Shown here in pieces: positions 1 to 64,000 of a stretch of DNA of 64,000 nucleotides (its first letter is position 1; each line of letters opens with the position of its first letter). The notes below the pieces were generated by a model. The model ran no database searches, was not told the DNA's origin, and saw only the letters and a program-made list of their open reading frames with translations. Made by a program: the position numbers and the translations under genes. Source of the DNA: Gemmatimonadota bacterium. GTDB taxonomy: Bacteria > Gemmatimonadota > Gemmatimonadetes > Gemmatimonadales > GWC2-71-9. The stretch covers positions 1-64,000 of the forward strand of contig VGVQ01000001.1 of the NCBI GenBank assembly GCA_016874005.1. The letters are read 5' to 3'.

Positions 1-1
1 T

Positions 2-238
2 CCCCTTCCGGAACCTAATTTCGAGGCTGAGGGTGAGGGGCTAGCGCACCTCGTCGTAGGGGTGCTGCTCTTCTGTGGCTGCTGGTTGTGGTTGCGATCC
101 CGCGCCCATGACACCGTCCAAGCCATCGCCTCCTGCGTGGAGAGCTACGACCCCGGCGAGCCGGTGTCTCGGCGGGAGGCGGTGCTCGGCTGCTACCGGG
201 AGCTGGGGGAGAAAGACGACACCAGTCCATGGGAGTAG
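2..238 (+). CDS. C-terminal part of a small membrane-anchored protein, cut by the window edge
   Basis: The frame is open from base 2 to a TAG at 236-238 (78 codons) and has no obvious start inside the window. The translation has one hydrophobic stretch (about residues 16-28, LVVGVLLFCGCWLWL) followed by a charged, soluble-looking tail ending KDDTSPWE. Codon use in the second half is strongly G/C in third position, as in real genes of this window. It converges on the rep operon. I do not recognise the family. If it starts inside the window, the first candidate is a GTG at 62, without a clear ribosome-binding site. Confidence 0.4.
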   Translation, partial: PLPEPNFEAEGEGLAHLVVGVLLFCGCWLWLRSRAHDTVQAIASCVESYDPGEPVSRREAVLGCYRELGEKDDTSPWE

Positions 239-670
239 GCCCCCCGAACCCCTCCCTCGATTCGAGGGCCTGAGTCAATTCTGCCCGGTTGAAAAGTGCC
301 AATTCCAGTCCGGTCAACTTCCCGCGGGTGTCACGGGATAAGCCGTCTAGTACCCCGGGGAATGGCAACAGTATTTGGTTGGGAACACCGAACTGGTACT
401 GCACTCCTCCTATCCGCCCAAGGCACAGTGATTTAGGTCACACCCGTTTGCGACCGCCCTTCTCCGCCTTCCTTCCCGCCCTCCCTCAGTCTCAGGGAGC
501 GGGAGTTTCTTCCTTCCTTCCGGTACTAAAGTACCGTACCGGGAAGAAGGAAACTGGGAAGAGTAACCCCTCCCCACTCCCTCCCCCTCCTTATGGTAGA
601 CTGGGAGGGGAGGGCCTACAGACCTCTTGTACCTCTCCCCCCAGTCAGCCCCTCTAACATGCTAGCGGAG
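239..670. other. Gene-poor stretch with polypyrimidine tracts and stem-loops
   Basis: No convincing gene was found. Open frames here use atypical codons and have no recognisable domain. The right half (about 470-620) is dominated by C/T-rich runs with matching G/A-rich runs that form three consecutive dyads, listed separately. The stretch lies directly downstream of the helicase gene. Confidence 0.5.
481..616. repeat. Three consecutive inverted repeats downstream of the rep genes
   Basis: Dyad 1 (481-500) pairs CTCCCT with AGGGAG. Dyad 2 has imperfect arms at 505-526 and 536-554, with the right arm GTACCGGGAAGAAGGAAAC and a perfect CGGTAC-TAAA-GTACCG core at 521-536. Dyad 3 pairs a CCTCCCCCTCC tract near 580-592 with GGGAGGGGAGGG at about 602-613. 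There is no U-tract after any of them. They could form a replication origin for the island or a strong terminator between convergent genes. Confidence 0.45.
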
Positions 671-1903
671 TCAGTTGGACGAGTACACTGATACTTCGAG
701 ACCCTTGGGAATAGGAGACAGGGGATCATCACTGACGGGGGGTGGGCCCTCTAGGTCTCCTACACTTTTCGACGCTTCTAAGGGCAACGTAGGCGGTTCT
801 AGGGGCCCCCTGGTGGCCCGGTACTGCCCTCGCTTGCCCTTCTCGATCCTGGGCGGCTGTACTTCACGCAAGCGGCGGAGCGCCTTGTCACACGCCCACA
901 CCGGGATACCTGTCCCCTTGAGGATGTCCCTTCGGGGAACCCAATCGCCAGTCTTGGTCTTAAGGAAGGAGATAATCGTCTCAAAGAAGGAGATAATCTT
1001 GCCCTCATCGACCCCAGGTGTATCCGGCGTCCCCGCGGGCTCGCTTCCCTCGACGCGTCGAACCCCGACTGATGGTCCACCTTGCGGCAGAGGTACCACC
1101 ACAAGGTCGAGGGTCAGCACATCCCCGTAGGCTGAGTCGCGTTGCTTGACTCGCTCCATGGTAACCCGGCCCCCTGACCCCCGCGTCACCTTCACCGCGA
1201 AGTCGACTTGGCCTCGGAGCACCGACGACCCCATCTCCCGCACCCCGGCAGCACCGTTCCCTGCCCCCCTCCTCTGCGCCGGGGGCCAGCCGGGGTGATG
1301 CAACACCAGGACGGTACCGCTCATCGTCCCATCGTCATTTCGACAGAGGTCTTTAAGGTTCGCCGCAATAAGCCCCATCGTTCCGGGCTCATTGACGTGT
1401 GCACCGGGGGTGTGCGAGTTTAGCGTATCAATGACCACCAGCACGGGGGGCCACGCACCGGCCTTCTTGAGCGAGATACGAAGTGCTTCCAATTCACGGG
1501 CGCTTTCCAGGTTCACCGGGACCCGAATCGCTCGCAAGTTCGCGTCGAGTGCAGCGACGGGGGGTGGTGACCGCAACTGTTCCCAGGCTTCGGTGCGGTC
1601 CTCTAAGCTGCCCTCGCCCTCGGCGCAGAGGTACACCACCACCCCACTTCGCCGGATGGGAAAGCCCTGCCAGTCGGGAAGGCCGCCGGCAATCGACATC
1701 GCCAAGTCAACCGCCGTGGTGGTTTTCCCGCTCGAAGGCGCTCCGAACCACAGGACCAGGCTTCCGTCGGGCACCCAACCTTCGACTATCCAACGTACCC
1801 GTGGTCTCGCCCGCAACTGGGACCGCGTCAGAACCTCAAACTCCCGTTGTTTGGTCGGGGGTGGCGGGGGTGGCGAGTGCCATCCAGGCTCATCAGCGCT
1901 CAT
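671..1903 (-). CDS. RepA-like AAA ATPase, probable replicative helicase of the island
   Basis: This 410-residue P-loop ATPase resembles the RepA/AAA_25 group that serves as a helicase in small replicons. Walker A is GAPSSGKT at about residues 54-61 and Walker B is VLVVID at about 154-159. A conserved VLHHPGW segment follows and is typical of this group. The C-terminal third looks like a winged-helix DNA-binding region, followed by a Pro/Ser-rich tail. The ATG lies inside the end of the Prim-Pol gene (11 nt overlap), so the two are co-translated. It probably opens the element's origin and works with the adjacent primase. Assignment to helicase rather than another AAA_25 role is by context. Confidence 0.75.
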   Translation of the reverse strand: MSADEPGWHSPPPPPPTKQREFEVLTRSQLRARPRVRWIVEGWVPDGSLVLWFGAPSSGKTTTAVDLAMSIAGGLPDWQGFPIRRSGVVVYLCAEGEGSLEDRTEAWEQLRSPPPVAALDANLRAIRVPVNLESARELEALRISLKKAGAWPPVLVVIDTLNSHTPGAHVNEPGTMGLIAANLKDLCRNDDGTMSGTVLVLHHPGWPPAQRRGAGNGAAGVREMGSSVLRGQVDFAVKVTRGSGGRVTMERVKQRDSAYGDVLTLDLVVVPLPQGGPSVGVRRVEGSEPAGTPDTPGVDEGKIISFFETIISFLKTKTGDWVPRRDILKGTGIPVWACDKALRRLREVQPPRIEKGKRGQYRATRGPLEPPTLPLEASKSVGDLEGPPPVSDDPLSPIPKGLEVSVYSSN

Positions 1904-2837
1904 TGCCGGCCCCCTTCGCCTGCCCCCTGATGTCCCGAAGGAGCGATCGCTCGCGCGGTCGTCCTTGGTCGCGCAACAGAGTACCGCGCCTCACCGGTCC
2001 GTTCGGTTGAATGACTCTCACCACCCGCCGCGCCTTCTCGTCAACCACGCTTTGGGGAAGCGGTGGTACGCAACGGCGAGTGTTGATTGCCCGAAGCCGA
2101 TCGCGGATCGCCGGCTCCTCCCACCCCTTCCCCCGGAGCGAGCAGGCAATGTCACGAATGGTGTCGTCCCGCTTGCCCTCGTGAATCGCAGGGCCCTCGA
2201 CGGAGGTGTCGACGCGGGCCGTGGTACCGGCGATGCCGCGAGGTACCTGCCCTCGCCCGTTCGCCCCAGATCGTGAAGGCCGCAGCCCAGGTTGCGCCGC
2301 CCCCTCCTGTCGCCGCTGCAGATCGGCCTTCGCCTTCGGCGGTAAGGGGAGAGGGTCCGCGGCAACGTCAAGCGACTGCCATGTGTAGATCGCCCCTGAC
2401 TCGTGGACGGAGGGGGGCAGCACAACGTACCCGCTGTCGCCTCGGACATCGAGCCCGTTGCCCAGCTTGTCGTTCCCGATCCGGCCACCAGGGTGTTTGA
2501 AGTACAGGTGCTCGCCGCGAGAGGTCTTCACGCTCAGGGTCGGCTCAGCGAGGAGCCCAAGGTTCGTCGCAACTGCGTCGCCTCCCGGGCCATCAATGTC
2601 CATGACCACAAGGCCGGCCAATCCGGGGACGAACCCGATGTTCGCCTTCGGGAACTTCTCCCACCATTGTCGAACCTGTTCCGGGTCATCGCTTGCCCTG
2701 TTTGGCCAATCCGCGATGAGAGGTGTCTTGCCTTCAAGAGGGAACACCTTCCAACCCGTCTGCGCGTAGGCCATCGCCGCCGCTTTCCGATCGTCCGCCG
2801 CGCAGGCAGTGAGCGCCTCCTGACTCAAAAGGGTCAC
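1893..2837 (-). CDS. Bifunctional DNA primase/polymerase (Prim-Pol)
   Basis: This 314-residue protein has the Prim-Pol domain at its N-terminus. The segment AYAQTGWKVFPLEGKTP opens the fold, the metal-binding DxD lies in VVMDIDG (about D80 and D82), the nucleotide-binding SRGEH motif is near residue 110, and RGDSGYVVLPPS follows. It probably synthesises primers and extends them for the island's replication. I chose the GTG at 2837 because it forms a GTGA overlap with the stop of the upstream zinc-finger gene. The longer open frame only reads through upstream genes. The C-terminal half has no clear domain. Confidence 0.85.
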   Translation of the reverse strand: MTLLSQEALTACAADDRKAAAMAYAQTGWKVFPLEGKTPLIADWPNRASDDPEQVRQWWEKFPKANIGFVPGLAGLVVMDIDGPGGDAVATNLGLLAEPTLSVKTSRGEHLYFKHPGGRIGNDKLGNGLDVRGDSGYVVLPPSVHESGAIYTWQSLDVAADPLPLPPKAKADLQRRQEGAAQPGLRPSRSGANGRGQVPRGIAGTTARVDTSVEGPAIHEGKRDDTIRDIACSLRGKGWEEPAIRDRLRAINTRRCVPPLPQSVVDEKARRVVRVIQPNGPVRRGTLLRDQGRPRERSLLRDIRGQAKGAGNER

Positions 2838-3094
2838 AATGCCCCCTTTTGCGGTGCCGCAGCGACGAAGCCGATTGCTCGGAGGATCGCCTCGGGGGCG
2901 CAGCCCTCGATACAGTACAGCTCCACGCCCCTGTGGGGGCTCTCCCGGAGGAGCAGGGCGGGGCCGAGGGAGAAATGCAACGGACAGAATGCCAGCATCC
3001 AGGCAGCCGTTCGGTGCACGCCGTAGAGGCGGTCGAGGATGGCCGCGAGGGTGGGGCGGGCGGTGGTCGCGATCGTCTTCGGCCGCGGCATCAC
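2834..3094 (-). CDS. Small stand-alone CHC2-like zinc-finger protein
   Basis: This 86-residue protein has a C-x2-H pair (C37, H40 in AFCPLH) and a second pair (C61, C65 in YCIEGC) followed by PEAILRAIG. It matches the layout of primase CHC2 zinc fingers, where a Cys/His pair precedes a GC-containing loop and a helix. Such domains normally sit at the N-terminus of a primase and read the template. Here it is a separate protein translated just before the Prim-Pol, with GTGA overlaps at both ends, so a two-part primase is likely. Start is GTG 3094, with an ATG directly after it at 3091. The function is inferred from motif and neighbours. Confidence 0.6.
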   Translation of the reverse strand: MMPRPKTIATTARPTLAAILDRLYGVHRTAAWMLAFCPLHFSLGPALLLRESPHRGVELYCIEGCAPEAILRAIGFVAAAPQKGAL

Positions 3095-3342
3095 CGTGCC
3101 CCTGCCACGGTTCCCCCCTGCGTGCTCCGCCGGAGCCGCTCGTCGGTCCAGGCGTCGATGTCCTCCCGGCGGTAGCGGACCGCTCTGCCGAACATTCGGA
3201 ACGGGGGACCGTCACCGGTCATCCGCAGTTGGGCGAGGTACGACTGGGAAAGACTCAGATACTCTGCCGCCTCGCGGGCCTTCATGTACACCTTCGCTCT
3301 CGGTTCACCAACAGCTTTCGTGCTCACATCGACTGCCGTCAT
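3091..3342 (-). CDS. AlpA/excisionase-family helix-turn-helix protein
   Basis: This 83-residue protein has a MerR-type winged helix: KAREAAEYLSLSQSYLAQLR is the recognition region and AVRYRREDIDAW is the typical C-terminal element of the excisionase/AlpA (HTH_17) family. Such proteins act as recombination directionality factors or activate excision and replication genes. It is the first gene of the replication operon. The ATG at 3342 was chosen over the upstream GTG because AGGAG lies 9 nt before it. Divergence from the repressor gene suggests a lysogeny-like switch. Confidence 0.75.
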   Translation of the reverse strand: MTAVDVSTKAVGEPRAKVYMKAREAAEYLSLSQSYLAQLRMTGDGPPFRMFGRAVRYRREDIDAWTDERLRRSTQGGTVAGAR

Positions 3343-3488
3343 GCGCTTCGACTCCTGGCGCGTTATTGCGCCGGTTCTGGGGGTGACTACCACAATGTTT
3401 CTAGGGGGCTGCGAGGCTACGAGAGTCCAGCGAGGGCCCCAAGATACAGCCGGCTTGCCGGAAACACAACCGGAGATACATTTCCGTC
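3343..3488. promoter_or_regulatory. Divergent control region between xis-like and repressor genes
   Basis: This 146 bp stretch separates divergently transcribed genes and must hold both promoters. CCGG-containing elements recur (GCCGGCTTGCCGG, then ACCGGAG) between 3449 and 3478, and GTCATGAC spans the repressor start codon. These are plausible repressor operators, but no consensus promoter is obvious. Confidence 0.4.
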
Positions 3489-4142
3489 ATGACAGAACAT
3501 GCCAGGTCTTCCCCGAACCCTCGTAAGCTCTCGAAGCAAGAGGTTCAACGCTTGGCGGATGCGGTTCGTGCGAGACTGAGTGCATTCCTGGATCAGCAGT
3601 ACCAAGGGGACTCAGTCCTTGCGATGACTAAGCGGCTCGGAATCAACGGGCCGACGTTGGCTCAGTGGAAGGGAGTCGCGAATCCCAGGGCGTCTGCGGG
3701 GCGGGGGAACAAGGCCTCGGGTAGGTCACGCGACCCGGGGCAGCGGCGAAGGGCCCCCGAGCGCCTCGGCGTTGGGAACCTCCTTCAGTTGGCGAAGAAC
3801 GGCGGCCTCAGCCTGGATTGGCTCGTCACCGGGGAGGGGAACCAGCTCCGAGGAACTTCCCGGCCCCGCGTCACCCTGGAAGATGAGCTACTGGCTCAGG
3901 TGCGGGCCGCTCTGGGGGAATCCGATGAGACCCTATTACCAACCGGCCCTGAGCTGCTGAAGGCGACGATTACCGCCGCGAGAAATACACGGGACCAGCG
4001 ACGGCAGGAGCGCGAGAAGAGATTGCGCGAGGTGGATGCCCTGCTGCACGCCACGATGAAGGAGGCTCGCCTCGACCCATCATCCGGTGCGGCCCAGTTG
4101 CTGCTTGCCACTGTGCGATCCCGCATCGGAACTATTCTCTGA
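3489..4142 (+). CDS. Phage-type transcriptional repressor, XRE-like
   Basis: This 217-residue protein has an N-terminal helix-turn-helix: a RLGINGPTLAQWKG segment is followed by GNLLQLAKNGGLSLDWLVTGEG. The SLDWLVTGEG ending is characteristic of phage CI-type repressor DNA-binding domains. A basic, low-complexity insert splits the domain (about residues 65-95). The C-terminal part is charged and helical, with no recognisable LexA/CI peptidase motif, so SOS self-cleavage is not supported. It lies divergent to the Xis-like gene and likely represses the replication operon. It uses one TTA codon outside the CGTTAGGC context, unlike chromosomal genes nearby. Confidence 0.65.
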   Translation: MTEHARSSPNPRKLSKQEVQRLADAVRARLSAFLDQQYQGDSVLAMTKRLGINGPTLAQWKGVANPRASAGRGNKASGRSRDPGQRRRAPERLGVGNLLQLAKNGGLSLDWLVTGEGNQLRGTSRPRVTLEDELLAQVRAALGESDETLLPTGPELLKATITAARNTRDQRRQEREKRLREVDALLHATMKEARLDPSSGAAQLLLATVRSRIGTIL

Positions 4143-4200
4143 CCAAGGGGCAAGGACTAGGGACGCGAGCGTCCGGTGCCTCCTCGCTCGCTGAGGCCGG

Positions 4201-4395
4201 CTACGCTTGGCGCCCGTCCTCCGGCCGCATTTTGCCGAACACCTCCCGCGCCGCTTTCAAGAACTCGGGATCGTCCAGGTTGAGCCCCTCCGACTGGAGC
4301 CGCATCAGCCGTTCGAGGATCTCCCGGGGTGGGAGATTGTCCTCGAAGTCGTCGCCCTCCGGTTCGGGGCGCTTTACTCTGTCAGATGGACTCAT
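4201..4395 (-). CDS. Small acidic hypothetical protein
   Basis: The gene encodes 64 residues, strongly charged, with a helical-looking centre (PREILERLMRLQSEGLNL). A purine-rich GAGGGAATG precedes the ATG at a suitable distance. No family is recognised. It converges on the repressor gene at the island's right end. Confidence 0.5.
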   Translation of the reverse strand: MSPSDRVKRPEPEGDDFEDNLPPREILERLMRLQSEGLNLDDPEFLKAAREVFGKMRPEDGRQA

Positions 4396-4877
4396 GTTTC
4401 ATTCCCTCGGTTCGTGTCTTGAGTGGTCGAGGTCGAAGGCTGGGGTTGTTCTCGACAAAGATGACCAAGTGAAAAGACGAGTGCCCTTAGTCCTTCTCGC
4501 GGCCAAGCCAAGTCCCGGCCGGGCGACATCGTTTCGGGTCACGCGATCCGTTCGCAATTTACTAAAGGCCTTCTCGAATCGAGAACCCCCGACATCTCCC
4601 TTGGCGAGGACATCGGCTCTGCCGTTCGGTATCCGAGGCCGCTCATGCTCGGGTGGACCGGCCACATCAAACCCGAAGGCCTGATCGTTTCAGCAGGCCC
4701 GCCCCGACCTCTGGAAATTTTGGCGCGAGAAAAAGGGGGGACCCTAGCGCGGCGACCCGCACGCCCCCGGGTGTGGGGGGTGGGCATGAGCTGGGTTCCC
4801 CAATGGGTTCCCTGCCGCTTTGGGCCGTCGTAAGAAGACGAATGCGGAACAGCACTAACATGCTGCCCCGCATCGAG
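4396..4877. other. Intergenic stretch at the island's right end
   Basis: No convincing gene was found. It holds a G-rich run (aaaaagggggg, near 4730) and a near-tandem GGGTTCCC repeat (4792-4812). An attachment site would be expected where it meets the tRNA-Gln 3' end, but no second copy is present to prove it. Confidence 0.4.
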
Positions 4878-4950
4878 TTGCCCCTCCTGGGCTCGAACCA
4901 GGACTCTTCTGATCCAGAGTCAGACGTGTTGCCAGTTACACCAAGGGGCA
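4878..4950 (-). tRNA. tRNA-Gln (anticodon CTG)
   Basis: The gene folds as a 73 nt cloverleaf. The acceptor TGCCCCT pairs with AGGGGCA plus a discriminator A. The anticodon stem TCTGA/TCAGA holds the loop CTCTGGA, and the T-arm contains GGTTCGAGCC. The CCA end is not encoded. Its 3' end faces the foreign island, so it is the likely integration target. It is co-transcribed with the tRNA-Ala 6 nt upstream. Confidence 0.95.
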
Positions 4951-4956
4951 GAGAAA

Positions 4957-5029
4957 TGGAGCTGAGGGGGATCGAACCCCTGACCTCTGCAGTGCGATTG
5001 CAGCGCTCTCCCAGCTGAGCTACAGCCCC
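4957..5029 (-). tRNA. tRNA-Ala (anticodon CGC)
   Basis: The gene is 73 nt. The acceptor GGGGCTG pairs with CAGCTCC plus a discriminator A. The anticodon stem CTGCA/TGCAG encloses ATCGCAC, and the T-arm contains GGTTCGATCC. It reads GCG codons. It is the first gene of a two-tRNA unit with tRNA-Gln and has a strong promoter directly upstream. Confidence 0.95.
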
Positions 5030-5042
5030 GTCGCGGGACCCA

Positions 5043-5071
5043 ATAGTAGCGATCCGCCGCCCCTCCGTCAA
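5043..5071 (-). promoter_or_regulatory. Promoter of the tRNA-Ala/tRNA-Gln unit
   Basis: On the minus strand, TTGACG (5066-5071) and TACTAT (5043-5048) are spaced by 17 bp. This is a near-consensus housekeeping sigma promoter 14 bp before the tRNA-Ala 5' end. Confidence 0.8.
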
Positions 5072-5304
5072 CCAAAGTCGCCCCTGAGCCGCCGCCGTAA
5101 CTCGTTGTGCAACAACCCTTAAGCACCGTCGAACCGTTCCGGCCCCAAAGCCCAAGCGGTGGGTTGGGAGTCGCTTTCGGGGGGAACTTGGTCCTATAGC
5201 CCCGTCCACGACTCACCCACCCACCGCATTCGTCGGCTTCCTCCTAGCAAACCCTGGGCCGCACCTCGCTGGGCGCCCCCGGTCCCCCCTATTTTTCGCC
5301 CCCC

Positions 5305-6687
5305 ATGGAAACCACGACCGACTCCCTTCGAATCCACGCGGGTACCGAACCGGGACCCAACCCGAACGGGGAGTTCGTGCTGTATTGGATGCAGGGGGTG
5401 GCGATGCGCACCACCGGCAACCCCGCCCTCACCTTCGCGATCGAGCAGGCGAACCTGATGGGTGTGCCGGTCCTGTTATACCAGGGCCTCCGTCCCGACT
5501 ATCCCTGGGCCAGCGACCGGATCCACACCTTCATCCTCCAGGCTGCCGTCGATCTCTATCAGGGCTTCGCTCGGCGCGGGATCCAATACGCGTTCTATCT
5601 CGACGGCGGCGACCACAGCAGCGGGCCGTCTCCGCTGGTCAGCCTGGCCCGGCGAGCCAAGCTGGTCGTCACCGAATTCTTTCCGACGTTCATCCAGCCC
5701 CGCCAGCTCCGAGGCCTTCGAGAACGGGTCGAGACCCCGGTCGTCGCCGTCGACGCCAGCACCCTGGTACCGCTCCGATATCTGGACCTCGAATACGCCA
5801 CCGCCCGAGCCATCCGGCCGGTCCTCCACCGCGCCCTCCCTCACTACCTGGTACCGATCTCGACCCCCGAGCCCAGCCACCGACGCCGGATCGAGTTGCC
5901 CTTCGATGAACACCTGAACGGCTCTTCTACCTCGGGGGATCTCGCCGCCCTCATCGCGACGCTCGACATCGATCACGCGGTGGCGCCGTCGCCCACCGTC
6001 GTCGGCGGTGAGCGGGCGGCTTGGGATCGGCTCGACCGATTCGTGACCAAAGGGCTCCCCAGATATCTCGAGCGGAACGATCCCAACCTCGACGTTACCA
6101 GCCGTCTCTCCCCCCACCTCCACTTCGGTACCATCGGGATAGCCGACGTGCTGCTCAGGGCCCAGCAGGCCGGCCCGGCCGACCAGTTCGCCAAGTTCCT
6201 CGACGAGGCGTTGGTCTGGCGTGAACTCGCCTTCAATACCGTCTACTTCAACCGCCGGCATCGATCCCTCGGCGCGGTGCCCGAGTGGGCCCGGCGCGAG
6301 CTGGAGGCTCACTCCGACGACCCGCGCGCTTCACGGTACGACCTCGCCACCCTCGAATCGGGCCGGACCCACGAGGAGCTCTGGAATGCCGCTCAGCAGT
6401 CGCTGGTCAAGTACGGCGAGCTCCACAACTATGTCAGGATGCTGTGGGGGAAATCGGTGCTCCTGTGGACCGCCTCGGCCGCCGAGGCCCTCCGGCTGCT
6501 CGAGCACCTCAACCACCGCTACGCCCTCGACGGCCGCGATCCCTGCTCTTACGGCGGGATCCTCTGGTGCTTCGGCCGGTACGATCGACCCTTCTATCGC
6601 CGGCCGATCCTCGGCACCGTGCGCTACATGAGTCTCAAGGCAGCCCGGGACAAGTTCGACGTTCCCGCCTACATTCGCGGCATTTAG
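5305..6687 (+). CDS. phrB: Class II CPD photolyase
   Basis: This 460-residue protein repairs cyclobutane pyrimidine dimers with light and FADH. The N-terminal photolyase domain shows LYWMQGVAMRTTGNPAL and GVPVLLYQGLRPDYPWASDR. The C-terminal FAD domain has the class II signatures VKYGELHNYVRMLWGKSVLLW, read across about residues 374-394, and SYGGILWCFGRYDRPFYRRPILGTVRYMS further on. The length is normal for class II enzymes. It stands alone, after the tRNA pair and in the opposite direction. The TTA leucine codon near 5476 is one of few outside the CGTTAGGC context. Confidence 0.92.
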   Translation: METTTDSLRIHAGTEPGPNPNGEFVLYWMQGVAMRTTGNPALTFAIEQANLMGVPVLLYQGLRPDYPWASDRIHTFILQAAVDLYQGFARRGIQYAFYLDGGDHSSGPSPLVSLARRAKLVVTEFFPTFIQPRQLRGLRERVETPVVAVDASTLVPLRYLDLEYATARAIRPVLHRALPHYLVPISTPEPSHRRRIELPFDEHLNGSSTSGDLAALIATLDIDHAVAPSPTVVGGERAAWDRLDRFVTKGLPRYLERNDPNLDVTSRLSPHLHFGTIGIADVLLRAQQAGPADQFAKFLDEALVWRELAFNTVYFNRRHRSLGAVPEWARRELEAHSDDPRASRYDLATLESGRTHEELWNAAQQSLVKYGELHNYVRMLWGKSVLLWTASAAEALRLLEHLNHRYALDGRDPCSYGGILWCFGRYDRPFYRRPILGTVRYMSLKAARDKFDVPAYIRGI

Positions 6688-6705
6688 ATCCCGCCTTGCG
6701 GCATT

Positions 6706-7425
6706 TTGGTTACCGGGCCTGCCGCCGCCCACCCGAGATTGAGACCTCCATCAGCCGCCGTGGAGGGTCTCGTGCTCTACCGTGCCAGGATCTGGACGAT
6801 CACCTTGTGGACCGCGGGCCGGGTGCCCTCGCTCGTTTCGTTCGCCGATGGCCGGGTCGAGCCGAGCCTCCTTGGCGTCCTGACCCTGACCCACTGGAGC
6901 CGGCTGGCCGGCTCCTACCCCACCCTGGTTCTCGACGAGTTCGCCCTCTTGCCGGACCGGTTTCGGGCCCTGATCCACGCGGAACAGGAGCGGCTCATCG
7001 GCGTCGCCGTCGCCGGGTTCAAGCGGCGGCTCACCGGTGCCGCCCGGGAACGGGGGCTGCTGCGAACCAGTTGGCTCTGGGAAGCGGGGTATCAGCGGCT
7101 GCCGGTGGAATCGGTGGAGGAGCTGGCCAGCTGGCGGCGGCGGATCGCCGCGGGCAGATCGTTAGGGCTGAGCGGGAACCTCTCGGTGAAAGGGCACCTC
7201 GAGCGAGAGGCCGTCTTTGGCGATCGCGGTTTCGGGAAAGATGGCCTGTGCCTCGGCCAGGAGCTCGGGTGCCTCCCGGCTGTATCGAGCGCTGATGTGG
7301 GTCAGCACCAGTCGGCGGACCCCGGCCTCCCTCGCCACCGCCGCGGCCTCCGCCGCCGTCGAGTGGCCGGTCTCGACCGCCCGATCCCGCTCGTCCATGC
7401 CGAAGGTCGAGTCATGGATCAGTAG
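6706..7425 (+). CDS. Degenerate REP-associated (Y1) transposase-like protein
   Basis: The frame runs from a TTG at 6706 (a GTG near 6763 is the alternative) and encodes up to 239 residues. The middle matches the layout of IS200/RAYT-type Y1 transposases: LVLDEFALLPDRFRALI stands where these proteins have an MPNHxH segment, VAGFKRRLTGAARERG matches the FK-containing helix, and WLWEAGYQRLPVESVEEL matches the catalytic-Tyr helix. The metal-binding HxH is replaced by RFR, so transposition is unlikely. The last 88 or so codons overlap rnz on the other strand and look non-coding, so the true end may be near 7160. Domesticated or decaying gene; assignment by pattern only. Confidence 0.5.
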   Translation: MVTGPAAAHPRLRPPSAAVEGLVLYRARIWTITLWTAGRVPSLVSFADGRVEPSLLGVLTLTHWSRLAGSYPTLVLDEFALLPDRFRALIHAEQERLIGVAVAGFKRRLTGAARERGLLRTSWLWEAGYQRLPVESVEELASWRRRIAAGRSLGLSGNLSVKGHLEREAVFGDRGFGKDGLCLGQELGCLPAVSSADVGQHQSADPGLPRHRRGLRRRRVAGLDRPIPLVHAEGRVMDQ

Positions 7426-8094
7426 GTCGGCACCGCGGGCTGCCTCGATGACGCTCCCGCAGGGGCTGGTATCACCGGTGTAGACCAGGGTTCGCCCGGG
7501 GCGACTTGGACCGACCAGCGTTTCCGCGGTGACTACCCGGCCATCCTCGAGGGTCACCGACATCCCCCGGTGTAGCCGGCCCCAGAGCGGTCCCTCGGGG
7601 ACACCGAGCACCCGGGCCCGCTCCGGATCGAACCGGCCCAAGCGGGGGTGTTCCGCCAGGGCAAAGCCCACCGTGTCGGTCCGGTGCTCGGTAGCGAATA
7701 CTCGAATGGAGTACTCGCCCCGATCGAGTTGATCGCCGGCGCTGATTTCGACGATCTCGACTGGGAACTTGGTCCGCTCGATTCCGACCGCCAAGGCATG
7801 ACCGAGAACCCGCTGGGCACCCCGGGGTCCGTAGAGGGTCACCTTCTCTTGGCGATCGAGCAGCCCCATTGTCCGGAACAGGCCGATGATGCCGAGAATG
7901 TGGTCCGAGTGGTAGTGGGTGAAGAACACCTCTTTGAAGGCGAAGCCGACCCCGTACCGCATCATCTGCCGTTGGGTCCCCTCGCCACAATCGAACAGGA
8001 AGGTCTCGCCCTCGCGGAAGACCGCCAGGCCGGAAACGTTCCGTTCGACGGTCGGGCAAGCCGCCCCCGTCCCGAGAAAGGTCACCCCGAGCAT
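7162..8094 (-). CDS. rnz: Ribonuclease Z (tRNA 3' endonuclease)
   Basis: This 310-residue metallo-beta-lactamase-fold enzyme removes the 3' trailer of tRNA precursors. The zinc motif is FTHYHSDHILG near residue 60. LGTGAACPTVERNVSG opens the protein as in RNase Z, a VYTGDTSPC strand lies near residue 207, and a late LTHIS histidine completes the site. The length fits the bacterial short form. Its TAA stop lies inside a CGTTAGGG sequence. It precedes the mla genes on the same strand with a 23 bp gap downstream of mlaD. Confidence 0.9.
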   Translation of the reverse strand: MLGVTFLGTGAACPTVERNVSGLAVFREGETFLFDCGEGTQRQMMRYGVGFAFKEVFFTHYHSDHILGIIGLFRTMGLLDRQEKVTLYGPRGAQRVLGHALAVGIERTKFPVEIVEISAGDQLDRGEYSIRVFATEHRTDTVGFALAEHPRLGRFDPERARVLGVPEGPLWGRLHRGMSVTLEDGRVVTAETLVGPSRPGRTLVYTGDTSPCGSVIEAARGADLLIHDSTFGMDERDRAVETGHSTAAEAAAVAREAGVRRLVLTHISARYSREAPELLAEAQAIFPETAIAKDGLSLEVPFHREVPAQP

Positions 8095-8117
8095 CGGCCC
8101 AAATTAACCGCGAATGG

Positions 8118-9005
8118 CTAGAACGTCTTCACCTGGATGGTGATCTTGCCCGGGTGCTTGCGGAGGTCGTCGGCCAACTCTTGGAATGAGTTCACCAGCC
8201 GCCTGAGGTCGCCGTACAGGAGGCTGTCGTTGACCAACTTGCCCAGGGTTCCGTCCCCCCGGTTGAGCCGCTGGAACAGGCTGTCCAGTCGGGCGGCGGT
8301 GGTAGTGAACTCGGCGGTGGTCCCGCTCAGGTTGCTGACCAAGGTATCGCTCCGCCGCAGCGTGCTGGGAAGGTCGGCTTTGGTCAGGGTGGATTCGAGC
8401 TGGGCCGAGAGACTCTGGAGCTGGTCCATGGTGGCGACCATCTCCGCGGCGGGGCCCCGCCGGGTGTCGGAGTAGGTGGCCATGAACCGCTGCATCGCGG
8501 TGAGGGTGGCGTTGAGGTTCCCCGCCAACTCCTTGTTGGCGATCTCGTTGATGCCAGCCAGGGCCTGCTTGGCCTGGTCACCCAACTCGGTGCCCAACTC
8601 CATCAGGCCCTGGTCGATGGTCCCCTGGACCACCCGGTCGGCAGGCAGCGGCTCGGACGACGAGCCAGGGTGGAGCACCACCACGGCATCGGCGACGAGC
8701 CCCACGGTGGTGAGCTTGGCGGTGGCATCGATCTTCGGCTTGATCACCTCGTCGAGGTCGAGGGTCACCACGACCTTGCCCACCGCTTCGAAGGTGATCG
8801 CGGACACGGTACCCAGCTTGACGCCGGAGACCCGGACCGCCGAACCCTTCTTCAAGGTCCCGACATCGGCGAAGGCGACCCGCATCTCGTTGCCGCCACC
8901 GCCTAGCCGGTTGCCCTGGAGCCAGAATGTCCCAGCCACGAACAGACCGATGCCCGCCAACACCAGGGCCCCGACGGTGACTTCCTGCTTGTAGTGGAGA
9001 TCCAT
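8118..9005 (-). CDS. mlaD: MlaD-type MCE-domain lipid transport protein
   Basis: This 295-residue protein has an N-terminal membrane anchor (VGALVLAGIGLFVAGTFWL), then one MCE domain (about residues 37-115, with GTLKKGSAVRVSGVKLGTVS), then a long helical region rich in Gln, Leu and Ser that likely forms coiled coils. MCE proteins form hexameric rings that carry phospholipids between inner and outer membranes. The ATG at 9005 lies 2 nt after the mlaF stop, with a CGTTAGGC octamer at the junction. It is the last gene of mlaEFD. The long C-terminal helix is longer than in E. coli MlaD. Confidence 0.88.
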   Translation of the reverse strand: MDLHYKQEVTVGALVLAGIGLFVAGTFWLQGNRLGGGGNEMRVAFADVGTLKKGSAVRVSGVKLGTVSAITFEAVGKVVVTLDLDEVIKPKIDATAKLTTVGLVADAVVVLHPGSSSEPLPADRVVQGTIDQGLMELGTELGDQAKQALAGINEIANKELAGNLNATLTAMQRFMATYSDTRRGPAAEMVATMDQLQSLSAQLESTLTKADLPSTLRRSDTLVSNLSGTTAEFTTTAARLDSLFQRLNRGDGTLGKLVNDSLLYGDLRRLVNSFQELADDLRKHPGKITIQVKTF

Positions 9006-9007
9006 CG

Positions 9008-9757
9008 TTAGGCCGCCTCGGGGGTCTCGAAATCTCGTTCTAGGAAGGCCCGGACGTTCTCGTTGGTCGAGGCCCGGAACTCCGCTGGAGTGCCCTGCAG
9101 GACGATCCGACCGTCGCTCAGTAAGGCCAATCGATCGGCGACCCGGAAAGCGCCCCGGACGTCGTGCGTCACCATGACGCTGGTCACCCGGAGCTCCTCG
9201 GCCAGCCGTTTGACCAGACTGTCGATGATGTCCGAGTTGACCGGGTCGAGTCCGGATGTCGGCTCGTCGTAGAGCAGATACTTGGGCGAGCCGGCGATCG
9301 CCCGGGCGATCCCGACCCGCTTCCGCATCCCGCCCGAGAGCTGGGCGGGGAACTTGCTGCCGACCTCGGGGGCGAGGTTGACCAGCCGTAAGCACTCGGC
9401 CACCCGCTGGCGGCTGAAGGCGGAATCGTTGTACTTGGCCGGATCGCTCAGACCGAGCCGAATGTTCTCGTAGACGTTCAACGAATCGAACAGGGCGCCG
9501 TTTTGAAAGACGTAGCCAATGGTGGTCCGAAGTTCCGCCAACGCGGCGCGCTTGAGCAATGCCACGTTCTGGCCGTCGACGAGAATCGTGCCGGCATCCG
9601 GCCGGATCAGCCCGTTGATGTGCTTGAGGAGAACGCTCTTGCCGGTTCCGGACGGCCCCATGAGGGCGACGGTCTCCCCATCGTGCACGGTGAAGTCCAC
9701 GCCGTCGAGGACGACCTGCTCGCCAAACCGCTTCTTGATGCCGTGAAGCTCGATCAT
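9008..9757 (-). CDS. mlaF: MlaF-type ABC transporter ATPase
   Basis: This 249-residue ATPase powers Mla lipid transport. Walker A is GPSGTGKS (about residues 34-41), the signature is LSGGMRKR, Walker B is YLLYDEPTSGLD, and the switch His lies in VMVTHD. The ATG at 9757 overlaps the mlaE TGA by one base. The open frame extends much further upstream, but that part is the antisense of mlaE in another frame. Confidence 0.92.
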   Translation of the reverse strand: MIELHGIKKRFGEQVVLDGVDFTVHDGETVALMGPSGTGKSVLLKHINGLIRPDAGTILVDGQNVALLKRAALAELRTTIGYVFQNGALFDSLNVYENIRLGLSDPAKYNDSAFSRQRVAECLRLVNLAPEVGSKFPAQLSGGMRKRVGIARAIAGSPKYLLYDEPTSGLDPVNSDIIDSLVKRLAEELRVTSVMVTHDVRGAFRVADRLALLSDGRIVLQGTPAEFRASTNENVRAFLERDFETPEAA

Positions 9758-10563
9758 CAGTTGAGCAGCACGCGGGCCAGGAGCGCGTTGAGCAGCAGCA
9801 ACACCACCGAACTGGCCACCACGGCCGCCGTCGTCGACCGGCCGACGCCCTCGGCGCCCTGTTTGGTGTTGAAGCCCATGTAGCACGAAATCAACGCGAT
9901 GGCCCCGCCGAAGAAGAAGGCCTTGATGACCGAGTAGTACCCGTCGAACGGCCGATAGAAATACTGGGCGCCGTACGCGAAGTCCTGGTTGGTCAGCGGG
10001 AGCACTTGCTTGACGCTCCACCATCCGGCCAACACCGCGATCACGTTCGCGATGGTGGTGAGGATCGGGACCACGATGAACCCGGCCAGGACCCGCGGGA
10101 TGATCAGGTGGGATGCCGGAGACCGCCCCAGACTCTCCAGCGCGTCGATCTGCTCGGTCACCCGCATGGTCCCGAGCTCGGCCGCATAACGAGCGCCGAT
10201 CCGTCCGGCCAGCACCAATCCGACCAACACCGGTCCCAGCTCGAGCACCACCGTCGAGACGATCAGGGTCCCGAGGACGTAGTACGGCAGGCTGGTTTGC
10301 CATTGATAGCCGGACTGGAACGCCGTGACGGCGCCGGCGAACGCCGAGATCACCACCACGATCAGCAGGCTGCCGGCCCCGATGTTGGCCACCTCGGTGA
10401 TGGTGCGCGGAAACCAGGCCCGCCAGTCGGCGAGCCCTCGAACGATCTCGACGCACATCAGGCTGAACCGACCGAAATGGCTGAGCGCGCCGAGGATGAC
10501 GCGGCCGACCAGCCGAAACAGCCCGGGCAGGGGGGTGGGCATCACTGTATCTTGAACCGCCAT
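9757..10563 (-). CDS. mlaE: MlaE-type permease
   Basis: This roughly 268-residue integral membrane protein has five or so hydrophobic segments and the MlaE-family centre (VVLELGPVLVGLVLAGRIGARYAAELGTMRVTEQ, in pieces around residues 108-142). It forms the membrane channel with MlaF and MlaD. The ATG at 10563 overlaps head-on with the mutY ATG at 10562. An internal ATG at 10542 is an equally good start, and neither has a clear ribosome-binding site. The promoter must lie within the mutY 5' coding region. Confidence 0.88.
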   Translation of the reverse strand: MAVQDTVMPTPLPGLFRLVGRVILGALSHFGRFSLMCVEIVRGLADWRAWFPRTITEVANIGAGSLLIVVVISAFAGAVTAFQSGYQWQTSLPYYVLGTLIVSTVVLELGPVLVGLVLAGRIGARYAAELGTMRVTEQIDALESLGRSPASHLIIPRVLAGFIVVPILTTIANVIAVLAGWWSVKQVLPLTNQDFAYGAQYFYRPFDGYYSVIKAFFFGGAIALISCYMGFNTKQGAEGVGRSTTAAVVASSVVLLLLNALLARVLLN

Positions 10564-11342
10564 GGCGTCGAAGTCCACCCTAGCGGCGTTCCGTCGCCTG
10601 GTCGTGACCTGGTTTCGCAAGTCCGGCCGGGACCTCCCCTGGCGCCGCACCCGCGGACCCGTACCGAATCCTGGTGTCCGAGGTCATGCTCCAGCAGACC
10701 CAGGTCAGTCGCGTCGAGGACTATTACCGGCGCTTCCTGGATCGCTACCCGACGGTGACCGACCTGGCCGCCGCGGCGCCGCGATCGGTCCGCGATCAGT
10801 GGGACGGGTTAGGCTACTATCGCCGGGCCGAGAACCTCCACCGGCTCGCTCGGCTGGTCGTCGCCGAATATGACGGCAGGATCCCAGCCGACACCAGCCG
10901 GTTGATGGCGCTCCCCGGCATCGGCCGCTACACCGCCGGCGCGATTGCCTCCTTCGCCTACGAGCAAGCCGAGCCGGCCGTCGACACCAACGTGGCCCGG
11001 GTCCTTCGGCGGGCGTTCCACCCGAGGGCCGGCGACCGGGCGGCCGACCACCGCAAGCTCTGGGCGACGGCGGCCAAGTTGATCCCGGCCGCCGGCGGCG
11101 ACGCCTGGGCGTTCAATCAAGGGATCATGGAGTTGGGTGCCCTGATCTGCACCGCGCGGATCGCCCGCTGCGCCGAATGCCCCGCGCGGCGGGTCTGCGC
11201 CACCGGCAAGCGGGCTACGGTCGCCCGAGCGCCCCGAAGATCAAGGCCAACAACCCGAACACCCCGGAGATCATCCCGAGCCGCGCCTGCCGGGCCCGCA
11301 GGGCGTCGAAAAGCGGCGCCTGGCTCACCGGATCGATCCTAG
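10562..11342 (+). pseudogene. mutY: Adenine DNA glycosylase gene with a frameshift
   Basis: MutY removes adenine mispaired with 8-oxoguanine. The first frame from ATG 10562 gives the family N-terminus ending in SGRDLPWRRTRG. The rest of the enzyme continues in the next frame as DPYRILVSEVMLQQTQ, W-GLGYY, and the helix-hairpin-helix MALPGIGRYTAGAIASFAY with catalytic Asp in VDTN. The [4Fe-4S] cysteines follow in exact C-x6-C-x2-C-x5-C spacing (11149-11207 region). Removing one G at 10655-10656 restores RTRDPYRILVSEVM exactly. The C-terminal 8-oxoG recognition domain is missing, and the tail overlaps the gene on the other strand. It is either a real inactivating mutation or a sequence error. 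Confidence 0.8.
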
Positions 11343-11673
11343 TGAGCCGACCCGCGGCCGGGACCAAGGCAATCATCGTGATGAGTCCGGCCACCAGCCC
11401 GAATCCCTGCATCGCCATCAGACTGTGGTTCATTCCGGCGATTGCCAGCGGCCCCCCGTACATGATGAGCGTCAGAATGAGGCCGGACGCCACCGTCAGG
11501 ACGCTTCCCGGCAGCATCAGTTGCCGGTAGACCGTGGCCAGCAACCGGGTTCCGGTCGCCAGATCGCTTCGATCGAAGCGTTTGAGCGCGATGCCGAGCG
11601 CCATCGCCGCCAGCCCCCCGCCCAGCCACATGACCATGCCCAGCAAGTGAGCGAAAATCCAGAAATGTCTCAC
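11215..11673 (-). CDS. Small integral membrane protein, DUF2269-like
   Basis: This 152-residue protein has about four hydrophobic helices (FAHLLGMVMWLGGGLAAMALG near the N-terminus, LMLPGSVLTVASGLILTLIM, LMAMQGFGLVAGLITMIALV and LGMISGVFGLLALIFGAL). The early His and the WLGGG motif resemble DUF2269 and related predicted integral membrane families. The GTG at 11673 overlaps the DUF2203 stop as GTGA, so the pair is co-translated. Its function is unknown. Confidence 0.65.
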   Translation of the reverse strand: MRHFWIFAHLLGMVMWLGGGLAAMALGIALKRFDRSDLATGTRLLATVYRQLMLPGSVLTVASGLILTLIMYGGPLAIAGMNHSLMAMQGFGLVAGLITMIALVPAAGRLTRIDPVSQAPLFDALRARQARLGMISGVFGLLALIFGALGRP

Positions 11674-12095
11674 GGGACGATTCCGCTGAATTCGGCCGCG
11701 TCGATTCGTTGCCGGCCGGCGAATCCGGCGTCGACGTCGTGCCAGTAGGAGATGTGATCCTCGCCGTCTTTCCAACAGAGCAACACCAACCGATCATCCC
11801 GGAGGGCGTAGAAATCGACCAACCCTTCCTCGAAGCCCTTGAACAACACCCCGATCGCCTCGAGTTCGCCGAGAAATCCGTTGATTCGAGACGCGGCTTC
11901 GGACATCGCCGCCCGAGCCTGGATCAGGTCCATGGACTCGCCCCGGTCGGCCCTGACGTTCGCGGCCAACAGCTCGTATTCGGCGAGGGCATCTCGCCAG
12001 CGAGCGTGCTCGGCCTTGAGGTCGGCCAGAATCCGCCGAAGTAGGGGGAGGGTCCGCTCCGCCTCGTCGAGGGAGAACAACCGAACCGCCGTCAT
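11670..12095 (-). CDS. DUF2203 family protein
   Basis: This 141-residue protein matches DUF2203 throughout: FSLDEAERTLPLLRRILADL at the N-terminus, then a helical coil, then GVLFKGFEEGLVDFYALRDD, LLCWKDGE, YWHD and GFAGRQ. The family has no established biochemical role. The ATG at 12095 is preferred over a GTG at 12116 because AAAGG lies about 6 nt upstream. It is followed directly by the small membrane protein gene. Confidence 0.8.
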   Translation of the reverse strand: MTAVRLFSLDEAERTLPLLRRILADLKAEHARWRDALAEYELLAANVRADRGESMDLIQARAAMSEAASRINGFLGELEAIGVLFKGFEEGLVDFYALRDDRLVLLCWKDGEDHISYWHDVDAGFAGRQRIDAAEFSGIVP

Positions 12096-12143
12096 CGGGA
12101 ACCTTTCGTTACCCACAATGATCCCTTCCCGACCGACCTTCGG

Positions 12144-12971
12144 TCAAGGCGAGCGGCCGAGCGCGACCGCCGCCGCTCGCCGGCCGGCGGCCATGTAGCC
12201 GTCCACCGCGGCGAAGGCGAAGGTCTCGCCACGGTGCACCGCGGGGCGGACATAGACGAGCGGGGGACGTCCCGGCGTCAGCCGCCACAGCTCGAGAGCC
12301 TGCTTGGTCTGGGTCGCCATCAGAAGGTGTTGGGCGTCGTTATGGGCCCGAAGCAGCGCCGGCGGCGGGCGATCGCGCGAGGGCGCCGCGTCGAAGCCAG
12401 GACCGACGTCGATGGCGAGGACGAGATCGGCTGGAAAGCTCGCCGCAACCTCGAGCGGGAGGACCGCCCGAAGCCCGCCGTCACCGAGTCGGCGGCCCTC
12501 CCACTGGGCAGCCGGGTAGAACACCGGCAGGGCGCATGAGGCGTAGAGCGCGTCGGCCAGGGGGGCATCGACGCCGCCGTCGCCGAAGAGCACCAGCGCC
12601 CCGGTGTCGAGGTCGGCCGCGGTGACGGTCAGCGGCAACTGGAGGTCGGCGAACCGGCCAACCGGCAACAACTTGCCTAACGTTTCGCGGAGCCGAGGAC
12701 CGCGAAACATCGCCGGCGCGAAGACGCCCCGTACCAAAGCCGTCCGGTCGAGGGCCGCCACCTGGCTCCGCTCGATTGCCAGCAACCGAACCCTGACGTC
12801 GGCGATGGAGAGCCCGGCGGCCAGGCCCGCCGAGATCACCGCCCCCATGGAGGTGCCCACGAACCGCGTCGGCACATGACCGGCCTGAGCCAAGACCTCG
12901 AGCGCGCCCAGGTGAGCGGCGGTCTTCACCCCCCCGCCCGAGAGAACCGCGGTGACGGCGCGGGCCGTCAT
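12144..12971 (-). CDS. Patatin-like phospholipase (RssA/NTE family)
   Basis: This 275-residue predicted lipid acyl hydrolase carries the oxyanion motif GGGVKTAAHLG near residue 12, the nucleophile elbow GTSMG (Ser about 41), and the partner Asp in the GDGG segment (about residue 165). This is the standard Ser-Asp dyad of bacterial patatins. No signal peptide was found, so it is likely cytoplasmic or membrane-associated. Its ATG overlaps the thioesterase stop (ATGA), placing it in a nadE-thioesterase-patatin unit. Confidence 0.85.
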   Translation of the reverse strand: MTARAVTAVLSGGGVKTAAHLGALEVLAQAGHVPTRFVGTSMGAVISAGLAAGLSIADVRVRLLAIERSQVAALDRTALVRGVFAPAMFRGPRLRETLGKLLPVGRFADLQLPLTVTAADLDTGALVLFGDGGVDAPLADALYASCALPVFYPAAQWEGRRLGDGGLRAVLPLEVAASFPADLVLAIDVGPGFDAAPSRDRPPPALLRAHNDAQHLLMATQTKQALELWRLTPGRPPLVYVRPAVHRGETFAFAAVDGYMAAGRRAAAVALGRSP

Positions 12972-13432
12972 CGCGCCCGCCGCGCCTCCGACCGGGGCCG
13001 GGCCGCCTCGAACCGCCGCCGCTCCTCATCGGTCTCGGGGCGCAGCCGAGGAACCCGGCGCGGTGTTCGGTCGCGGTCGATCGCCACGAACACCACGTGG
13101 GCCGTGTGGGTGTGACGACGAACCCCGGTGGCGATGTGCTCCGAGTAGACCTCGACGGTGATGTCCATCGAGCTGTTGCCGACGTAGTCGACCGTCGCGC
13201 AGCACGAAACCAGCGCTCCGACCGGGATGGCCTGGTGGAAATCGAGCCGGTCGATCGACTTGGTCACCGCGGGACCGCCGGCGTGCCGCATCGCGGCCAC
13301 CGCCGCGGCCTGATCGACCAGCGCCATCAAGTCGCCCCCGAAGAGATCGCCCAGCACGTTCTGCATGTGCGGCATCACGAAGGTGGTGATCTCGCCACGG
13401 GAGTCCCGCATCGCTCGGACCGGCTCCTCCAT
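12968..13432 (-). CDS. Acyl-CoA thioesterase, hot-dog fold
   Basis: This 154-residue protein resembles YciA/BACH-type acyl-CoA hydrolases: MPHMQNVLGDLFGGDLMALVDQ includes the active-site Asp/Asn region, and VDYVGNSSMDITVEVY follows. It ends with a basic Arg-rich tail. The ATG at 13432 shares one base with the nadE stop. It probably hydrolyses medium- or long-chain acyl-CoA, but substrate range cannot be read from sequence. Confidence 0.85.
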   Translation of the reverse strand: MEEPVRAMRDSRGEITTFVMPHMQNVLGDLFGGDLMALVDQAAAVAAMRHAGGPAVTKSIDRLDFHQAIPVGALVSCCATVDYVGNSSMDITVEVYSEHIATGVRRHTHTAHVVFVAIDRDRTPRRVPRLRPETDEERRRFEAARPRSEARRAR

Positions 13433-15216
13433 CAGTAGTCGACCGGGCGGAGGTAGAACTCGCCGATCGCGGTGGCCGACACCATCGCGACCGTCGGCAA
13501 GCGGCGCTTCCAGTGGGTCGAGTCGACCCGGCGGCGGACCAGGGCCACCTCGGCCTCGGTGAACCCGCGGGCGACGATCGCCTCGTCGCGGTATCCCGAG
13601 AGGATCCAATGGAGGATGAGGTCGGCCCGACCGTAGCTGATCCCGAAGTCGCCCTCGTCGGTCTGCCCGGCCACCAGGTCCGCGGTCGGGGCCTTGTCGA
13701 CGATCACGGATGGGACCCCGAGATGGCGCGCCAACGCCCAGACCTGGGTCTTGAACAAATCGCCGATCGGGTTGACCGGCGGCGAGTCGTCGGCGTGCCA
13801 GGTGAAGTAGCCAAAGAGCCGCTCGGTCTTGTTCCCCGTGCCTAACGGTATCGCCCCGATCTCGGCCGAGAGATCGAACAGGGTGATCATCCGCATTCTC
13901 GCCATCACGTTGCCAAGCCGGCCCGGCGAACCGGAGCCCCCGATGGCCCGGGCAATCCCGTCCACCCCTTCGCTGATGTCGATCGTCCGGCTCGCCAGGC
14001 CCAACTGGTCGATGACCAGCTGGGCATGCTCCAGACTGGCCGCGCTCGACGACCGATATGGCATCCGGACCGCGGTGACGTTGGCCGCCCCGAAGGTCCG
14101 GGCCGCGAGATGGGCCACCACGGCGCTGTCGACGCCGCCCGACAACCCCAGAACGACCCGGGAAAAACCCCGCCGGCGCTCGACCTCGTCCCGGAGAAAC
14201 TCGGAGAGCCATCGCTCGGTCAGCTCGGGATCGATGGCGAGCGGATCGCCGGCGCGCGCTCCGACCGGCCGTTGCCGCGGCGATGGAGCGGCCGAGGCGG
14301 CGCCCACCACGGGCGCCGGGCCAGGCAGCCGCCCGGTTTCGCGGCGGGCGGTGAGGGCATCGAGCAAATGAGGAAGATGGGTCTCGAGGTCGGAAAGGAG
14401 TGGCTCGTCGGAGCGAGCCCGGACGATCTCATCGAGCCCAACGGTCGCGGTGGTGAGGGTGTCTTCGAAGATCGGGGATCGAACGACCACCTCGCCTCGG
14501 GGATCCACCAGCACCGACCCACCCGGGAACCCCTTGCCGCCCTCGAAGCCCACCAAGTGGGCTAGTGCCACGAAGACGCCATGCTCGGCTGCGATCGCCT
14601 GAGCGGTCCGCTCCCATCGGACCGCGCTCTGCGGCCGCCCGTCGCCATCGATCGCGGGCTGGATGCCGCGGGCCGGACTGGCGCACAGTACGATGAGCAG
14701 CTGGGCCCCGTCGAGCGCGGCCATCGTCGGCACGATCGAGTGCCAGGCGTCCTCGCAAACCATGACCGCCGCCCGGCCCCAAGACATGTCGAACGCCTGC
14801 ATCCACCGACCTGGTTCGACGAACCGTTCCTCGTCGAACACCCCATAGGTCGGAAGGAAGATCTTCCGGTGGACGTGGCGGATCCCGTGGGCCGGGCCAC
14901 CGAGCGTGGCCGCCAGCGCCGAGTTGTAGAGCCGGGTGTTCCACAACTCGTAGAACCCGACCACCAGGTCGATCGGAGCGGCACCAACCCGCCGGTGCTG
15001 CACGGCCAAGTCGGCGAACAACTGCTCCGCCGTGCGCGCCAGCTCGCGCACCCCGCCTTCGACGAAGTACCCGGTCGTGGCGGCCTCCGGGAAAACGACT
15101 AAATCGGGTTGGTCGCCGCTGGAGCCTGCCGCCCCGATGGCGTCACCGATCCGCTCGAGATTCTCGGCGTACGCCGCCTTCCGCGGTCGGAACTGAGCCA
15201 ACGCCACTCGGAGCAT
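13432..15216 (-). CDS. nadE: Glutamine-dependent NAD+ synthetase
   Basis: This 594-residue enzyme amidates nicotinate adenine dinucleotide to NAD+. The N-terminal nitrilase-fold glutaminase (about residues 1-270) has the catalytic Glu in VVFPEAATTGYF, Lys in HRKIFLPTYGVFDE and Cys in VMVCEDAWH. A roughly 50-residue Pro/Ala-rich linker follows. The C-terminal synthetase (from about residue 325) has the PP-loop VLGLSGGVDSA and the late GTGNKTERLFGYFTWHADD segment. It is the first gene of its operon. Confidence 0.93.
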   Translation of the reverse strand: MLRVALAQFRPRKAAYAENLERIGDAIGAAGSSGDQPDLVVFPEAATTGYFVEGGVRELARTAEQLFADLAVQHRRVGAAPIDLVVGFYELWNTRLYNSALAATLGGPAHGIRHVHRKIFLPTYGVFDEERFVEPGRWMQAFDMSWGRAAVMVCEDAWHSIVPTMAALDGAQLLIVLCASPARGIQPAIDGDGRPQSAVRWERTAQAIAAEHGVFVALAHLVGFEGGKGFPGGSVLVDPRGEVVVRSPIFEDTLTTATVGLDEIVRARSDEPLLSDLETHLPHLLDALTARRETGRLPGPAPVVGAASAAPSPRQRPVGARAGDPLAIDPELTERWLSEFLRDEVERRRGFSRVVLGLSGGVDSAVVAHLAARTFGAANVTAVRMPYRSSSAASLEHAQLVIDQLGLASRTIDISEGVDGIARAIGGSGSPGRLGNVMARMRMITLFDLSAEIGAIPLGTGNKTERLFGYFTWHADDSPPVNPIGDLFKTQVWALARHLGVPSVIVDKAPTADLVAGQTDEGDFGISYGRADLILHWILSGYRDEAIVARGFTEAEVALVRRRVDSTHWKRRLPTVAMVSATAIGEFYLRPVDY

Positions 15217-15282
15217 TCGCGGAAAAGCTAGTCAGGCCAACCGCTTCGACAATCCCCGCGTGCCAGCGGCCCGCCGCCGCCG

Positions 15283-15762
15283 GTGCTAGACTTGAGTGTG
15301 GCAACACCGATCGAAGCAATGGCTGGGGTCCCCAACGCCGCCGCGCCGACGGCGACGCTCGTCACCGGTGGACAACCGACCGCGGCCCATTTCGAGGCCC
15401 TCAGGGCGGCTGGCGTCGAAGTCATCCTCGACATTCGCGATCCGATGGAGCCGCGGCCCTTCGACGAGGCCGCTCTGGTCCGGAAGCTCGGGATGATCTA
15501 CCTCAACGTCCCGGTCACCGGGGCAACCCTGGACGACCTCACCCTCGAACGGATCCTCGCGATCGTCCGCGAACATGCTGATCGACAGGTGGTTTTCCAT
15601 TGCGCGAGCGGCAACCGCGTCGGCGGGGCGCTGATTCCTCACTTCGTGCTCGACCGCGGGATGACCGAAGAGGACGCGGTCGACTTGGCGATGCGAATCG
15701 GGCTGCGAGGAACGGACGTGATGGAGTGGGGGCTCGACTACGTTCGCCGCAAGCGGGCTTGA
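15283..15762 (+). CDS. DUF442-type dual-specificity phosphatase-like protein
   Basis: The protein has 154-159 residues and the Cys-based phosphatase loop HCASGNRVGG (Cys about 109), preceded by VILDIRDP and followed by a helical end. This fits the DUF442/beta-lactamase-hydrolase-like phosphatase group. The start is uncertain: GTG 15283, GTG 15298 and ATG 15319 are all in frame. A TAGACT hexamer at 15287-15292 would place transcription initiation near 15299, which favours a leaderless GTG at 15298. Confidence 0.75.
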   Translation: MLDLSVATPIEAMAGVPNAAAPTATLVTGGQPTAAHFEALRAAGVEVILDIRDPMEPRPFDEAALVRKLGMIYLNVPVTGATLDDLTLERILAIVREHADRQVVFHCASGNRVGGALIPHFVLDRGMTEEDAVDLAMRIGLRGTDVMEWGLDYVRRKRA

Positions 15763-15775
15763 CCTGGTGGTAAAG

Positions 15776-15805
15776 CGAAGGGCCGGCCTGGTGGCTGGCC
15801 CTTCG
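15776..15805. terminator. Probable bidirectional terminator hairpin
   Basis: Nine-base arms CGAAGGGCC (15776-15784) and GGCCCTTCG (15797-15805) enclose a 12 nt loop, midway between two convergent genes. There is no U-tract, so termination strength is uncertain. Confidence 0.55.
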
Positions 15806-15825
15806 GCGCGTCAAGGCGCTGACCG

Positions 15826-17208
15826 CTAGCCGGGCCGATCGCCGCCCCGGGGTCGACGGCCCCCACCGTTGCCGCCACCCGATGGACGCGCGGATGGTGG
15901 GCTCTCTCGACGGGGCTCGGCCCGCGGCGGAGGTGGGCCCTGCCGAGGCTCCGAACGCGGCCGGTCGACGGAACGGGGGCGTTCTCCGCTCGGTCGATCC
16001 TGGCTGGGCCGAGCCGCGGGGCGATCGTCGTTGTTCCGGGGGGCCGGGCGCTCGACCCGGGGCCCATCGTCAGAACCACCCCGCACCCGGCGACCGGAGC
16101 CGATGTCGACCGGACCCCGGCGGGAACCGGGATCTCGTTCCATGTTGGGCGTTTCGTCGCGGTTCTCGACCGGCGACCGGCGGCCGCGTGGCCGGCTGGC
16201 GTTGTCGCCACCAACGGGGCGGTCCGCGCCCCGGCCTGGGGTCACCCGGTCGCCGTCGGGGCGCCCCCGACCGGCGTTGCCGCCCCGAGGCCGATAGCCG
16301 ACGGGCGATTCGTTGCCGAGGCCCCGGGGCAGCGCCCCGCTCCAGACCCCACCTCGACCACGCCCGTCGTTGGCACCGACCGGCCGGCGCACGATGGTAT
16401 AGCCCCGAGGCCTGCCGACAACCACCGGGTAGCGATAGTTCGGGTTGTAATAGGTGGGGTACCGGTACCAAGGGTAGTACCCACCACCGTACCGCCAACC
16501 TCGGTAATAGCCACCCCACCCGTAGTACCAACCGCCAACGGGATACATCCGGCAACCGAAGAGGCTCGGTCGATACCAGTAGTCGCAGTAGTAATCGTCC
16601 CAGTAGCCGTACGGCCGCGGGTACCAACCGCTATGGGCCACGTCGTAGCCGCGGTCACCGTAGACTCGGTACTCGAGGAGGTCGTAGTCGAAACCTCGGC
16701 TGCTGGTGATCCGCTGGACCAGGTCGCTCAGGTCGGCTTCAGGATCGCGGCTATCCTCCGGGATGTAGAGCCGACTGTAGTCCCAATTGCCGGCGGCATC
16801 CCACTCCTCGATCCGGAACGGATCGGCGGACACGGCCGCGAACACCATCCCATCACCCGAACGTCCCACGACGAAGCTCTCCCGGTCGGCCCGGCCCCGG
16901 ACTTCGTAACGCCGGCCACCTCGGACGAACGGGTCCTCGCGAGGATCCACCGGAAATAGCACCCGAACCCGGCCGTCGGTGTCGTAATTGAGGACCAGCA
17001 GATAACCATCGTCGTTGGTCTCTACCTGGACCCGAGCCCGCTCCCCCTCCCGGAACTGCCGTGAACTGTTGAGCCAAAGCCTGATTGGGGGTGCGTTGGC
17101 TTCGGCGGGCGCGAAAACGGGCGCCTCCACGAACTCGGCCGTCGCCTGGTTAGTGAGGCTGTCTCCGGGAAACCCGGCCAGGATTGGGAGGAGGATGCTG
17201 ATCGCCAT
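15826..17208 (-). CDS. Exported DUF4384 protein with Tyr/Trp-rich and Arg/Pro-rich regions
   Basis: This protein has 460 residues. After a signal sequence (ISILLPILAGFPGDSL region), a DUF4384-like domain (about residues 40-140) includes RLWLNSSRQFREGERARV and YLLVLNYDTDGRVRVLFP. The middle (about 190-265) is very rich in Tyr, Trp and Gly (repeated YY, WY, GGYY). The last 190 residues are low-complexity Arg, Gly, Pro and Asp. The start at 17208 has GGAGG 5 nt before it. DUF4384 proteins are often cell-surface or lipoprotein modules of uncertain role. The basic tail might bind polyanions such as LPS or nucleic acid. A double operator lies about 160-200 bp upstream. Confidence 0.7.
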   Translation of the reverse strand: MAISILLPILAGFPGDSLTNQATAEFVEAPVFAPAEANAPPIRLWLNSSRQFREGERARVQVETNDDGYLLVLNYDTDGRVRVLFPVDPREDPFVRGGRRYEVRGRADRESFVVGRSGDGMVFAAVSADPFRIEEWDAAGNWDYSRLYIPEDSRDPEADLSDLVQRITSSRGFDYDLLEYRVYGDRGYDVAHSGWYPRPYGYWDDYYCDYWYRPSLFGCRMYPVGGWYYGWGGYYRGWRYGGGYYPWYRYPTYYNPNYRYPVVVGRPRGYTIVRRPVGANDGRGRGGVWSGALPRGLGNESPVGYRPRGGNAGRGRPDGDRVTPGRGADRPVGGDNASRPRGRRSPVENRDETPNMERDPGSRRGPVDIGSGRRVRGGSDDGPRVERPAPRNNDDRPAARPSQDRPSGERPRSVDRPRSEPRQGPPPPRAEPRRESPPSARPSGGGNGGGRRPRGGDRPG

Positions 17209-17368
17209 GGGGACCTCCGGATGCTGCATCGTTCTTGGACACCGCCATTGCCGCGACCGCTCAGACGGCGATCGGAGCCATTCGACCTTGTTTCGATTTC
17301 CGTGCCATTGTCGATGGTCTATTAATGCATTGTCTCACAATTACTTACGGTTCTTGATCCAGACCCGA

Positions 17369-17410
17369 GTGTCCTCGTTGGAGGACACAGTGTCCTCGAG
17401 CGAGGACACT
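17369..17410 (-). promoter_or_regulatory. Tandem palindromic operator upstream of the DUF4384 gene
   Basis: Two adjacent palindromes share the half-site GTGTCCTC. The first is GTGTCCTC (17369-17376), 4 nt, GAGGACAC (17381-17388). The second is AGTGTCCTCG (17389-17398), 2 nt, CGAGGACACT (17401-17410). Their centres are 21 bp apart, two helical turns, as for a dimeric regulator binding cooperatively to one face. No U-run follows, so a terminator is less likely. Confidence 0.6.
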
Positions 17411-17462
17411 TTCTCGGCCACGATGCTACCGCCAGGCCCCCAAAGGTCACTGTTCGAATCCT

Positions 17463-17855
17463 TCAGGTTCGACGGTGCCAGTACATCCGCATTTCGGTGA
17501 TCCGTTCCCCATCGGTTTCGCAGAAAACGGCCCCCTTGGCTTCGACCCATTCACCGGTTCGCCGGCGGCGGAACACCGACTTGAACTCGGTACTGAACCA
17601 CGGTCCGACGACAAAGACCTCCCCGGTCGTCACGGTGATCTCGGATTGATGGTACGGAACATCGGCCCAATAGCGTCGAACGGCATCGACCCCGACATAC
17701 GGCTCGGCGAACGGGGTCTCGGAGAAGGTGGCGCCTTCGGCGAAAACCGACAACAGGAGGTCGAGATTCGGCTTGGCCCAACCGCTGGCGAACTTGTCGA
17801 TCAGCTGGCGACCCAGGGCGGCGGTCGGCAGTTGCTCTGGAACCGAAGTTGACAT
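17463..17855 (-). CDS. SnoaL-like / NTF2-fold protein
   Basis: This 130-residue protein has a cone-shaped NTF2-fold pattern: LGRQLIDKFASGWAKPN, then FAEGATFSETPFAEPYVGVDAVRRYW, then beta strands ending in GERITEMRMYWHRR. This layout is typical of the nuclear-transport-factor-2/ketosteroid-isomerase-like superfamily. No catalytic residues allow a specific reaction to be named. It lies alone between the double operator and the DinB gene. Confidence 0.75.
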   Translation of the reverse strand: MSTSVPEQLPTAALGRQLIDKFASGWAKPNLDLLLSVFAEGATFSETPFAEPYVGVDAVRRYWADVPYHQSEITVTTGEVFVVGPWFSTEFKSVFRRRRTGEWVEAKGAVFCETDGERITEMRMYWHRRT

Positions 17856-17927
17856 GGAGTCAAATTAGCGCATTCGGGCCTCCGGGGTGGGCGGCGGGGT
17901 CCGATCCCTCAGCGCCCGGAGATTCCG

Positions 17928-18467
17928 ATGCCCGACCGTGACCGCCTGGTGGCCCTGCTCCGTGAATCGGCGACTCGTTTCGTCGATTCCTTCCGCGCGA
18001 CGTCGGACGGCCAGTTCCATTTCAAGTCCGGCCCCGAGCGCTGGTCAATCGCCGAGGTGGCCGAGCACGTCATCATCTCCGAAACCGGCTCCGCGAAGTT
18101 GATGCGGGGCCGCCTGGTCCGCGAGGCGCCGACGCCGGAGCTGCTCGCGGCAACCGCCGATGGGGACGCCCGGGTCGATGCCCGCCTCACCCCGCGCGAC
18201 AACGCGTTCGCGGCACCGGACTTCGTTCTGCCAACTGGCCGCTGGAACACCCCTCGGGAGATGGTCGAGGTGTTCGAGGAAAGCCGCAATGGCACCATCG
18301 ATTACCTGCTGGCGACCGGACTCGACCTCACCAAATTCGTCGCGCCCCACCCCGCGTTAGGTCCGCTCAACGGTCACCAGTGGGCCTACTTCCTGGTCCG
18401 GCACGCCGAGCGCCATACCGATCAGATCGAGGCCGTCAAACGACATCCGTCCTACCCGGACACCTGA
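17928..18467 (+). CDS. DinB-family putative metal-dependent hydrolase
   Basis: This 179-residue four-helix-bundle protein is of the DinB/YfiT superfamily. The metal-binding His set is visible as WSIAEVAEHVIISE (His about 44) and the late YFLVRHAERHTDQIE pair near residues 160-164. Members often act as thiol-dependent S-transferases or hydrolases, but this one cannot be placed further. It contains a TTA-GGT leucine-glycine pair in the octamer context. Confidence 0.8.
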   Translation: MPDRDRLVALLRESATRFVDSFRATSDGQFHFKSGPERWSIAEVAEHVIISETGSAKLMRGRLVREAPTPELLAATADGDARVDARLTPRDNAFAAPDFVLPTGRWNTPREMVEVFEESRNGTIDYLLATGLDLTKFVAPHPALGPLNGHQWAYFLVRHAERHTDQIEAVKRHPSYPDT

Positions 18468-18474
18468 TACCAGG

Positions 18475-19923
18475 CTAACGCCGCTTCCGGTCCACGAAGG
18501 TCTCGAAGAACCCCAGACCTTGGTCGGAGAACGCCGCACCCAACAATCTGCCGGAAGCCGTAAACGCTCCGCGGAGCTGGAGGAACTCCTTTGGGGCGAA
18601 CGCGACGGGTGTGGCCTGGGCCGCGAGGACCTGCACCTCGACTCGCAGGGTATCGGCCCCTCGGGCGGCGATCAGGCTGAGTCCGCTGGGCACGCTGGTT
18701 CCCGGAGGGATCCGGTAATCGATCGTCGCGAACCGGAGCACCTGCTTGACGCCGAGGGAATCGACCACCGCGAGGAAGTAGGGCGATCGCGACCCGGCGA
18801 CCGGAGTCCGGTCGTTGAGGATCCCGCCGTAGACGATCGAGGCATCGCGGCCCCGTCCTTGACCCCAGTTCCAGGTGGTCGCCCGCCAGACGCCCCAGTT
18901 GTGGTCGTGGTAGGCGGCCACCTCGGTTACCTGCCGACACTCGGCCTGCTCGCAGATGGTGCCCGTGGCGGTGGCCCGAAGCGCCGGGACGACGTAGCCG
19001 GACGGCCGGCCGTCGTTGTCGACCTCGACCGCCGGGAAATAGGCGTTAGGTGCCGGCCGAACCTCGAGATCGAAGCGCGCCTGGCCCGACGGGCCGGCCG
19101 CGGAGCCCACGATCCGGTACCGTCCCCCGCGCTGGGTCACGGTATGGCTGCCCAACGCGAGGTCCGCCCGGCTGGTGTCGAAGCGTACCGCCGCGCCTGG
19201 TACCCACGCCTCGAACCGCGCCGGAACCTTGCCGGCTCGATGCCGGGTGATCAGCAGCTGGCCTCCGCGGCGCCCAGCCGAATCGGGCGGGCCACCGACC
19301 AGGTAGGTGAGGTACCACCACTCCGTCGCCGATGGCGCCACGTTGAAATAGTGCCACTCGGCCCAAGTCGAATCCGGCTCCGGGGAGTGAAACCGATCGA
19401 GTTCGTGATACAAGGACTCGAGGCTCGGCCGAGCGAACCTTTCGTCTTCCGCGGCATCCCGCCATTGTCCCTCGACGATCTCGAGGCCCGCGCCAACCGC
19501 GACGGCCGCGCTGGGGAGTTCTCCCCCGGCCCGAAGGGGAACCGCCGTATCACCCCGGCGGAGATAGACCAGCTTCTGTTCGATGACCGGGGAGGTCGCG
19601 GCCACGACGTCCGACAACCGCCCGCCGCCGATCAACTGGCGCTCGAGAAAACGGGCCCGGTCGATCCCGAAGAACATTCCCGCCATCGAACCGGTGCGGA
19701 GCCCCTCGAGGTCGATGCCTTCGGGCAACACGGTCACCTCGCCGCCCCCTACCAGCGCGACGTCTCTCGACTGAGCGATCATCGCCTCCCCGATGGACAA
19801 GAGCACCATCATGACTCCGGCCCCGACCGCGAACCCGAGGAGCAGGACGGCGCCTCGCGCCTTCCGGACCCAGAGATGGCGGGTCGCCAAGGTCCACAGC
19901 ATCGACCCGTCGACCCTAGCCAT
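18475..19923 (-). CDS. AttH/CrtC-like lipocalin-domain protein fused to a permease-like N-terminus
   Basis: This protein has 482 residues. The first about 135 residues look like the start of a MacB/FtsX permease: a basic LWVRKARGAVLLLGFAVGAGVMMVLLS membrane helix (read in pieces) followed by the periplasmic-domain opening. The rest (about 160-482) is an AttH/carotenoid-1,2-hydratase-type domain, with EWHYFNVAPSATEWWYLTYLVGG and the characteristic AYHDHNWGVW. Agrobacterium attEFGH pairs such a protein with an ABC ATPase and two permeases, exactly as here. The ATG at 19923 overlaps the ATPase stop by 8 nt. The role in lipid or hydrophobic-ligand handling at the envelope is inferred. Confidence 0.75.
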   Translation of the reverse strand: MARVDGSMLWTLATRHLWVRKARGAVLLLGFAVGAGVMMVLLSIGEAMIAQSRDVALVGGGEVTVLPEGIDLEGLRTGSMAGMFFGIDRARFLERQLIGGGRLSDVVAATSPVIEQKLVYLRRGDTAVPLRAGGELPSAAVAVGAGLEIVEGQWRDAAEDERFARPSLESLYHELDRFHSPEPDSTWAEWHYFNVAPSATEWWYLTYLVGGPPDSAGRRGGQLLITRHRAGKVPARFEAWVPGAAVRFDTSRADLALGSHTVTQRGGRYRIVGSAAGPSGQARFDLEVRPAPNAYFPAVEVDNDGRPSGYVVPALRATATGTICEQAECRQVTEVAAYHDHNWGVWRATTWNWGQGRGRDASIVYGGILNDRTPVAGSRSPYFLAVVDSLGVKQVLRFATIDYRIPPGTSVPSGLSLIAARGADTLRVEVQVLAAQATPVAFAPKEFLQLRGAFTASGRLLGAAFSDQGLGFFETFVDRKRR

Positions 19924-20608
19924 GGGTATCGCTGTCGATTCGGCCGTCGAGCATCCGGACCTGTCGCCCGGCCCGGGCGGCGAGGTGCTCATCGTGGGTC
20001 ACCACGACGATGGTGGCGCCATCTCGGTGGAGCCGATCGAACAATTCGAGAATCTGGCCCCCGGTGGCCTGGTCCAGCTCGCCGGTCGGTTCGTCGGCGA
20101 GAATCAGGGCCGGCTCGTTGGCCAGCGCCCGGGCGATCGCGACCCGCTGCATTTCGCCGCCGGACAGCTCGGTGGCGCGGTGTTGAGCGCGGCTCGCCAA
20201 GCCGACATACCCGAGCAGTTCCCGCGCTCGGGCAAGCCGTTGGCCTCGCGGGCGGCCCGCCTCCGCCATCGGGAGCTCCACGTTTTCCACGGCGGTGAGC
20301 ACGGGAAGCAGGTGGAATCGCTGAAACACGAACCCGATGGTCGTCAGCCGGAACCGGGTGAGTTCCCGATCGTTCAAGTCGGCCAGGTCCGTTCCCAGGA
20401 GGCGCACGGTCCCGCTCGAGGGATGGTCGAGCCCCCCCAGGAGCTGGAGCATGGTCGACTTCCCCGACCCGGACGGCCCCAGAATCGCGAGGTATTCGCC
20501 ACGATCGATCCGCAGGTCGACACCGCGCAGCGCGGACACGACAGCGGCGTTGATCGAGTACTGCTTCGCCAGGTTCCGTGCTTCGATGACCACCGACGAG
20601 TGGGCCAT
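19916..20608 (-). CDS. ABC transporter ATPase, LolD/MacB type
   Basis: This 230-residue ATPase has Walker A GPSGSGKST (about residues 41-49), signature LSGGEMQR, Walker B LILADEPTGELD and the switch His VVVTHDEH. The GELD motif and short length are typical of LolD/MacB-like ATPases that act mechanically with FtsX-type permeases. It lies between the permease genes and the AttH-like gene, and matches AttE in an attEFGH-like set. Confidence 0.92.
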   Translation of the reverse strand: MAHSSVVIEARNLAKQYSINAAVVSALRGVDLRIDRGEYLAILGPSGSGKSTMLQLLGGLDHPSSGTVRLLGTDLADLNDRELTRFRLTTIGFVFQRFHLLPVLTAVENVELPMAEAGRPRGQRLARARELLGYVGLASRAQHRATELSGGEMQRVAIARALANEPALILADEPTGELDQATGGQILELFDRLHRDGATIVVVTHDEHLAARAGRQVRMLDGRIDSDTHG

Positions 20609-20610
20609 GG

Positions 20611-21801
20611 CTACTCCGCCTCCGACCGGAGCGTCAATGCAATCGGCGCGCGCGCGGCGAGCCAGGCGGGGTACCCGGCGGCACCGAGTCCCGCCCCGAT
20701 CATGACGGTGGTGGCCCGAAACATCGCCGCCGGCTCCGGCACGAAGAACGAGATGGCCGCCGGCAGCCCCGGAAAGGAGGTGAGAATGTCGTCGAGCCAG
20801 CCTGCCGTGACGAGACCCAGCCCGATCCCGAGCCCAGTCCCCACCGCGGTCACCGCGGCGGCCTCGATCAACACCAAGCCGACCAGGCGGGCCCGGGTCA
20901 CCCCGATGGCGCGGAGGACCGCGACCTCGCCGAGGCGCTCGTTGACGGTGATGGCGAGGATGGTGGCGACCAGGAGCACCGCCACGACCAGGCTGATGGT
21001 GGCCAGGATGAGGGAAAGCTGCTGGAAATAGACCAACCGGTTGCGAAACTGCCGAACCAACGCGGCAACGCTATTCACCTGAACGCCGGGGTATCGCGCC
21101 GCGAGTCGGGTGGCAACCGAGTCGACGTCGTGCCCCTCGCGCACCTTGATCATGATCATCGAGCCCGGATCCGGGTCGACGAATCGGCCCATCGCTCGGA
21201 CGACCCGATAAGGTCCCCCGACCGACAACTGGTCCCGTGAGTCGTAGAGCCAGCGAACCACCGCCCGGACCGTCATCAACCGCTCGATGCCGGCCTCCGC
21301 GGACTGCGGGTCGAGGCGCCCGAGTAGGCGCACCGTGTCGCCTAACCGCCAACCGAGCCGCGCGGCGGCGGGGGCACCGACCAGCATGCCGGCGCTGTCG
21401 CCGGGTGCGAGATCGCTGCCCTCGAGAACTTGGTAGAAGCCCTGCCCCTTCGGATCGACGCCGTAGCCCACCAGCGTTACCAGCGAGTCGGCCTTGCGGA
21501 CGTGAACCGGGATCCCCACGGCGGCACCGGCGGCGGCGATTGCCGGGTCACTGCGAAGGGCAGCCACGATCGGCGTCACCCCGGCTACGGTGGCTTCGGT
21601 GTCAAATGGCAGGGTTCCCTTCGGCGACATCCGGATCTGAAACCCGCGGGACAGGAGCATGTTCTCGAACGAGCGCTCCATTCCACCCGATAACATGGTC
21701 ATGTCGAGCAAGAGAGCGGAGGCGACCGCGATACCGAGCACGACCAGCCCGGTCCGAATCGGGTGGCGCACCGCGTTGCGGGCGGCCCACCTGCCGATCA
21801 C
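20611..21801 (-). CDS. FtsX/MacB-like ABC permease
   Basis: This 396-residue protein has the full type VII layout: an N-terminal membrane helix (RTGLVVLGIAVASALLLDMTM), a large periplasmic domain of about 220 residues, and three C-terminal helices around LATISLVVAVLLVATILAI, VGLVLIEAAAVTAVGTGLG and TTVMIGAGLGAAGYPAWLAA. The NERLGEVAVLRAIGVTR coupling segment is present. The GTG at 21801 overlaps the upstream permease stop as GTGA. It likely couples the ATPase to the AttH-like envelope protein. Confidence 0.88.
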   Translation of the reverse strand: MIGRWAARNAVRHPIRTGLVVLGIAVASALLLDMTMLSGGMERSFENMLLSRGFQIRMSPKGTLPFDTEATVAGVTPIVAALRSDPAIAAAGAAVGIPVHVRKADSLVTLVGYGVDPKGQGFYQVLEGSDLAPGDSAGMLVGAPAAARLGWRLGDTVRLLGRLDPQSAEAGIERLMTVRAVVRWLYDSRDQLSVGGPYRVVRAMGRFVDPDPGSMIMIKVREGHDVDSVATRLAARYPGVQVNSVAALVRQFRNRLVYFQQLSLILATISLVVAVLLVATILAITVNERLGEVAVLRAIGVTRARLVGLVLIEAAAVTAVGTGLGIGLGLVTAGWLDDILTSFPGLPAAISFFVPEPAAMFRATTVMIGAGLGAAGYPAWLAARAPIALTLRSEAE

Positions 21802-22634
21802 GCTCGCCTCCACAGCGCCAGCGGAGTGGCGCCCAACAGCCGGGCAGCCGCCAGCGCGCCGGCCCCGATCCCGAGGACCAACGACAGGGCGGCAGCCAGC
21901 AGCACGATGTCGGGGGTGAGGTGGGCGAAGACGAGCGTGGTCTCGAACTTCCGCTGGTAGAACAGGTTGGTGAGGACCGTGGCCAGATAGGCCAGCGCGG
22001 CTCCGAGCGCCGCGCCGACCGACGCCAGCAGGGTGGCCTCCAGCAGGAACGCCAGGAACACCGTCCGCCGAGCCAGTCCGATCATTCGCATGACCGCCGC
22101 GTCGAGACGGCGCTCCTCCACCTTGAGGAGCATGATACACAGGAGAAACACCGCGCTGGCCACGATCGCGATGAACCCGATGGCCTGATGGAACCGGCTC
22201 ACGACGAGAAAGGTCTGCGACGACTCCGAGGCGATTGTGGCCGAGGGATAGGCGCGGAAGCCGAACCCGATCTGGTTGATCCGGGCAGCCGCCGAGTCGG
22301 GCCCGATGCCCGGCCGGACCGCGACACCGATCCGGTCGACTCGATCGGGCGCGCCCAGCAGGTTGGCGAGATCGGCCAGATGAAATCGAACGGCAAGCTC
22401 GCCGCGCAACGCGGTGGCGGGATCGGCTCGGCCGCGGTAGATGGCCTCGACGACCCGTTGCTGGGCCGGGCCGGCGGCCTCCGCCGCGATGGCGATGGTG
22501 TCGCCGACCGAGATGCCCCAGCGGCCGGCCAGCCGAGCCTCGACCGCGATGCCAGGCGACCGCGGGTCACCGCCGGATTGAGCCACGAGCTGGATGAGTA
22601 GGGAGAAGGTTCGAATCACCGGCGAAAGGTACAT
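21798..22634 (-). pseudogene. N-terminally truncated FtsX-like permease
   Basis: About 278 residues remain. They begin inside the periplasmic domain (DPRSPGIAVEARLAGRWGISVGD) and continue through the three C-terminal helices and the EERRLDAAVMRMIGLARR coupling segment. The first membrane helix and the first 100 or so residues of the periplasmic domain are absent. Upstream sequence in this frame is the antisense of the cobalamin riboswitch and has no family similarity. The ATG at 22634 may still allow expression. The downstream overlap with the intact permease is preserved, so loss of the 5' part looks secondary. Confidence 0.65.
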
Positions 22635-22651
22635 CGGCTCCCGCCGGCCGG

Positions 22652-22680
22652 TTGCCGGCGAGGGATCTCCCCGCTTAGAG
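22652..22680 (+). promoter_or_regulatory. Promoter of the btuB riboswitch transcript
   Basis: TTGCCG (22652-22657), 17 bp, TTAGAG (22675-22680). Initiation would fall near 22687, just before the first conserved riboswitch bases. Confidence 0.55.
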
Positions 22681-22683
22681 TTG

Positions 22684-22886
22684 TGCGGTGTTCGCCTGGT
22701 CGGGGACACAGCGATGAGCTCGGGCCTTTCGGAAGTCGGTGCAAAGCCGACGCGGCCCCGCCACTGTAAGAGGCAGCCGTACTCGCGATCAGCAGATGGC
22801 CACTGCGGACCCCTCGAGTCCGTGGGAAGGCCCGATCGCCGAGCGCCTCTAGCCAGGAGACCGGCCCAGCTCGCCCGCACGAAGTC
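22684..22886 (+). promoter_or_regulatory. Cobalamin (AdoCbl-type) riboswitch
   Basis: The conserved core is plain: GGTGCAAAGCCGACGCGG and CCCCGCCACTGTAA (22738-22769), a GTGGGAAGGC element (22821-22831), and the B12-box-like AGCCAGGAGACC (22851-22862) that pairs back in the junction. It lies 86 nt before the btuB ATG. Cobalamin binding normally lowers expression of the downstream genes, so btuB and the two following genes should be induced when B12 is scarce. No clear terminator was seen, so control is probably at translation initiation. Confidence 0.93.
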
Positions 22887-22971
22887 CCTCGTGGGAGGGA
22901 GCGGGGCTGCCTACCATCTCCGGTGGGGCTTCGTTCGTTCGTGCGGACACCCTGGTCTGGGATTTCGTTCG

Positions 22972-24837
22972 ATGAACCGCCACGCCTTCCTGCTCCTCGC
23001 CGCCTGTTCCGGTACCGCATTCTCACCGCTGTCCGCCCAGATTGCTCGCGACTCCGCTCGTTTGGCCGAGCTCGTGGTCACCGCCCATCGCGACTCGGTT
23101 CCGCCTCGGGTCCGTCCGTCCGCGGCCGATGTGCTCGGGCCGGCGGAACGGGCGGCTCGGGGCGCATTGCGCCTCGGCGACGCGTTGGCTCTCCTCCCCG
23201 GAACGACCATTGTCACCAGCGGTGCACCCGGCGGGGTCGCCTCGACCTTTCTCCGCGGCGTGAACTCGAATCAGACCTTGCTCCTCATCGACGGGATTCG
23301 GGTCAACGACGCCAACACCCTGGGCTCGGCACTCCTGGGCGGGTTCGATCTCGACCGCCACGATCGGGTCGAGGTAGTTCGGGGACCGCAGGGGCCGCTG
23401 CATGGCGGCGCGGCGATCGGCGGCCTGATCGCCATTCGGGCCGAGACGCCGGCCGCGGACCGTGCCTCGGCAACCGTGTCGGCCGGGCATTTCGCGTCGT
23501 ACCAGGGCCTCTTCGACGGGGCGATCGTCAGACCCCGATGGTCGGCGTCGGTCGGGGGCAGCTTCGCGGACGCCGAAAACGAACGGCCGCTCAACGAAAC
23601 CGACCGGCGGTCCCAGCGGGCCGCTGTCACGGTGCGCCCGACCGATCGGCTCGAGGTCGGCGTCACCGGCCGGGGACTGCAGTCGTCGTATCGAAGCCCC
23701 GGCGATCTCAGGACCAGCAACTCGACCCCCGATGGTCTCACCAAATTCGACCACCTCTTGGTCACCGGCTTCGCCAACGCGGCGCTGACCGACCGGTGGG
23801 TCAGCCGGTTGACGTTAGGCGGCCAGCGGTACTTCCTCGAGGGCCGAAGCCGTTTCAACGGCGGGAGCGAATTCGTTTCCCGCCTGGCGACGTCGCGCCG
23901 GGTGGTGGACTGGCACCATCGACTCGCCGTCGCCGATTGGCTCAGCACGGTCGCCGGAGTCACCGCCGACTGGTCGGAAGTGACCGACCAGGAGGAGACC
24001 CGAAACGAACGGCAGCGAGGCGGATATCTCGAGCTGTCGCTTCGGCCCCGGCCCGATCTGGCCATCACGGCGGGCGTCCGCCACGACGATCACAAGAGTT
24101 ATGGCGGGAGCAGCACCGGCCGCATCGGAGTCGGCTACTTCATCCCGAAGATGCGCACCAAGATCCGGGGGACTTTCGGCACCGGGTTTCTGCCGCCGAG
24201 CCTCACCGCGCGGTACGGCGGTCCCTTCCAGCGCGGCAATCCCGGCCTCCTGGCCGAGCGAAGTCGGGGTTGGGATGCCGGGATCGACCAGTATCTCCTG
24301 GCGGATCGGGCGGTCGCGAGCCTGTCCCTGTTCGGGAATGCCCTTCGCGACCTGATCGGTTTCGAGTCGGCTCCGTTTCCGGAGCTCGGGCGGGCCGTCA
24401 ACATCGCCCGAGCCCGCACCCGGGGGCTCGAGTTGGCCGGGCGCGCCGCGGTCGGTCGGATCGACGGACGAATGGCCTACACCTGGCTCACAGCCACCGA
24501 CCTGGCCGCACTGACCCCGGAAACCGAGCGTCTGATTCGCCGACCGCGCCACGCCATCGCGCTCGACCTCGCCTGGTCGAGTTCGCGAGCCGGCTTCGGG
24601 GTCAGCGCTCGGGGCGCTTTCGACCGGGAGGACGCCGATTTCAACGCCTTCCCTTCGGCGAGAGTCGACCCCGGCGACTACCTCGACCTCGGGCTCCGCG
24701 GTCGGTGGCGAATGGCGGGGAACGTCGGGGCGGAGGTCAGAGCGGACAACCTGACCGACAACCGGTACGAGGACGTGTACGGCTTTCCCGCGCTCGGTCG
24801 CCGGCTCTCGGTGGCCCTCACGGTCGAGGCTCCGTGA
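22972..24837 (+). CDS. btuB: TonB-dependent cobalamin receptor BtuB-like
   Basis: This 621-residue outer-membrane receptor has a signal peptide ending SPLSAQ. A plug domain follows with a TonB-box-like LAELVVTAHR segment, LLPGTTIVTSGAPGG, STFLRGVNSNQTLLLIDGIR and DRVEVVRGPQGPLHGG. The rest is a 22-strand-type beta barrel ending in LSVALTVEAP. The length is close to E. coli BtuB. Substrate assignment rests on the riboswitch directly upstream and the B12-salvage gene directly downstream. It contains an octamer-embedded TTA codon at 23815. Confidence 0.9.
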   Translation: MNRHAFLLLAACSGTAFSPLSAQIARDSARLAELVVTAHRDSVPPRVRPSAADVLGPAERAARGALRLGDALALLPGTTIVTSGAPGGVASTFLRGVNSNQTLLLIDGIRVNDANTLGSALLGGFDLDRHDRVEVVRGPQGPLHGGAAIGGLIAIRAETPAADRASATVSAGHFASYQGLFDGAIVRPRWSASVGGSFADAENERPLNETDRRSQRAAVTVRPTDRLEVGVTGRGLQSSYRSPGDLRTSNSTPDGLTKFDHLLVTGFANAALTDRWVSRLTLGGQRYFLEGRSRFNGGSEFVSRLATSRRVVDWHHRLAVADWLSTVAGVTADWSEVTDQEETRNERQRGGYLELSLRPRPDLAITAGVRHDDHKSYGGSSTGRIGVGYFIPKMRTKIRGTFGTGFLPPSLTARYGGPFQRGNPGLLAERSRGWDAGIDQYLLADRAVASLSLFGNALRDLIGFESAPFPELGRAVNIARARTRGLELAGRAAVGRIDGRMAYTWLTATDLAALTPETERLIRRPRHAIALDLAWSSSRAGFGVSARGAFDREDADFNAFPSARVDPGDYLDLGLRGRWRMAGNVGAEVRADNLTDNRYEDVYGFPALGRRLSVALTVEAP

Positions 24838-25508
24838 GCCTGGCCCTGTTCTGGAGCAGCGGCAAGGACGCCGCATGGGCATTGCACCTGCTCCGGCAAC
24901 AGGGAGTCGACGTCGCGGCCTTGATCACGACCTTTGCGGCCGCGACCGGCCGGGTCACCAGTCATGGGGTTCGCCGCTCCGTGGTACGACGACAAGCTGC
25001 CCAGGTCGACCTCCCCCTCATCGAGGTGGACCTGCCGTGGCCGTGCTCCAACGAGATGTACCAATTCGCCGTCGGGGCCACCCTCCTCGACCTCAAACGG
25101 CGCGAGGGAATCACCGGGGTGGCCAGCGGCGACTTGTTCCTCGCGGACGTCCGGGACTTCCGGCGGCGCCTGGCGGCTCGCCATGGCCTGAGCGCCGAGT
25201 TCCCGCTCTGGGGGATCCGGTCCGATCTGTTGGCCCGGCGGATGCTCAGGGCTGGCGTCGAGGCCTGGATTACCTCGGTGGACGCCGCCAGAACCGATCG
25301 GACCTTGGTCGGTGCCCGGTGGTCGGAGGAGCTGCTTCGTGCCCTGCCCTCGGAGGTCGACCCCTGCGGCGAGCGAGGCGAATTCCACACACTCATCACC
25401 GGCGGACCGATGTTCGCCGCGCCGATCCGGGTCGATCGAATCGCCGACCTGGAGGTGGACGGAATGCCCGCCGCCGACTTCGATGTCGCGATACCGGCGG
25501 CCCGATGA
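24834..25508 (+). CDS. DUF71/COG2102 PP-loop ATPase, B12-salvage subgroup
   Basis: This 224-residue PP-loop ATPase has the motif FWSSGKDAAWALHLL at the N-terminus, GVASGDLFLADVRDFRRRLA in the centre and VDPCGERGEFHTLITGGPMF near the C-terminus, all standard for the Dph6/DUF71 family. In eukaryotes the family makes diphthamide. Published comparative genomics of DUF71/COG2102 assigned a bacterial subgroup to B12 salvage because it clusters with BtuB and cobalamin riboswitches, as seen here. The GTG start overlaps the btuB stop (GTGA). An amidation step on a corrinoid or its precursor is the likely reaction, but this is unproven. Confidence 0.8.
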   Translation: MSLALFWSSGKDAAWALHLLRQQGVDVAALITTFAAATGRVTSHGVRRSVVRRQAAQVDLPLIEVDLPWPCSNEMYQFAVGATLLDLKRREGITGVASGDLFLADVRDFRRRLAARHGLSAEFPLWGIRSDLLARRMLRAGVEAWITSVDAARTDRTLVGARWSEELLRALPSEVDPCGERGEFHTLITGGPMFAAPIRVDRIADLEVDGMPAADFDVAIPAAR

Positions 25509-25693
25509 ATTCCGCGATTCCTTCACCGTGCCGGCGGATCTGCCGATTGCGGCCGGACCTGATCTGCGACGGCTGCGGCCGCACCGTGGCGGAAATCGGG
25601 GCGTGGCTTTCTCTCTCCGCCGCGGATCGGGCCACGGTCATGGAGCGGACGGCCGATTGGACCGTTCGGGGCGACGACCGCGAGCGAATCTAG
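25505..25693 (+). CDS. DUF1289 small zinc-ribbon-like protein
   Basis: This 62-residue protein has the full family signature: SPCRRICRLRPD, then CDGCGRTVAEIGAWLSLSA with four cysteines, and a short helix ending WTVRGDD. The cysteines probably bind zinc. The ATG overlaps the stop of the DUF71 gene (ATGA), so it belongs to the cobalamin-regulated operon. Its molecular role is unknown. Its TAG overlaps the stop of the convergent methyltransferase gene by 4 nt. Confidence 0.82.
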   Translation: MNSAIPSPCRRICRLRPDLICDGCGRTVAEIGAWLSLSAADRATVMERTADWTVRGDDRERI

Positions 25694-26289
25694 CCCCGGT
25701 TACCGAACAGCCTCGGGATGAACTTCGGGGTGGTGGCCTGATAACGCCGGTAGCTCTCCCCGTGGGCCTCGACGAGGTGCTCCTCTTCGCCCTGAACCCG
25801 GCGGGGCAGCCACCAGACCAGGATCGCGGTCGCAAGCAACAACGGCAGACTTCCCATCGACACGCCAAAGCCGATGCACGCCAGGAACCCGCCGCTGTAG
25901 AGCGGGTGCCGGACCAAACGGTACGGGCCATGGGTGACCAGCGACGCTCCGGCTCGGGTCGAGGTGGATTCGCTGATGTTCACGCCGATGCTGGCGAGGG
26001 TCCACCAGAGCCAGGCCCACGCAGCCATCGCGAGGGCGAGGCCGGCCAGCCGCACCCCGTCGGGAAGAGTCACCGTGATCCAAGGCACCGTCGCCGGGGC
26101 GACAATCGGAAGGAGCAGCGCGGCCCAGACGATCAGGCCAAACCCCACCCTGACCCAGACTGCCGGCAACCCGTCCGGTCGCGCCGGCAAGGCCCCGCCG
26201 AGGCGATGGGCGCGAGCCCGATAGAAACCGGAGGTGGTGATCATCGCGGCAAGCATGATGCCGTTGACCCACCTGAAGAATTCGTCCAT
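25690..26289 (-). CDS. Membrane methyltransferase, ICMT/PEMT-like
   Basis: This 199-residue integral membrane protein has four to five helices. It carries the family signature GPYRLVRHPLYSGG near residue 123 and a conserved C-terminal EEEHLVEAHGESYRRYQATTPKFIP, read in pieces, which contains the SAM-binding Glu and Tyr. The isoprenylcysteine/phospholipid methyltransferase superfamily includes many bacterial members of unknown substrate. It follows the iron operon's porin gene on the same strand with an 17 bp gap, so it may be transcribed with it. Confidence 0.82.
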   Translation of the reverse strand: MDEFFRWVNGIMLAAMITTSGFYRARAHRLGGALPARPDGLPAVWVRVGFGLIVWAALLLPIVAPATVPWITVTLPDGVRLAGLALAMAAWAWLWWTLASIGVNISESTSTRAGASLVTHGPYRLVRHPLYSGGFLACIGFGVSMGSLPLLLATAILVWWLPRRVQGEEEHLVEAHGESYRRYQATTPKFIPRLFGNRG

Positions 26290-26306
26290 CGGCTCCGCCG
26301 CTTCAG

Positions 26307-27476
26307 TCAGAAATAGGTTGCGATTCCCAGCTGCCAGCCGGCCGCGCGGACCCGAGGATTCCCTTGGAGGTCACGGGTCCAGGTGTTGCGGTAGTTGGCC
26401 CGGAACACGGTACCGGGCACCGGGCGGAAGCTCACCCCAACGGTCACGGCGTCGATTTCGTCTCCCCGGGGCAGGTCGGTGGAAGAGAACCGGCCGACGT
26501 TGAAATCGACCCGTTCGATCCGACCGACCAGACTCACCTCGGGTCGGTCGAGACCGCGAATCCGAGGTCGCCACACCGGAGCCACCACGTCGAGGTAGCC
26601 GCCCCACTGGCGATCGCCCGACGATTCTCGAAGCGCCTCCGGCAGATCGAGCGACACGGTGGCAACCTCACCTCGAACCTCGATCCCGCCCACCGCGGTG
26701 GTGAGGTCCACCGCCATCATCGTGAGTGAACGCTTGCTATCCACCACCACGCCGTCGACCCGGTATCGGTTGAATGCCCCGGTATAGATCGACCACCCGA
26801 TCTCGCCCCAGTTTCGCGACTGCGCCGCGAGACGAACCGACACCGCCGGCGAACCGTTGTTGTCCTCGGCGAAACGATCCTCGGTCTTGCCGTCGGCGAG
26901 CCGGGTCCGGCCGCTGCCGTTGTTCACCACTCCGTCGGTCAGGCCATTGGTGAGGTAGGCGTCATAGGAGAATACCGTCGCCCGGCGGCCGAACCGTCCA
27001 TGGATCCCGAGGCCGACTTCCGAGAGGGTCGCGGGAAGGACTTCGGTCGAGACCAGCGGTCGCTCGATCACGTCGTAGCGCGGGCCATCGTGGTTGACGT
27101 TGAACGCGCCGATCGGCGGCAGCAGAATGCCGCCCCGCACCACCAGGTGGGGGCTGATGGTGTAATCGAGGAGCGCGGTCTCGAGCGCGATCTCCTCGGT
27201 GCCGTGCTCGAACTCGAGTTCCGAGGTGAACCGGAGCCTCCGGCCGACCGCCGAATAGAAGAAGATGTTGAAGCGCCGCAACTCCATCGAGAGTCCGTCG
27301 CTCAAGCCGTCGGTCACGAACCAATTGGTGTTGCCTTCGAGGTAGCCACCGACCGCGGTGCGGGAGTTGCCCACCAGATACGGGCGCTGGTAGATGCCGC
27401 CCTGCACCAGGGTGGTGTCCTGGGCCAGCGCCGGTGTCGCCACCGCGACGAGGAGCACCACCACGCCGGTCTTCAC
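26307..27476 (-). CDS. Phosphate-selective porin-like outer-membrane protein
   Basis: The protein has 389 residues. The signal peptide ends VATPALAQ. The mature part reads as alternating beta strands with turns (YLEGNTNWFVTDGLSDGL, RFTSELEFEHG, HLVVRGGILLPPIGAFNVNHD) and a terminal aromatic residue (LGIATYF), as in porin O/P-type barrels. The GTG at 27476 overlaps the Rieske stop as GTGA. As the last core gene of the iron operon it may admit the substrate or a chelate across the outer membrane. Specificity is not shown by sequence. Confidence 0.75.
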   Translation of the reverse strand: MKTGVVVLLVAVATPALAQDTTLVQGGIYQRPYLVGNSRTAVGGYLEGNTNWFVTDGLSDGLSMELRRFNIFFYSAVGRRLRFTSELEFEHGTEEIALETALLDYTISPHLVVRGGILLPPIGAFNVNHDGPRYDVIERPLVSTEVLPATLSEVGLGIHGRFGRRATVFSYDAYLTNGLTDGVVNNGSGRTRLADGKTEDRFAEDNNGSPAVSVRLAAQSRNWGEIGWSIYTGAFNRYRVDGVVVDSKRSLTMMAVDLTTAVGGIEVRGEVATVSLDLPEALRESSGDRQWGGYLDVVAPVWRPRIRGLDRPEVSLVGRIERVDFNVGRFSSTDLPRGDEIDAVTVGVSFRPVPGTVFRANYRNTWTRDLQGNPRVRAAGWQLGIATYF

Positions 27477-27901
27477 CAATCGTCCCCCGCCGCCGGCAGC
27501 TCGATCACCACGTGCTCGGCTTCGACACTGGTCGCCAGCCGTTGCAGCGGCCGCTGGGTCGGCCCCTTGAGCACCGCGCCGGTGTTGCTGTACTCGCTGC
27601 CATGGCACGGGCAAACCAGGTGATCGCCACCCGGCTCCACCTGACATCCGCGATGCATGCAGCGGGTGGACACCGTGGAGTAGTTGCCATCGTCGTCGCG
27701 GTAGACGAAGAGCGGGAACCGCAACCGGGGCGCGTCGACCAGCACGAAACGGCCCTTGGCGAATTCCGCCACCGGGATCGCGAGCCGGTTGTCGAGGACT
27801 TCGGGGTTGACGTAGTAGAAACCGCCGCAACCGGAGAGCGACGCGCCGAGTACGCCGAGGGACAACCGCTCGACCCGCTCGAGAAAATCCCGCCGTCTCA
27901 C
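27473..27901 (-). CDS. Rieske [2Fe-2S] lipoprotein
   Basis: This 142-residue protein begins with a twin-arginine-like RRRDFLERVERLSLGVLG region followed by a lipobox LSGC, so it is probably exported folded and lipidated. The cluster ligands are in RCMHRGC and CPCHGSEYS, followed by GAVLKGPTQRPLQRL, all as in Rieske proteins. The GTG at 27901 overlaps the cytochrome stop (GTGA). It likely passes electrons to or from the adjacent dihaem protein in the periplasm. Confidence 0.88.
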   Translation of the reverse strand: MRRRDFLERVERLSLGVLGASLSGCGGFYYVNPEVLDNRLAIPVAEFAKGRFVLVDAPRLRFPLFVYRDDDGNYSTVSTRCMHRGCQVEPGGDHLVCPCHGSEYSNTGAVLKGPTQRPLQRLATSVEAEHVVIELPAAGDDW

Positions 27902-29154
27902 AGCGACCTCAAATACGCCAGGATCAGCTCTTGGCGGTCGGGCGCGAGACCTCGGAAGGCGGCCCGACTCGTCGCCGCCTCGCCGCCGTGGTGTTCGATC
28001 GCCTCGCGGATCGATCGCGCCCGCCCGTCGTGGAGCAGGAAGATCCGCCCGCCCTGGGCCGCCTCGGCGAGGCCAAGCCCCCACAGCGGCGCCGTCCTCC
28101 ATTCCGAAGTGGTGGCCCGGCCCTCGGTGTAGCGGTCGTCGAGCTCAGGCCCCATGTCATGCAAGAGGAGATCGGTGTAGGGATGGAAAGTCTTCCGGTC
28201 GAGGTCCTTGATCGGCGACGGCCCGGTCGTCAGCGCCGGCAGATGACACTTCGCGCAGCCGATCTGGGCGAAAAGCGCTCCGCCGAGCTTGACGGCGGGA
28301 TCGTCCCCGTTGCGCCGCGGTGGCACCTTCAAGGTCTTGAGGTAGAACACCACGTTGGCCACCACGCTCGAGGGAACCTCGGGGTCGGGCGCGTCATCGC
28401 CCGCGAACGGTCCGACCGCCGGGTTGACGGGGTCCTCGGGCAACAGGTCCGTGGTGAGCCCCATGTCTTGCTGATACGCCGTCACCGTCTGATGGAGCAG
28501 GTTGATCGCGGAACCCTTCTTGCCGAATCGCCCGATGTATTTGCCGTCGACCGGCACCGGCCGGCTGGCCTCCACATCGAAGAGCAGATCGAGTCGCTCG
28601 ACTTCCGCGAGGAAATCGCTCGGTTCGAGGAGCTGGAGCCGCCCGGAAATCCCGTCCCCGTCGGCGTCGAAGGGGTCCGCCAAGGCGATCAGGGTCGAGT
28701 CCGACACCGCCTCGAGGAAGCCAAGCCCCGACACGGCCGGCGCCGTGAAGACCGCGACACCGGTTGCGGAGGCGGGGACGACCTCGGCGAGATAGTTCAG
28801 GACGGCGCGATTCTGCACCTGCGGGCCGCCGTGAGTGCGCATCGGGTCGAAGCCGCCCGCGAGGGCCCGGCCGAATCGGGTCAGGTTGAAAACCGGGTGG
28901 CCTTTGCCATCGCCGACATGACAGCTGGCGCAGGCGGGCGCGACGAAGATCGGTCCCAGTCCCTCCGCCGCCCCGAAGGTTCGGCTGAACTCGCGATCGC
29001 CGGCCAGGTGGCGGGCGACTTGGACACCGGTCAAGCCCGGAAGGGTGCCGTCGAGGACGGCGTCGTCGCTGGGTGCCTCCGGCACGAGCGGGCTGCAGCC
29101 CGTCACCAGGACCGCCGCCCAGCGAACGATCCCGGCCCCGAAGCGGCCTCTCAT
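27898..29154 (-). CDS. Dihaem c-type cytochrome, DUF1111 family
   Basis: This 418-residue protein has two CxxCH haem sites: CASCH near residue 75 and CAKCH near residue 301. Family motifs include GLGPIFVAPACASC, FDADGDGISGR and PYTDLLLHDMGPEL. An N-terminal lipobox-like VTGC suggests a lipoprotein. DUF1111 proteins resemble MauG/dihaem peroxidases and are often called thiol oxidoreductases without proof. The ATG overlaps the dtxR stop. Placement with feoAB suggests a redox job on iron or an electron sink linked to the Rieske protein. Confidence 0.85.
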   Translation of the reverse strand: MRGRFGAGIVRWAAVLVTGCSPLVPEAPSDDAVLDGTLPGLTGVQVARHLAGDREFSRTFGAAEGLGPIFVAPACASCHVGDGKGHPVFNLTRFGRALAGGFDPMRTHGGPQVQNRAVLNYLAEVVPASATGVAVFTAPAVSGLGFLEAVSDSTLIALADPFDADGDGISGRLQLLEPSDFLAEVERLDLLFDVEASRPVPVDGKYIGRFGKKGSAINLLHQTVTAYQQDMGLTTDLLPEDPVNPAVGPFAGDDAPDPEVPSSVVANVVFYLKTLKVPPRRNGDDPAVKLGGALFAQIGCAKCHLPALTTGPSPIKDLDRKTFHPYTDLLLHDMGPELDDRYTEGRATTSEWRTAPLWGLGLAEAAQGGRIFLLHDGRARSIREAIEHHGGEAATSRAAFRGLAPDRQELILAYLRSL

Positions 29155-29834
29155 CGCGGCCCCCGGGAGCAGAGCAGCAAGGCGGCCAGGTCGTGGCCGA
29201 CGATCCGTTCTCCCGAAGGGGCCCGCACCGTCATCGGGCCTCGGAACGGCTGCCGATCCACCACCGTGACCGCGGTTCCCGGCACCAATCCCGCGTCGGC
29301 GATGTACCGGAGCCGGGCGGCGTCGGCCGAATCGACTCGCCGAACGACGACGGCGTCACCGACCGCCACCTCGCTGAGCGGCACATGAGCGAGCTCGAGC
29401 ATCTCGCCGTTCGCGCCGGGAATGGGGTCGCCGTGGGGATCGACCAGCGGATTGCCTAACGCCGCGGCCATCCGTTCGACCAGCACATCGGACACGGCGT
29501 GCTCCAGCCGCTCCGCCTCGTCGTGCACCGTGTCCCACGAGTAGTCGAGCCGGGCCACCAGATAGGATTCGATGACTCGGTGCCGGCGGAGCATTCGAAG
29601 CGCGATCCGGCGGCCTTCGGCGGTCAGCTTCACCCCCCGATACGGCTCGTGGGCCAGGAGACCCTGCTCCGACAGCCGTTTGATCATCCCGCTGACCGAG
29701 GCCGGAGCGAGGTCGAGCGCCTGAGCCAGGTCGGTCGTGCCGGCGGCCTCGCCGCCCTGGGTGAGGTGGAAGATCGCCTTGAGATAGTCCTCGCTGGAGC
29801 GAGTCAGGGGTTCCCGGATCGTGTCGGCGGTCAT
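29151..29834 (-). CDS. DtxR/MntR-family metal-dependent repressor with FeoA-like domain
   Basis: This protein has 227 residues. The winged helix (SEDYLKAIFHLTQGGEAAGTT, then LDLAPASVSGMIKRLSEQGLL) is followed by the metal-binding dimerisation region with H-x-x-E-x-x-RLEH (DTVHDEAERLEHAVSD) and HGDPIPG. A C-terminal SH3-like FeoA domain follows (PLSEVAVGDAVVVRRVDS). The ATG at 29834 is chosen over 29840 because GAGGAGA lies 7 nt upstream. It lies inside the iron operon and probably represses it through the box at the operon promoter. Confidence 0.88.
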   Translation of the reverse strand: MTADTIREPLTRSSEDYLKAIFHLTQGGEAAGTTDLAQALDLAPASVSGMIKRLSEQGLLAHEPYRGVKLTAEGRRIALRMLRRHRVIESYLVARLDYSWDTVHDEAERLEHAVSDVLVERMAAALGNPLVDPHGDPIPGANGEMLELAHVPLSEVAVGDAVVVRRVDSADAARLRYIADAGLVPGTAVTVVDRQPFRGPMTVRAPSGERIVGHDLAALLLCSRGPR

Positions 29835-29845
29835 GGCCATTCTCC

Positions 29846-32068
29846 TCAGGCGGACAGCAGTCGCCAGGTTTGCGCCACCACGAAACAGACGGCGACGCCG
29901 AGCGCGAGGGGTAGCAGGGTGGCGACGGCGGTCCATCGCCAACTCTTGGTTTCCCTGAAGATCGTGTAGATCGTCGTCGAGCACGGGTTGTGGAGCAGCG
30001 AGAACAGCATCAGGCAAAGACCGGTCAGCGCGGTCCACCCCGCGCCGCGGAGCAGGCGCTCCACGTCAGCCGCGTTGTCGAACTCGAACATGACCCCCGC
30101 GCCCGCGCCGACGCCGGCGATCTTCGCCGCGTGAACCGTGAGCATCAGGATGCTCGGCACCACGATCTCGTTGGCGGGGACGGCCACGATGTAGGCGAGC
30201 AAGATGACGCCGTTCAAACCGATCAACAGGCCAAGCGGGTCGAGCCACTGGACCACTTGCTGGGCGATCGAGACCCCGCCGATCGACACATTGGCCACTA
30301 ACCAGATCAGGGCGCCCGCCGGCGCGGCGAACACGATCGCGCGCCAGAGCACGATCAGGGTCCGGTCGATCAGGCTGGTGTAGAGGGTCTGGAGAATCCT
30401 CGGGGGTCGATAGGGCGGCAACTCGAGGCTGAAGGTCGTCGCTTCGCCTTTCAGCGCGGTCCGGGTCAGCAGCCAGGACGAGAGGAACATGATGAGGATC
30501 CCGAACATGGCGATCCCGACGACGGCCGCGGCCGACACCAAGCCCGCCAAGTGCGCCGGAGCCAACGTTCCGAGGAAGATCGAGGCAATCAGGATCTGGG
30601 TTGGCCAGCGCCCGTTGCAGAGCGAGAAGTTATTGGTGATGATGGCGACCAGTCGTTCCCGCGGACTGTCGATGATCCGGGTCGCGACCACCCCGGCCGC
30701 GTTGCAGCCGAATCCCATGCACATGGTAAGCGCCTGCTTCCCATGGGCCCCGGCCCGTTGAAACAAGCGATCGAGATTGAACGCCACCCGGGGCAGGTAG
30801 CCGAAATCCTCGAGCAGCGTGAACAGCGGGAAGAAGATCGCCATCGGCGGCAACATGACGCTGACGACCCACGCGGTGGCGAGATAGACGCCGTCGAACA
30901 AGAACCCGGAGAGCCACCAGGGCATCCCGATGCCCGAGCCGAGTTGCCGGAGGAGCGGGTGGATCGAGTCGATCAGCAGGGAGGACAGCAGTGCCGAGGG
31001 CACGTTCGCCCCCGCGATCGTGACCCAGAACACCACCATCAGCATCACCAGCATCAGTGGAAATCCGAACCATCGGCTGGTCAGCAGGCGGTCGAGGGCC
31101 CGATCGACGTCGAACTTGGCCCGCTGGAGCCCCGCCAGCACCGCGCCATCGGCGATCAGCTTGGCGGCCGCGTAGATGCTCGCCGTCAGGGTGTCCTGGA
31201 AATCGGCGCTCATCCGCCATCGCTCCTGGGTCACCGCGTCGAGCAACTCGCGCTGGGCTTCCGACAACTCGACCGGCTGGCGTGGAGGCTCTTTCGGGGC
31301 CCGCCATTCACCGGTCGCCAGGCTGCCGATTTCGCCGCTTTGGACGGCTTGAACCACCCGCTCGTCGCCGTTCAAGAGCCGAAGGGCCACCCAACGAGTG
31401 TTGGGGAGCCCCGGAAAGGCGGCGGCGATGAGCGGCTCGATCGCCCCGATGGCCGTTTCGACGGCGGCGGGATGGCGCTCGATCCGATAGGGCGTGCCCC
31501 GGCGGGCGCCGGCAGCGACCTCGCGGATGGCCTGCCGCAGCTCGGCGAGGCCTTCGCCCCGGCGGATCGCGGCCGGCACCACGGGAACGCCTAACGATCG
31601 CTCGAGCTTGGCGGCGTCGACCCCGATGCCGTGCCGGCGGGCCTCGTCCATCAGGTTGAGGCAAATCACCACCCGGTCGGTGATCTCGAGAACCTGCAAC
31701 GCCAGATTGAGGTTGCGTTCGAGCCGGGTGGCGTCGAGGACCACCACCGTTACGTCAGGCCGGCCGAAGAGAATGAAATCGCGGGCGACCTCTTCGTCGG
31801 CGCTGCCGGCCTGGAGCGAATAGGTGCCCGGGAGGTCCACCAGCCGAAACCGCTTGCCGGCGTCGAGATAGCCGCCCTCCGCCCTGGCCACCGTCTTGCC
31901 CGGCCAGTTGCCGGTGTGCTGCCGTAACCCGGTGAGAGCGTTGAACACCGTGCTCTTGCCGGTGTTGGGATTGCCCGCCAGGGCCACGACGTGGTCGAAT
32001 TTGGTGGAGGGTCCGGCCAACTGCACCAGATCCCGCCCTCCCGCCCTCGGAAGCACCGCGCCCGTCAT
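29846..32068 (-). CDS. feoB: Ferrous iron transporter FeoB
   Basis: This 740-residue protein has the N-terminal G domain: G1 GNPNTGKST, G3 DLPGTYSL and G4 NLMD. A GDI-like helical region follows and then the membrane core with two Gate repeats (LFTLLEDFGYLPRVAF and a later ILMLTVHAAKIAGVGAG region). The length is normal. The start overlaps the stop of the DtxR-FeoA fusion by 4 nt. It imports Fe2+ across the inner membrane. Confidence 0.95.
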   Translation of the reverse strand: MTGAVLPRAGGRDLVQLAGPSTKFDHVVALAGNPNTGKSTVFNALTGLRQHTGNWPGKTVARAEGGYLDAGKRFRLVDLPGTYSLQAGSADEEVARDFILFGRPDVTVVVLDATRLERNLNLALQVLEITDRVVICLNLMDEARRHGIGVDAAKLERSLGVPVVPAAIRRGEGLAELRQAIREVAAGARRGTPYRIERHPAAVETAIGAIEPLIAAAFPGLPNTRWVALRLLNGDERVVQAVQSGEIGSLATGEWRAPKEPPRQPVELSEAQRELLDAVTQERWRMSADFQDTLTASIYAAAKLIADGAVLAGLQRAKFDVDRALDRLLTSRWFGFPLMLVMLMVVFWVTIAGANVPSALLSSLLIDSIHPLLRQLGSGIGMPWWLSGFLFDGVYLATAWVVSVMLPPMAIFFPLFTLLEDFGYLPRVAFNLDRLFQRAGAHGKQALTMCMGFGCNAAGVVATRIIDSPRERLVAIITNNFSLCNGRWPTQILIASIFLGTLAPAHLAGLVSAAAVVGIAMFGILIMFLSSWLLTRTALKGEATTFSLELPPYRPPRILQTLYTSLIDRTLIVLWRAIVFAAPAGALIWLVANVSIGGVSIAQQVVQWLDPLGLLIGLNGVILLAYIVAVPANEIVVPSILMLTVHAAKIAGVGAGAGVMFEFDNAADVERLLRGAGWTALTGLCLMLFSLLHNPCSTTIYTIFRETKSWRWTAVATLLPLALGVAVCFVVAQTWRLLSA

Positions 32069-33135
32069 TGGCCGGTCTCCCGATCCGAGGGGACTCGCCG
32101 GATGTAGATACCACGGGCCTGCGGCCGGCGCAGCGCGATCAGCGCCCCGCGCACCCGATAGGCCATGGGATCTCCCGAGGGGCTGCGAAACTCGGCCCGA
32201 ATCGGCGTCCCCGGAAGCACCCCGAGGTCGAGCAACCGGCGCCGCTGGGGGCCCTGCACCGTCGGAGCGATCTGGACGACCTCGGCCGTCTCACCGGCCT
32301 CGAGGGTGTCGAGCCGGTCGAGCGTGGCGGTGTGGCCGTCCTCTTCGGTCACCCGGTCCACCGTGACCGCCGAGGCCGAAAGCCGATCGAGCCGCTGCGG
32401 CTGACCGCCGATCAGCACTTCGAGCCCATCGCCCGACGCCGCGACGACCTTGACCGGCACCGAGCGAAAGACGCCGAGATCGAGCAGCCGATGGTAGACA
32501 GTGGCGGGCTCGTCCTCGAGGTGAACCACCAGGGCCGTCTCTCCAGGTGCAAGAGTAGTCAATGGAACCCCGGTGGGAGGCGGCAACTCCCCCCGGGCGG
32601 TAGGGATCGGATCTCCGTGCGGGTCGACGGCGGGGTGACCCATCCGGGCCGAGAGCCGCTCGGTGTCGGCCTCGGTGAGTCGATGCTCGGCCGCCTCCGC
32701 CAGATCGTGCCACTCGATCGGAGAGGCGCCGGTTCGGTCGGCGAAGTACCGCTCCAGCAACCGATGGCTCCGGAGAACCCGGAGGGCATAAGTGCGACCC
32801 TCGGTCGTCAGCGCCACGCCCTGGTCGTCGAGCACCGCGAGACCCCGCTGCCCCAGCTGCTCGAGATACCGATGCGCCTCGCCTCGCCCCACTTGGAGCA
32901 CTCCGGCAAGACTCTCGGTGGTCGCTCGGCGATCAGCCAACTCGCAGTTCACCAGGTGCTTGAGGGTGTCCTCGATTCGGACCCGCTCCATCAGTCCGCG
33001 GCGGCGCTTGAGGACCGCCAACAGGCCCCAACGGGGCCAGACGACGGCCAGCCCAACTACGGCGATGGCCGCCAACACCAGGATTGCTGCCGCCGGTTCG
33101 ATCAACTGGATGGCCTCGAAAGATGTTCGTGCCAA
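32065..33135 (-). CDS. Membrane-anchored DtxR-FeoA-FeoA fusion protein
   Basis: This protein has 356 residues. Residues about 13-35 form one membrane helix (AAAILVLAAIAVVGLAVVW). A winged helix and DtxR dimerisation-like part follow (about 50-185, including HDLAEAAEHRLTEADTERL and VDPHGDPIP). Two FeoA-type SH3 domains follow (about 188-262 and 278-350, each with an LLDLGV turn). FeoA normally is a separate 75-residue partner of FeoB. The start is a TTG directly after an in-frame ATG-TAG, with no ribosome-binding site and a 5' leader of only about 8 nt predicted from the promoter. First gene of the iron operon. Confidence 0.8.
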   Translation of the reverse strand: MARTSFEAIQLIEPAAAILVLAAIAVVGLAVVWPRWGLLAVLKRRRGLMERVRIEDTLKHLVNCELADRRATTESLAGVLQVGRGEAHRYLEQLGQRGLAVLDDQGVALTTEGRTYALRVLRSHRLLERYFADRTGASPIEWHDLAEAAEHRLTEADTERLSARMGHPAVDPHGDPIPTARGELPPPTGVPLTTLAPGETALVVHLEDEPATVYHRLLDLGVFRSVPVKVVAASGDGLEVLIGGQPQRLDRLSASAVTVDRVTEEDGHTATLDRLDTLEAGETAEVVQIAPTVQGPQRRRLLDLGVLPGTPIRAEFRSPSGDPMAYRVRGALIALRRPQARGIYIRRVPSDRETGQ

Positions 33136-33147
33136 CTACATCAACAC

Positions 33148-33178
33148 TTAGGATAAACTAAATTACCTGGTAAATCAA
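33148..33178 (-). promoter_or_regulatory. Iron-operon promoter overlapped by a DtxR-like box
   Basis: On the minus strand TTGATT (33173-33178) and TATCCT (33150-33155) are spaced by 17 bp. The palindrome TTAGTTTATCCTAA (33148-33161) covers the -10 element and resembles DtxR/IdeR/MntR operators. A second perfect dyad, TTACC-N-GGTAA, fills the spacer (33163-33173). A metal-loaded DtxR protein bound here would block initiation. Confidence 0.7.
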
Positions 33179-33206
33179 GTCGCCAGCGGTGATCCCCCCA
33201 AAGCGA

Positions 33207-33803
33207 CTATGGGCGGCTACGGATCTCGATTCCCAGCAGTTGGAGAAACGGCGTCAGGATCCGTTCAGTCATGCCCCAGACCACCCCCTCGGCGAGATGG
33301 TAGCCCGGGAACATCACGGTCTGCTCGCCCAGGACGAACGGATAGGGCCGGTAGACGGCGGCTTCCGCCAGGGCTCCCAGGGGAACCCACACCGCGGCGT
33401 CGACTTCGTGGTTGAGTGACAGGTTCCCGCGCTTGGGGAGGTGAAAGACGAACGGGCGCACCACCAGCGGCGGCAAGGTCGGCGAGCGCGGCGCCGAGTC
33501 ATCGAGTTGCCCAAGGACCCGGGCTCCTCCCAAATCCAGCCCCACCTCCTCGAGGGTTTCCCGGCGGGCGGTGGCGAGGAGGCTGGAATCCTCAGGCCCG
33601 CGGCGTCCGCCCGGGAACGCCATCTGGCCCGACCATCGGTCACCCGGGCGTTCGGCGCGGCGAATCAGCAGAATCGACTCAGGGTCCGGCGCCAGCACGA
33701 CCGCAACTGCCGCCTGGCTGCGAGAGGGGTCCTCGACTGTCCGCGGGCTTCGGCCCGAGAGCGCGATTTCGGCTCGACGGATCCGATCTAGTGTTGGTGG
33801 CAC
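33207..33803 (-). CDS. Nudix hydrolase, CoA pyrophosphatase type
   Basis: This 198-residue protein has the Nudix box WSGQMAFPGGRRGPED followed by ATARRETLEEVGLD. The D plus eight-residue spacing before RE matches the NUDT7/NUDT8 CoA-pyrophosphatase subgroup rather than MutT. It probably cleaves CoA or acyl-CoA to phosphopantetheine and ADP. The GTG at 33803 is chosen because it overlaps the end of the FmdB-like gene by 16 nt. The longer frame would run through that gene. Confidence 0.85.
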   Translation of the reverse strand: MPPTLDRIRRAEIALSGRSPRTVEDPSRSQAAVAVVLAPDPESILLIRRAERPGDRWSGQMAFPGGRRGPEDSSLLATARRETLEEVGLDLGGARVLGQLDDSAPRSPTLPPLVVRPFVFHLPKRGNLSLNHEVDAAVWVPLGALAEAAVYRPYPFVLGEQTVMFPGYHLAEGVVWGMTERILTPFLQLLGIEIRSRP

Positions 33804-34009
33804 GCCCCGCCGCCGCAGCAGCCGGCCGAGGGCATTCCCCCTTCGCACATCGGCGCTGAAGCCCCGGCCGCGACCGGACGGGCGGGAACTGACAACTGCT
33901 TGGTCACGCTAGCGGCCCGACACTTGGGACAGGCGACCTTGGTCGAGGAGAAGACCAGCTCCTCGAAAGCCGTCCCGCACCGATCGCAGCGATACTCGAA
34001 AATGGGCAT
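33788..34009 (-). CDS. FmdB-family zinc-ribbon protein
   Basis: This 73-residue protein opens with the FmdB signature MPIFEYRCDRCGTAFEELV, then a second CPKC pair, forming a zinc ribbon. The tail is rich in Cys, Gly and His (CCGGGACHQH) and may bind metal. FmdB-like proteins are widespread small putative regulators of unclear function. It overlaps the Nudix gene start. Confidence 0.85.
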   Translation of the reverse strand: MPIFEYRCDRCGTAFEELVFSSTKVACPKCRAASVTKQLSVPARPVAAGASAPMCEGGMPSAGCCGGGACHQH

Positions 34010-34040
34010 GGTTGGATGTTGCCACGGGCACCGCCGCCGG

Positions 34041-34871
34041 TCAAGTCAAATGGCGTCCAAGGTGTGCCACGGAGATATCGAAAAGCTGCTCGAGGGCCGC
34101 TGTCATTCCGCGGAACGGGTGCACCGCGCCGAAGGTATGCCCTGCCCCGGCAATCTCGTCGAACCGGGCATCCTGGGCCCAACCGGCGAGTCGCCGTCCT
34201 TCGTCGATCGGGACGGTTTCGTCGGCAGTTCCATGGACGATCAGCCATGGCGCTCGGATCCGGCGAGCGGCTGACTCGACCGAGAGGGTTCCGGTTGCGT
34301 TGTGCTCCAAGTCGTCGAGCAGCGCGGTGGTTAACGGAAGAACCTGACCGGTCCGGGAGTTGACCACGTCGTGTCGGCCGCAGGCGCGCCAGGCGCGCCG
34401 CTGATCCGGCGTCCATCGCTCGACCGTGGCGATGGCTGCCCAGGTGACGAGGGCAGCGATCAAGGGCTCTCTGGCGGTCATCAACGCGGCGATCCCGCCG
34501 CCGCGGGAATGCCCGACCAGACCCAGTGAGCTGGGCCGGTCGACGCCGAGGTCGCCGCGGTGGAGCGCCGAGATGACGGCCTCGAGGTCGGCGAGTTCCG
34601 CGGTGAAGGTGTTGTTTCCGAATCGGTCGGGAAACCGGACCTCGCCGGCGGCGTCGTATCCCGATCCACTGAGGTTGAATGAAATCGCGGTGAACCCGGC
34701 CCGGGCGAGCCGTTCGGCAAAGGGGGGAAACATCCCCCAATCCTTGAAGCCCTTGAACCCATGCACCACGAGCACCGTCGGTGCGGCGCGTCGCTGAGCG
34801 GTTCGGACATCGATGAGGATTTCGCCGAGCCGACCCGCGATCGCCGTCTGGTGAAGTCGGGGAGTCGCCAT
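34041..34871 (-). CDS. Alpha/beta hydrolase (dienelactone-hydrolase-like)
   Basis: This 276-residue hydrolase has the oxyanion segment VLVVHGFKGFKDWG, the nucleophile elbow VGHSRGGG (Ser about 125), an Asp in GTADETVPID and the His in GAGHTFG, giving a complete Ser-Asp-His triad. No signal peptide was found. The ATG at 34871 begins the conserved part, and the longer frame has no similarity. Substrate is unknown. Confidence 0.85.
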   Translation of the reverse strand: MATPRLHQTAIAGRLGEILIDVRTAQRRAAPTVLVVHGFKGFKDWGMFPPFAERLARAGFTAISFNLSGSGYDAAGEVRFPDRFGNNTFTAELADLEAVISALHRGDLGVDRPSSLGLVGHSRGGGIAALMTAREPLIAALVTWAAIATVERWTPDQRRAWRACGRHDVVNSRTGQVLPLTTALLDDLEHNATGTLSVESAARRIRAPWLIVHGTADETVPIDEGRRLAGWAQDARFDEIAGAGHTFGAVHPFRGMTAALEQLFDISVAHLGRHLT

Positions 34872-34932
34872 GAGGTAAACTGACCAGGAGAGCGGCCGGC
34901 CGCCATGGCGCGGCGACTCGAGGTCATTATGA

Positions 34933-35538
34933 TTGACTGGCACGCCCGCCGAGGGGAGCCTACCGCTGCGTACTTCGCATCCCACCCTGCTTGCCGCCAA
35001 CCGAGCGGCGCTGGCGCATCGAGACGCGATGTTGACGCAATGGCTCTCGTGGCTCGGCGAGCGGATCACCGGGACCTCTTCGACACCCCGGACGCTCGTC
35101 ACCGACGAACTCGGGCTGATCCTCGACACCTTCGCCACGTTGGTGGGGCCGTTGCGCCGCGAAACGATGACGATCTGGGCCCGCGTCACCGAGTTCTACG
35201 GCCGGCATGCCGCGGCCCGGGGACTCGCCGCCGGCGAAGTCGTCGAGGAAATGCAGTATCTCCGAGAGCTGCTGATCCGTTTTCTCTCCCCGGACATCGC
35301 CCAGTTGCGGCCCCGGCAGAGCATGGCACTGCTGCTGCGCCTCAACCGGCTGGTCGATCGCGGGGTGGCAAAGGCGGTGGTTGGGTACACCGATGTGCTC
35401 GCCGCCATGTTGGTTCCTGCTCGCGAGGATTCGGCCGGCCGGATCGGGGATGATCCCGAGGCGATCCGGGCTCGGCTCGAGGCGCTCCGCGCCGAGCTGA
35501 CCATCATCGCCAAACCGGAGCTCGACCCCGCTCGCTGA
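34933..35538 (+). CDS. RsbRD-like sensor-domain protein
   Basis: The protein has up to 201 residues from a TTG at 34933, or 169 from an ATG at 35029. It is all helical, with WLSWLGERITGTSSTPRTLVTDELGLILDTFATLV and a conserved EEMQYLRELLIRFLSP, read in pieces, resembling the globin-like N-terminal domain of RsbR co-antagonists (RsbRD_N). No STAS domain follows, so it is a stand-alone sensor module. Divergent from the hydrolase gene, with no sigma-factor switch genes nearby. Confidence 0.5.
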   Translation: MTGTPAEGSLPLRTSHPTLLAANRAALAHRDAMLTQWLSWLGERITGTSSTPRTLVTDELGLILDTFATLVGPLRRETMTIWARVTEFYGRHAAARGLAAGEVVEEMQYLRELLIRFLSPDIAQLRPRQSMALLLRLNRLVDRGVAKAVVGYTDVLAAMLVPAREDSAGRIGDDPEAIRARLEALRAELTIIAKPELDPAR

Positions 35539-35637
35539 ACCCGGTTGCGTCAGAATCGCCCCATGTCGCGTTTCTTCGGTTGCCACCCCTGAAGGTCGGT
35601 TCGATACCGTGTCCCGGTCTTCGACCGGCAGGTATCG

Positions 35638-36690
35638 GTGTCGTTCAAGCAGTCGTTGTCGCGGGTCAGGGCGCTCACCGACCTCCCCGCGTTGGCCTTG
35701 GAACTCGGGTTCGAGGCCACTTGGCATCGCTTCGAGGCCCACCAGCTCGGCGAGTTGGCGCTGGTCGGGCGCCGGAGCGGGTTCCTGGCGTTCGGGGTGG
35801 CAGCGAACGATCCACCTCGGGCCGCGAGGCGAGTTGCCCGATGGGTTACCGGAAGAGGCGTCTCGGCCGTGGTGTTGGCCCTGGCGCCCGAGCGGCGGTT
35901 CCTGGCCTTCTCGGTGTCCGGGATCGAGCTGCCGGTCGCCTCGATCGCGCTCGATCGGATCCGGGCGCTCGACGAGCGGATTCTCGAGCGGGCCAAGTCG
36001 GTTCGGCACGACTCGCCGTTGGCGGCCGCCGCGGCGTGGGCCGAGGCGCTCGCCGGCCAATCGTTAGGCGACCGTTTTTTCGACGAGTTCCGCGGCCTCC
36101 TCGACCGCGCCGTCGAGGCGCTGCCCCGGGCCATTCCGGCTAGAGATCGGCATGGGTTGGGGCTCCTGGCGCTGACTCGGATCCTCTTTCTCTACTTCGT
36201 TCAGGAACGGGGTTGGCTCGATGGCCGACCCCGTTTCCTCCGGGAGGAGCTCGACCGGTGCCTCGGCGGTCGGGGCGGCGTCGAGGATCGGCTCCTGGCT
36301 CCCCTCTTCTTCGGAACCTTGAATCGGCCGGCCGCGGCGCGCGGGAGAGCGGCGCTCCGGTTCGGTCGGATTCCGTTTCTGAACGGCGGGCTGTTCGATC
36401 GCCATCCCCTGGAACGGCGATGGGCGCCACGCCTCCCCGATGACTTCTGGCGAGACGCCTTCGACCAACTGTTCGAGCGTTATCACTTCACCATCCAAGA
36501 AGACGATCCCTGCCGTTCCTCGATCGGGCCGGACATGCTGGGCCGGGTATTCGAGCGGGTGATGGACCCCGATGCCCGGCACCGGTCGGGGGCATTCTAC
36601 ACCCCGAGCGAGCTGGTGGACCGGGTGGTCGACCAGGCGTTGCGCCAATGGCTCGCGGAGCGGCTCGGGAATCCGCGGGTCTGGCTGTAT
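35638..36690 (+). pseudogene. Truncated Eco57I-like N6-adenine DNA methylase / type II R-M gene
   Basis: About 350 residues of the N-terminal part of an Eco57I/type IIG-like methylase remain: LTRILFLYFVQERGWLDG, IPFLNGGLFDRHPLE, GPDMLGRVFERVMDPDARHRSGAFYTP and SELVDRVVDQALRQWL. The SAM-binding motif (DPAxGSG) and the catalytic NPPY that should follow are absent. From about 36683 the frame runs into the antisense of a different, exported-protein gene and stops at 36942. It is therefore inactive as a methylase. Start GTG 35638 has AGG at a suitable distance. Confidence 0.75.
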
Positions 36691-37124
36691 CCGATGGCGA
36701 GCTGTAGCGACCAGATCGTCTCGCCCACCTCCGGTGAGGCCGGCGACTTCGGTCTGGTCCTGGTGACCGTGGCACCGCTTCCGCGACGTACCACGTCGAT
36801 CACCTCGACAGTATCGACTGGGGGTTTGGTCGAGGCCTGCCCCTCCGAGCCCTCTGCATCAGCCTTTTCGGATGCTTCGGACCGGGTCACCGTGGCCAGT
36901 CCGATCGACACCTCGAACCCGAATCCCCGAAGATCGGATTGACGAACGGCCTTGCCCGGTGTTCCCGTCGTGAGCTCGGTTGACTTCGGCGCGAAGCCGC
37001 CGAGGAGGTAGAACAACGAGACCGACTCGATGTTCTTGATCGCCTGGGAGATGAAGTCGAACTGCCCGACTACGGTGCTCGGGATGGCAGCGAAGAACGC
37101 CGCGACGACGACGATTTCACGCAT
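36690..37124 (-). pseudogene. 5' fragment of an exported outer-membrane-like protein gene
   Basis: A strong GGAGGAG precedes the ATG at 37124. The product begins with a signal peptide (REIVVVAAFFAAIPSTVVGQ) and continues for about 125 residues (SVSLFYLLGGFAPKSTEL, GFGFEVSIGLATVTR, TIWSLQLAIGYSQ) with a beta-barrel flavour. After about 36690 the frame enters methylase sequence and loses sense. The 3' part of the gene is missing from the window. Confidence 0.65.
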
Positions 37125-37364
37125 TGGCTCCTCCTCGGTCCGTTCCAGCTACCTCGTTGCCGGATCCCGGCGGAATCGCGGCCGCGGCAGGTGACTTCGG
37201 CCCGCCCGCTCGAGAAGCCGAGTTACTGTACTACCGTCGCACTCGCTGCCTGTCAACAGCGGATAGGGCGGTCCGGCTTCGAGCGGCTGGATGCGTGGGG
37301 AGCGGACGATCGGGACAGCTCGCGATGGCGGCTGCCACCGACTCAGGCTGGCTCGTCCGCCAGG
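37125..37364. other. Intergenic stretch upstream of the exported-protein fragment
   Basis: Only short, unconvincing frames occur. The stretch is less GC-rich near 37220-37260 and should contain the promoter of the fragment at 37124, but I see no clear -35/-10 pair. Confidence 0.4.
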
Positions 37365-39560
37365 CTAGAACGCCAGCATCTGGGTGAACTTCACCACCAC
37401 GCTCCGCCCCGGCCGCACGTCGATGTTGTCCGGCCCGGTGAAGCGCTGTTCGTTGAACACCAGGTAGAGATCGCTCAGCGGATGGTGAATCAGGTTGAAC
37501 CGGATGTTGGCGTTGAACAGGTCTCGCTCGGCGTCGTACTGGGCCAAGGCGTCGAGGAACATGTGGGTGTTGAAGCTGTAGTTGGCCCGCCCGGTGACCA
37601 CCATCGCGGTGAAGTGGGCGTTGGCGGGAAGGTCGAGATCCGCCGCGGTGCGCTGGACCGAGGTTGCCAACCGGAACTTGTAGCTGGGCCGCAGCGTCAC
37701 GGTGGCGTTGATGGTCCGCTGCCGTCCGCTCCACAACCCCCCGACGATGCCCCGCCCCGAGAGCGACACCGCTCGGCTCGGATCGGTGCTCATGAACAGC
37801 GCCCAGGTGGTCCAGTCGTAGCGGCCGGCCGGAATCGGGGCGACGCTCGGGCTGATCGCGAAGGGCCTGGTGATGTCCTGCAATTCCGGGTTCCAGGACA
37901 GCTCGGCGAAGGCCCCGTTCTGGAAGAAGAAGGTGTAGCCGGTGTGGAGCCGCTTGGCGATCAGCGCGCCTCCGGCGTTAGGCTGGTAGAGGTCCCAGAC
38001 GATGTGGGGGTGCATCTCCCGGACCCCGCGCCGTTGGAACGAGGCGGGCCGCGGCCGGATCCCGATGTCGACGAAGTATTTCCGCGCGTCGGTGCGCCTC
38101 AAGAAGCCGAGGTCGTCCTGAAACCCGCGCCCGATCTGGAGCACCCCGCCCTTGACGTGGAGGAACCGCCCCTCGTAGTTGAGCGAGGTGCGAATCGCGT
38201 ATTGATCGCCCGACTTGCCCGGCGTCTCGCTCCCCATCAGGTAGCTGTTCCAATCCACCTTCCCGGCAAACCGGATGTTGGCGTCGACCCCGAAGACCCG
38301 GTTGTGGTCGCCCGAGGTGTCGGTGGCCTGACGGTTCATCGCGATGAGGCCGATGTCGGAGCCGGTCCCGACGCTCTTCCGGAGCCGGAACACCCCGTAG
38401 TTGGTGGCCCGGGTGGTCGCGGTCGAGGAGGTTTGCATCGAAAGCGCGCCCAGGGTGAGACCGTTGGCCTTGCCCGTGAGGCGCACTCCGGCCGGGATCG
38501 GGATGGTCTGTCCGGTCGGGGTCAAGCCGATTCGGCGGCTGAAGAAAAGCAGGAGGTCTTCGTCCGGGGTCGGCACCAGGATCACCCGATTGTTCCGAGC
38601 GGCGTCGCCGACGTAGAAGATCCCGGAGTTCTCGAGGAAGAACTCCCGCTTCTCGGGGAAGAACTGGCTGAACTGGGTCAGGTTGACCTGCTGCTCGTCG
38701 GCCTCGACCTGGGCAAAGTCGGGGTTGACGGTGGCGTCGAGGGTGAGGCCGCCGCCGATACCCACCTTGAGATCGAGGCCCAGGTCGCCCTCGCGATCGA
38801 AGCCGGTTCCTCCGGTGGGCCGAGTGGTCCGGCCGGCGGCGTACGGCTTGAACCGGATGTTCCGGCCCGAGCTGCCTAACGCCAGCCCGGTCAACTCGCC
38901 CGCCAGCGACACCCGGGCCAGGTTGTAGGCCCGGGGGATCGGCGCCCAGAAGGTCACCTCGTTCTTCCGCCGGATCCGCCGGCTGAAGTTGATCCCCCAC
39001 CGGTCGCGGGCGGGATCGAACCGGAGCGACCGGAACGGGATCGCGAACTCGGCGATCCAGCCGTCGTCGACCACCCGGGTCTTGACGTTCCAGACCGCGT
39101 CCCAGCTGGTGTTGATCTCCCGTCCCTCGTTGGCCACCTGGCGATCGGCCTTGGCGCCCTCGGGGTTGGTGAGGAAGACATATCCGTTGGTGCGATCGTC
39201 GAAGGTGTCGAGGAGGATCTCGAAATCGTCTTGGTCTTCCTCCTTGAAATCCTTCTTGATGTCGTTGACGATCAGCCGGCCTGGCTCGCGATCCTTGAGG
39301 TAGGCGCCGATGTAGAGGGTTCCGCCGTCGTAGGCAACCCGCACCTCGGTGCTCTCCGTCGCCGGCTCGCCTTCGCGCGGTTCGCTTTGGACGAAGCCGC
39401 CGACCGGTTTGGCCGCGGCCCAGGCGGGCTCGTCGAGCCGGCCGTCGAGCTGAATCGGGGCCGAGGCGCGGACCGCCGCGATGGTGGGGCGGTCGGCGGC
39501 GCGTCGCGCGGTATCGGGCGAGAGGCCTGAGGCGAGGGCGAGCAGGATCTGAATGGGCAT
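37365..39560 (-). CDS. DUF5916 outer-membrane protein with CBM9-like domain
   Basis: The protein has 731 residues. After a signal sequence, the CBM9-like N-terminal domain (about residues 35-235) shows IQLDGRLDEPAWAAAKPVGGF, YDGGTLYIGAYLKD and DGWIAEFAIPFRSLRF. The rest is DUF5916, which looks like a beta barrel (GINFSRRIRRKNEVTFWAPIPR, FSQFFPEKREFFLENSGIF). The family is common in Gemmatimonadota and Bacteroidota and is thought to handle carbohydrate or glycan at the outer membrane, but no substrate is established. Confidence 0.85.
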   Translation of the reverse strand: MPIQILLALASGLSPDTARRAADRPTIAAVRASAPIQLDGRLDEPAWAAAKPVGGFVQSEPREGEPATESTEVRVAYDGGTLYIGAYLKDREPGRLIVNDIKKDFKEEDQDDFEILLDTFDDRTNGYVFLTNPEGAKADRQVANEGREINTSWDAVWNVKTRVVDDGWIAEFAIPFRSLRFDPARDRWGINFSRRIRRKNEVTFWAPIPRAYNLARVSLAGELTGLALGSSGRNIRFKPYAAGRTTRPTGGTGFDREGDLGLDLKVGIGGGLTLDATVNPDFAQVEADEQQVNLTQFSQFFPEKREFFLENSGIFYVGDAARNNRVILVPTPDEDLLLFFSRRIGLTPTGQTIPIPAGVRLTGKANGLTLGALSMQTSSTATTRATNYGVFRLRKSVGTGSDIGLIAMNRQATDTSGDHNRVFGVDANIRFAGKVDWNSYLMGSETPGKSGDQYAIRTSLNYEGRFLHVKGGVLQIGRGFQDDLGFLRRTDARKYFVDIGIRPRPASFQRRGVREMHPHIVWDLYQPNAGGALIAKRLHTGYTFFFQNGAFAELSWNPELQDITRPFAISPSVAPIPAGRYDWTTWALFMSTDPSRAVSLSGRGIVGGLWSGRQRTINATVTLRPSYKFRLATSVQRTAADLDLPANAHFTAMVVTGRANYSFNTHMFLDALAQYDAERDLFNANIRFNLIHHPLSDLYLVFNEQRFTGPDNIDVRPGRSVVVKFTQMLAF

Positions 39561-39570
39561 TGGGATGACG

Positions 39571-39909
39571 CTATTCCCTGATCATGACGAGAAGCAGCTT
39601 GAACCGGGTGATCGCCTTGACCGCATGGGGTTGACCGGCCGGCAGCCGCACCACCTGGCCCGCGGAGACCCGGTGCACGACGCCGGCGATGGTAACCTCC
39701 GATTCGCCCTCGATCACCAGGAAGAGGGCGTCGAACGCGGCGGTATGTTCGCTCAAGCCCTCGCCCTGATCGAAGGCGAAGGCGGTAACGGTACCGGCGG
39801 GCCGCTTGAGTATGGTCCGACTCACCACGGCACCGGGCTGGTATACCACGAGTTCGCCGAGGCTGACGACGCCCTCGAGGGTCCTGTCGGACCCGGATTT
39901 GCCAGTCAC
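39571..39909 (-). CDS. Small cupin-domain protein
   Basis: This protein of about 112 residues has a single cupin barrel: AFDQGEGLSEHTAAFDALFLVIEGE carries the first metal-binding motif, and VSAGQVVRLPAGQPHAVKA the second. It likely binds one metal ion. The GTG at 39909 has AGAGGA 7 nt upstream and is preferred over a TTG at 39933. The start lies 10 bp after the DUF5916 gene's start side, on the same strand. Role unknown. Confidence 0.8.
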   Translation of the reverse strand: MTGKSGSDRTLEGVVSLGELVVYQPGAVVSRTILKRPAGTVTAFAFDQGEGLSEHTAAFDALFLVIEGESEVTIAGVVHRVSAGQVVRLPAGQPHAVKAITRFKLLLVMIRE

Positions 39910-39974
39910 GATGCGGTCCTCTCTCGTGGCCAAGTCTAAATCGAGCGGGGGAGCGGATCAATTTTGGACGCCGC

Positions 39975-40347
39975 ATGCCGCCGTCGAATGGCCGAACCAG
40001 CGAAGGGAGCGCGTGGGCCGGGCGCCACCTGCGCCCCCACGAGGGGAGGTCCAGTCGGGTTCGATGGAGTGCGGAGAACGACAAGATCGGGTTCGAGCAC
40101 GTCACGCCGCTCACCGCTGAAGCAGTCACCGCGCTCAAGGCGGCTTGCAAAGCATCGGCCTCGATCGGCGATGCTTGGGTGTTCGAGTCACCAGTAGAGG
40201 CGGGGCAGCCAGCCTCGAGATTTCTGCTACCGGAATGATGGAGGAGGCTCGAGCGAGCGTCGGGAATCGCGCACGTCCCCGGCCAAGGCTGGCATGCGCT
40301 TCGACGACAGTTTGCGACGGAGCCGAAGCACATCGAACCAGGAAGGA
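39975..40347 (+). pseudogene. Tyrosine integrase relic beside tRNA-Asn
   Basis: One frame gives RVRWSAENDKIGFEHVTPLT, then AWVFESPVEAG and SRFLLPE. It hits an in-frame TGA at 40236-40238 and then continues as WRRLERASGIAHVPGQGWHA and LRRQFATEPKHIEP. These are the central and HxxR parts of a tyrosine recombinase of the phage-integrase family. The N-terminal arm-binding region and the C-terminal catalytic Tyr are missing. The fragment ends 4 bp before the tRNA-Asn 3' end, the usual place for an integrase next to its target. Confidence 0.75.
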
Positions 40348-40350
40348 CCA

Positions 40351-40423
40351 CTGGGGCGGCAGGCTTCGAACCTGCAACCTCCCGGTTAACAGCCGGGCGC
40401 TCTGCCAGTTGAGCTACACCCCA
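40351..40423 (-). tRNA. tRNA-Asn (anticodon GTT)
   Basis: The gene is 73 nt. The acceptor TGGGGTG pairs with CGCCCCA (one T-G wobble) plus a discriminator G. The anticodon stem CCGG/CCGG encloses CTGTTAA, and the T-arm contains GGTTCGAAGC. The integrase relic adjoins its 3' side. Confidence 0.95.
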
Positions 40424-40434
40424 AAGAACCTGCC

Positions 40435-40463
40435 AGATTAAGCCAACTTCCCGCCTGGGTCAA
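40435..40463 (-). promoter_or_regulatory. Promoter of tRNA-Asn
   Basis: On the minus strand TTGACC (40458-40463) and TAATCT (40435-40440) are spaced by exactly 17 bp, 12 bp before the tRNA 5' end. Confidence 0.8.
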
Positions 40464-40535
40464 CGCCCATCGCCCTCCCTGCCGGTCACCAGCGCGCCCC
40501 GGTATCGTTAGGATCGTCCGTCCCCCGGAGCACTC

Positions 40536-40841
40536 CTGCCCACCTGGCTCCTCGTCCCCGCCGCGATCGGGCTCATCCTCGGCCTCTTGAGCTTCAACGC
40601 CGCTCGCACCCGGGTCCGCAAATCACCAGCCTCGCGCACCCGGCTGCTCGGGTTGGGCATCACCACAGCGGCAATCGGCGTCGTCATCGCGCTCGGGTTC
40701 CCGCAACGATTCGGTATCAATCCGGAATCACCTGCAGCGATCCTGCCCTACCTGCTCTTCTGGACGGTGGGCGGCGCCCTGGCTTGCGTCGGCCTCGGAA
40801 CCGCGGCCGGGGCCGGGACCAGGTCGGCGAGCCGCAATTAG
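40536..40841 (+). CDS. Small membrane protein, possibly with a CTG start
   Basis: The frame encodes three hydrophobic segments (TWLLVPAAIGLILGLLS, LLGLGITTAAIGVVIALGF and LPYLLFWTVGGALACVGLG). No ATG or GTG precedes the first segment. A CTG at 40536 has GGAG 6 nt upstream and would give 101 residues, while a TTG at 40587 would cut off the first helix. I do not recognise the family. Start choice is tentative. Confidence 0.5.
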   Translation: MPTWLLVPAAIGLILGLLSFNAARTRVRKSPASRTRLLGLGITTAAIGVVIALGFPQRFGINPESPAAILPYLLFWTVGGALACVGLGTAAGAGTRSASRN

Positions 40842-40856
40842 CAACCGGGCGACGGA

Positions 40857-41450
40857 CTAACCCAAGTCGCCCCCGGGTTCCGCACCGACATCCCCCCACA
40901 CCGCCCGGAAATACTCCGCCACATCCAGAACAAACGGCTCGACCGCTCCATTGGGCCGCCACACCGCCCGCTCGAGGCAGATCTCCGGACGCACATCAGC
41001 GGGCTGCCACCGTTCCACCAGTCGCGCCATGGGGTCGATGATCCAGTACTCCGCCACCCCGGTCCGCTGGAACGCCGGCCGCTTGACGGTCCGGTCGCCC
41101 CGACTGGTCGACGGCGAAAGCACCTCGGCGACGAAAGCGGGCACGCCGTAGTGCCTCCATTCCATGAGTTGGTGCCGGCCGAGGCCGGCCACCACGAACA
41201 GATCGGGCTGCACGAGGTAACGCCTCCCAAAGTCGAGGTCCGCCGGCGACAGCAGCACCTCGCCGAGGCCAGAGCGGGCGACATAGGGCATGATCCGGTC
41301 GTACAGCCGGAGGACCGCGAACTGGTGCACCGGACGCGGCGCTGGGCTCACCAGCAGCTCGCCGTCGACCAGCTCGTACCGATTGCCGTCGTCCGGGAGC
41401 GCCAGCACCTCTTCCCGGGTCCATCGGTGGGCGACGTTGGGCATACCCAT
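40857..41450 (-). CDS. Uma2-family putative endonuclease
   Basis: This 197-residue protein has the Uma2 (DUF820) restriction-endonuclease-like core: YELVDGELLVSPAPRPVHQ, GRRYLVQPDLFVV (Asp), PAFVAEVLSPSTSRGDRTVKR (Glu and Lys) and YWIIDPMARLVERW. These supply the PD-(D/E)xK-type residues. The family is abundant, often in multicopy, and its function is unknown. The ATG at 41450 has GAGGAG 7 nt upstream. Confidence 0.85.
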   Translation of the reverse strand: MGMPNVAHRWTREEVLALPDDGNRYELVDGELLVSPAPRPVHQFAVLRLYDRIMPYVARSGLGEVLLSPADLDFGRRYLVQPDLFVVAGLGRHQLMEWRHYGVPAFVAEVLSPSTSRGDRTVKRPAFQRTGVAEYWIIDPMARLVERWQPADVRPEICLERAVWRPNGAVEPFVLDVAEYFRAVWGDVGAEPGGDLG

Positions 41451-41624
41451 ACGGTATCCTCCTCGGCGAGACGGGGGCAAGGCATGACCCACGGTATGAC
41501 GCGCTGCGATTACCCGATAACCGAAATCACTCGAGGCAGGCACAGAACGCCGCACCTCGGTGCGCCGGCGGGCTCGGTGCCGCCCCGCAGGCCAGGTCAG
41601 CGGCAGGCCCGCCGAGGCGGTCCG

Positions 41625-43217
41625 CTACCGTGCCTGGAGATAGTGAATCGCCACGGTCGCCAGCTCCGAGTCCGGAAACCGGGCCAGGCGTCGCACGTCC
41701 GGCTCGAGGCCCGCCGCCCGGGCCGCCTGCTGGAACACCTCCACCTCCACGATGTACTGATCCGAGTACCCATGGGTCGCGTCGTACGCGGTGACCGGGG
41801 TAGCTCCCAGATGCGCCGCCGCCAGCTCCGGCGGCAAGGTGTGCAGCTCGATGGTGAGCAACCCGAATCGCCGGAGGTAGGGCGCCCAGCGGCGGAGGTG
41901 CTCGGTCAGGCTGGCCTCGACCGCGGCATTGGACAGCCGCCTGCCCGCCGAGGCAAACGCCCCGGTCGAGCGGCTCGGTCTGCCTAACGGCTCCGAAGGT
42001 TCCCGCCAGGGCCGATTGTGATCGAGAAAGGTTCGGACGTTGAGCAGATCGGCCAGGTCGATCCGGTAGTCGGCCCGCAACCCCTCGGCGAGCAGGTCGG
42101 GCCGGCCGATGTCGCCCCAGATGACCTTGGCCCAGATGTCGGCCTGGACCAGGTTGCGCCGGGCGACCTTGAGCGCGGCGGGGTTGAAGTCGACCCCGAC
42201 CAGGAAGAGCGGGTAGTCGGCCAACATCTTGCCCCGGAGGGTCTGCCGCTCGATGACCTCATAGACATGCTCCAGGAATGCCCCGTTGCCGCAGCCCAGA
42301 TCGAGGATCCCCCGGGGCTGCTCGGCGATCGGCCGATTGAACAGCTCGATGACGATGTCGTCGACCCGCCGAAAGTACGAGGCGTGGGCCCCCCCGCTCC
42401 CCCAGACGTTCATCTCGCGATCGACGTGCTGCTCCGGCGCCCCTTCGGCCACCCGCCGGAGGACCATCGGATCGCCGAAGATCAGGTCGTCGAGCTTTCG
42501 GAGGGTCGGGATGTAGGACACCGTGACCCCGTAGGCGCTGGCTCGTTGAGCCAGGAAGAGCCCCTTCTCGGTGAAGCGAAAGGTTCCGTTGCGGGCCTCG
42601 AACCAGCCTAACCGCGCGAAGATCTCGAGCAGCCGAGTGAAGCTGTCCGGGTCGCGATGGAATTCCTCGGGCCGAAACGACGCCTCCATGAAATACTTGT
42701 GGAACATCCCGCCCATGCCGAGGTGCACGGCGGTGGGACCGACGATGAGACCTTCGATGTGGCGGAGGATCTGCTCGGCGACGGGGCCGGCATCCGTGGG
42801 GAGGCGGTATCGACCGGCGAGGCGCTCGAAGAGGGCCTCCATCGCCCGAAACGGCTCGACCTCGAAGTGGCGAGGATGATATCGCTCGGTGAGGGCCAGC
42901 AAGTCGACGGCGTCGGCGTAGAGCGGGACGCGGTCGAAGGCCGCCGGGCTCGCGGCGTTGAGCCGGCAACTGACGGTGTCGCGGGCAAGGTCGAGCCGGT
43001 AGTCGAGCCACCCCTGCGACGCGAGGACCCGGAGCGCCACGTTGAGGTAGCCCTCGTTGGCGCCGAATCGCCGGGCCAGATCGGCGAGGTCGGCCTCACC
43101 CTGTTCCCGGAGGTGGGCCAGCACTCCGCGCCGATGGAGCGCGAAGGCGGTCGGGGCGGTGACGATTCCATCGAGGTGCCGGAAGATCTCTTCCCGCCAG
43201 CGCGACGGGTCGGCCAT
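41625..43217 (-). CDS. SAM-dependent methyltransferase with duplicated N-terminal domain
   Basis: This protein has 530 residues. Two related helical segments (EIFRHLDGIVTAPTAFALHR near residue 8 and QILRHIEGLIVGPTAVHLGM near 145) show an internal duplication with winged-helix-like parts. A Rossmann methyltransferase domain follows (from about 290), with ILDLGCGNGAFLEHVYEVI, VGVDFNPAALKVA, then NVRTFLDHNRPW. The layout recalls AprA-like polyketide starter methyltransferases, but I am not certain of that link. The ATG at 43217 has GGAG 6 nt upstream. It contains two octamer-type TTA-GGC pairs. Confidence 0.7.
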   Translation of the reverse strand: MADPSRWREEIFRHLDGIVTAPTAFALHRRGVLAHLREQGEADLADLARRFGANEGYLNVALRVLASQGWLDYRLDLARDTVSCRLNAASPAAFDRVPLYADAVDLLALTERYHPRHFEVEPFRAMEALFERLAGRYRLPTDAGPVAEQILRHIEGLIVGPTAVHLGMGGMFHKYFMEASFRPEEFHRDPDSFTRLLEIFARLGWFEARNGTFRFTEKGLFLAQRASAYGVTVSYIPTLRKLDDLIFGDPMVLRRVAEGAPEQHVDREMNVWGSGGAHASYFRRVDDIVIELFNRPIAEQPRGILDLGCGNGAFLEHVYEVIERQTLRGKMLADYPLFLVGVDFNPAALKVARRNLVQADIWAKVIWGDIGRPDLLAEGLRADYRIDLADLLNVRTFLDHNRPWREPSEPLGRPSRSTGAFASAGRRLSNAAVEASLTEHLRRWAPYLRRFGLLTIELHTLPPELAAAHLGATPVTAYDATHGYSDQYIVEVEVFQQAARAAGLEPDVRRLARFPDSELATVAIHYLQAR

Positions 43218-43371
43218 TGCACGCTCCATCCTCTGTTCGATGCCGGCCGGATGCTTCGGCCTGGCTCGCCGGAGAATGTAACGCCGGCGGGCCGTACTGC
43301 CAGCGGGGCTGGCACCGATCGCTCCGGTATCGCAGCTTGACGAATCGCCACGAGCGCCCCACCCTCCACCC

Positions 43372-44280
43372 ATGGAACGGGTGCTCATCGCCGGCGCCAC
43401 CGGGGCCCTGGGCCAGGTCATCGCCGGCAAACTCCTCGAGCGGGGCTATCGGGTTCGGGGCCTCGCCCGCAATCCGGACCGCCTCGCGAACCTCGTCGCT
43501 CGCGGGCTCGAGCCGGCCCGAGGCGATCTGCTCGACCCGGCCTCGCTGGCCGCCGCCTGCCGCGAGACGGACCAGATCGTCTCCACCGCCAACAGCTTCA
43601 TGGGCAGCGGCGCCGCCAGTCCAACCAAGGTGGACGTGGCCGGCTACACCAATCTGATGGCTGCCGCCAAGGCCGCCGGGGTCCGGCGGGTGGTTCACGT
43701 CTCGGCCTACGGGATCGGGCCGGACACCCCGGTCGACTACTTCCGGGTCAAGGCCCGAGTCGACGAGGTGATTCGCTCGAGCGGGATTCCCTGGGTGCTC
43801 CTCAAGCCCTCGGCGTTCCTCGACGTGTGGATCGGGATGGTCCTGACCGAGATCGGCGCCGGCCGGCCAGCCCGGATCTTCGGCGACGGCCGCCGAGTGT
43901 CCAACTACATCGCCGCCTCCGACGTCGCCGAGTTCGCGGCCCGGATCGTCGCTCGGCCGGAGATCGCGGGCGAGACGATCGACATCGGCGGCCCCAGCAC
44001 CTTGTCGGCCCTGGATCTGGTCGCCCTGATCGAAAGCCACCTGGGCCGACCGGCGGCCCGCAAACAGATCCCGCTGATCGTCCTTCGGCTTGGGGCGCGG
44101 CTGGTGCGGCCCTTCAACGAGCTATTGGCCCGGTTCATGGCGATGGGCGCTTGGTCGGCGGCGGCCGACCGCCGGCTCGATCACTGGCGCGCGGCGGCGG
44201 ACCGATTCCAACTCGCACCGATGACGGCGGAGGGGTACCTCGCCACCATCCCGAAAGGCGCCGGACCCGGGCACGGATGA
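43372..44280 (+). CDS. NAD(P)-binding atypical SDR (NmrA/complex-I-type)
   Basis: The gene encodes 302 residues. The nucleotide-binding motif is VLIAGATGALGQVIAGKLL at the N-terminus, then RGLARNP (2'-phosphate-binding type, so NADP-like). VVHVSAYGIGPD follows, and the catalytic Tyr/Lys pair of classical SDRs is not in canonical form, as in atypical SDRs. Divergent from the methyltransferase gene. Substrate unknown. Confidence 0.82.
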   Translation: MERVLIAGATGALGQVIAGKLLERGYRVRGLARNPDRLANLVARGLEPARGDLLDPASLAAACRETDQIVSTANSFMGSGAASPTKVDVAGYTNLMAAAKAAGVRRVVHVSAYGIGPDTPVDYFRVKARVDEVIRSSGIPWVLLKPSAFLDVWIGMVLTEIGAGRPARIFGDGRRVSNYIAASDVAEFAARIVARPEIAGETIDIGGPSTLSALDLVALIESHLGRPAARKQIPLIVLRLGARLVRPFNELLARFMAMGAWSAAADRRLDHWRAAADRFQLAPMTAEGYLATIPKGAGPGHG

Positions 44281-44336
44281 GGCGCCGTTTCAGGGCGACT
44301 ACCTGGACCTTTCCGCGGTGGGAAACCAGTTAATGC

Positions 44337-44365
44337 TTGCCGCCCCGGCCCGTGGCCGGTAAACT
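44337..44365 (+). promoter_or_regulatory. Putative promoter of the cox-like operon
   Basis: TTGCCG (44337-44342), 17 bp, TAAACT (44360-44365), 41 bp before the coxS-like ATG. Confidence 0.55.
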
Positions 44366-44405
44366 GTCCTATTCCACCTCCCTTCCGTCCAACCGGAGTC
44401 TTCGG

Positions 44406-44867
44406 ATGAAGCGATCGATCGCCCTCTCGGTCAACGGAGTCAGTCACTCGGTCGAGGTGGAGCCCCGGGCCCTCCTGGCCCAGGTGCTCCGCGACGACCT
44501 CAACCTGACCGGCACTCACATCGGCTGCGACACCAGTCAATGCGGCGCCTGCACCATTCACCTGAATGGCCGCGCCACCAAGAGTTGTACCGTGCTCGCG
44601 GTGCAAGCCGAAGGCGCCGAGATCACCACCATCGAGGGATTGGCCAAGAATGGCGCGCTCCACCCGCTCCAGAACGCGTTCTGGGAGAAGCACGGGCTCC
44701 AGTGCGGGTTCTGCACCCCGGGGATGATCATGTCCGCGGCCGACCTGCTGGCCTCCAACGGATCGCCCAGCGACGAACAGATCCGCCACGCGATCGAGGG
44801 CAACCTCTGTCGCTGCACCGGTTACCAGAACATCGTCGCGGCGATCAAGTCCGCGGCCTCGGCCTGA
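44406..44867 (+). CDS. coxS: Iron-sulfur subunit of a CODH/xanthine-dehydrogenase-type enzyme
   Basis: This 153-residue subunit carries two [2Fe-2S] clusters. The plant-ferredoxin-type site is [16 protein letters not shown] with a later single Cys, and the C-terminal site is [11 protein letters not shown] followed by [11 protein letters not shown]. It passes electrons from the Mo cofactor to FAD. CGGAG lies 8 nt before the ATG. First gene of the operon, with coxL 10 bp downstream. Confidence 0.92.
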
Positions 44868-44877
44868 GGAGGAGACC

Positions 44878-47232
44878 ATGGCCACGCTCTTCGGCTCCGG
44901 GATCAAGCGCCGAGAAGATCCCCGACTCATCACCGGCAGCGGCACCTTCACCGACGACATCAAGCTCCCGGGCCTGACCTTCGCGGCGATGGTCCGAAGC
45001 CCCTACGCCCACGCCACCATCCGGAAGATCGACACCGCCGCGGCGGCCCAAGCCCCCGGAGTGATCGCGGTGATCACCGGCAAGGACATCGCCGGCAAGG
45101 TCGGGCCGGTGCCCTGCGCCTTCAACGTGCCCAACTGCGATCTCAAGCTTCCGCCCCACCCGGCCCTGGCGACCAACAAGGTCCGTTACGTGGGCGACGC
45201 GGTGGCCATGATCGTGGCGACCTCCCGCGCGGCGGCGCGAGACGCGGTGGATTTGGTCGACGTCGACTACGACCCCCTCCCGGCGACGGTCGATCCCGAG
45301 AAGGCGGTCCAACCCGGCACGGCCCAGCTCCACGACGAGGTGCCCGGCAACGTGGCCTTCACCTGGCACGTGGCGGGCGGCGACGCCGATCAGGCATTCG
45401 CGCAGGCGGCGGTCAAGGTGTCGCTCCGGATCGTCCAGCAGCGGCTCCTTCCCACCGCGATGGAACCCCGCTCGGCGGTGGCGTCCTATAACAAGGCGAC
45501 CGGGCAGCTGACCCTCTGGGCCACCAGCCAGAACCCCCACATCCACCGGTTCCTCACCTCGGTGACGTTAGGCCTCCCGGAGCACAAGATCCGGGTCATC
45601 TCGCCCGACGTGGGTGGCGGCTTCGGGAGCAAGATCCCGGGCTACGCCGACGAGTTCCTGGTGGCCTACGCCGCCATGACGCTGGGCCGCTCGGTGAAGT
45701 GGACCGAGGACCGTTCCGAGAACTACACCGTGACGACCCACGGCCGCGATCACGTCGAATACGTGGAGATGTGCGGGACCGGCGACGGGACCATCACCGG
45801 TCTTCGGACCAAGATCCACGCCGGACTCGGCGCCTACGCCTCGACCGCGGCGCCCGGCGTTCCGACTATCCTCCATGGGCTGATGTACTCCGGCGCCTAC
45901 ACCATTCCCAACGTCAAGGGAACGGTGATCGGGGCCTACACCAACACGACCCCTGTCGATGCCTATCGAGGGGCGGGTCGGCCCGAGGCGACCTACCTGA
46001 TCGAACGGCTGGTCGACTGCTACGCCCGCCGGATCGGGATGGACCCCGCCCTGGTGCGCCGGAAGAACCTGATTCCCGCGGACAAGATGCCCTATACCGT
46101 GGCGACCGGGATCACCTACGACTCGGGCGACTACCACGCCGCGCTCGACAAGGCGATGGAGTTGATCGACTACCGGGGCTTCCGGGAGCGGCAGGAGAAG
46201 GCCCGCAAGGACGGCCACTATCTCGGCATCGGGGTGAGCAGCTACACCGAGATCTGCGGCCTGGGACCGTCGCAGGTGGCCGGCCAGATCGGTTTCGGGG
46301 GCGGCCTCTACGAGTCGGCGATCGTCCGGGTCTACCCGACCGGGATGGTCCGGGCCTACATCGGGACCCGGCCCCACGGCCAGGGCGAGGAGACCACCTT
46401 CGCCCAGATCGTGGCCGACGAGTTCGGGGTCCCGATCGAGAACGTCGAGATCGTCGCCGGCGACACCGAGTCGACCCCACAAGGTTGGGGCACCTACGGC
46501 AGCCGAACCACCGCGGTGGGCGGCGCCGCGCTCAAGAACGCCGCGGTCAAGGTGAAGGAGAAAGCCAAGAAGCTCGCCGCCCACTTGCTCGAGGCCAACG
46601 AGGCCGACCTCGAGTGGCACGACGGCAAGTTCCAGGTGAAGGGATCGCCGGCGCAGGCCAAGGCGTTCGGCGAGCTGGCCCTGATGGCGAACGTCGCCTG
46701 GAACATGCCGGCGGGAATGGAACCCGGCCTGGAGGCGAGCGCGTTCTTCGATCCGACCAACTTCGTCTTCCCGTACGGGACCCACATCGCCACCGTCGAC
46801 GTCGACCTCGAGACCGGCGAAGTGACGGTGCTCCGCTACGTCTGCGTCGACGACTGCGGGCCCCACATCAACCCGATGATCGTGGAGGGCCAGGTCCACG
46901 GCGGGGTGATCCAGGGGGTCGGCGAGGCCCTCCAGGAGATCGCGGTCTACTCCGACGACGGCCAGCTGATGACCGGCACCATGATGGACTACGCGGTGCC
47001 CAAGGCCAGCCAGATGCCCACGATCGAGTCGCATTTCACCTACACCCCGACGCCGGTCAATCCGTTAGGCGTCAAGGGGATCGGCGAGGCCGGAACGATC
47101 GGATCGGTACCGTGTATCGTCAACGCGGTGGTCGACGCGCTGGCGCCGCTCGGGATCACCCACATCGACAAACCGCTGACCCCGGCGCGAGTCTGGGCGG
47201 CCATTCAGCAGGCGAAGGGAGGGGCGCGATGA
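44878..47232 (+). CDS. coxL: Molybdopterin large subunit, form II CODH-like
   Basis: This 784-residue Mo-cofactor subunit begins GSGIKRREDPRLITGSGTF and contains DVGGGFGSKI, the RPHGQGEETTF region, and the C-terminal VKGIGEAGTIGSVPCIVNAV with the catalytic Glu. The active-site loop is AYRGAGR, the form II sequence. True form I aerobic CO dehydrogenases have AYRCSFR with the Cu-binding Cys. CO oxidation is therefore not supported, and another aldehyde, purine or aromatic substrate is more likely. GAGGAG precedes the ATG. Confidence 0.92.
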   Translation: MATLFGSGIKRREDPRLITGSGTFTDDIKLPGLTFAAMVRSPYAHATIRKIDTAAAAQAPGVIAVITGKDIAGKVGPVPCAFNVPNCDLKLPPHPALATNKVRYVGDAVAMIVATSRAAARDAVDLVDVDYDPLPATVDPEKAVQPGTAQLHDEVPGNVAFTWHVAGGDADQAFAQAAVKVSLRIVQQRLLPTAMEPRSAVASYNKATGQLTLWATSQNPHIHRFLTSVTLGLPEHKIRVISPDVGGGFGSKIPGYADEFLVAYAAMTLGRSVKWTEDRSENYTVTTHGRDHVEYVEMCGTGDGTITGLRTKIHAGLGAYASTAAPGVPTILHGLMYSGAYTIPNVKGTVIGAYTNTTPVDAYRGAGRPEATYLIERLVDCYARRIGMDPALVRRKNLIPADKMPYTVATGITYDSGDYHAALDKAMELIDYRGFRERQEKARKDGHYLGIGVSSYTEICGLGPSQVAGQIGFGGGLYESAIVRVYPTGMVRAYIGTRPHGQGEETTFAQIVADEFGVPIENVEIVAGDTESTPQGWGTYGSRTTAVGGAALKNAAVKVKEKAKKLAAHLLEANEADLEWHDGKFQVKGSPAQAKAFGELALMANVAWNMPAGMEPGLEASAFFDPTNFVFPYGTHIATVDVDLETGEVTVLRYVCVDDCGPHINPMIVEGQVHGGVIQGVGEALQEIAVYSDDGQLMTGTMMDYAVPKASQMPTIESHFTYTPTPVNPLGVKGIGEAGTIGSVPCIVNAVVDALAPLGITHIDKPLTPARVWAAIQQAKGGAR

Positions 47233-48080
47233 TTCCCGCGAGCTTCGACTACGTCCGGGCCAAGTCCCTTCGGGACGCCTTGAACGCCATCGGGACCGAT
47301 GGAACCAAGGTGCTCGCCGGCGGCCACAGCCTGATCCCGATGATGCGCTTCCGGCTGGCCCAGCCGGGTCGGCTCCTCGACATCGGGCAGCTCGCCGAGC
47401 TCAAGGGCATCGACCTCAAGGGACGGGGGGCCCGGATCGGGGCCGGCACCAGCTATCGGGAGCTGCTCGACTCCCCCGAGTTGGCCGAGCGGTATCCCCT
47501 GATCGCGGAGGCAACCCGAGGAATCGGCGACGTCCAGGTCCGGAACCGGGGCACCATCGGCGGCGGGCTGGCCCACGCCGATCCGGCCTCCGACATGCCG
47601 GCCGTGATGCTGGCGTTAGGCGCGACCTTCAACCTCCGGTCCAAGGGCGGCAAGCGGTCGGTAGCGGCCGCCGACTTCTTCACCGGGGCGTTCACCACCG
47701 CGCTGGCGAGCGACGAGCTGCTGATCGACATCGCCTTGCCGGCCCCGCCCAAGAAGGCCGGAATGGCCTACGCCAGCTTCGAGCAGAAGGCCTCGGGCTA
47801 CGCCATCGCCGCCGCCGCCGCGGTGGTCACCAAGAGCCGAAAGACCATCACCGGGGTGACCCTGGCCCTCACCGGCGTGGGCGACCGGGCCTACCTGGCC
47901 GACGCGAGCGGCGCGGTCGGGAGCCACGGCGACGATGCCGCCCTCGAGGCGGCGGTGGCCAATGTCACCAAGGGCATCGACGTCAACGGCGACATCCACG
48001 CCTCGGTGGAGTACCGAAGCCACCTGGCCCGGGTCGTGGCCAGACGGGCGATCGCGCTGGCGCTGAGCCGCGCCGGGTGA
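47229..48080 (+). CDS. coxM: FAD subunit of the CODH/xanthine-dehydrogenase-type enzyme
   Basis: This 283-residue subunit has the CoxM FAD motifs AGGHSLIPMMRFRLAQP near residue 30 and TIGGGLAHADPASDMPA near 112. It accepts electrons from the iron-sulfur subunit. The ATG overlaps the coxL stop by 4 nt. Gene order is S-L-M, rather than the M-S-L of classical form I operons. Confidence 0.92.
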   Translation: MIPASFDYVRAKSLRDALNAIGTDGTKVLAGGHSLIPMMRFRLAQPGRLLDIGQLAELKGIDLKGRGARIGAGTSYRELLDSPELAERYPLIAEATRGIGDVQVRNRGTIGGGLAHADPASDMPAVMLALGATFNLRSKGGKRSVAAADFFTGAFTTALASDELLIDIALPAPPKKAGMAYASFEQKASGYAIAAAAAVVTKSRKTITGVTLALTGVGDRAYLADASGAVGSHGDDAALEAAVANVTKGIDVNGDIHASVEYRSHLARVVARRAIALALSRAG

Positions 48081-48679
48081 CGGTCACCGCCGTCATCCTG
48101 GCGGCGGGTCGGGGCACCCGGTTCGGTGCCGGGCAGGACAAGCTGACGGCAACCTGGCGGGGGCGGGCGCTGATCGAGTATCCGATCGGCGCCGCCTCCG
48201 CCGCTCGCGAACGGGGTGTGGTGGCCGAGGTCGTGGTGGTAACCCGCCCGGGCGCGGAGGGGATCCGTGCGGTGGCCGCGGAAGCCGGGTGCCGGCTGGT
48301 GTTCCCCGACCCCAGCCAGGGCTCGGGGCTGGCGGCCAGCCTCAAAGCGGGAATCCGGGCGGCCGGTCCGGAGGCGCGCGGCGTCGTGCTCCTGCTCGGC
48401 GACCAGCCCCTCGTCACGCCCGAGGCGATCGCCGCGGTGATCGCGGCCGCGGGTGAGTCACGGAACGCCCTCGTCAGGGCGCGATATCGCGGCAATCCGG
48501 ATTCGCCGGGCCATCCGGTGTTCATCGGCCGCGACCGACTCGACCTGGTGGACGCCGCCACCGACGACGCGGGACTGCGGGGACTCGTGGAGGAGCACGG
48601 ACTGGTATGGACGGAACTCTGGCTCGAAGGCGACAATCCGGACGTCGACGTCGCGGCGGACCTCACCCGGCTGCGTTGA
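48077..48679 (+). CDS. mocA: MocA-like molybdopterin cytidylyltransferase
   Basis: This 200-residue nucleotidyltransferase of the MobA/MocA type has the N-terminal loop VILAAGRGTRFG, a DPSQGSGLAASL segment, and the metal-site motif LLLGDQPLVTP. GHPVFIGR near the end is also typical. Enzymes of this family make the MCD cofactor used by CoxL-type proteins. The GTG start overlaps the coxM stop. Confidence 0.88.
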   Translation: MTVTAVILAAGRGTRFGAGQDKLTATWRGRALIEYPIGAASAARERGVVAEVVVVTRPGAEGIRAVAAEAGCRLVFPDPSQGSGLAASLKAGIRAAGPEARGVVLLLGDQPLVTPEAIAAVIAAAGESRNALVRARYRGNPDSPGHPVFIGRDRLDLVDAATDDAGLRGLVEEHGLVWTELWLEGDNPDVDVAADLTRLR

Positions 48680-48698
48680 CGACCCGCTCGGGCAGCCG

Positions 48699-51317
48699 AT
48701 GACCGATCCGATCGCAACGCTGGAGCGTCACCTTCGCGACCGCTACCGAATCGTGCGGACGGCCGGCGAGGGCGGCATGGCGACCGTTTACCTCGCGATC
48801 GACAAGCACGAGCGGCAGGTCGCGATCAAAGTCCTTCGCCCGGAGTTCTCGTCGATCCTCGGTGGCGACCGGTTCCTCCAGGAGATCCGGGTCACCGCCC
48901 ATTTCCAGCACCCACACATCCTTCCTCTCTACGACTCGGGCATCGCCGGCGACCTCCTCTACTATGTGATGCCGTACGTCGCGGGAGAATCGCTCCGAAG
49001 CAAGCTGCAGCGGGAGCGCCAGCTGCCGATGGACGAAGCGGTGACGATCCTCAAGACCGTGGCCGGCGCGCTCGACTACGCCCACCGGCAAGGCGTCATC
49101 CACCGGGACATCAAGTCTGAGAACATCCTGATCTCCGACGGGCAGCCGCTGGTGGCGGATTTCGGGATCGCCCTCGCGCTGAGCGCGGCCTCGGATCGAA
49201 TCACCCGGACCGGGTTCTCGGTGGGGACCCCGCAGTACATGAGTCCGGAACAGGGCGCCGGCGGAGCGGTCGACGCCCGTTCCGACATCTACTCGTTGGC
49301 CTGCGTCGGCTACGAGATGCTATCGGGCTCACCCCCGCATCGTGGGGCCAACGCCCAAGGTATCCTGGCCTCGGTGCTGACCGCTCCACCCCAGCCGCTC
49401 ACCGAGGTGCGACCGAGCACCCCACTGAGCGTCGCGACGGCGATTCACCGAGGGCTCGAGCGCCTCCCGGCGGACCGGTATGGCTCGGCGGGAGAGTTCG
49501 CGGCCGCGCTGACCCGACCGATCGAATCCCGCCCGGCGGCCCGCGCCCGCGGGTGGTGGATCGTGGCCGTGGCCGCGGCCCTTGCCGGGGGGATCGGACT
49601 CGGGCAGCTGGGTCGCCGGACTCCAGGGCCGGACCCGCTTGGCGTGAGGCGATGGGACCTGATTCTGCCGGCCGAAGCGCCCGTTGCCCTGGCGGGGCCG
49701 GGACCCCAAGGGGCTTGGCAGTCGGCCCTGGCGATCTCCCCCGACGGGGATTGGCTCGCTTACGTCAGCCCGCACGGCTCCGAAACCCGGCTCATGGTCC
49801 GCCGCCTGGGAACCGACTCGGTGGCCGTCGTCCCGGAATCGGAGGGCGCCTATCACCCGTTTTTCTCGCCCGACGGCGGCTGGATCGGGTTCTTCAGCGG
49901 ATCGGAGATCAAGAAGATCCGGCTCGGCGGGGTGAGCCGTCTGACGCTGGGACGGGTCACCCGGCCGGTGGGGGCGACCTGGGGCGCCAGGGACCGGATC
50001 CTCCTGTTCGAGGCCGACGGGTTCGCGATGCGGTGGGTACCCGCGGCAGGCGGCGAGGCCGACACGACCATCACCCTGGCGACCCAGTTCGGCACCCCCG
50101 ATCTCCTCCCCGGCGAGCAGTGGGCCATCGGCCAGCTGAGCAGCGGCCAGCTCGCGATGGTGTCACTCGCCGATGGCCACCAGGTGGCCATCACCGGTCG
50201 CGGCGTCCTGCCGCTCGACTCGGTTCGGGCGAACGATCTGCTGATCGGGGCCAGCCCGAAATGGGTGCCGACCTCACGTCACCTCATCTTCGGCAGCGGC
50301 GATGGCGTGCTGGCCGCCCTCCCGTTCGACGGCGAGCGGCGCAAGGTGCTGGGCCCCCCGGCGCCGGTGCTCTCGGGAGTGAGAATCGAGGAGGGATTCT
50401 CCTACGGCGAATACGCCCTCGCCGGCGACGGCACCCTGATCTACGTCCCAGGCGCGCACCAGAACTGGGGGCGGATTGCCTTCCTCGGGAGGGACGGGAC
50501 CTTCGACACGCTCCCCTTTCCGCGGGGGAAGTACACTCAGCTTCGAATCGCGCCCGACGGCAAGCAACTCGCCGTCCAGGAATTCACGTCGGCGGGTTGG
50601 GAAGTGTCGATTCTCGAGCTGGCGAGCGGCCAGCGCCGCAAAGTCCCCGTCGAAGGCTGGTACCGGGCCTTTCCGGCCGCCTGGTCGCCCGACGGACGGG
50701 ACCTTCTGATCGGGATCTGGTCGCCGGTGCAGTTCCTCAACCTCGGTGCCGTGCTGACGCCGGTGAGCGGGGGCCCGTCGCGGAAATTGGACATCACCGC
50801 GGCGTCGTATATGACGATAGCACCTAACGGCCGCGATCTGGTCTATTCCGACTGGCGGACCGGCGACCTCTACCTCCGACAACTCTGGGACACGACCCGC
50901 CGGGTCATCCCGGGTCGAGGGTTCGCGGCCAGCTATTCGCCGGATGGCCGCTGGCTCGCTTGGGGCAACCTCGACGGCGGCGTGACAGTCTCGCCGATGC
51001 CGCCGACCGGCGCGACCTACACCGCCGCCGAGCGCGGCGTCCAACCGCTCTGGTCTCCGACAGGCGACCGCCTCATGTTTCGGGCCGGCCGGCGGATTCT
51101 CGAGGTCGAGGTGTCGACCGCCAACGGATTTCGAACCGGCGCGCCACGACTCATCGCGGAAGGCCCCCTGGTGCAGACCTTCGCCTGGAACATGGCCATC
51201 GGGCCCGACGGCCGATTGGCCGCCGTGGTCGCCCTCGCCGAACGGTCACGACGGGAGCTCAAAGTGGTCACCGGGCTGCCAACCGAACTGGCCAGAGTCG
51301 CCCCGGCGGCCCGGTAG
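48699..51317 (+). CDS. Ser/Thr protein kinase with transmembrane helix and TolB-like beta-propeller
   Basis: The protein has 872 residues. The kinase domain (about 17-270) has GEGGMATVYLA, the Lys in VAIKVLRPE, the catalytic HRDIKSENIL, DFG in VADFGIAL, and GTPQYMSPEQ. One helix follows (WWIVAVAAALAGGIGLGQL, about 285-305). The C-terminal about 550 residues hold repeated SPDG-type PD40 blades (AISPDGDWLAYVS, AWSPDGRDLLIG, SYSPDGRWLAWG), presumably periplasmic sensing. Such kinases are numerous in Gemmatimonadota and Acidobacteriota. It is placed inside the cox operon, 20 bp after mocA and 22 bp before coxG. Confidence 0.92.
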   Translation: MTDPIATLERHLRDRYRIVRTAGEGGMATVYLAIDKHERQVAIKVLRPEFSSILGGDRFLQEIRVTAHFQHPHILPLYDSGIAGDLLYYVMPYVAGESLRSKLQRERQLPMDEAVTILKTVAGALDYAHRQGVIHRDIKSENILISDGQPLVADFGIALALSAASDRITRTGFSVGTPQYMSPEQGAGGAVDARSDIYSLACVGYEMLSGSPPHRGANAQGILASVLTAPPQPLTEVRPSTPLSVATAIHRGLERLPADRYGSAGEFAAALTRPIESRPAARARGWWIVAVAAALAGGIGLGQLGRRTPGPDPLGVRRWDLILPAEAPVALAGPGPQGAWQSALAISPDGDWLAYVSPHGSETRLMVRRLGTDSVAVVPESEGAYHPFFSPDGGWIGFFSGSEIKKIRLGGVSRLTLGRVTRPVGATWGARDRILLFEADGFAMRWVPAAGGEADTTITLATQFGTPDLLPGEQWAIGQLSSGQLAMVSLADGHQVAITGRGVLPLDSVRANDLLIGASPKWVPTSRHLIFGSGDGVLAALPFDGERRKVLGPPAPVLSGVRIEEGFSYGEYALAGDGTLIYVPGAHQNWGRIAFLGRDGTFDTLPFPRGKYTQLRIAPDGKQLAVQEFTSAGWEVSILELASGQRRKVPVEGWYRAFPAAWSPDGRDLLIGIWSPVQFLNLGAVLTPVSGGPSRKLDITAASYMTIAPNGRDLVYSDWRTGDLYLRQLWDTTRRVIPGRGFAASYSPDGRWLAWGNLDGGVTVSPMPPTGATYTAAERGVQPLWSPTGDRLMFRAGRRILEVEVSTANGFRTGAPRLIAEGPLVQTFAWNMAIGPDGRLAAVVALAERSRRELKVVTGLPTELARVAPAAR

Positions 51318-51339
51318 CGAGTCTCGAAAAGGATTACCG

Positions 51340-51798
51340 ATGCGAATGCGTTTCGGCGGCGCTCCCGAGATCCGGGCCACCCGCGCCGCTGTCTGGAAGG
51401 CTCTGCTCGATCCCCACTTCGTCGCGTCGGTATCGACCGCCATCGAACGGGTCGACGCCAAGGACCCGACCCACTTCTCGGTCGTCGCCGGCCTCGGCGT
51501 GGGGATGCTGAAGGTCCGCTTCACCATCGATGCCGAGTTGTTCGACATCGTCGAACTCCAGTCGGCCAAGCTCAAGGCTCGCGGCAAGGCGCCCGGGTCG
51601 ACGCTCCAGGTGACCACCGGGTTTACCTTGACCGAGCTCGAGCCCAGTCTGGTCCGGCTCGCCTGGACGGCCGAGAGCGAGGTCGGCGGCACGGTGGCGA
51701 GCGTCGGCGCCAGACTGCTCGAAGGCACCGCCCGTCGATTGGCCGAGGAGTTCTGGCAGGACTTCGCCGACAAGGTGTCGGCCACCGCCGCGACATGA
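51340..51798 (+). CDS. coxG: CoxG-like SRPBCC-fold protein
   Basis: This 152-residue protein has the CoxG pattern: RATRAAVWKALLDPHFVAS at the N-terminus, FTIDAELFDIVE, and a C-terminal helix GARLLEGTARRLAEEFWQDF. CoxG proteins anchor Mo-hydroxylases to the membrane in characterised systems. AAGGA lies 7 nt before the ATG. Confidence 0.88.
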   Translation: MRMRFGGAPEIRATRAAVWKALLDPHFVASVSTAIERVDAKDPTHFSVVAGLGVGMLKVRFTIDAELFDIVELQSAKLKARGKAPGSTLQVTTGFTLTELEPSLVRLAWTAESEVGGTVASVGARLLEGTARRLAEEFWQDFADKVSATAAT

Positions 51799-52691
51799 CA
51801 CCGCTCGACAGCGTCGACGCCGTTCAGCGAGCCCTCGCCGCCACGGGCTACCTCGCCGACACCGACCTCGCCACCGCCCTCTACCTGGCCCTTCGGCTCG
51901 AGCGTCCGCTCTTCCTCGAGGGAGAAGCCGGGGTCGGCAAGACCGAGCTGGCCCGGGCACTCGCCGGCGTCACCGGCGCCGAGATGATCCGGCTCCAGTG
52001 CTACGAAGGCATCGATCAAGCCACCGCGCTCTACGAGTGGGACTACCCGCGCCAGATGCTCGAGATTCGCCGCCAGGAATCGGAGGCCCGCCCGACCGGC
52101 CAGCCACCCCAGAACATCTTCAGCGAGAGTTTCCTGATCGAGCGGCCATTGCTCCGCGCCATCCGGTCCCGAGGGCCGGTTCCGCCGATTCTGCTGATCG
52201 ACGAGATCGACCGGGCCGACGAGGAATTCGAAGCCTTTCTCCTCGAGTTGCTGGCCGATTTCGCGGTGACGATTCCCGAGCTTGGCACGGTCCGGGCCGC
52301 GGTGCGGCCCCGGGTCGTCCTCACCAGCAACCGGACCCGGGAAGTGCACGACGCGCTCAAACGGCGCTGCTTCTATCACTGGATCGACTCCCCCACCGCG
52401 GCCCGCGAGCTCGAGATTCTCGAGCGGCGGCTCCCCGGAATCGCCGGCAAGCTCGCCGCCCAGGTCGTGGCGTTCGTCCAGCGACTGCGGGCCACCGACT
52501 TGTCGAAAGTGCCCGGCGTCGCCGAGACGATCGACTGGGCGGCGGCGCTGACCGCGCTCGACGCCACCGAGCTCACCCCGGCGGACATCGACCGGACCCT
52601 CGGGGTGCTGCTCAAGTATCAGGAAGACGTCGCTCGGCTCAAAGGCGATGGCGCCCGAACGCTCTTCGCCGAGGTAACCGCTCGCCGGTGA
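51795..52691 (+). CDS. coxD: CoxD-like MoxR-family AAA ATPase
   Basis: This 298-residue AAA+ ATPase has Walker A EGEAGVGKTELA (about 39-50), Walker B ILLIDEIDRADEEFE, sensor 1 in VLTSNRTREV and a late Arg finger region (RRCFYHW). CoxD and CoxE together mature the active site of form I CODH. Presence here with a form II-type large subunit suggests a more general maturation role. Overlaps coxG and coxE by 4 nt each. Confidence 0.9.
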   Translation: MTPLDSVDAVQRALAATGYLADTDLATALYLALRLERPLFLEGEAGVGKTELARALAGVTGAEMIRLQCYEGIDQATALYEWDYPRQMLEIRRQESEARPTGQPPQNIFSESFLIERPLLRAIRSRGPVPPILLIDEIDRADEEFEAFLLELLADFAVTIPELGTVRAAVRPRVVLTSNRTREVHDALKRRCFYHWIDSPTAARELEILERRLPGIAGKLAAQVVAFVQRLRATDLSKVPGVAETIDWAAALTALDATELTPADIDRTLGVLLKYQEDVARLKGDGARTLFAEVTARR

Positions 52692-53845
52692 TTGCCGCCA
52701 ACCTGGTGGCGTTCGGCCGACTGCTCCGGCGCGCCGGCCTGGCGATCTCGCCGGGGTCCACCGAGCTGTTCGCGAATGCCATCGACCTGATCGGCTTCGA
52801 CCACAAGGCGCGGGTCCGAGCCGCGGGCCGGGCGATCTACGTCCGGCGCCGGGAGGATCGGGAGTTGTTCGATCGGGCGTTCGGTTTGTTCTGGCGCCGC
52901 CACGGCGATCCCGGCGACGCGCCGATCCTGCCCCGGATGCGGCAGGACCGCCGGGCGCCGCCGACCTTCCCCGCCCCGATCCCCGGGAGCGACGCGTTCG
53001 CCGAAGACGTCTCGCCCCGGATCGATAAAACGCTGGCCAGCGGCGACGAGCGGATTCGTCACGCCGATTTCGCGACCCTAACGGGGCCCGAGATCCGTGA
53101 CGCGTTCGCGATGCTGGCCCGACTGGTCCCGCAACTGCCCCTCCGGCCTTCTCGCCGGTGGCGAATGCAGCGACGGCGGGGAGCCCGCCCGGCCCGGGCC
53201 TGGATGCTGCGGCGGAGTCTCCGCACCTTCGGGGAGCCGCTCCAATGGCGCTGGCTGGCCCACCCGCGCCGGCCTCGGCCGATCGTGCTGATCACCGACA
53301 TCAGCGGCTCGATGGAACGCTACAGCCGCCTGATGCTGCGGTTCGCCCACGCGCTGGCCCAATCGGGGGCCCCGGTCGAGGTGTTCGTGTTCGGCACCCG
53401 GCTCACCCGAATCACCCGCGAGCTGATGGTCCGCGATGCCGACAGCGCCCTGGAGCGGGTCGGCCACCTGGTCGTCGACTGGAACGGTGGCACCCGGATC
53501 GGCGAGAGCCTGGCCGACCTCAACCGCCGCTGGGTCCGCCGGACGATCCGGAGCGGGGCGGTGGTGCTGATCATGTCGGATGGCTGGGAACGCGGCGATC
53601 CCGAGCTGCTCGGCGCCGAGATGGCCCGGTTGGCCCGGGCATGCTATCGTCTCTATTGGCTCGACCCGTTGGCCAGCCAGCCGGGGTTCGTACCCGAGGT
53701 GGCCGGGCTCGAGGCGGCCCTGCCGCACGTCGACGCGCTGTTGCCGTGCGCGTCGGTCGGGTCGCTCGAGGAGCTGGCCCAACGGTTGATCGAGGTCTCG
53801 TCGCGGGAGCCGCGGCGGTTTCATACCATGAGCGGATCATCATGA
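52688..53845 (+). CDS. coxE: CoxE-like von Willebrand factor A protein
   Basis: This protein has 385 residues. An N-terminal helical, Arg-rich region is followed by a VWA domain with the MIDAS motif LITDISGSMERYS, the metal-binding Thr in NGGTRIGESL, and the Asp in LIMSDGWERGD. It is the MIDAS partner of the AAA ATPase CoxD. The GTG at 52688 forms a GTGA overlap with coxD. Confidence 0.9.
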   Translation: MIAANLVAFGRLLRRAGLAISPGSTELFANAIDLIGFDHKARVRAAGRAIYVRRREDRELFDRAFGLFWRRHGDPGDAPILPRMRQDRRAPPTFPAPIPGSDAFAEDVSPRIDKTLASGDERIRHADFATLTGPEIRDAFAMLARLVPQLPLRPSRRWRMQRRRGARPARAWMLRRSLRTFGEPLQWRWLAHPRRPRPIVLITDISGSMERYSRLMLRFAHALAQSGAPVEVFVFGTRLTRITRELMVRDADSALERVGHLVVDWNGGTRIGESLADLNRRWVRRTIRSGAVVLIMSDGWERGDPELLGAEMARLARACYRLYWLDPLASQPGFVPEVAGLEAALPHVDALLPCASVGSLEELAQRLIEVSSREPRRFHTMSGSS

Positions 53846-54888
53846 GAGAATTGTTGGCCGAGTATCGACGGTTCGCGGAGGCCGGCCCGGTGGGGCGGGC
53901 AGTGATCACCGAGGTCTGGGGGTCGGGCCCCCGCGGCGAGGGCGCGGTCCTGCTGGCGACGCCGGATGGCCGGATGGCCGGCTCGGTGTCGGGCGGGTGC
54001 GTCGAGAACGCGGTGGTCGAGGAGATCCAGGCGGCGATGGCGCGGGGCGTCGGGAAGTCGCTCCAGTACGGGGTCACCCACGAAAAGGCCTGGGAATACG
54101 GACTGTCCTGCGGCGGGACGATCTCGCTCCTGGTCGAGCCTAACGTCAGGCCCGAGCTGGTCCGAGCGGCGGCCGACCCCCGAGGCAGCGTGGTGGCCAC
54201 CGTGGTGACGCCGGGCCCGCTGTCGCTCGCCACCTTGATCTACCGGGAAGATGGGAGCCGGGAGGCGCCCGCGCTCCCCCCCGGGCTGGCCGAGACGATC
54301 GCCGCCGGCGCGGCCGACGCCCTCCGGAAGAACACCAGCCGGGCCGAGACCATCCCGCACGGCGGCGGGGAGATCCGCGTCCTCTACGAGGTCTTCGCCC
54401 GGCGGCCGACCTTGCTCATCTTCGGCGGAGTCCACATCGCCACGGCGCTGGTCCGACTGGCCAAGCCGCTCGGGTTCCGCACGGTGGTGGCGGACGCGCG
54501 CGAGGCGTTCGTCAATCGGGAGCGGTTCCCCGACGCCGACGAGCTGGTCATCGGCTGGCCGGACGACGTCTTCGACAAGTTCGGGATCGACGCGGCGACC
54601 TGCATCGTGCTGCTGACCCACGATCCCAAGTTCGACGAGCCTGCGGTGGACCGGGCGTTGCGGTCGCCGGCCGCGTACGTCGGGGTGATCGGGTCGCGAA
54701 AGACCCAGCAGCTCCGGCGGGAGCGGCTGGCCAAGGCCGGGTTCTCGGAGGCGGAGATCGCCCGGCTCAAGGGGCCGATCGGGTTGGATCTGGGCGGCCG
54801 CGAGCCGGCCGACATTGCCCTGTCGATCCTAGCCGAGATCGCGGCGGCCCGGTACGGCGGGAAGATCGTCCGCGGAAAGGGTGGCTGA
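53842..54888 (+). CDS. XdhC/CoxF-family cofactor insertion protein
   Basis: This protein has 348 residues. The N-terminal XdhC/CoxI domain has GSVSGGCVENAVVEEI and LSCGGTISLLVEP with its conserved cysteine. The C-terminal Rossmann domain has LLIFGGVHIATALVRLA, VIGSRKTQQLRRERL and LGGREPADIALSILAEI. Such proteins sulfurate and insert the Mo cofactor. Last gene of the cox-like operon. Confidence 0.9.
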   Translation: MRELLAEYRRFAEAGPVGRAVITEVWGSGPRGEGAVLLATPDGRMAGSVSGGCVENAVVEEIQAAMARGVGKSLQYGVTHEKAWEYGLSCGGTISLLVEPNVRPELVRAAADPRGSVVATVVTPGPLSLATLIYREDGSREAPALPPGLAETIAAGAADALRKNTSRAETIPHGGGEIRVLYEVFARRPTLLIFGGVHIATALVRLAKPLGFRTVVADAREAFVNRERFPDADELVIGWPDDVFDKFGIDAATCIVLLTHDPKFDEPAVDRALRSPAAYVGVIGSRKTQQLRRERLAKAGFSEAEIARLKGPIGLDLGGREPADIALSILAEIAAARYGGKIVRGKGG

Positions 54889-54891
54889 TCG

Positions 54892-56376
54892 ATGACGATG
54901 CTCAGGGTGCTCGCCGCGGCGTCCTTGCCGCGCAACGCGGTCCTCGGATTCCTGGCGCTCGCGCTGTTTCCAAGGGCGGCGCGTTCCCAGCCGGTGGCGG
55001 ATCATCCCCGGGTTCGTGAGGCCATCGCGGTGTTGGGGCGGTGGCTCGACGCCGAGCGGGCCTTCAAGCGAATCCCCGGCTTGTCGGCGGCGATCGTCTC
55101 GGATCAGGAGGTCATCTGGCAAGCCGGCTTCGGCTTCGCGGATCTGGCCCGCCAGACGCCGGCCACCGCCACGACGCTCTACAGCATCTGCTCGATCTCC
55201 AAGTTGTTCACCAGCATCGCCGCGATGCAGCTCCGCGACGCTGGCAAGCTCCGGCTCGACGATCCGGTCGCGAAGCACTTACCCTGGTTCTCGCTCAAGA
55301 ACCGGAACCCGGCCGATGGCGAGGTCACCATCGAGGGTCTCATGACCCACGCCTCCGGCCTGCCGCGGGAAGCGGCCTATCCCTATTGGAGCGCGCCGAG
55401 CTTCGAGTTTCCGAGCCGAGACCAGATCAAGGGGGCGTTGGCGGGCCAGGAGATGCTCTACCGCCCGGAGCGGTTCTTCCAGTACTCTAATCTTGGCATG
55501 ACCCTGTTGGGCGAGATCGTGATCGCGGCCACCGGGAAGACGTTCGACCAGGCGGTCCGCGGCCAGCTGCTCGACCCCCTCGGGATGCGCGACACCCACA
55601 CCGACATGCCGGCCCACGAGCGGGGCCGCCGCCTCGCCACGGGGTACGGCAGCTGGGGCCGCTCGGGCGATCGGGCCGCCCTGCCGTTCTACCAGGCCCA
55701 GGGCATCGCCCCGGCCGCCGGGTTCGCGTCGACCGCGCTCGACCTGGCCCGGTTCGCGTCGTGGCAATTCCGGCTCCTGGCCAAAGGCGGCACCGAGTTG
55801 CTCTCGGCCAACACGTTGCGGGAGATGCAGCGGGTCCACTTCGTCGATCCGGACTGGGAGACCCGGTGGGGACTCGGGTTCGTCGTCTGGCGCCAGGAGA
55901 ACGAAACCCTGGTGGGCCACGATGGCGCCTGCCCGGGCTATCGCACCGCGCTCGCCATGAACCCGACTCATCGGCTCGCCGCGATCGTGATGACGAACGC
56001 CATCGACGCCGACGCGTCCAGCCTGGGCGAGCGAGCCCATGCCTTGATGCTGCCCGCCATCAAGGCCGCCCGGAGCGACTCGGGCCCGGCCAAGCCACCA
56101 GAGCCCGGGCTCGAGCCGTACTTCGGTGGGTATCAGTCGTCGTTCGGCGGCGAGATGCACGTGGTCCGGTGGGAAGGCGGGCTCGGAACCATCTGGCTGC
56201 CGAGTGACAATCCCGCCAAGGCGGTCACCAAGTACCGGAAGATCGGGGAGCACGCTTTCCGGCGGATTCGGGGCGACGGGGAGCTGGCGGAAGAACTGCG
56301 TTTCGACGTCGGGAGCGACGGGCGAGCCATCCGGGCCCGGTCGAACTACAACGTGATGCCCCGGATCGATCCCTAA
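54892..56376 (+). CDS. Exported serine hydrolase, beta-lactamase class C-like (CubicO)
   Basis: This 494-residue protein has a signal peptide (LGFLALALFPRAARSQ). The catalytic motifs are SISK (about residues 102-105, Ser nucleophile and Lys), YSN (about 199-201) and a late GHDG in place of KTG, as in esterase-type relatives. The last about 80 residues form a separate beta domain. Probable peptidase or esterase of the cell envelope. It follows the cox-like operon after 3 nt but is not functionally related. Its TAA lies in a CGTTAGGG sequence at the convergent junction with hisIE. Confidence 0.88.
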   Translation: MTMLRVLAAASLPRNAVLGFLALALFPRAARSQPVADHPRVREAIAVLGRWLDAERAFKRIPGLSAAIVSDQEVIWQAGFGFADLARQTPATATTLYSICSISKLFTSIAAMQLRDAGKLRLDDPVAKHLPWFSLKNRNPADGEVTIEGLMTHASGLPREAAYPYWSAPSFEFPSRDQIKGALAGQEMLYRPERFFQYSNLGMTLLGEIVIAATGKTFDQAVRGQLLDPLGMRDTHTDMPAHERGRRLATGYGSWGRSGDRAALPFYQAQGIAPAAGFASTALDLARFASWQFRLLAKGGTELLSANTLREMQRVHFVDPDWETRWGLGFVVWRQENETLVGHDGACPGYRTALAMNPTHRLAAIVMTNAIDADASSLGERAHALMLPAIKAARSDSGPAKPPEPGLEPYFGGYQSSFGGEMHVVRWEGGLGTIWLPSDNPAKAVTKYRKIGEHAFRRIRGDGELAEELRFDVGSDGRAIRARSNYNVMPRIDP

Positions 56377-56963
56377 CGACCGCGCCGTTCGAGCGCCTCC
56401 GCGACCTCGGCCCAGGAACGGCCGAGGGCTCGCAACGCCACGACGGCGTGATAGACCAGGTCCGCGGCTTCCTCGACCGCGCGATCGGGGTCGCCGTCAG
56501 CGCAGGCCACCGCGAGTTCGCCGGCTTCCTCTCCGAGCTTCTTGAGGCGGAGGTTACGATCGCCGAGCAGCTTGGCGGTGTACCCGGTGGCGCCGGCCGT
56601 CGCGGCCCGCTCCCGCACCACCGCGTCGAGCCGGCCCAGGGCCGTGGCGGGCTCGGCCCCGAAGCAGGTCCGGGCCCCGGTGTGACAGGCCGGCCCGGCC
56701 GACCGCACCCGGGCCAGCACCGCGTCGCCATCGCAGTCGAGCGCCAGGCCCACCACCCGTTGGACGTTGCCGCTGGTCGCGCCCTTGTGCCACAGCCCGC
56801 GGGAGCGCGATCGGTAGTGCATCTCGCCGGTCGCCACGGTGCGCTCGATGGCTTCGCGGTCGGCGAAGGCGACCATCAGGACCTCGCCCGAGACGTCGTC
56901 CTGGGCCACCACGGTGATCAGCCCACCGCCCTTGGCGAAATCGATGGCGTCGAGGTCGATCAT
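56373..56963 (-). CDS. hisIE: Bifunctional phosphoribosyl-AMP cyclohydrolase / phosphoribosyl-ATP pyrophosphatase
   Basis: This protein has 196 residues. The N-terminal HisI part (about 1-105) has MVAFADREAIERTVATGEMHYRSRSR (in pieces), LWHKGATSGN and the zinc-binding DCDGDAVL and CHTG. The C-terminal HisE part has the pyrophosphatase helices KKLGEEAGELAVACADGD and EEAADLVYHAVVALR. It performs steps 2 and 3 of histidine synthesis. Last gene of the his operon, 25 bp after hisN. Confidence 0.93.
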   Translation of the reverse strand: MIDLDAIDFAKGGGLITVVAQDDVSGEVLMVAFADREAIERTVATGEMHYRSRSRGLWHKGATSGNVQRVVGLALDCDGDAVLARVRSAGPACHTGARTCFGAEPATALGRLDAVVRERAATAGATGYTAKLLGDRNLRLKKLGEEAGELAVACADGDPDRAVEEAADLVYHAVVALRALGRSWAEVAEALERRGR

Positions 56964-56988
56964 TGGCTCCCCTTGGCGTCGAGGCGGC

Positions 56989-57768
56989 TCATCGGCCGCC
57001 CTCGACCAGCAGGCTCCGGACCGTCAGGTCCAATACCTTGTTAGTGGCGATCGTGTCCCCCCCGAACCCCGTCCGCCGCCCCCGCCAGTCGGTCAGGACT
57101 CCTCCAGCCTCCTCGATGATCGGCAGCAGGCAGGCCGAATCCCAGGCGTGCATCTTGTCGTCGACCATCACCTCGGCGCGTCCGGTGGCCACCAGCAGGT
57201 ACCCGAAACAGTCGCCCCAGGTCCGGACCACTCGGGCCTGCCCGGCCAGGGTCTGCCAGGCCTCGCGACGACGGTCGCTCTCGGGAAACCGGTCGTCGGT
57301 GGTGAGCACCGTGGCATGGGCGAGCGAATCGGTGGTCGACACCGCGCAGCGGGAACCCTTCCACCACGCTCCCAAACCGGTCACCGCGACCACCGTCTCC
57401 TCGACCGCGGCGCAGTTGATGGCGCCGCCGACGACCTCGTCGCCTTCAGTCACCGCGATCAGGCTCCCCCACAGCGGCACCCCGGCCACGAAACTCTTGG
57501 TCCCGTCGATCGGATCGATCAGCCAGCGCCGCCGGGCGGCGGGATTGCCGGAGTGGCCGAACTCCTCGCCCAGCACCGCGTCATCGGGGAACCGCTTGGC
57601 GATCCACTCGCGGGCGACCCGTTCGGCCTCCCGATCGGCCACGGTGACCGGGCTGCCGTCGCCCTTGTGGTCGACCGAGTCGAGCTTGCCGAAATGGCCT
57701 AACGCCGCCCGGCCGGTGACCTTGGCCACCTCGGCGAGGGCTTCGAAGAGGAGCTTTCCTTCGTTCAC
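56989..57768 (-). CDS. hisN: Inositol-monophosphatase-family histidinol-phosphatase
   Basis: This 259-residue enzyme has the family metal motifs LGEEFGHSG (Glu), [20 protein letters not shown] and the C-terminal [15 protein letters not shown]. It supplies the histidinol-phosphate phosphatase activity that HisB here lacks. The GTG at 57768 overlaps the hisF stop as GTGA. Confidence 0.9.
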
Positions 57769-58523
57769 CAGGTCCTCCTGGTTGGAATCCCCGCGGCGAT
57801 CAGGGCGGTTTTCAGATCCCGCACGGTGACCACCCCGTCGTGGACGATGCCGGCCACCAACGCCGCGTCGGCGCCGGCCGCGAGCGCCTCCACCAGATGC
57901 TCGGCCCGGCCGGCGCCGCCGCTCGCGATGACCGGGACCGAGACCCGATCCGCGATGGCCCGGGTCAGCTCGAGATCATAACCGGCCCGAACCCCGTCGC
58001 GATCGATGCTGGTCACCAGCAACTCGCCGGCCCCGATCTCCACGGCCCGCGCCGCCCAGGCCACCGCGTCGAGATCGGTGGGCTGCCGGCCCCCCTTGGT
58101 GTAGACCCGCCAGCCGTCACCGGAGCGGGCCGCGTCGATGCTCACCACCACGCATTGGCTGCCGAATCGCTCCGCGGCCTCGGATATCAGCCCGGGTCGC
58201 TCGACGGCCGCGGTATTGAGGCTCACCTTGTCGGCGCCGGCGCGCAAGACACGGGCAACGTCGTCCGCCGAGCGGACCCCGCCGCCCACCGTGAGCGGGA
58301 TGAAGAGCCGCTCCGCGGTGGCTCGAACCACCTCGAGCAGGGTGGCGCGGGCCTCGGCCGAGGCCGAGATGTCGAGAAAGACGATCTCGTCGGCACCCTC
58401 CCGCTCGTACCGCTCGGCGGCCTCCACCGCGTCGCCAAGATCGCGCAGGTCCCGGAACTTCACGCCTTTGACGACTCGGCCACCTTGGACGTCGAGGCAG
58501 ACGATGACCCGTTTGGAGAGCAT
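57765..58523 (-). CDS. hisF: Imidazole glycerol phosphate synthase cyclase subunit
   Basis: This 252-residue (beta-alpha)8 enzyme begins [18 protein letters not shown] with the catalytic Asp, and has [34 protein letters not shown] (second catalytic Asp) and VIASGGAG. It works with HisH to make the imidazole ring. Its ATG shares a base with the hisB stop. Confidence 0.95.
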
Positions 58524-59050
58524 CAGACGAGCCGGACCGAGCCCTTGGTGGACATGGTGTCCTCTCGGGGCCGAAGCGCTTGGCCGAGGCACCGGCCCAG
58601 CGCCTTGAACGCGGCTTCGACGATGTGGTGACGGTCGGAGCCGCGAATGACCCGCAGGTGGAGGGTGGCGCCGGCGTTCTCCGCGAACGAACGCATCCAG
58701 TGGTCGTAGAGCTTGCTCGGGATCGGTCCCCGATAGTACGCTCGGCCGCCGAGATCGAGAGCCGCCTCGACCAGGGCATCGTCCATCGGGATGACCTGGT
58801 GGCCGAATCGTTCGATCGGCCGCTCCCGCTCGCCCGCGACGGCTTTCCCCAGGGCGATGGCGACGTCTTCGATGAGGTGATGAGGAAGATCGCCCCGGGC
58901 CCTCGCCACCAGCGGCAACGCGGCGTAGCGAGCCAGCGTCGTCATCATGTGGTCGAGAAACGGCACCGTGGTCTCGATCTGCGAGAGTCCCGGCGCCGGG
59001 AACTCCACCACGATCTCGGTTTCGTTGGTTTCACGCGTAATCCGGGTCAT
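58523..59050 (-). CDS. hisB: Imidazoleglycerol-phosphate dehydratase, divergent
   Basis: This 175-residue protein retains FLDHM near residue 31, an HH pair in [30 protein letters not shown] and a late [16 protein letters not shown], which supply the metal ligands. The usual first DDHHTVED segment is altered to a shorter PHHLIED form, and the protein is about 20 residues shorter than typical HisB. There is no phosphatase domain, consistent with hisN in the operon. Confidence 0.88.
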
Positions 59051-59760
59051 TCGGCGAACTCCAGTCCGACCGCGATCGGATCGATCCGGTCCGTGTACAG
59101 TGCCATGCCGATCACCGCCCGGGCCGCTCCGACGGCGGCCAAGGCGCGGAGGTCCTCGATGGTTCCGATCCCGCCGGAGGCGTGGATCGGGTGCCGCGAG
59201 GTCCTGACGGCCTCCTCGATGACCGCGTGGTCCGGGCCCTCGAGTCGGCCTTCGCGATGCACCGCGGTCACCAGCACTCCGGCCAGCGGGAGGGGATCGA
59301 TCCGGGCGAGGAAGTGATCGACCGCGACTCCCGCTCCGTGACCCCAGCCGCGGGTCACCACCTCGCGCTGCCTAACGTCGGCGGCGACCACCAGGCGCCC
59401 CGGCCACCGGGCCGCCACCGCCGCCAGCCAATCGGCGTCTTCGACCGCCTTGGTCCCCACCACCACGGTGTCGGCACCGGCCGCGAGCAACGCCTCGATC
59501 CGACTCGCCGAGGCGACCCCGCCCCCGACCTGGACCCGCTGCCGGCGGAGCGACAACACCGCGGTCACCGTGCCGTCGTTGTCGCCTCGCCCGGTGGCGC
59601 GATCGAGGTCAACCAAGTGGAGATGCGAGAACCCCGACCTGGCCCATCGCTCGGCGACCGCGACCGGATCGGGTAACCGAACCCGCTCGGCGTCGTAATC
59701 GCCGCCGACCAGCTGAACGCAGGCGCCCTCGCGGAGGTCGAGCGCGGGGACCGCGATCAT
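59047..59760 (-). CDS. hisA: ProFAR isomerase
   Basis: This 237-residue (beta-alpha)8 isomerase has PALDLREGACVQLVGGD with the catalytic Asp, the VGGGVASASRIEALLAAG phosphate site, and HASGGIGTIEDLRALAAVG. The second catalytic region is GVLVTAVHREGRLEG; HisA usually has Asp at that turn (TDIxxDG), and here it reads AVHREG. That is unusual and may affect catalysis. It overlaps hisH and hisB by 4 nt. Confidence 0.9.
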   Translation of the reverse strand: MIAVPALDLREGACVQLVGGDYDAERVRLPDPVAVAERWARSGFSHLHLVDLDRATGRGDNDGTVTAVLSLRRQRVQVGGGVASASRIEALLAAGADTVVVGTKAVEDADWLAAVAARWPGRLVVAADVRQREVVTRGWGHGAGVAVDHFLARIDPLPLAGVLVTAVHREGRLEGPDHAVIEEAVRTSRHPIHASGGIGTIEDLRALAAVGAARAVIGMALYTDRIDPIAVGLEFAE

Positions 59761-60353
59761 CGCCGAACCGACCCGAGGTAATCCGCGATCAGCCGCACTC
59801 CTGGCTCGGAGCTCTTCTCGGGGTGGAACTGAACCCCGAGCACCGCGTCGCGCCGGACGGCCGCCGGGTATCGGTCGCCTTGGTGCTCGCTCCAGCCAAT
59901 GACCACCCGCTCGTCCACCGGGCGGCAGACGTAGCTGTTGGCGTAGTATGCCTCACGAAGCCCCACCCGCTCGAAGATCCGATCGCCGGCGGGCTCGATG
60001 GCGTTCCAGCCGATCTGGGGGACTTCGGTCGCGCGCAGTCTGGTGACTCGGCCGCTGAAAACGCCGAGGCCGGGCCCGCCGCCCTCTTCCGAGTCGTCGA
60101 ACAAGAGCTGCATCCCGAGGCAGATCCCAAGACACGGGAGCCCGGCCTCGATCGCCGCCCGGAGCGCGTCGCGGGCCGGACCGATCCGACCGGCCGCCTG
60201 GGCGAAGGCGCCGACGCCTGGTAGGACCAGCAGGTCGGTGTCGAGGGCCCGAAGCGGGTCGGGTTCGACCGTTGGCTGGATGCCGGCCCGGGCAATCGCC
60301 TTGGCCAGCGAGTGGATGTTGCCGGCGCCGTAGTCGAACAGGGTCACCCTCAC
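59757..60353 (-). CDS. hisH: Imidazole glycerol phosphate synthase glutaminase subunit
   Basis: This 198-residue glutamine amidotransferase has LFDYGAGNIHSLAKA at the start, the catalytic Cys in GICLGMQLLFDDSEE and His in GVQFHPEKSS. It feeds ammonia to HisF. The GTG at 60353 overlaps the hisC stop (GTGA). Confidence 0.95.
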   Translation of the reverse strand: MRVTLFDYGAGNIHSLAKAIARAGIQPTVEPDPLRALDTDLLVLPGVGAFAQAAGRIGPARDALRAAIEAGLPCLGICLGMQLLFDDSEEGGGPGLGVFSGRVTRLRATEVPQIGWNAIEPAGDRIFERVGLREAYYANSYVCRPVDERVVIGWSEHQGDRYPAAVRRDAVLGVQFHPEKSSEPGVRLIADYLGSVRR

Positions 60354-61396
60354 CGGGGCAGCTCGCGGAACGCCGCGACCAGTCGATCGCAAATGGGCGC
60401 GGGGGCAACGGTGATCCGGAGCAGGTCGCCGAGCACTGGCGCGTTCGGGAACGCCCGCACCGCGATCCCGCCGCGGGCCAGCGCCGCCGCGGCGCCAGGG
60501 GCGTCGGGAACCGACACCGCGATGAAATTGGCATCGCTTCCGAACGAAGAGTAGCCGATCGAGGCGAGCCGGCCCCGAAGCTCCTCACGGGCCTCCCTGA
60601 CGTCTCGCACCACGCCGGCCAGCCACTGCCGGTCGTGGCGGACCGCGGCCGCCGAGGCCCGTTCGGCCAGAGCGTTGACTTTGTAGGGCCCGCGGGCTTT
60701 TTCGATTTCCTCGATCAACGCCGGCGCGCCGACCGCGTAGCCCACCCTCAGGCCCGCCAACCCCCAGACCTTCGAGAAGGTTCGGGTGACCACCGCTCGT
60801 CCGGACGCCACCGCATCGAGCACCCTGCTCCCGCCGGCGAACTCGACATACGCCTCGTCGAGAATCACCAGCCGAGGCGCCCGCTCGAGCAGCCGGTCGA
60901 TCGCGTCGGCGGAGGCCGCCTTGCCGCTCGGGTTGTTGGGCGAGGCGAGGTAGATCAGCTCGGCGCCGGTCGCCAGCAGGCCATCCACATCGGCGGCCCC
61001 ATCGGCAAGCACCGGCACGCCGATCGGACGGAGCGAGTTGGCCGCCGCGAAGTGCGGGGTCATCACGAAGGTGGGCGCCGGGAACGCCAGCCGCCACCCC
61101 GGCTCGCCCAGCGCCCGCATCGAGGCGTCGAGCACGTCGTTAGAGCCGCAGCCGCCGACCACGTTCTCGGGCCGGACCCCAAGCCAGTCGGCGAGGCCCT
61201 CGCGGAGCGGTCCGGTGCCGGCGGAGGGATAACGCGCCGGCCGCTGGTGGGCGAACGCCGCGATCTCCGCCAGCGCCGAGGGCGCCGAGCCGAAGAGGCT
61301 GGTGTTGTCGGAGAGATCGATCTCGACCGGGCCGGCCTCGGTCCGGTAGACCTTGAGGTTGCGGTAATCGTCACGGGGACGCCAAGGGGTCGTCAT
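60350..61396 (-). CDS. hisC: Histidinol-phosphate aminotransferase
   Basis: This 348-residue fold-type I PLP enzyme has IDLSDNTSLFG, VVGGCGSNDVLDASMRALG, YLASPNNPSGKAA, ILDEAYVEFAG and the PLP Lys in TFSKVWGLAGLRVGYAVG. AGGA lies just before the ATG at 61396, which overlaps the hisD stop. Confidence 0.94.
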   Translation of the reverse strand: MTTPWRPRDDYRNLKVYRTEAGPVEIDLSDNTSLFGSAPSALAEIAAFAHQRPARYPSAGTGPLREGLADWLGVRPENVVGGCGSNDVLDASMRALGEPGWRLAFPAPTFVMTPHFAAANSLRPIGVPVLADGAADVDGLLATGAELIYLASPNNPSGKAASADAIDRLLERAPRLVILDEAYVEFAGGSRVLDAVASGRAVVTRTFSKVWGLAGLRVGYAVGAPALIEEIEKARGPYKVNALAERASAAAVRHDRQWLAGVVRDVREAREELRGRLASIGYSSFGSDANFIAVSVPDAPGAAAALARGGIAVRAFPNAPVLGDLLRITVAPAPICDRLVAAFRELPR

Positions 61397-62700
61397 CGTT
61401 CCTCGCTTTGCCACTGCTCGGCCGCGGCCCGGTGACCGGGGAAGCCTTCGATGGTCGCGAGCAAGGCGGTATCCCGCGACAGCCGGGCCGCGGCTCTCGA
61501 GTCGACCCGCTGCTCGGTGACCCACCGGACGAAGGTCTCGGTGCCGAGTCCCGAGAAGGCTCGGGCCAGGCCCGAGGTCGGGAGCACATGGTTGCCACCG
61601 GAGAGATAGTCACCGAAGACGACCGAACTCGACGGGCCGACGAACACCGCCCCGGCCGTGTCGATGCCGGCAGCCAGCGGCTCGGCCTCGGCGGTGGCCA
61701 GGAGGAGATGCTCGGCGGCGAACTCGTTGGCGAACTGCTGGGCCGCGGCCACGGTCGGCGTGAAGAGAACCCCTCCCTGGCCGCGGAACGCGGCCCGAAC
61801 GATCTCGCCGCGATTGGCATCCGCCACCCGATCGGTGAGCCGGTCGAGGAGCCGGCGGCAGAGATCCTGGTCCCCGATCACCAGCGCCACCACCGTGGCG
61901 TCGGGATCGTGCTCGGCCTGGGCGATCATCTCGATCGCCACGGCGTCGAGCGGGCTGGTCCGGTCGACGATCGCGAGCAACTCGGTGGGGCCGGCCGGGC
62001 CGTCGATTCCGACTCGGTGAGCGACCGCGAGCTTCGCCTCGGTCACGTAGGCGTTGCCGGGACCGACGATCCGATCGACGGCCGCCACGGTCTCGGTCCC
62101 GTAGCCTAACGCTCCGATGGCCTGAGCGCCGCCGATGGCGTAGACCCGATCGGCCCCCGCGATGGCGGCCGCCGCGAGAATGGGGTCCGGCGGGACTCCG
62201 TCGGAGCCGGGGGGCGACACCACCGCCACCGACCGGCAACCGGCGACCTTGGCGGGAATGACGCCCATCAGTACCGAGGAGGGATAGGAGGCCCGGCCGC
62301 CGGGGGCATAGACCGCGACCCGGGCAACCGGGTGCGGGACCCTCCGGAGCAAGACCCCGGGCTCGGTTTCGCACTCGACCACCCGAGGGGCGCAGGCCCG
62401 GTGAAAGGTCTCGATGTTCGAAGCGGCGCGGCGCAGGGCGGTGTCCACCGGCTTGGGCAGCCGCCGCACCGCGGCCTCGACCCGCTCGGCGGGCACCACC
62501 ACCGGGCCGGGCTCGACCCGGTCGAGTTCGCGGGTCCATCGCCGGACCGCCACGTCCCCTTCGGCCGCCACGGTCGCCACGATCTCGCGGGCGCGGCGGC
62601 GGACGTCGTCGGGGATGCCTCGGGAGCGGTCGCGGAGGAGCTGCCGGTCGCCGGCCGAGAGGGCCTCGAGGCTGCCGGTGAAGCGGAGCGCGAGGGTCAT
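61393..62700 (-). CDS. hisD: Histidinol dehydrogenase
   Basis: This 435-residue enzyme oxidises histidinol to histidine in two steps. Motifs are YAPGGRASYPSSVLMGVIPA, YAIGGAQAIGALGYGTETV, VDRIVGPGN, the zinc/catalytic segment AQAEHDPDA, and SGGNHVLPTSGLAR. The length is normal. Overlaps hisG by 4 nt. Confidence 0.95.
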   Translation of the reverse strand: MTLALRFTGSLEALSAGDRQLLRDRSRGIPDDVRRRAREIVATVAAEGDVAVRRWTRELDRVEPGPVVVPAERVEAAVRRLPKPVDTALRRAASNIETFHRACAPRVVECETEPGVLLRRVPHPVARVAVYAPGGRASYPSSVLMGVIPAKVAGCRSVAVVSPPGSDGVPPDPILAAAAIAGADRVYAIGGAQAIGALGYGTETVAAVDRIVGPGNAYVTEAKLAVAHRVGIDGPAGPTELLAIVDRTSPLDAVAIEMIAQAEHDPDATVVALVIGDQDLCRRLLDRLTDRVADANRGEIVRAAFRGQGGVLFTPTVAAAQQFANEFAAEHLLLATAEAEPLAAGIDTAGAVFVGPSSSVVFGDYLSGGNHVLPTSGLARAFSGLGTETFVRWVTEQRVDSRAAARLSRDTALLATIEGFPGHRAAAEQWQSEER

Positions 62701-63554
62701 GGCACCAACCGCTCGATTCGAGTCACCAGCACACCGGTGGCGCCCAGGCTCTTCAAGCCCCGAATGGTGGCGTCGATCTTCGCCGCCGCCACCACCGCGT
62801 GGACCGCGACGTGGGCCCCGCCATCGAGGACGTCCATGACCGTGGGTCCGTCGATTCCGGGCACGACCTCCTTGATCCTGCCTAACGAGGCACGGGGGAC
62901 GTTCGCCATCAGGTACCGCTGGCCCCGGGCCCGCACCACCGAGTCGAGCCGGGCCACCAGGGCGTCCAGTTCGCCGGCCTGCGACGGCGCCACCGGGTCC
63001 CTGGTCACCAGTCGGGCGGTCGAATCCAGGATGGTCGCCAGCTCGCGGAGGCCATTGGTCCGCAGGGTGGAGCCGGTCGACACCAGATCGACGATCGCAT
63101 CGGCGATCCCGAGGTGCGGGGTGATCTCCGCCGCCCCGGAAACCGGGACCAGCTGGACCCCTCGCCCTTGCTCGGCGAAGAACCGCTCGGTGAGCCGCGG
63201 GAACGCCGTCGCCACCCGCACGGTTCCGTCGACCTGGGCCGCGGCCTCGATCGGGCTGTCGTCTCGCACCGCGAAGACCAGCCGGCAGCGGCCGAAGCCC
63301 AGGTCGAGACGGTCGGCCAGTGGGCGCGACGATTCGAGCACCAGGTCGCGTCCGGTCACGCCACAGTCAGCCGCCCCGTCGGCGACGAACTCCGGGATGT
63401 CCTGCGATCGGGCGAAGATCACCTCGAGATCGTCGGACACGGCCGCGATCAGGGAGCGGTCGCTCGACGGCCGCACCTCGAGGCCCGCATCGGCGAAGAG
63501 CGCCCGGGCCTCTTCCGCCATCCTTCCCTTGTTGGGTAATGCGACCCGCAGCAT
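62697..63554 (-). CDS. hisG: ATP phosphoribosyltransferase, long form
   Basis: This 285-residue enzyme catalyses the first step. Motifs are RVALPNKGRMAEEA at the start, FARSQDIPEFVADGAADCGVTGRD (in pieces), and the PRPP-binding AIVDLVSTGSTLRTNGL. The extra C-terminal domain (about 215-285) is the ACT-like histidine-feedback domain of long HisG, so no HisZ is needed. GGAGGG lies 4 nt before the ATG at 63554. Confidence 0.95.
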   Translation of the reverse strand: MLRVALPNKGRMAEEARALFADAGLEVRPSSDRSLIAAVSDDLEVIFARSQDIPEFVADGAADCGVTGRDLVLESSRPLADRLDLGFGRCRLVFAVRDDSPIEAAAQVDGTVRVATAFPRLTERFFAEQGRGVQLVPVSGAAEITPHLGIADAIVDLVSTGSTLRTNGLRELATILDSTARLVTRDPVAPSQAGELDALVARLDSVVRARGQRYLMANVPRASLGRIKEVVPGIDGPTVMDVLDGGAHVAVHAVVAAAKIDATIRGLKSLGATGVLVTRIERLVP

Positions 63555-63565
63555 CCGACCCTCCG

Positions 63566-63597
63566 AAAACGAAAAGCCCGTCCCAAGGGGACGGGCT
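63566..63597 (-). terminator. His attenuator terminator
   Basis: On the minus strand AGCCCGTCCC and GGGACGGGCT (63588-63597 and 63575-63584) form a 10 bp stem with a 3 nt loop, followed by TTTTCGTTTT. A leader segment GGGGACGG (63645-63652) can pair with the first arm and act as the antiterminator. Confidence 0.88.
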
Positions 63598-63622
63598 GGT
63601 GAACACGATGCGACGTTGCCTG

Positions 63623-63706
63623 CTACCTCCGCGCGCGTCCCGAGCCGTCCCCACACCTCTCGGCGTGGTGATGATGGTGGGAATGCCGGTGCGCGACCCG
63701 AATCAT
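63623..63706 (-). CDS. hisL: His leader peptide
   Basis: A 27-codon frame from ATG 63706 to TAG 63623 encodes MIRVAHRHS followed by five His in a row, then AERCGDGSGR. Seven of the first 14 codons are His (63665-63691). The frame lies between the promoter and the terminator and directly before hisG, as expected for attenuation by ribosome stalling at His codons when His-tRNA is scarce. The ATG is only about 7 nt after the -10 element, so the peptide is probably translated from a leaderless end. Confidence 0.88.
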   Translation of the reverse strand: MIRVAHRHSHHHHHAERCGDGSGRARR

Positions 63707-63713
63707 GGCAGGG

Positions 63714-63742
63714 ATGCTACCGCTCGGACCAACGATCGTCAA
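63714..63742 (-). promoter_or_regulatory. Promoter of the his operon
   Basis: On the minus strand TTGACG (63737-63742) and TAGCAT (63714-63719) are spaced by 17 bp. It lies just after the hisS stop. Confidence 0.8.
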
Positions 63743-63749
63743 GTCGGGC

Positions 63750-64000
63750 TCACTCGACGATCCGGCGGACCGTGGCAACCAGATCGCCGCTCGTCACGGT
63801 GTGCTGTTGCCCGGCTCGGAGATCGCGCACGGTGGCGGTGCCGGCCGCGACCTCGCCGGGCCCCAGGACCACCGCCACCGGAATCGCCTTGCGATTGGCG
63901 AACCCGATCTGCTCCCGGAGCGGATCCGGATCCGGATACAGCAGGGTCCGCACCCCGGCCCGCCGGAGCTCGCCCGCCAGCCGGGTCGCCGGCCGGCGTT
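63750..64000 (-). CDS. hisS: Histidyl-tRNA synthetase, C-terminal part
   Basis: The last about 83 residues of HisS are present, continuing past the right edge. They form the anticodon-binding domain: LAGELRRAGVRTLLYPDPD, LREQIGFANRKAIPVAVVLGPGE and a final strand ending RRIVE. The catalytic domain is outside the window. It lies immediately upstream of the his operon promoter on the same strand. Confidence 0.9.
   Translation of the reverse strand, partial: RRPATRLAGELRRAGVRTLLYPDPDPLREQIGFANRKAIPVAVVLGPGEVAAGTATVRDLRAGQQHTVTSGDLVATVRRIVE

Follow-up and report, generated by a model that had tools for sequence, protein, structure and literature searches.

The histidine biosynthesis operon near the end of a 64,000-nucleotide stretch of Gemmatimonadota DNA (the window) raises the question of whether his transcription in this phylum is controlled by a translating ribosome and, if so, how that ribosome is loaded. 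A sequence-only reading of the window had proposed a classical his attenuator, probably leaderless, in an unusual phylum. A follow-up by folding and comparison with relatives makes a ribosome-mediated his transcription attenuator close to certain. That such an attenuator is combined with a leaderless leader gene is very likely, as judged from sequence comparison and folding models.

Organization of the hisS–hisG region

All elements of the attenuator occupy the hisS–hisG interval of the minus strand, and the complete his operon, hisG-D-C-H-A-B-F-N-IE, lies downstream of the leader (Table 1). The promoter-like site consists of a -35 element (TTGACG, 63742-63737) and a -10 element (TAGCAT, 63719-63714) separated by a 17-nt spacer. 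The leader ATG at 63706 is positioned 7 nt 3′ of the -10 element, and transcription is predicted from this sequence to start at, or a few bases from, the ATG. The leader peptide, MIRVAHRHSHHHHHAERCGDGSGRARR, is encoded by 27 codons, seven of which specify His, and is terminated by a TAG codon (63625-63623). This leader is the only short ORF (60 codons or fewer) on either strand of the 64 kb that contains at least five His residues in nine codons, and 20 replicas of the window generated with a second-order Markov model contain no ORF with such a His run.

The intrinsic terminator AGCCCGTCCCCTTGGGACGGGCT (63597-63575) forms 10 base pairs, including eight G-C pairs, and is followed by TTTCGTTTTC. 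Its hairpin has the layout AGCCCGTCCC-CTT-GGGACGGGCT with a T-rich tail, and only 0.1 terminator-like sites are expected in shuffles of the region. The GGGGACGG segment (63652-63645) is complementary to the terminator 5′ arm (CCGTCCCC). The promoter, the seven-His peptide, the terminator with its U-run and the antiterminator segment listed in the sequence-only reading are all present, and they recur in relatives.

The HisS protein encoded next to the operon (L002:8751-10358, minus strand; window 63750 onward) contains 535 residues and matches a 406-position family model in two separate parts. This sequence pattern suggests that HisS probably holds an extra segment, an insertion of about 100 residues.

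Table 1. Features of the his leader region and neighbouring genes in the window
Feature	Position	Strand	Basis or remark
hisS (histidyl-tRNA synthetase), 3′ end	63750..64000	minus	TIGR00442 above cut-off on whole ORF
Promoter TTGACG-17-TAGCAT	63714..63742	minus	9/12 consensus matches; 0 such sites in 50 shuffles of the 600-bp region
Leader peptide ORF (27 codons, 7 His, no Shine-Dalgarno)	63623..63706	minus	Sequence and Shine-Dalgarno test on 97 leaders
Possible protective hairpin	63645..63682	minus	MFE fold; UCCC/ACC of His codon region with GGU/GGGGA; overlaps antiterminator segment
Antiterminator segment GGGGACGGCTCGGG	63639..63652	minus	Within leader ORF, directly 3′ of His run; positional equivalent of CGGG(T/C)CGGGG in relatives
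Intrinsic terminator hairpin	63575..63597	minus	5′ arm AGCCCGTCCC pairs with its own 3′ arm or with the antiterminator segment
T-rich tract TTTCGTTTTC of terminator	63565..63574	minus	Sequence
Shine-Dalgarno GGAGGG of hisG	63559..63564	minus	Sequence
hisG, first gene of the operon	62697..63554	minus	ATG at 63554; TIGR00070 and TIGR03455 above cut-off
hisD, hisC, hisH, hisA, hisB, hisF, hisN-like, hisIE	56373..62700	minus	NCBIfam best hits

Conservation of the leader and terminator in relatives

HisG homologues were sampled from the organism's own order and from named genomes. The close named relatives belong to Gemmatimonadota, and the remainder are metagenome-assembled genomes (MAGs) labelled Eisenbacteria and Myxococcales. 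A His-rich ORF precedes hisG at every locus with enough upstream sequence (106 loci, duplicates included). The set used for analysis comprises 97 distinct upstream regions with a recognisable start, including those of own-family members with divergent HisG. The His-rich leader ORF is found in all 97 regions (Gemmatimonadota, 'Eisenbacteria' MAGs and Myxococcales), and a hairpin with a T-run is located between the leader and hisG in 96 of them, with 60-150 nt separating the leader stop codon from hisG. The alignment of related genomes that had been proposed as a check, in which 56 leaders are aligned, accordingly finds the His codons kept. In Myxococcota, 117 genomes were searched and 49 upstream regions were inspected; the leader is observed in each of the 38 further regions with a close HisG and in several with a divergent HisG.

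Several side observations concern more distant HisG proteins. At four Myxococcota loci with a distant HisG (L214, L216, L217 and L219), the leader is again His-rich and its ATG lies about 36-38 nt downstream of TTGAC, a hint that the leaderless his attenuator either arose more than once or is an old inheritance. Most genomes of the organism's own family encode a divergent HisG (31-49% identity), and HisG in its own genus reaches 64-67% identity, a closeness matched by the HisG of another family. From these identities, it is possible that the his operon and the attenuator were replaced or transferred together in the genus. Among the leaders that accompany divergent HisG, a terminator built around ACGCCGGC replaces GGCCCGTCC at L138, L140, L141, L143, L144 and L145, and the overall layout is unchanged. 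None of the 10 upstream regions from own-family genomes with a short divergent HisG (L128-L137) contains a His leader; in these genomes another gene may stand ahead of hisG.

Predicted leaderless start of the leader gene

The leader start codon was assigned as the nearest ATG before the His run, or as GTG where no ATG is available. TTGAC occurs 34-40 nt upstream of this codon in 84 of the 97 regions, with a mode of 36 (6+17+6+7). This spacing places the end of the -10 element about 5-11 nt before the start codon and, therefore, the usual transcription start within about 0-4 nt of it. A Shine-Dalgarno core motif precedes the start codon in only four of the 97 leaders, and the mean anti-Shine-Dalgarno energy of the leaders (-1.67) is weaker than that of shuffled sequence (-2.39). 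The leader thus displays two sequence features expected of a leaderless gene: its start codon lies about 5-10 nt downstream of the -10 element, at 7 nt in the window, and lacks a Shine-Dalgarno sequence.

Comparable geometry is found at other genes. In the organism's own genome, the pattern TTGAC-18-TANNNT-5..9-ATG matches 15 sites, versus none for the reversed pattern. Genes of the phylum that encode PII-like (glnB), enolase (eno) and antitoxin-like proteins, products named from sequence without a family search, start at an equivalent distance from the promoter. At seven glnB-like loci (L153-L159, in genomes G119, G125, G079, G057, G131, G099 and G003), the ATG follows TTGAC-17-TANNNT by 5-9 nt, and the same promoter-to-ATG geometry is observed at the enolase loci (L160-L163) and the antitoxin-like loci (L164-L169). 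Leaderless transcripts seem, from these sequences, to be common in Gemmatimonadota. By like reasoning in other phyla, Zheng et al. arrived at about 16% leaderless genes in those delta-proteobacteria with any detected (PMC3160421).

The MKLITT, MSTII and MRTTI starts were considered as Thr/Ile leader peptides and rejected, given that they are the starts of the PII-like, enolase and antitoxin-like proteins. These sites then served as positive controls for leaderless genes. No convincing Trp or branched-chain leader turned up when the regions in front of trpE- and ilvB-like genes of the organism's own genome were searched.

The sequence-only reading had placed the ATG about 7 nt after the -10 element, which is exact in the window, and had suspected that the leader lacks a ribosome-binding site, which the 97 leaders bear out. 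Its further suggestion that the leader is probably leaderless gains support at the sequence level from the TTGAC spacing, the missing Shine-Dalgarno sequence and the like geometry at glnB, eno and the antitoxin-like genes.

Predicted antiterminator pairing and ribosome-dependent folding

In the alignment of 56 non-redundant leaders, a CGGG(T/C)CGGGG block is situated inside the ORF, directly after the His run. The block is kept as nucleotides and is read in three frames, as T-G-R-G, as R-V-G or R-A-G, and as S-G-S-G; Thr is encoded by ACG in 27 of 28 cases of the commonest frame. Because the same nucleotides are kept in all three frames, the block is conserved as RNA. Base pairing between this block and the CG(A/G)CCCGTC stretch of the terminator 5′ arm is found in 85% of cells, compared with 29-71% when the register is slid by up to 6 columns. 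A second pairing can form between GCGCGTG near the end of the ORF and the His-Ala-His codons (CACGCGCAY), which leaves the antiterminator block in the loop. This hairpin between the His codons and the ORF end is strong in many relatives, and its statistics are modest due to shared composition. With so little variation in the pairing segments, the covariation signal is weak; whole-strand permutation reached the observed value in 34 of 1000 trials for the antiterminator and in 83 of 1000 for the His-codon hairpin. RNAalifold applied to the 56-leader alignment returned only the terminator.

Equilibrium folding of full-length leaders was dropped as a test of the switch because the terminator nearly always wins, in most relatives even with a stalled ribosome; the switch must therefore be kinetic. 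Transcripts ending before the terminator 3′ arm were used instead, with the stalled ribosome placed at the third His codon. The probability of the antiterminator exceeds 0.5 in 54 of the 56 leaders with a stalled ribosome and in 35 with one positioned on the stop codon, versus 26 without a ribosome and two with a shuffled spacer. The stalled state scores higher than both the free state (P=4e-9) and the shuffled control (P=4e-11), although these P values are optimistic because the rows share ancestry. Because parking the ribosome at the stop codon leaves the antiterminator without a clear block in relatives, the model has to assume that the ribosome is released and that the leader refolds.

In the MFE fold of the window leader, GGU/GGGGA of the antiterminator segment is the direct pairing partner of the His codon region. 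The fold is no more stable than those of shuffles (z 0.23), and a protective hairpin in the window genome is a weakly indicated candidate of the folding model. The window leader flips from terminator to antiterminator once the His codons are excluded from the fold, and masking the full leader up to and including the third His codon in the run decreases the terminator probability from 0.99 to 0.40. On the truncated transcript, the antiterminator is predicted alike in the free, stalled and stop states (0.86, 0.90 and 0.86, respectively). This lack of discrimination between ribosome states is the weakest point for the window genome.

Proposed mechanism

The locus combines a cognate codon run, a terminator before the first gene and an antiterminator that by computation excludes the terminator; these elements are conserved, and their pairings are computed to be mutually exclusive. 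From this arrangement, we infer that the leader responds to histidine. RNA polymerase would begin transcription at the leader ATG or no more than about 4 nt from it, and a ribosome, presumably a 70S ribosome as on other leaderless mRNAs, would load on the 5′-terminal AUG and translate the His-rich peptide. When charged His-tRNA is scarce, the ribosome would stall on the His codons and free the G-rich segment inside the leader ORF for pairing with the terminator 5′ arm. Formation of this antiterminator would allow RNA polymerase to continue into hisG. With ample His, the ribosome would pass the His codons, reach the stop codon and leave. The leader would then refold, in most relatives by a hairpin between the His codons and the 3′-terminal part of the leader ORF that would hold the antiterminator segment in its loop. 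The terminator would form and stop transcription before hisG.

Alternative explanations

The same attenuator could be carried on a conventional transcript that starts further upstream, for example by read-through from hisS, with the ATG reached by re-initiation or without a Shine-Dalgarno sequence. The hisS stop codon (63752-63750) is only 7 bases before the -35 element, and a terminator scan between the two reported none, which makes some read-through RNA likely. An upstream start is nonetheless disfavoured by the fixed distance of TTGAC and the -10 element from the leader start in relatives and by the 93 of 97 leaders that lack a Shine-Dalgarno sequence, and this explanation is considered unlikely. 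Even less credence, to the point of being highly improbable, is given to the view that the short ORF encodes a functional His-rich small protein and that the hairpin is merely its terminator. Metals can be bound by His runs, and the ORF is conserved. However, the ORF always precedes hisG, the sequence after the His run is kept as nucleotides in three frames while the remainder of the peptide shows no conservation, and the leader is complementary to the terminator arm.

The leader might also control hisG translation or act via Rho rather than via an intrinsic terminator, given that leader ORFs without obvious intrinsic terminators exist, such as the mycobacterial cys leaders (PMC1262725). The strong hairpin with a T-run in 96 of 97 relatives and the 60-150 nt between the leader stop codon and hisG argue against this reading, which is improbable. 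Control by a His T-box or another tRNA- or ligand-sensing leader, in place of a ribosome, has precedent in the T-box-regulated his genes of Firmicutes and Actinobacteria (PMC9413887), but the T-box covariance model finds no match in the window leader up to E=5, and no Rfam family, T-box included, reaches the gathering threshold at the loci of ten relatives. The chance that such a leader operates here is almost negligible. Ribosome-mediated attenuation with a leaderless leader gene is thus retained as the best explanation.

Comparison with known attenuators

The enterobacterial hisL of E. coli and Salmonella likewise places a promoter, a seven-His peptide (PMC3896937) and a competing terminator and antiterminator before the his operon. 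Unlike hisL, the leader described here has no Shine-Dalgarno sequence, begins at the predicted transcription start, contains the antiterminator segment within its ORF and belongs to a different phylum. The Rfam His_leader model has no match in the window up to E=5 and none at the gathering threshold in the loci of ten relatives. The label of a classical his attenuator is consequently apt for the downstream his operon, the leaders and terminators of relatives and the RNA-level antiterminator, but the design is not identical to the enteric one.

Leaderless leaders are known from attenuators for other amino acids. The transcript of the Sinorhizobium meliloti trpL attenuator (rnTrpL/peTrpL) also begins with the leader ATG (PMC7298713), but this alphaproteobacterial system senses Trp through a 14-residue peptide and has been studied experimentally, whereas the present analysis is computational. 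Translation-dependent attenuation at Corynebacterium glutamicum ilvBNC employs a start one nucleotide from the leader start codon and, as a further likeness, a hairpin over the leader ORF that functions as an anti-antiterminator (PMC11857589); it differs in sensing branched-chain amino acids, in belonging to Actinobacteria and in having been tested experimentally. The mycobacterial poly-Cys short ORFs are also leaderless amino-acid-sensing leaders according to Canestrari 2020 as cited in PMC13236596, but they respond to cysteine and have no conserved intrinsic terminator (PMC1262725).

Leader-peptide his attenuators are described for Proteobacteria and some Firmicutes (PMC9413887 and PMC2965389). 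Those of the Bacillus cereus group, of Peptostreptococcaceae and others and of Erysipelotrichales combine a His-rich leader with a terminator and antiterminator before his genes; they belong to another phylum, and no leaderless start is mentioned for them in the consulted passages of PMC9413887. In the open-access literature, no report was found of the leaderless-plus-his combination, or of either kind of leader in Gemmatimonadota or Myxococcota, and an earlier prediction in some delta-proteobacteria is possible (Lopatovskaya et al. 2010, as cited in PMC10272879). Apparently, two known designs are combined here in phyla where the combination is unreported. Gemmatimonadota is indeed an unusual phylum for such an attenuator, outside the Proteobacteria and Firmicutes of the literature, but the window is no lone oddity: the predicted leaderless version is phylum-wide and extends to Myxococcota.

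Implications

The attenuator would extend ribosome-mediated his attenuation to two phyla for which no earlier report was found, and the leaderless leader gene would be a conserved rule there, beyond a curiosity of S. meliloti and actinobacteria. The 56 non-redundant aligned leaders provide a large comparative set for asking how ribosomes loaded at the 5′ end stay in step with RNA polymerase, and the genetic tractability of Myxococcus makes direct testing feasible. A more tentative proposal, for which the odds are judged rather low, is that his attenuation in Gemmatimonadota and Myxococcota has leaderless initiation as its standard and perhaps ancestral design, and that this mode of initiation is itself part of the mechanism. 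If so, the ribosome would load as the 5′ AUG emerges and would be synchronised with RNA polymerase without a Shine-Dalgarno sequence, and his expression would depend on the leaderless (70S) initiation capacity of the cell as well as on charged His-tRNA.
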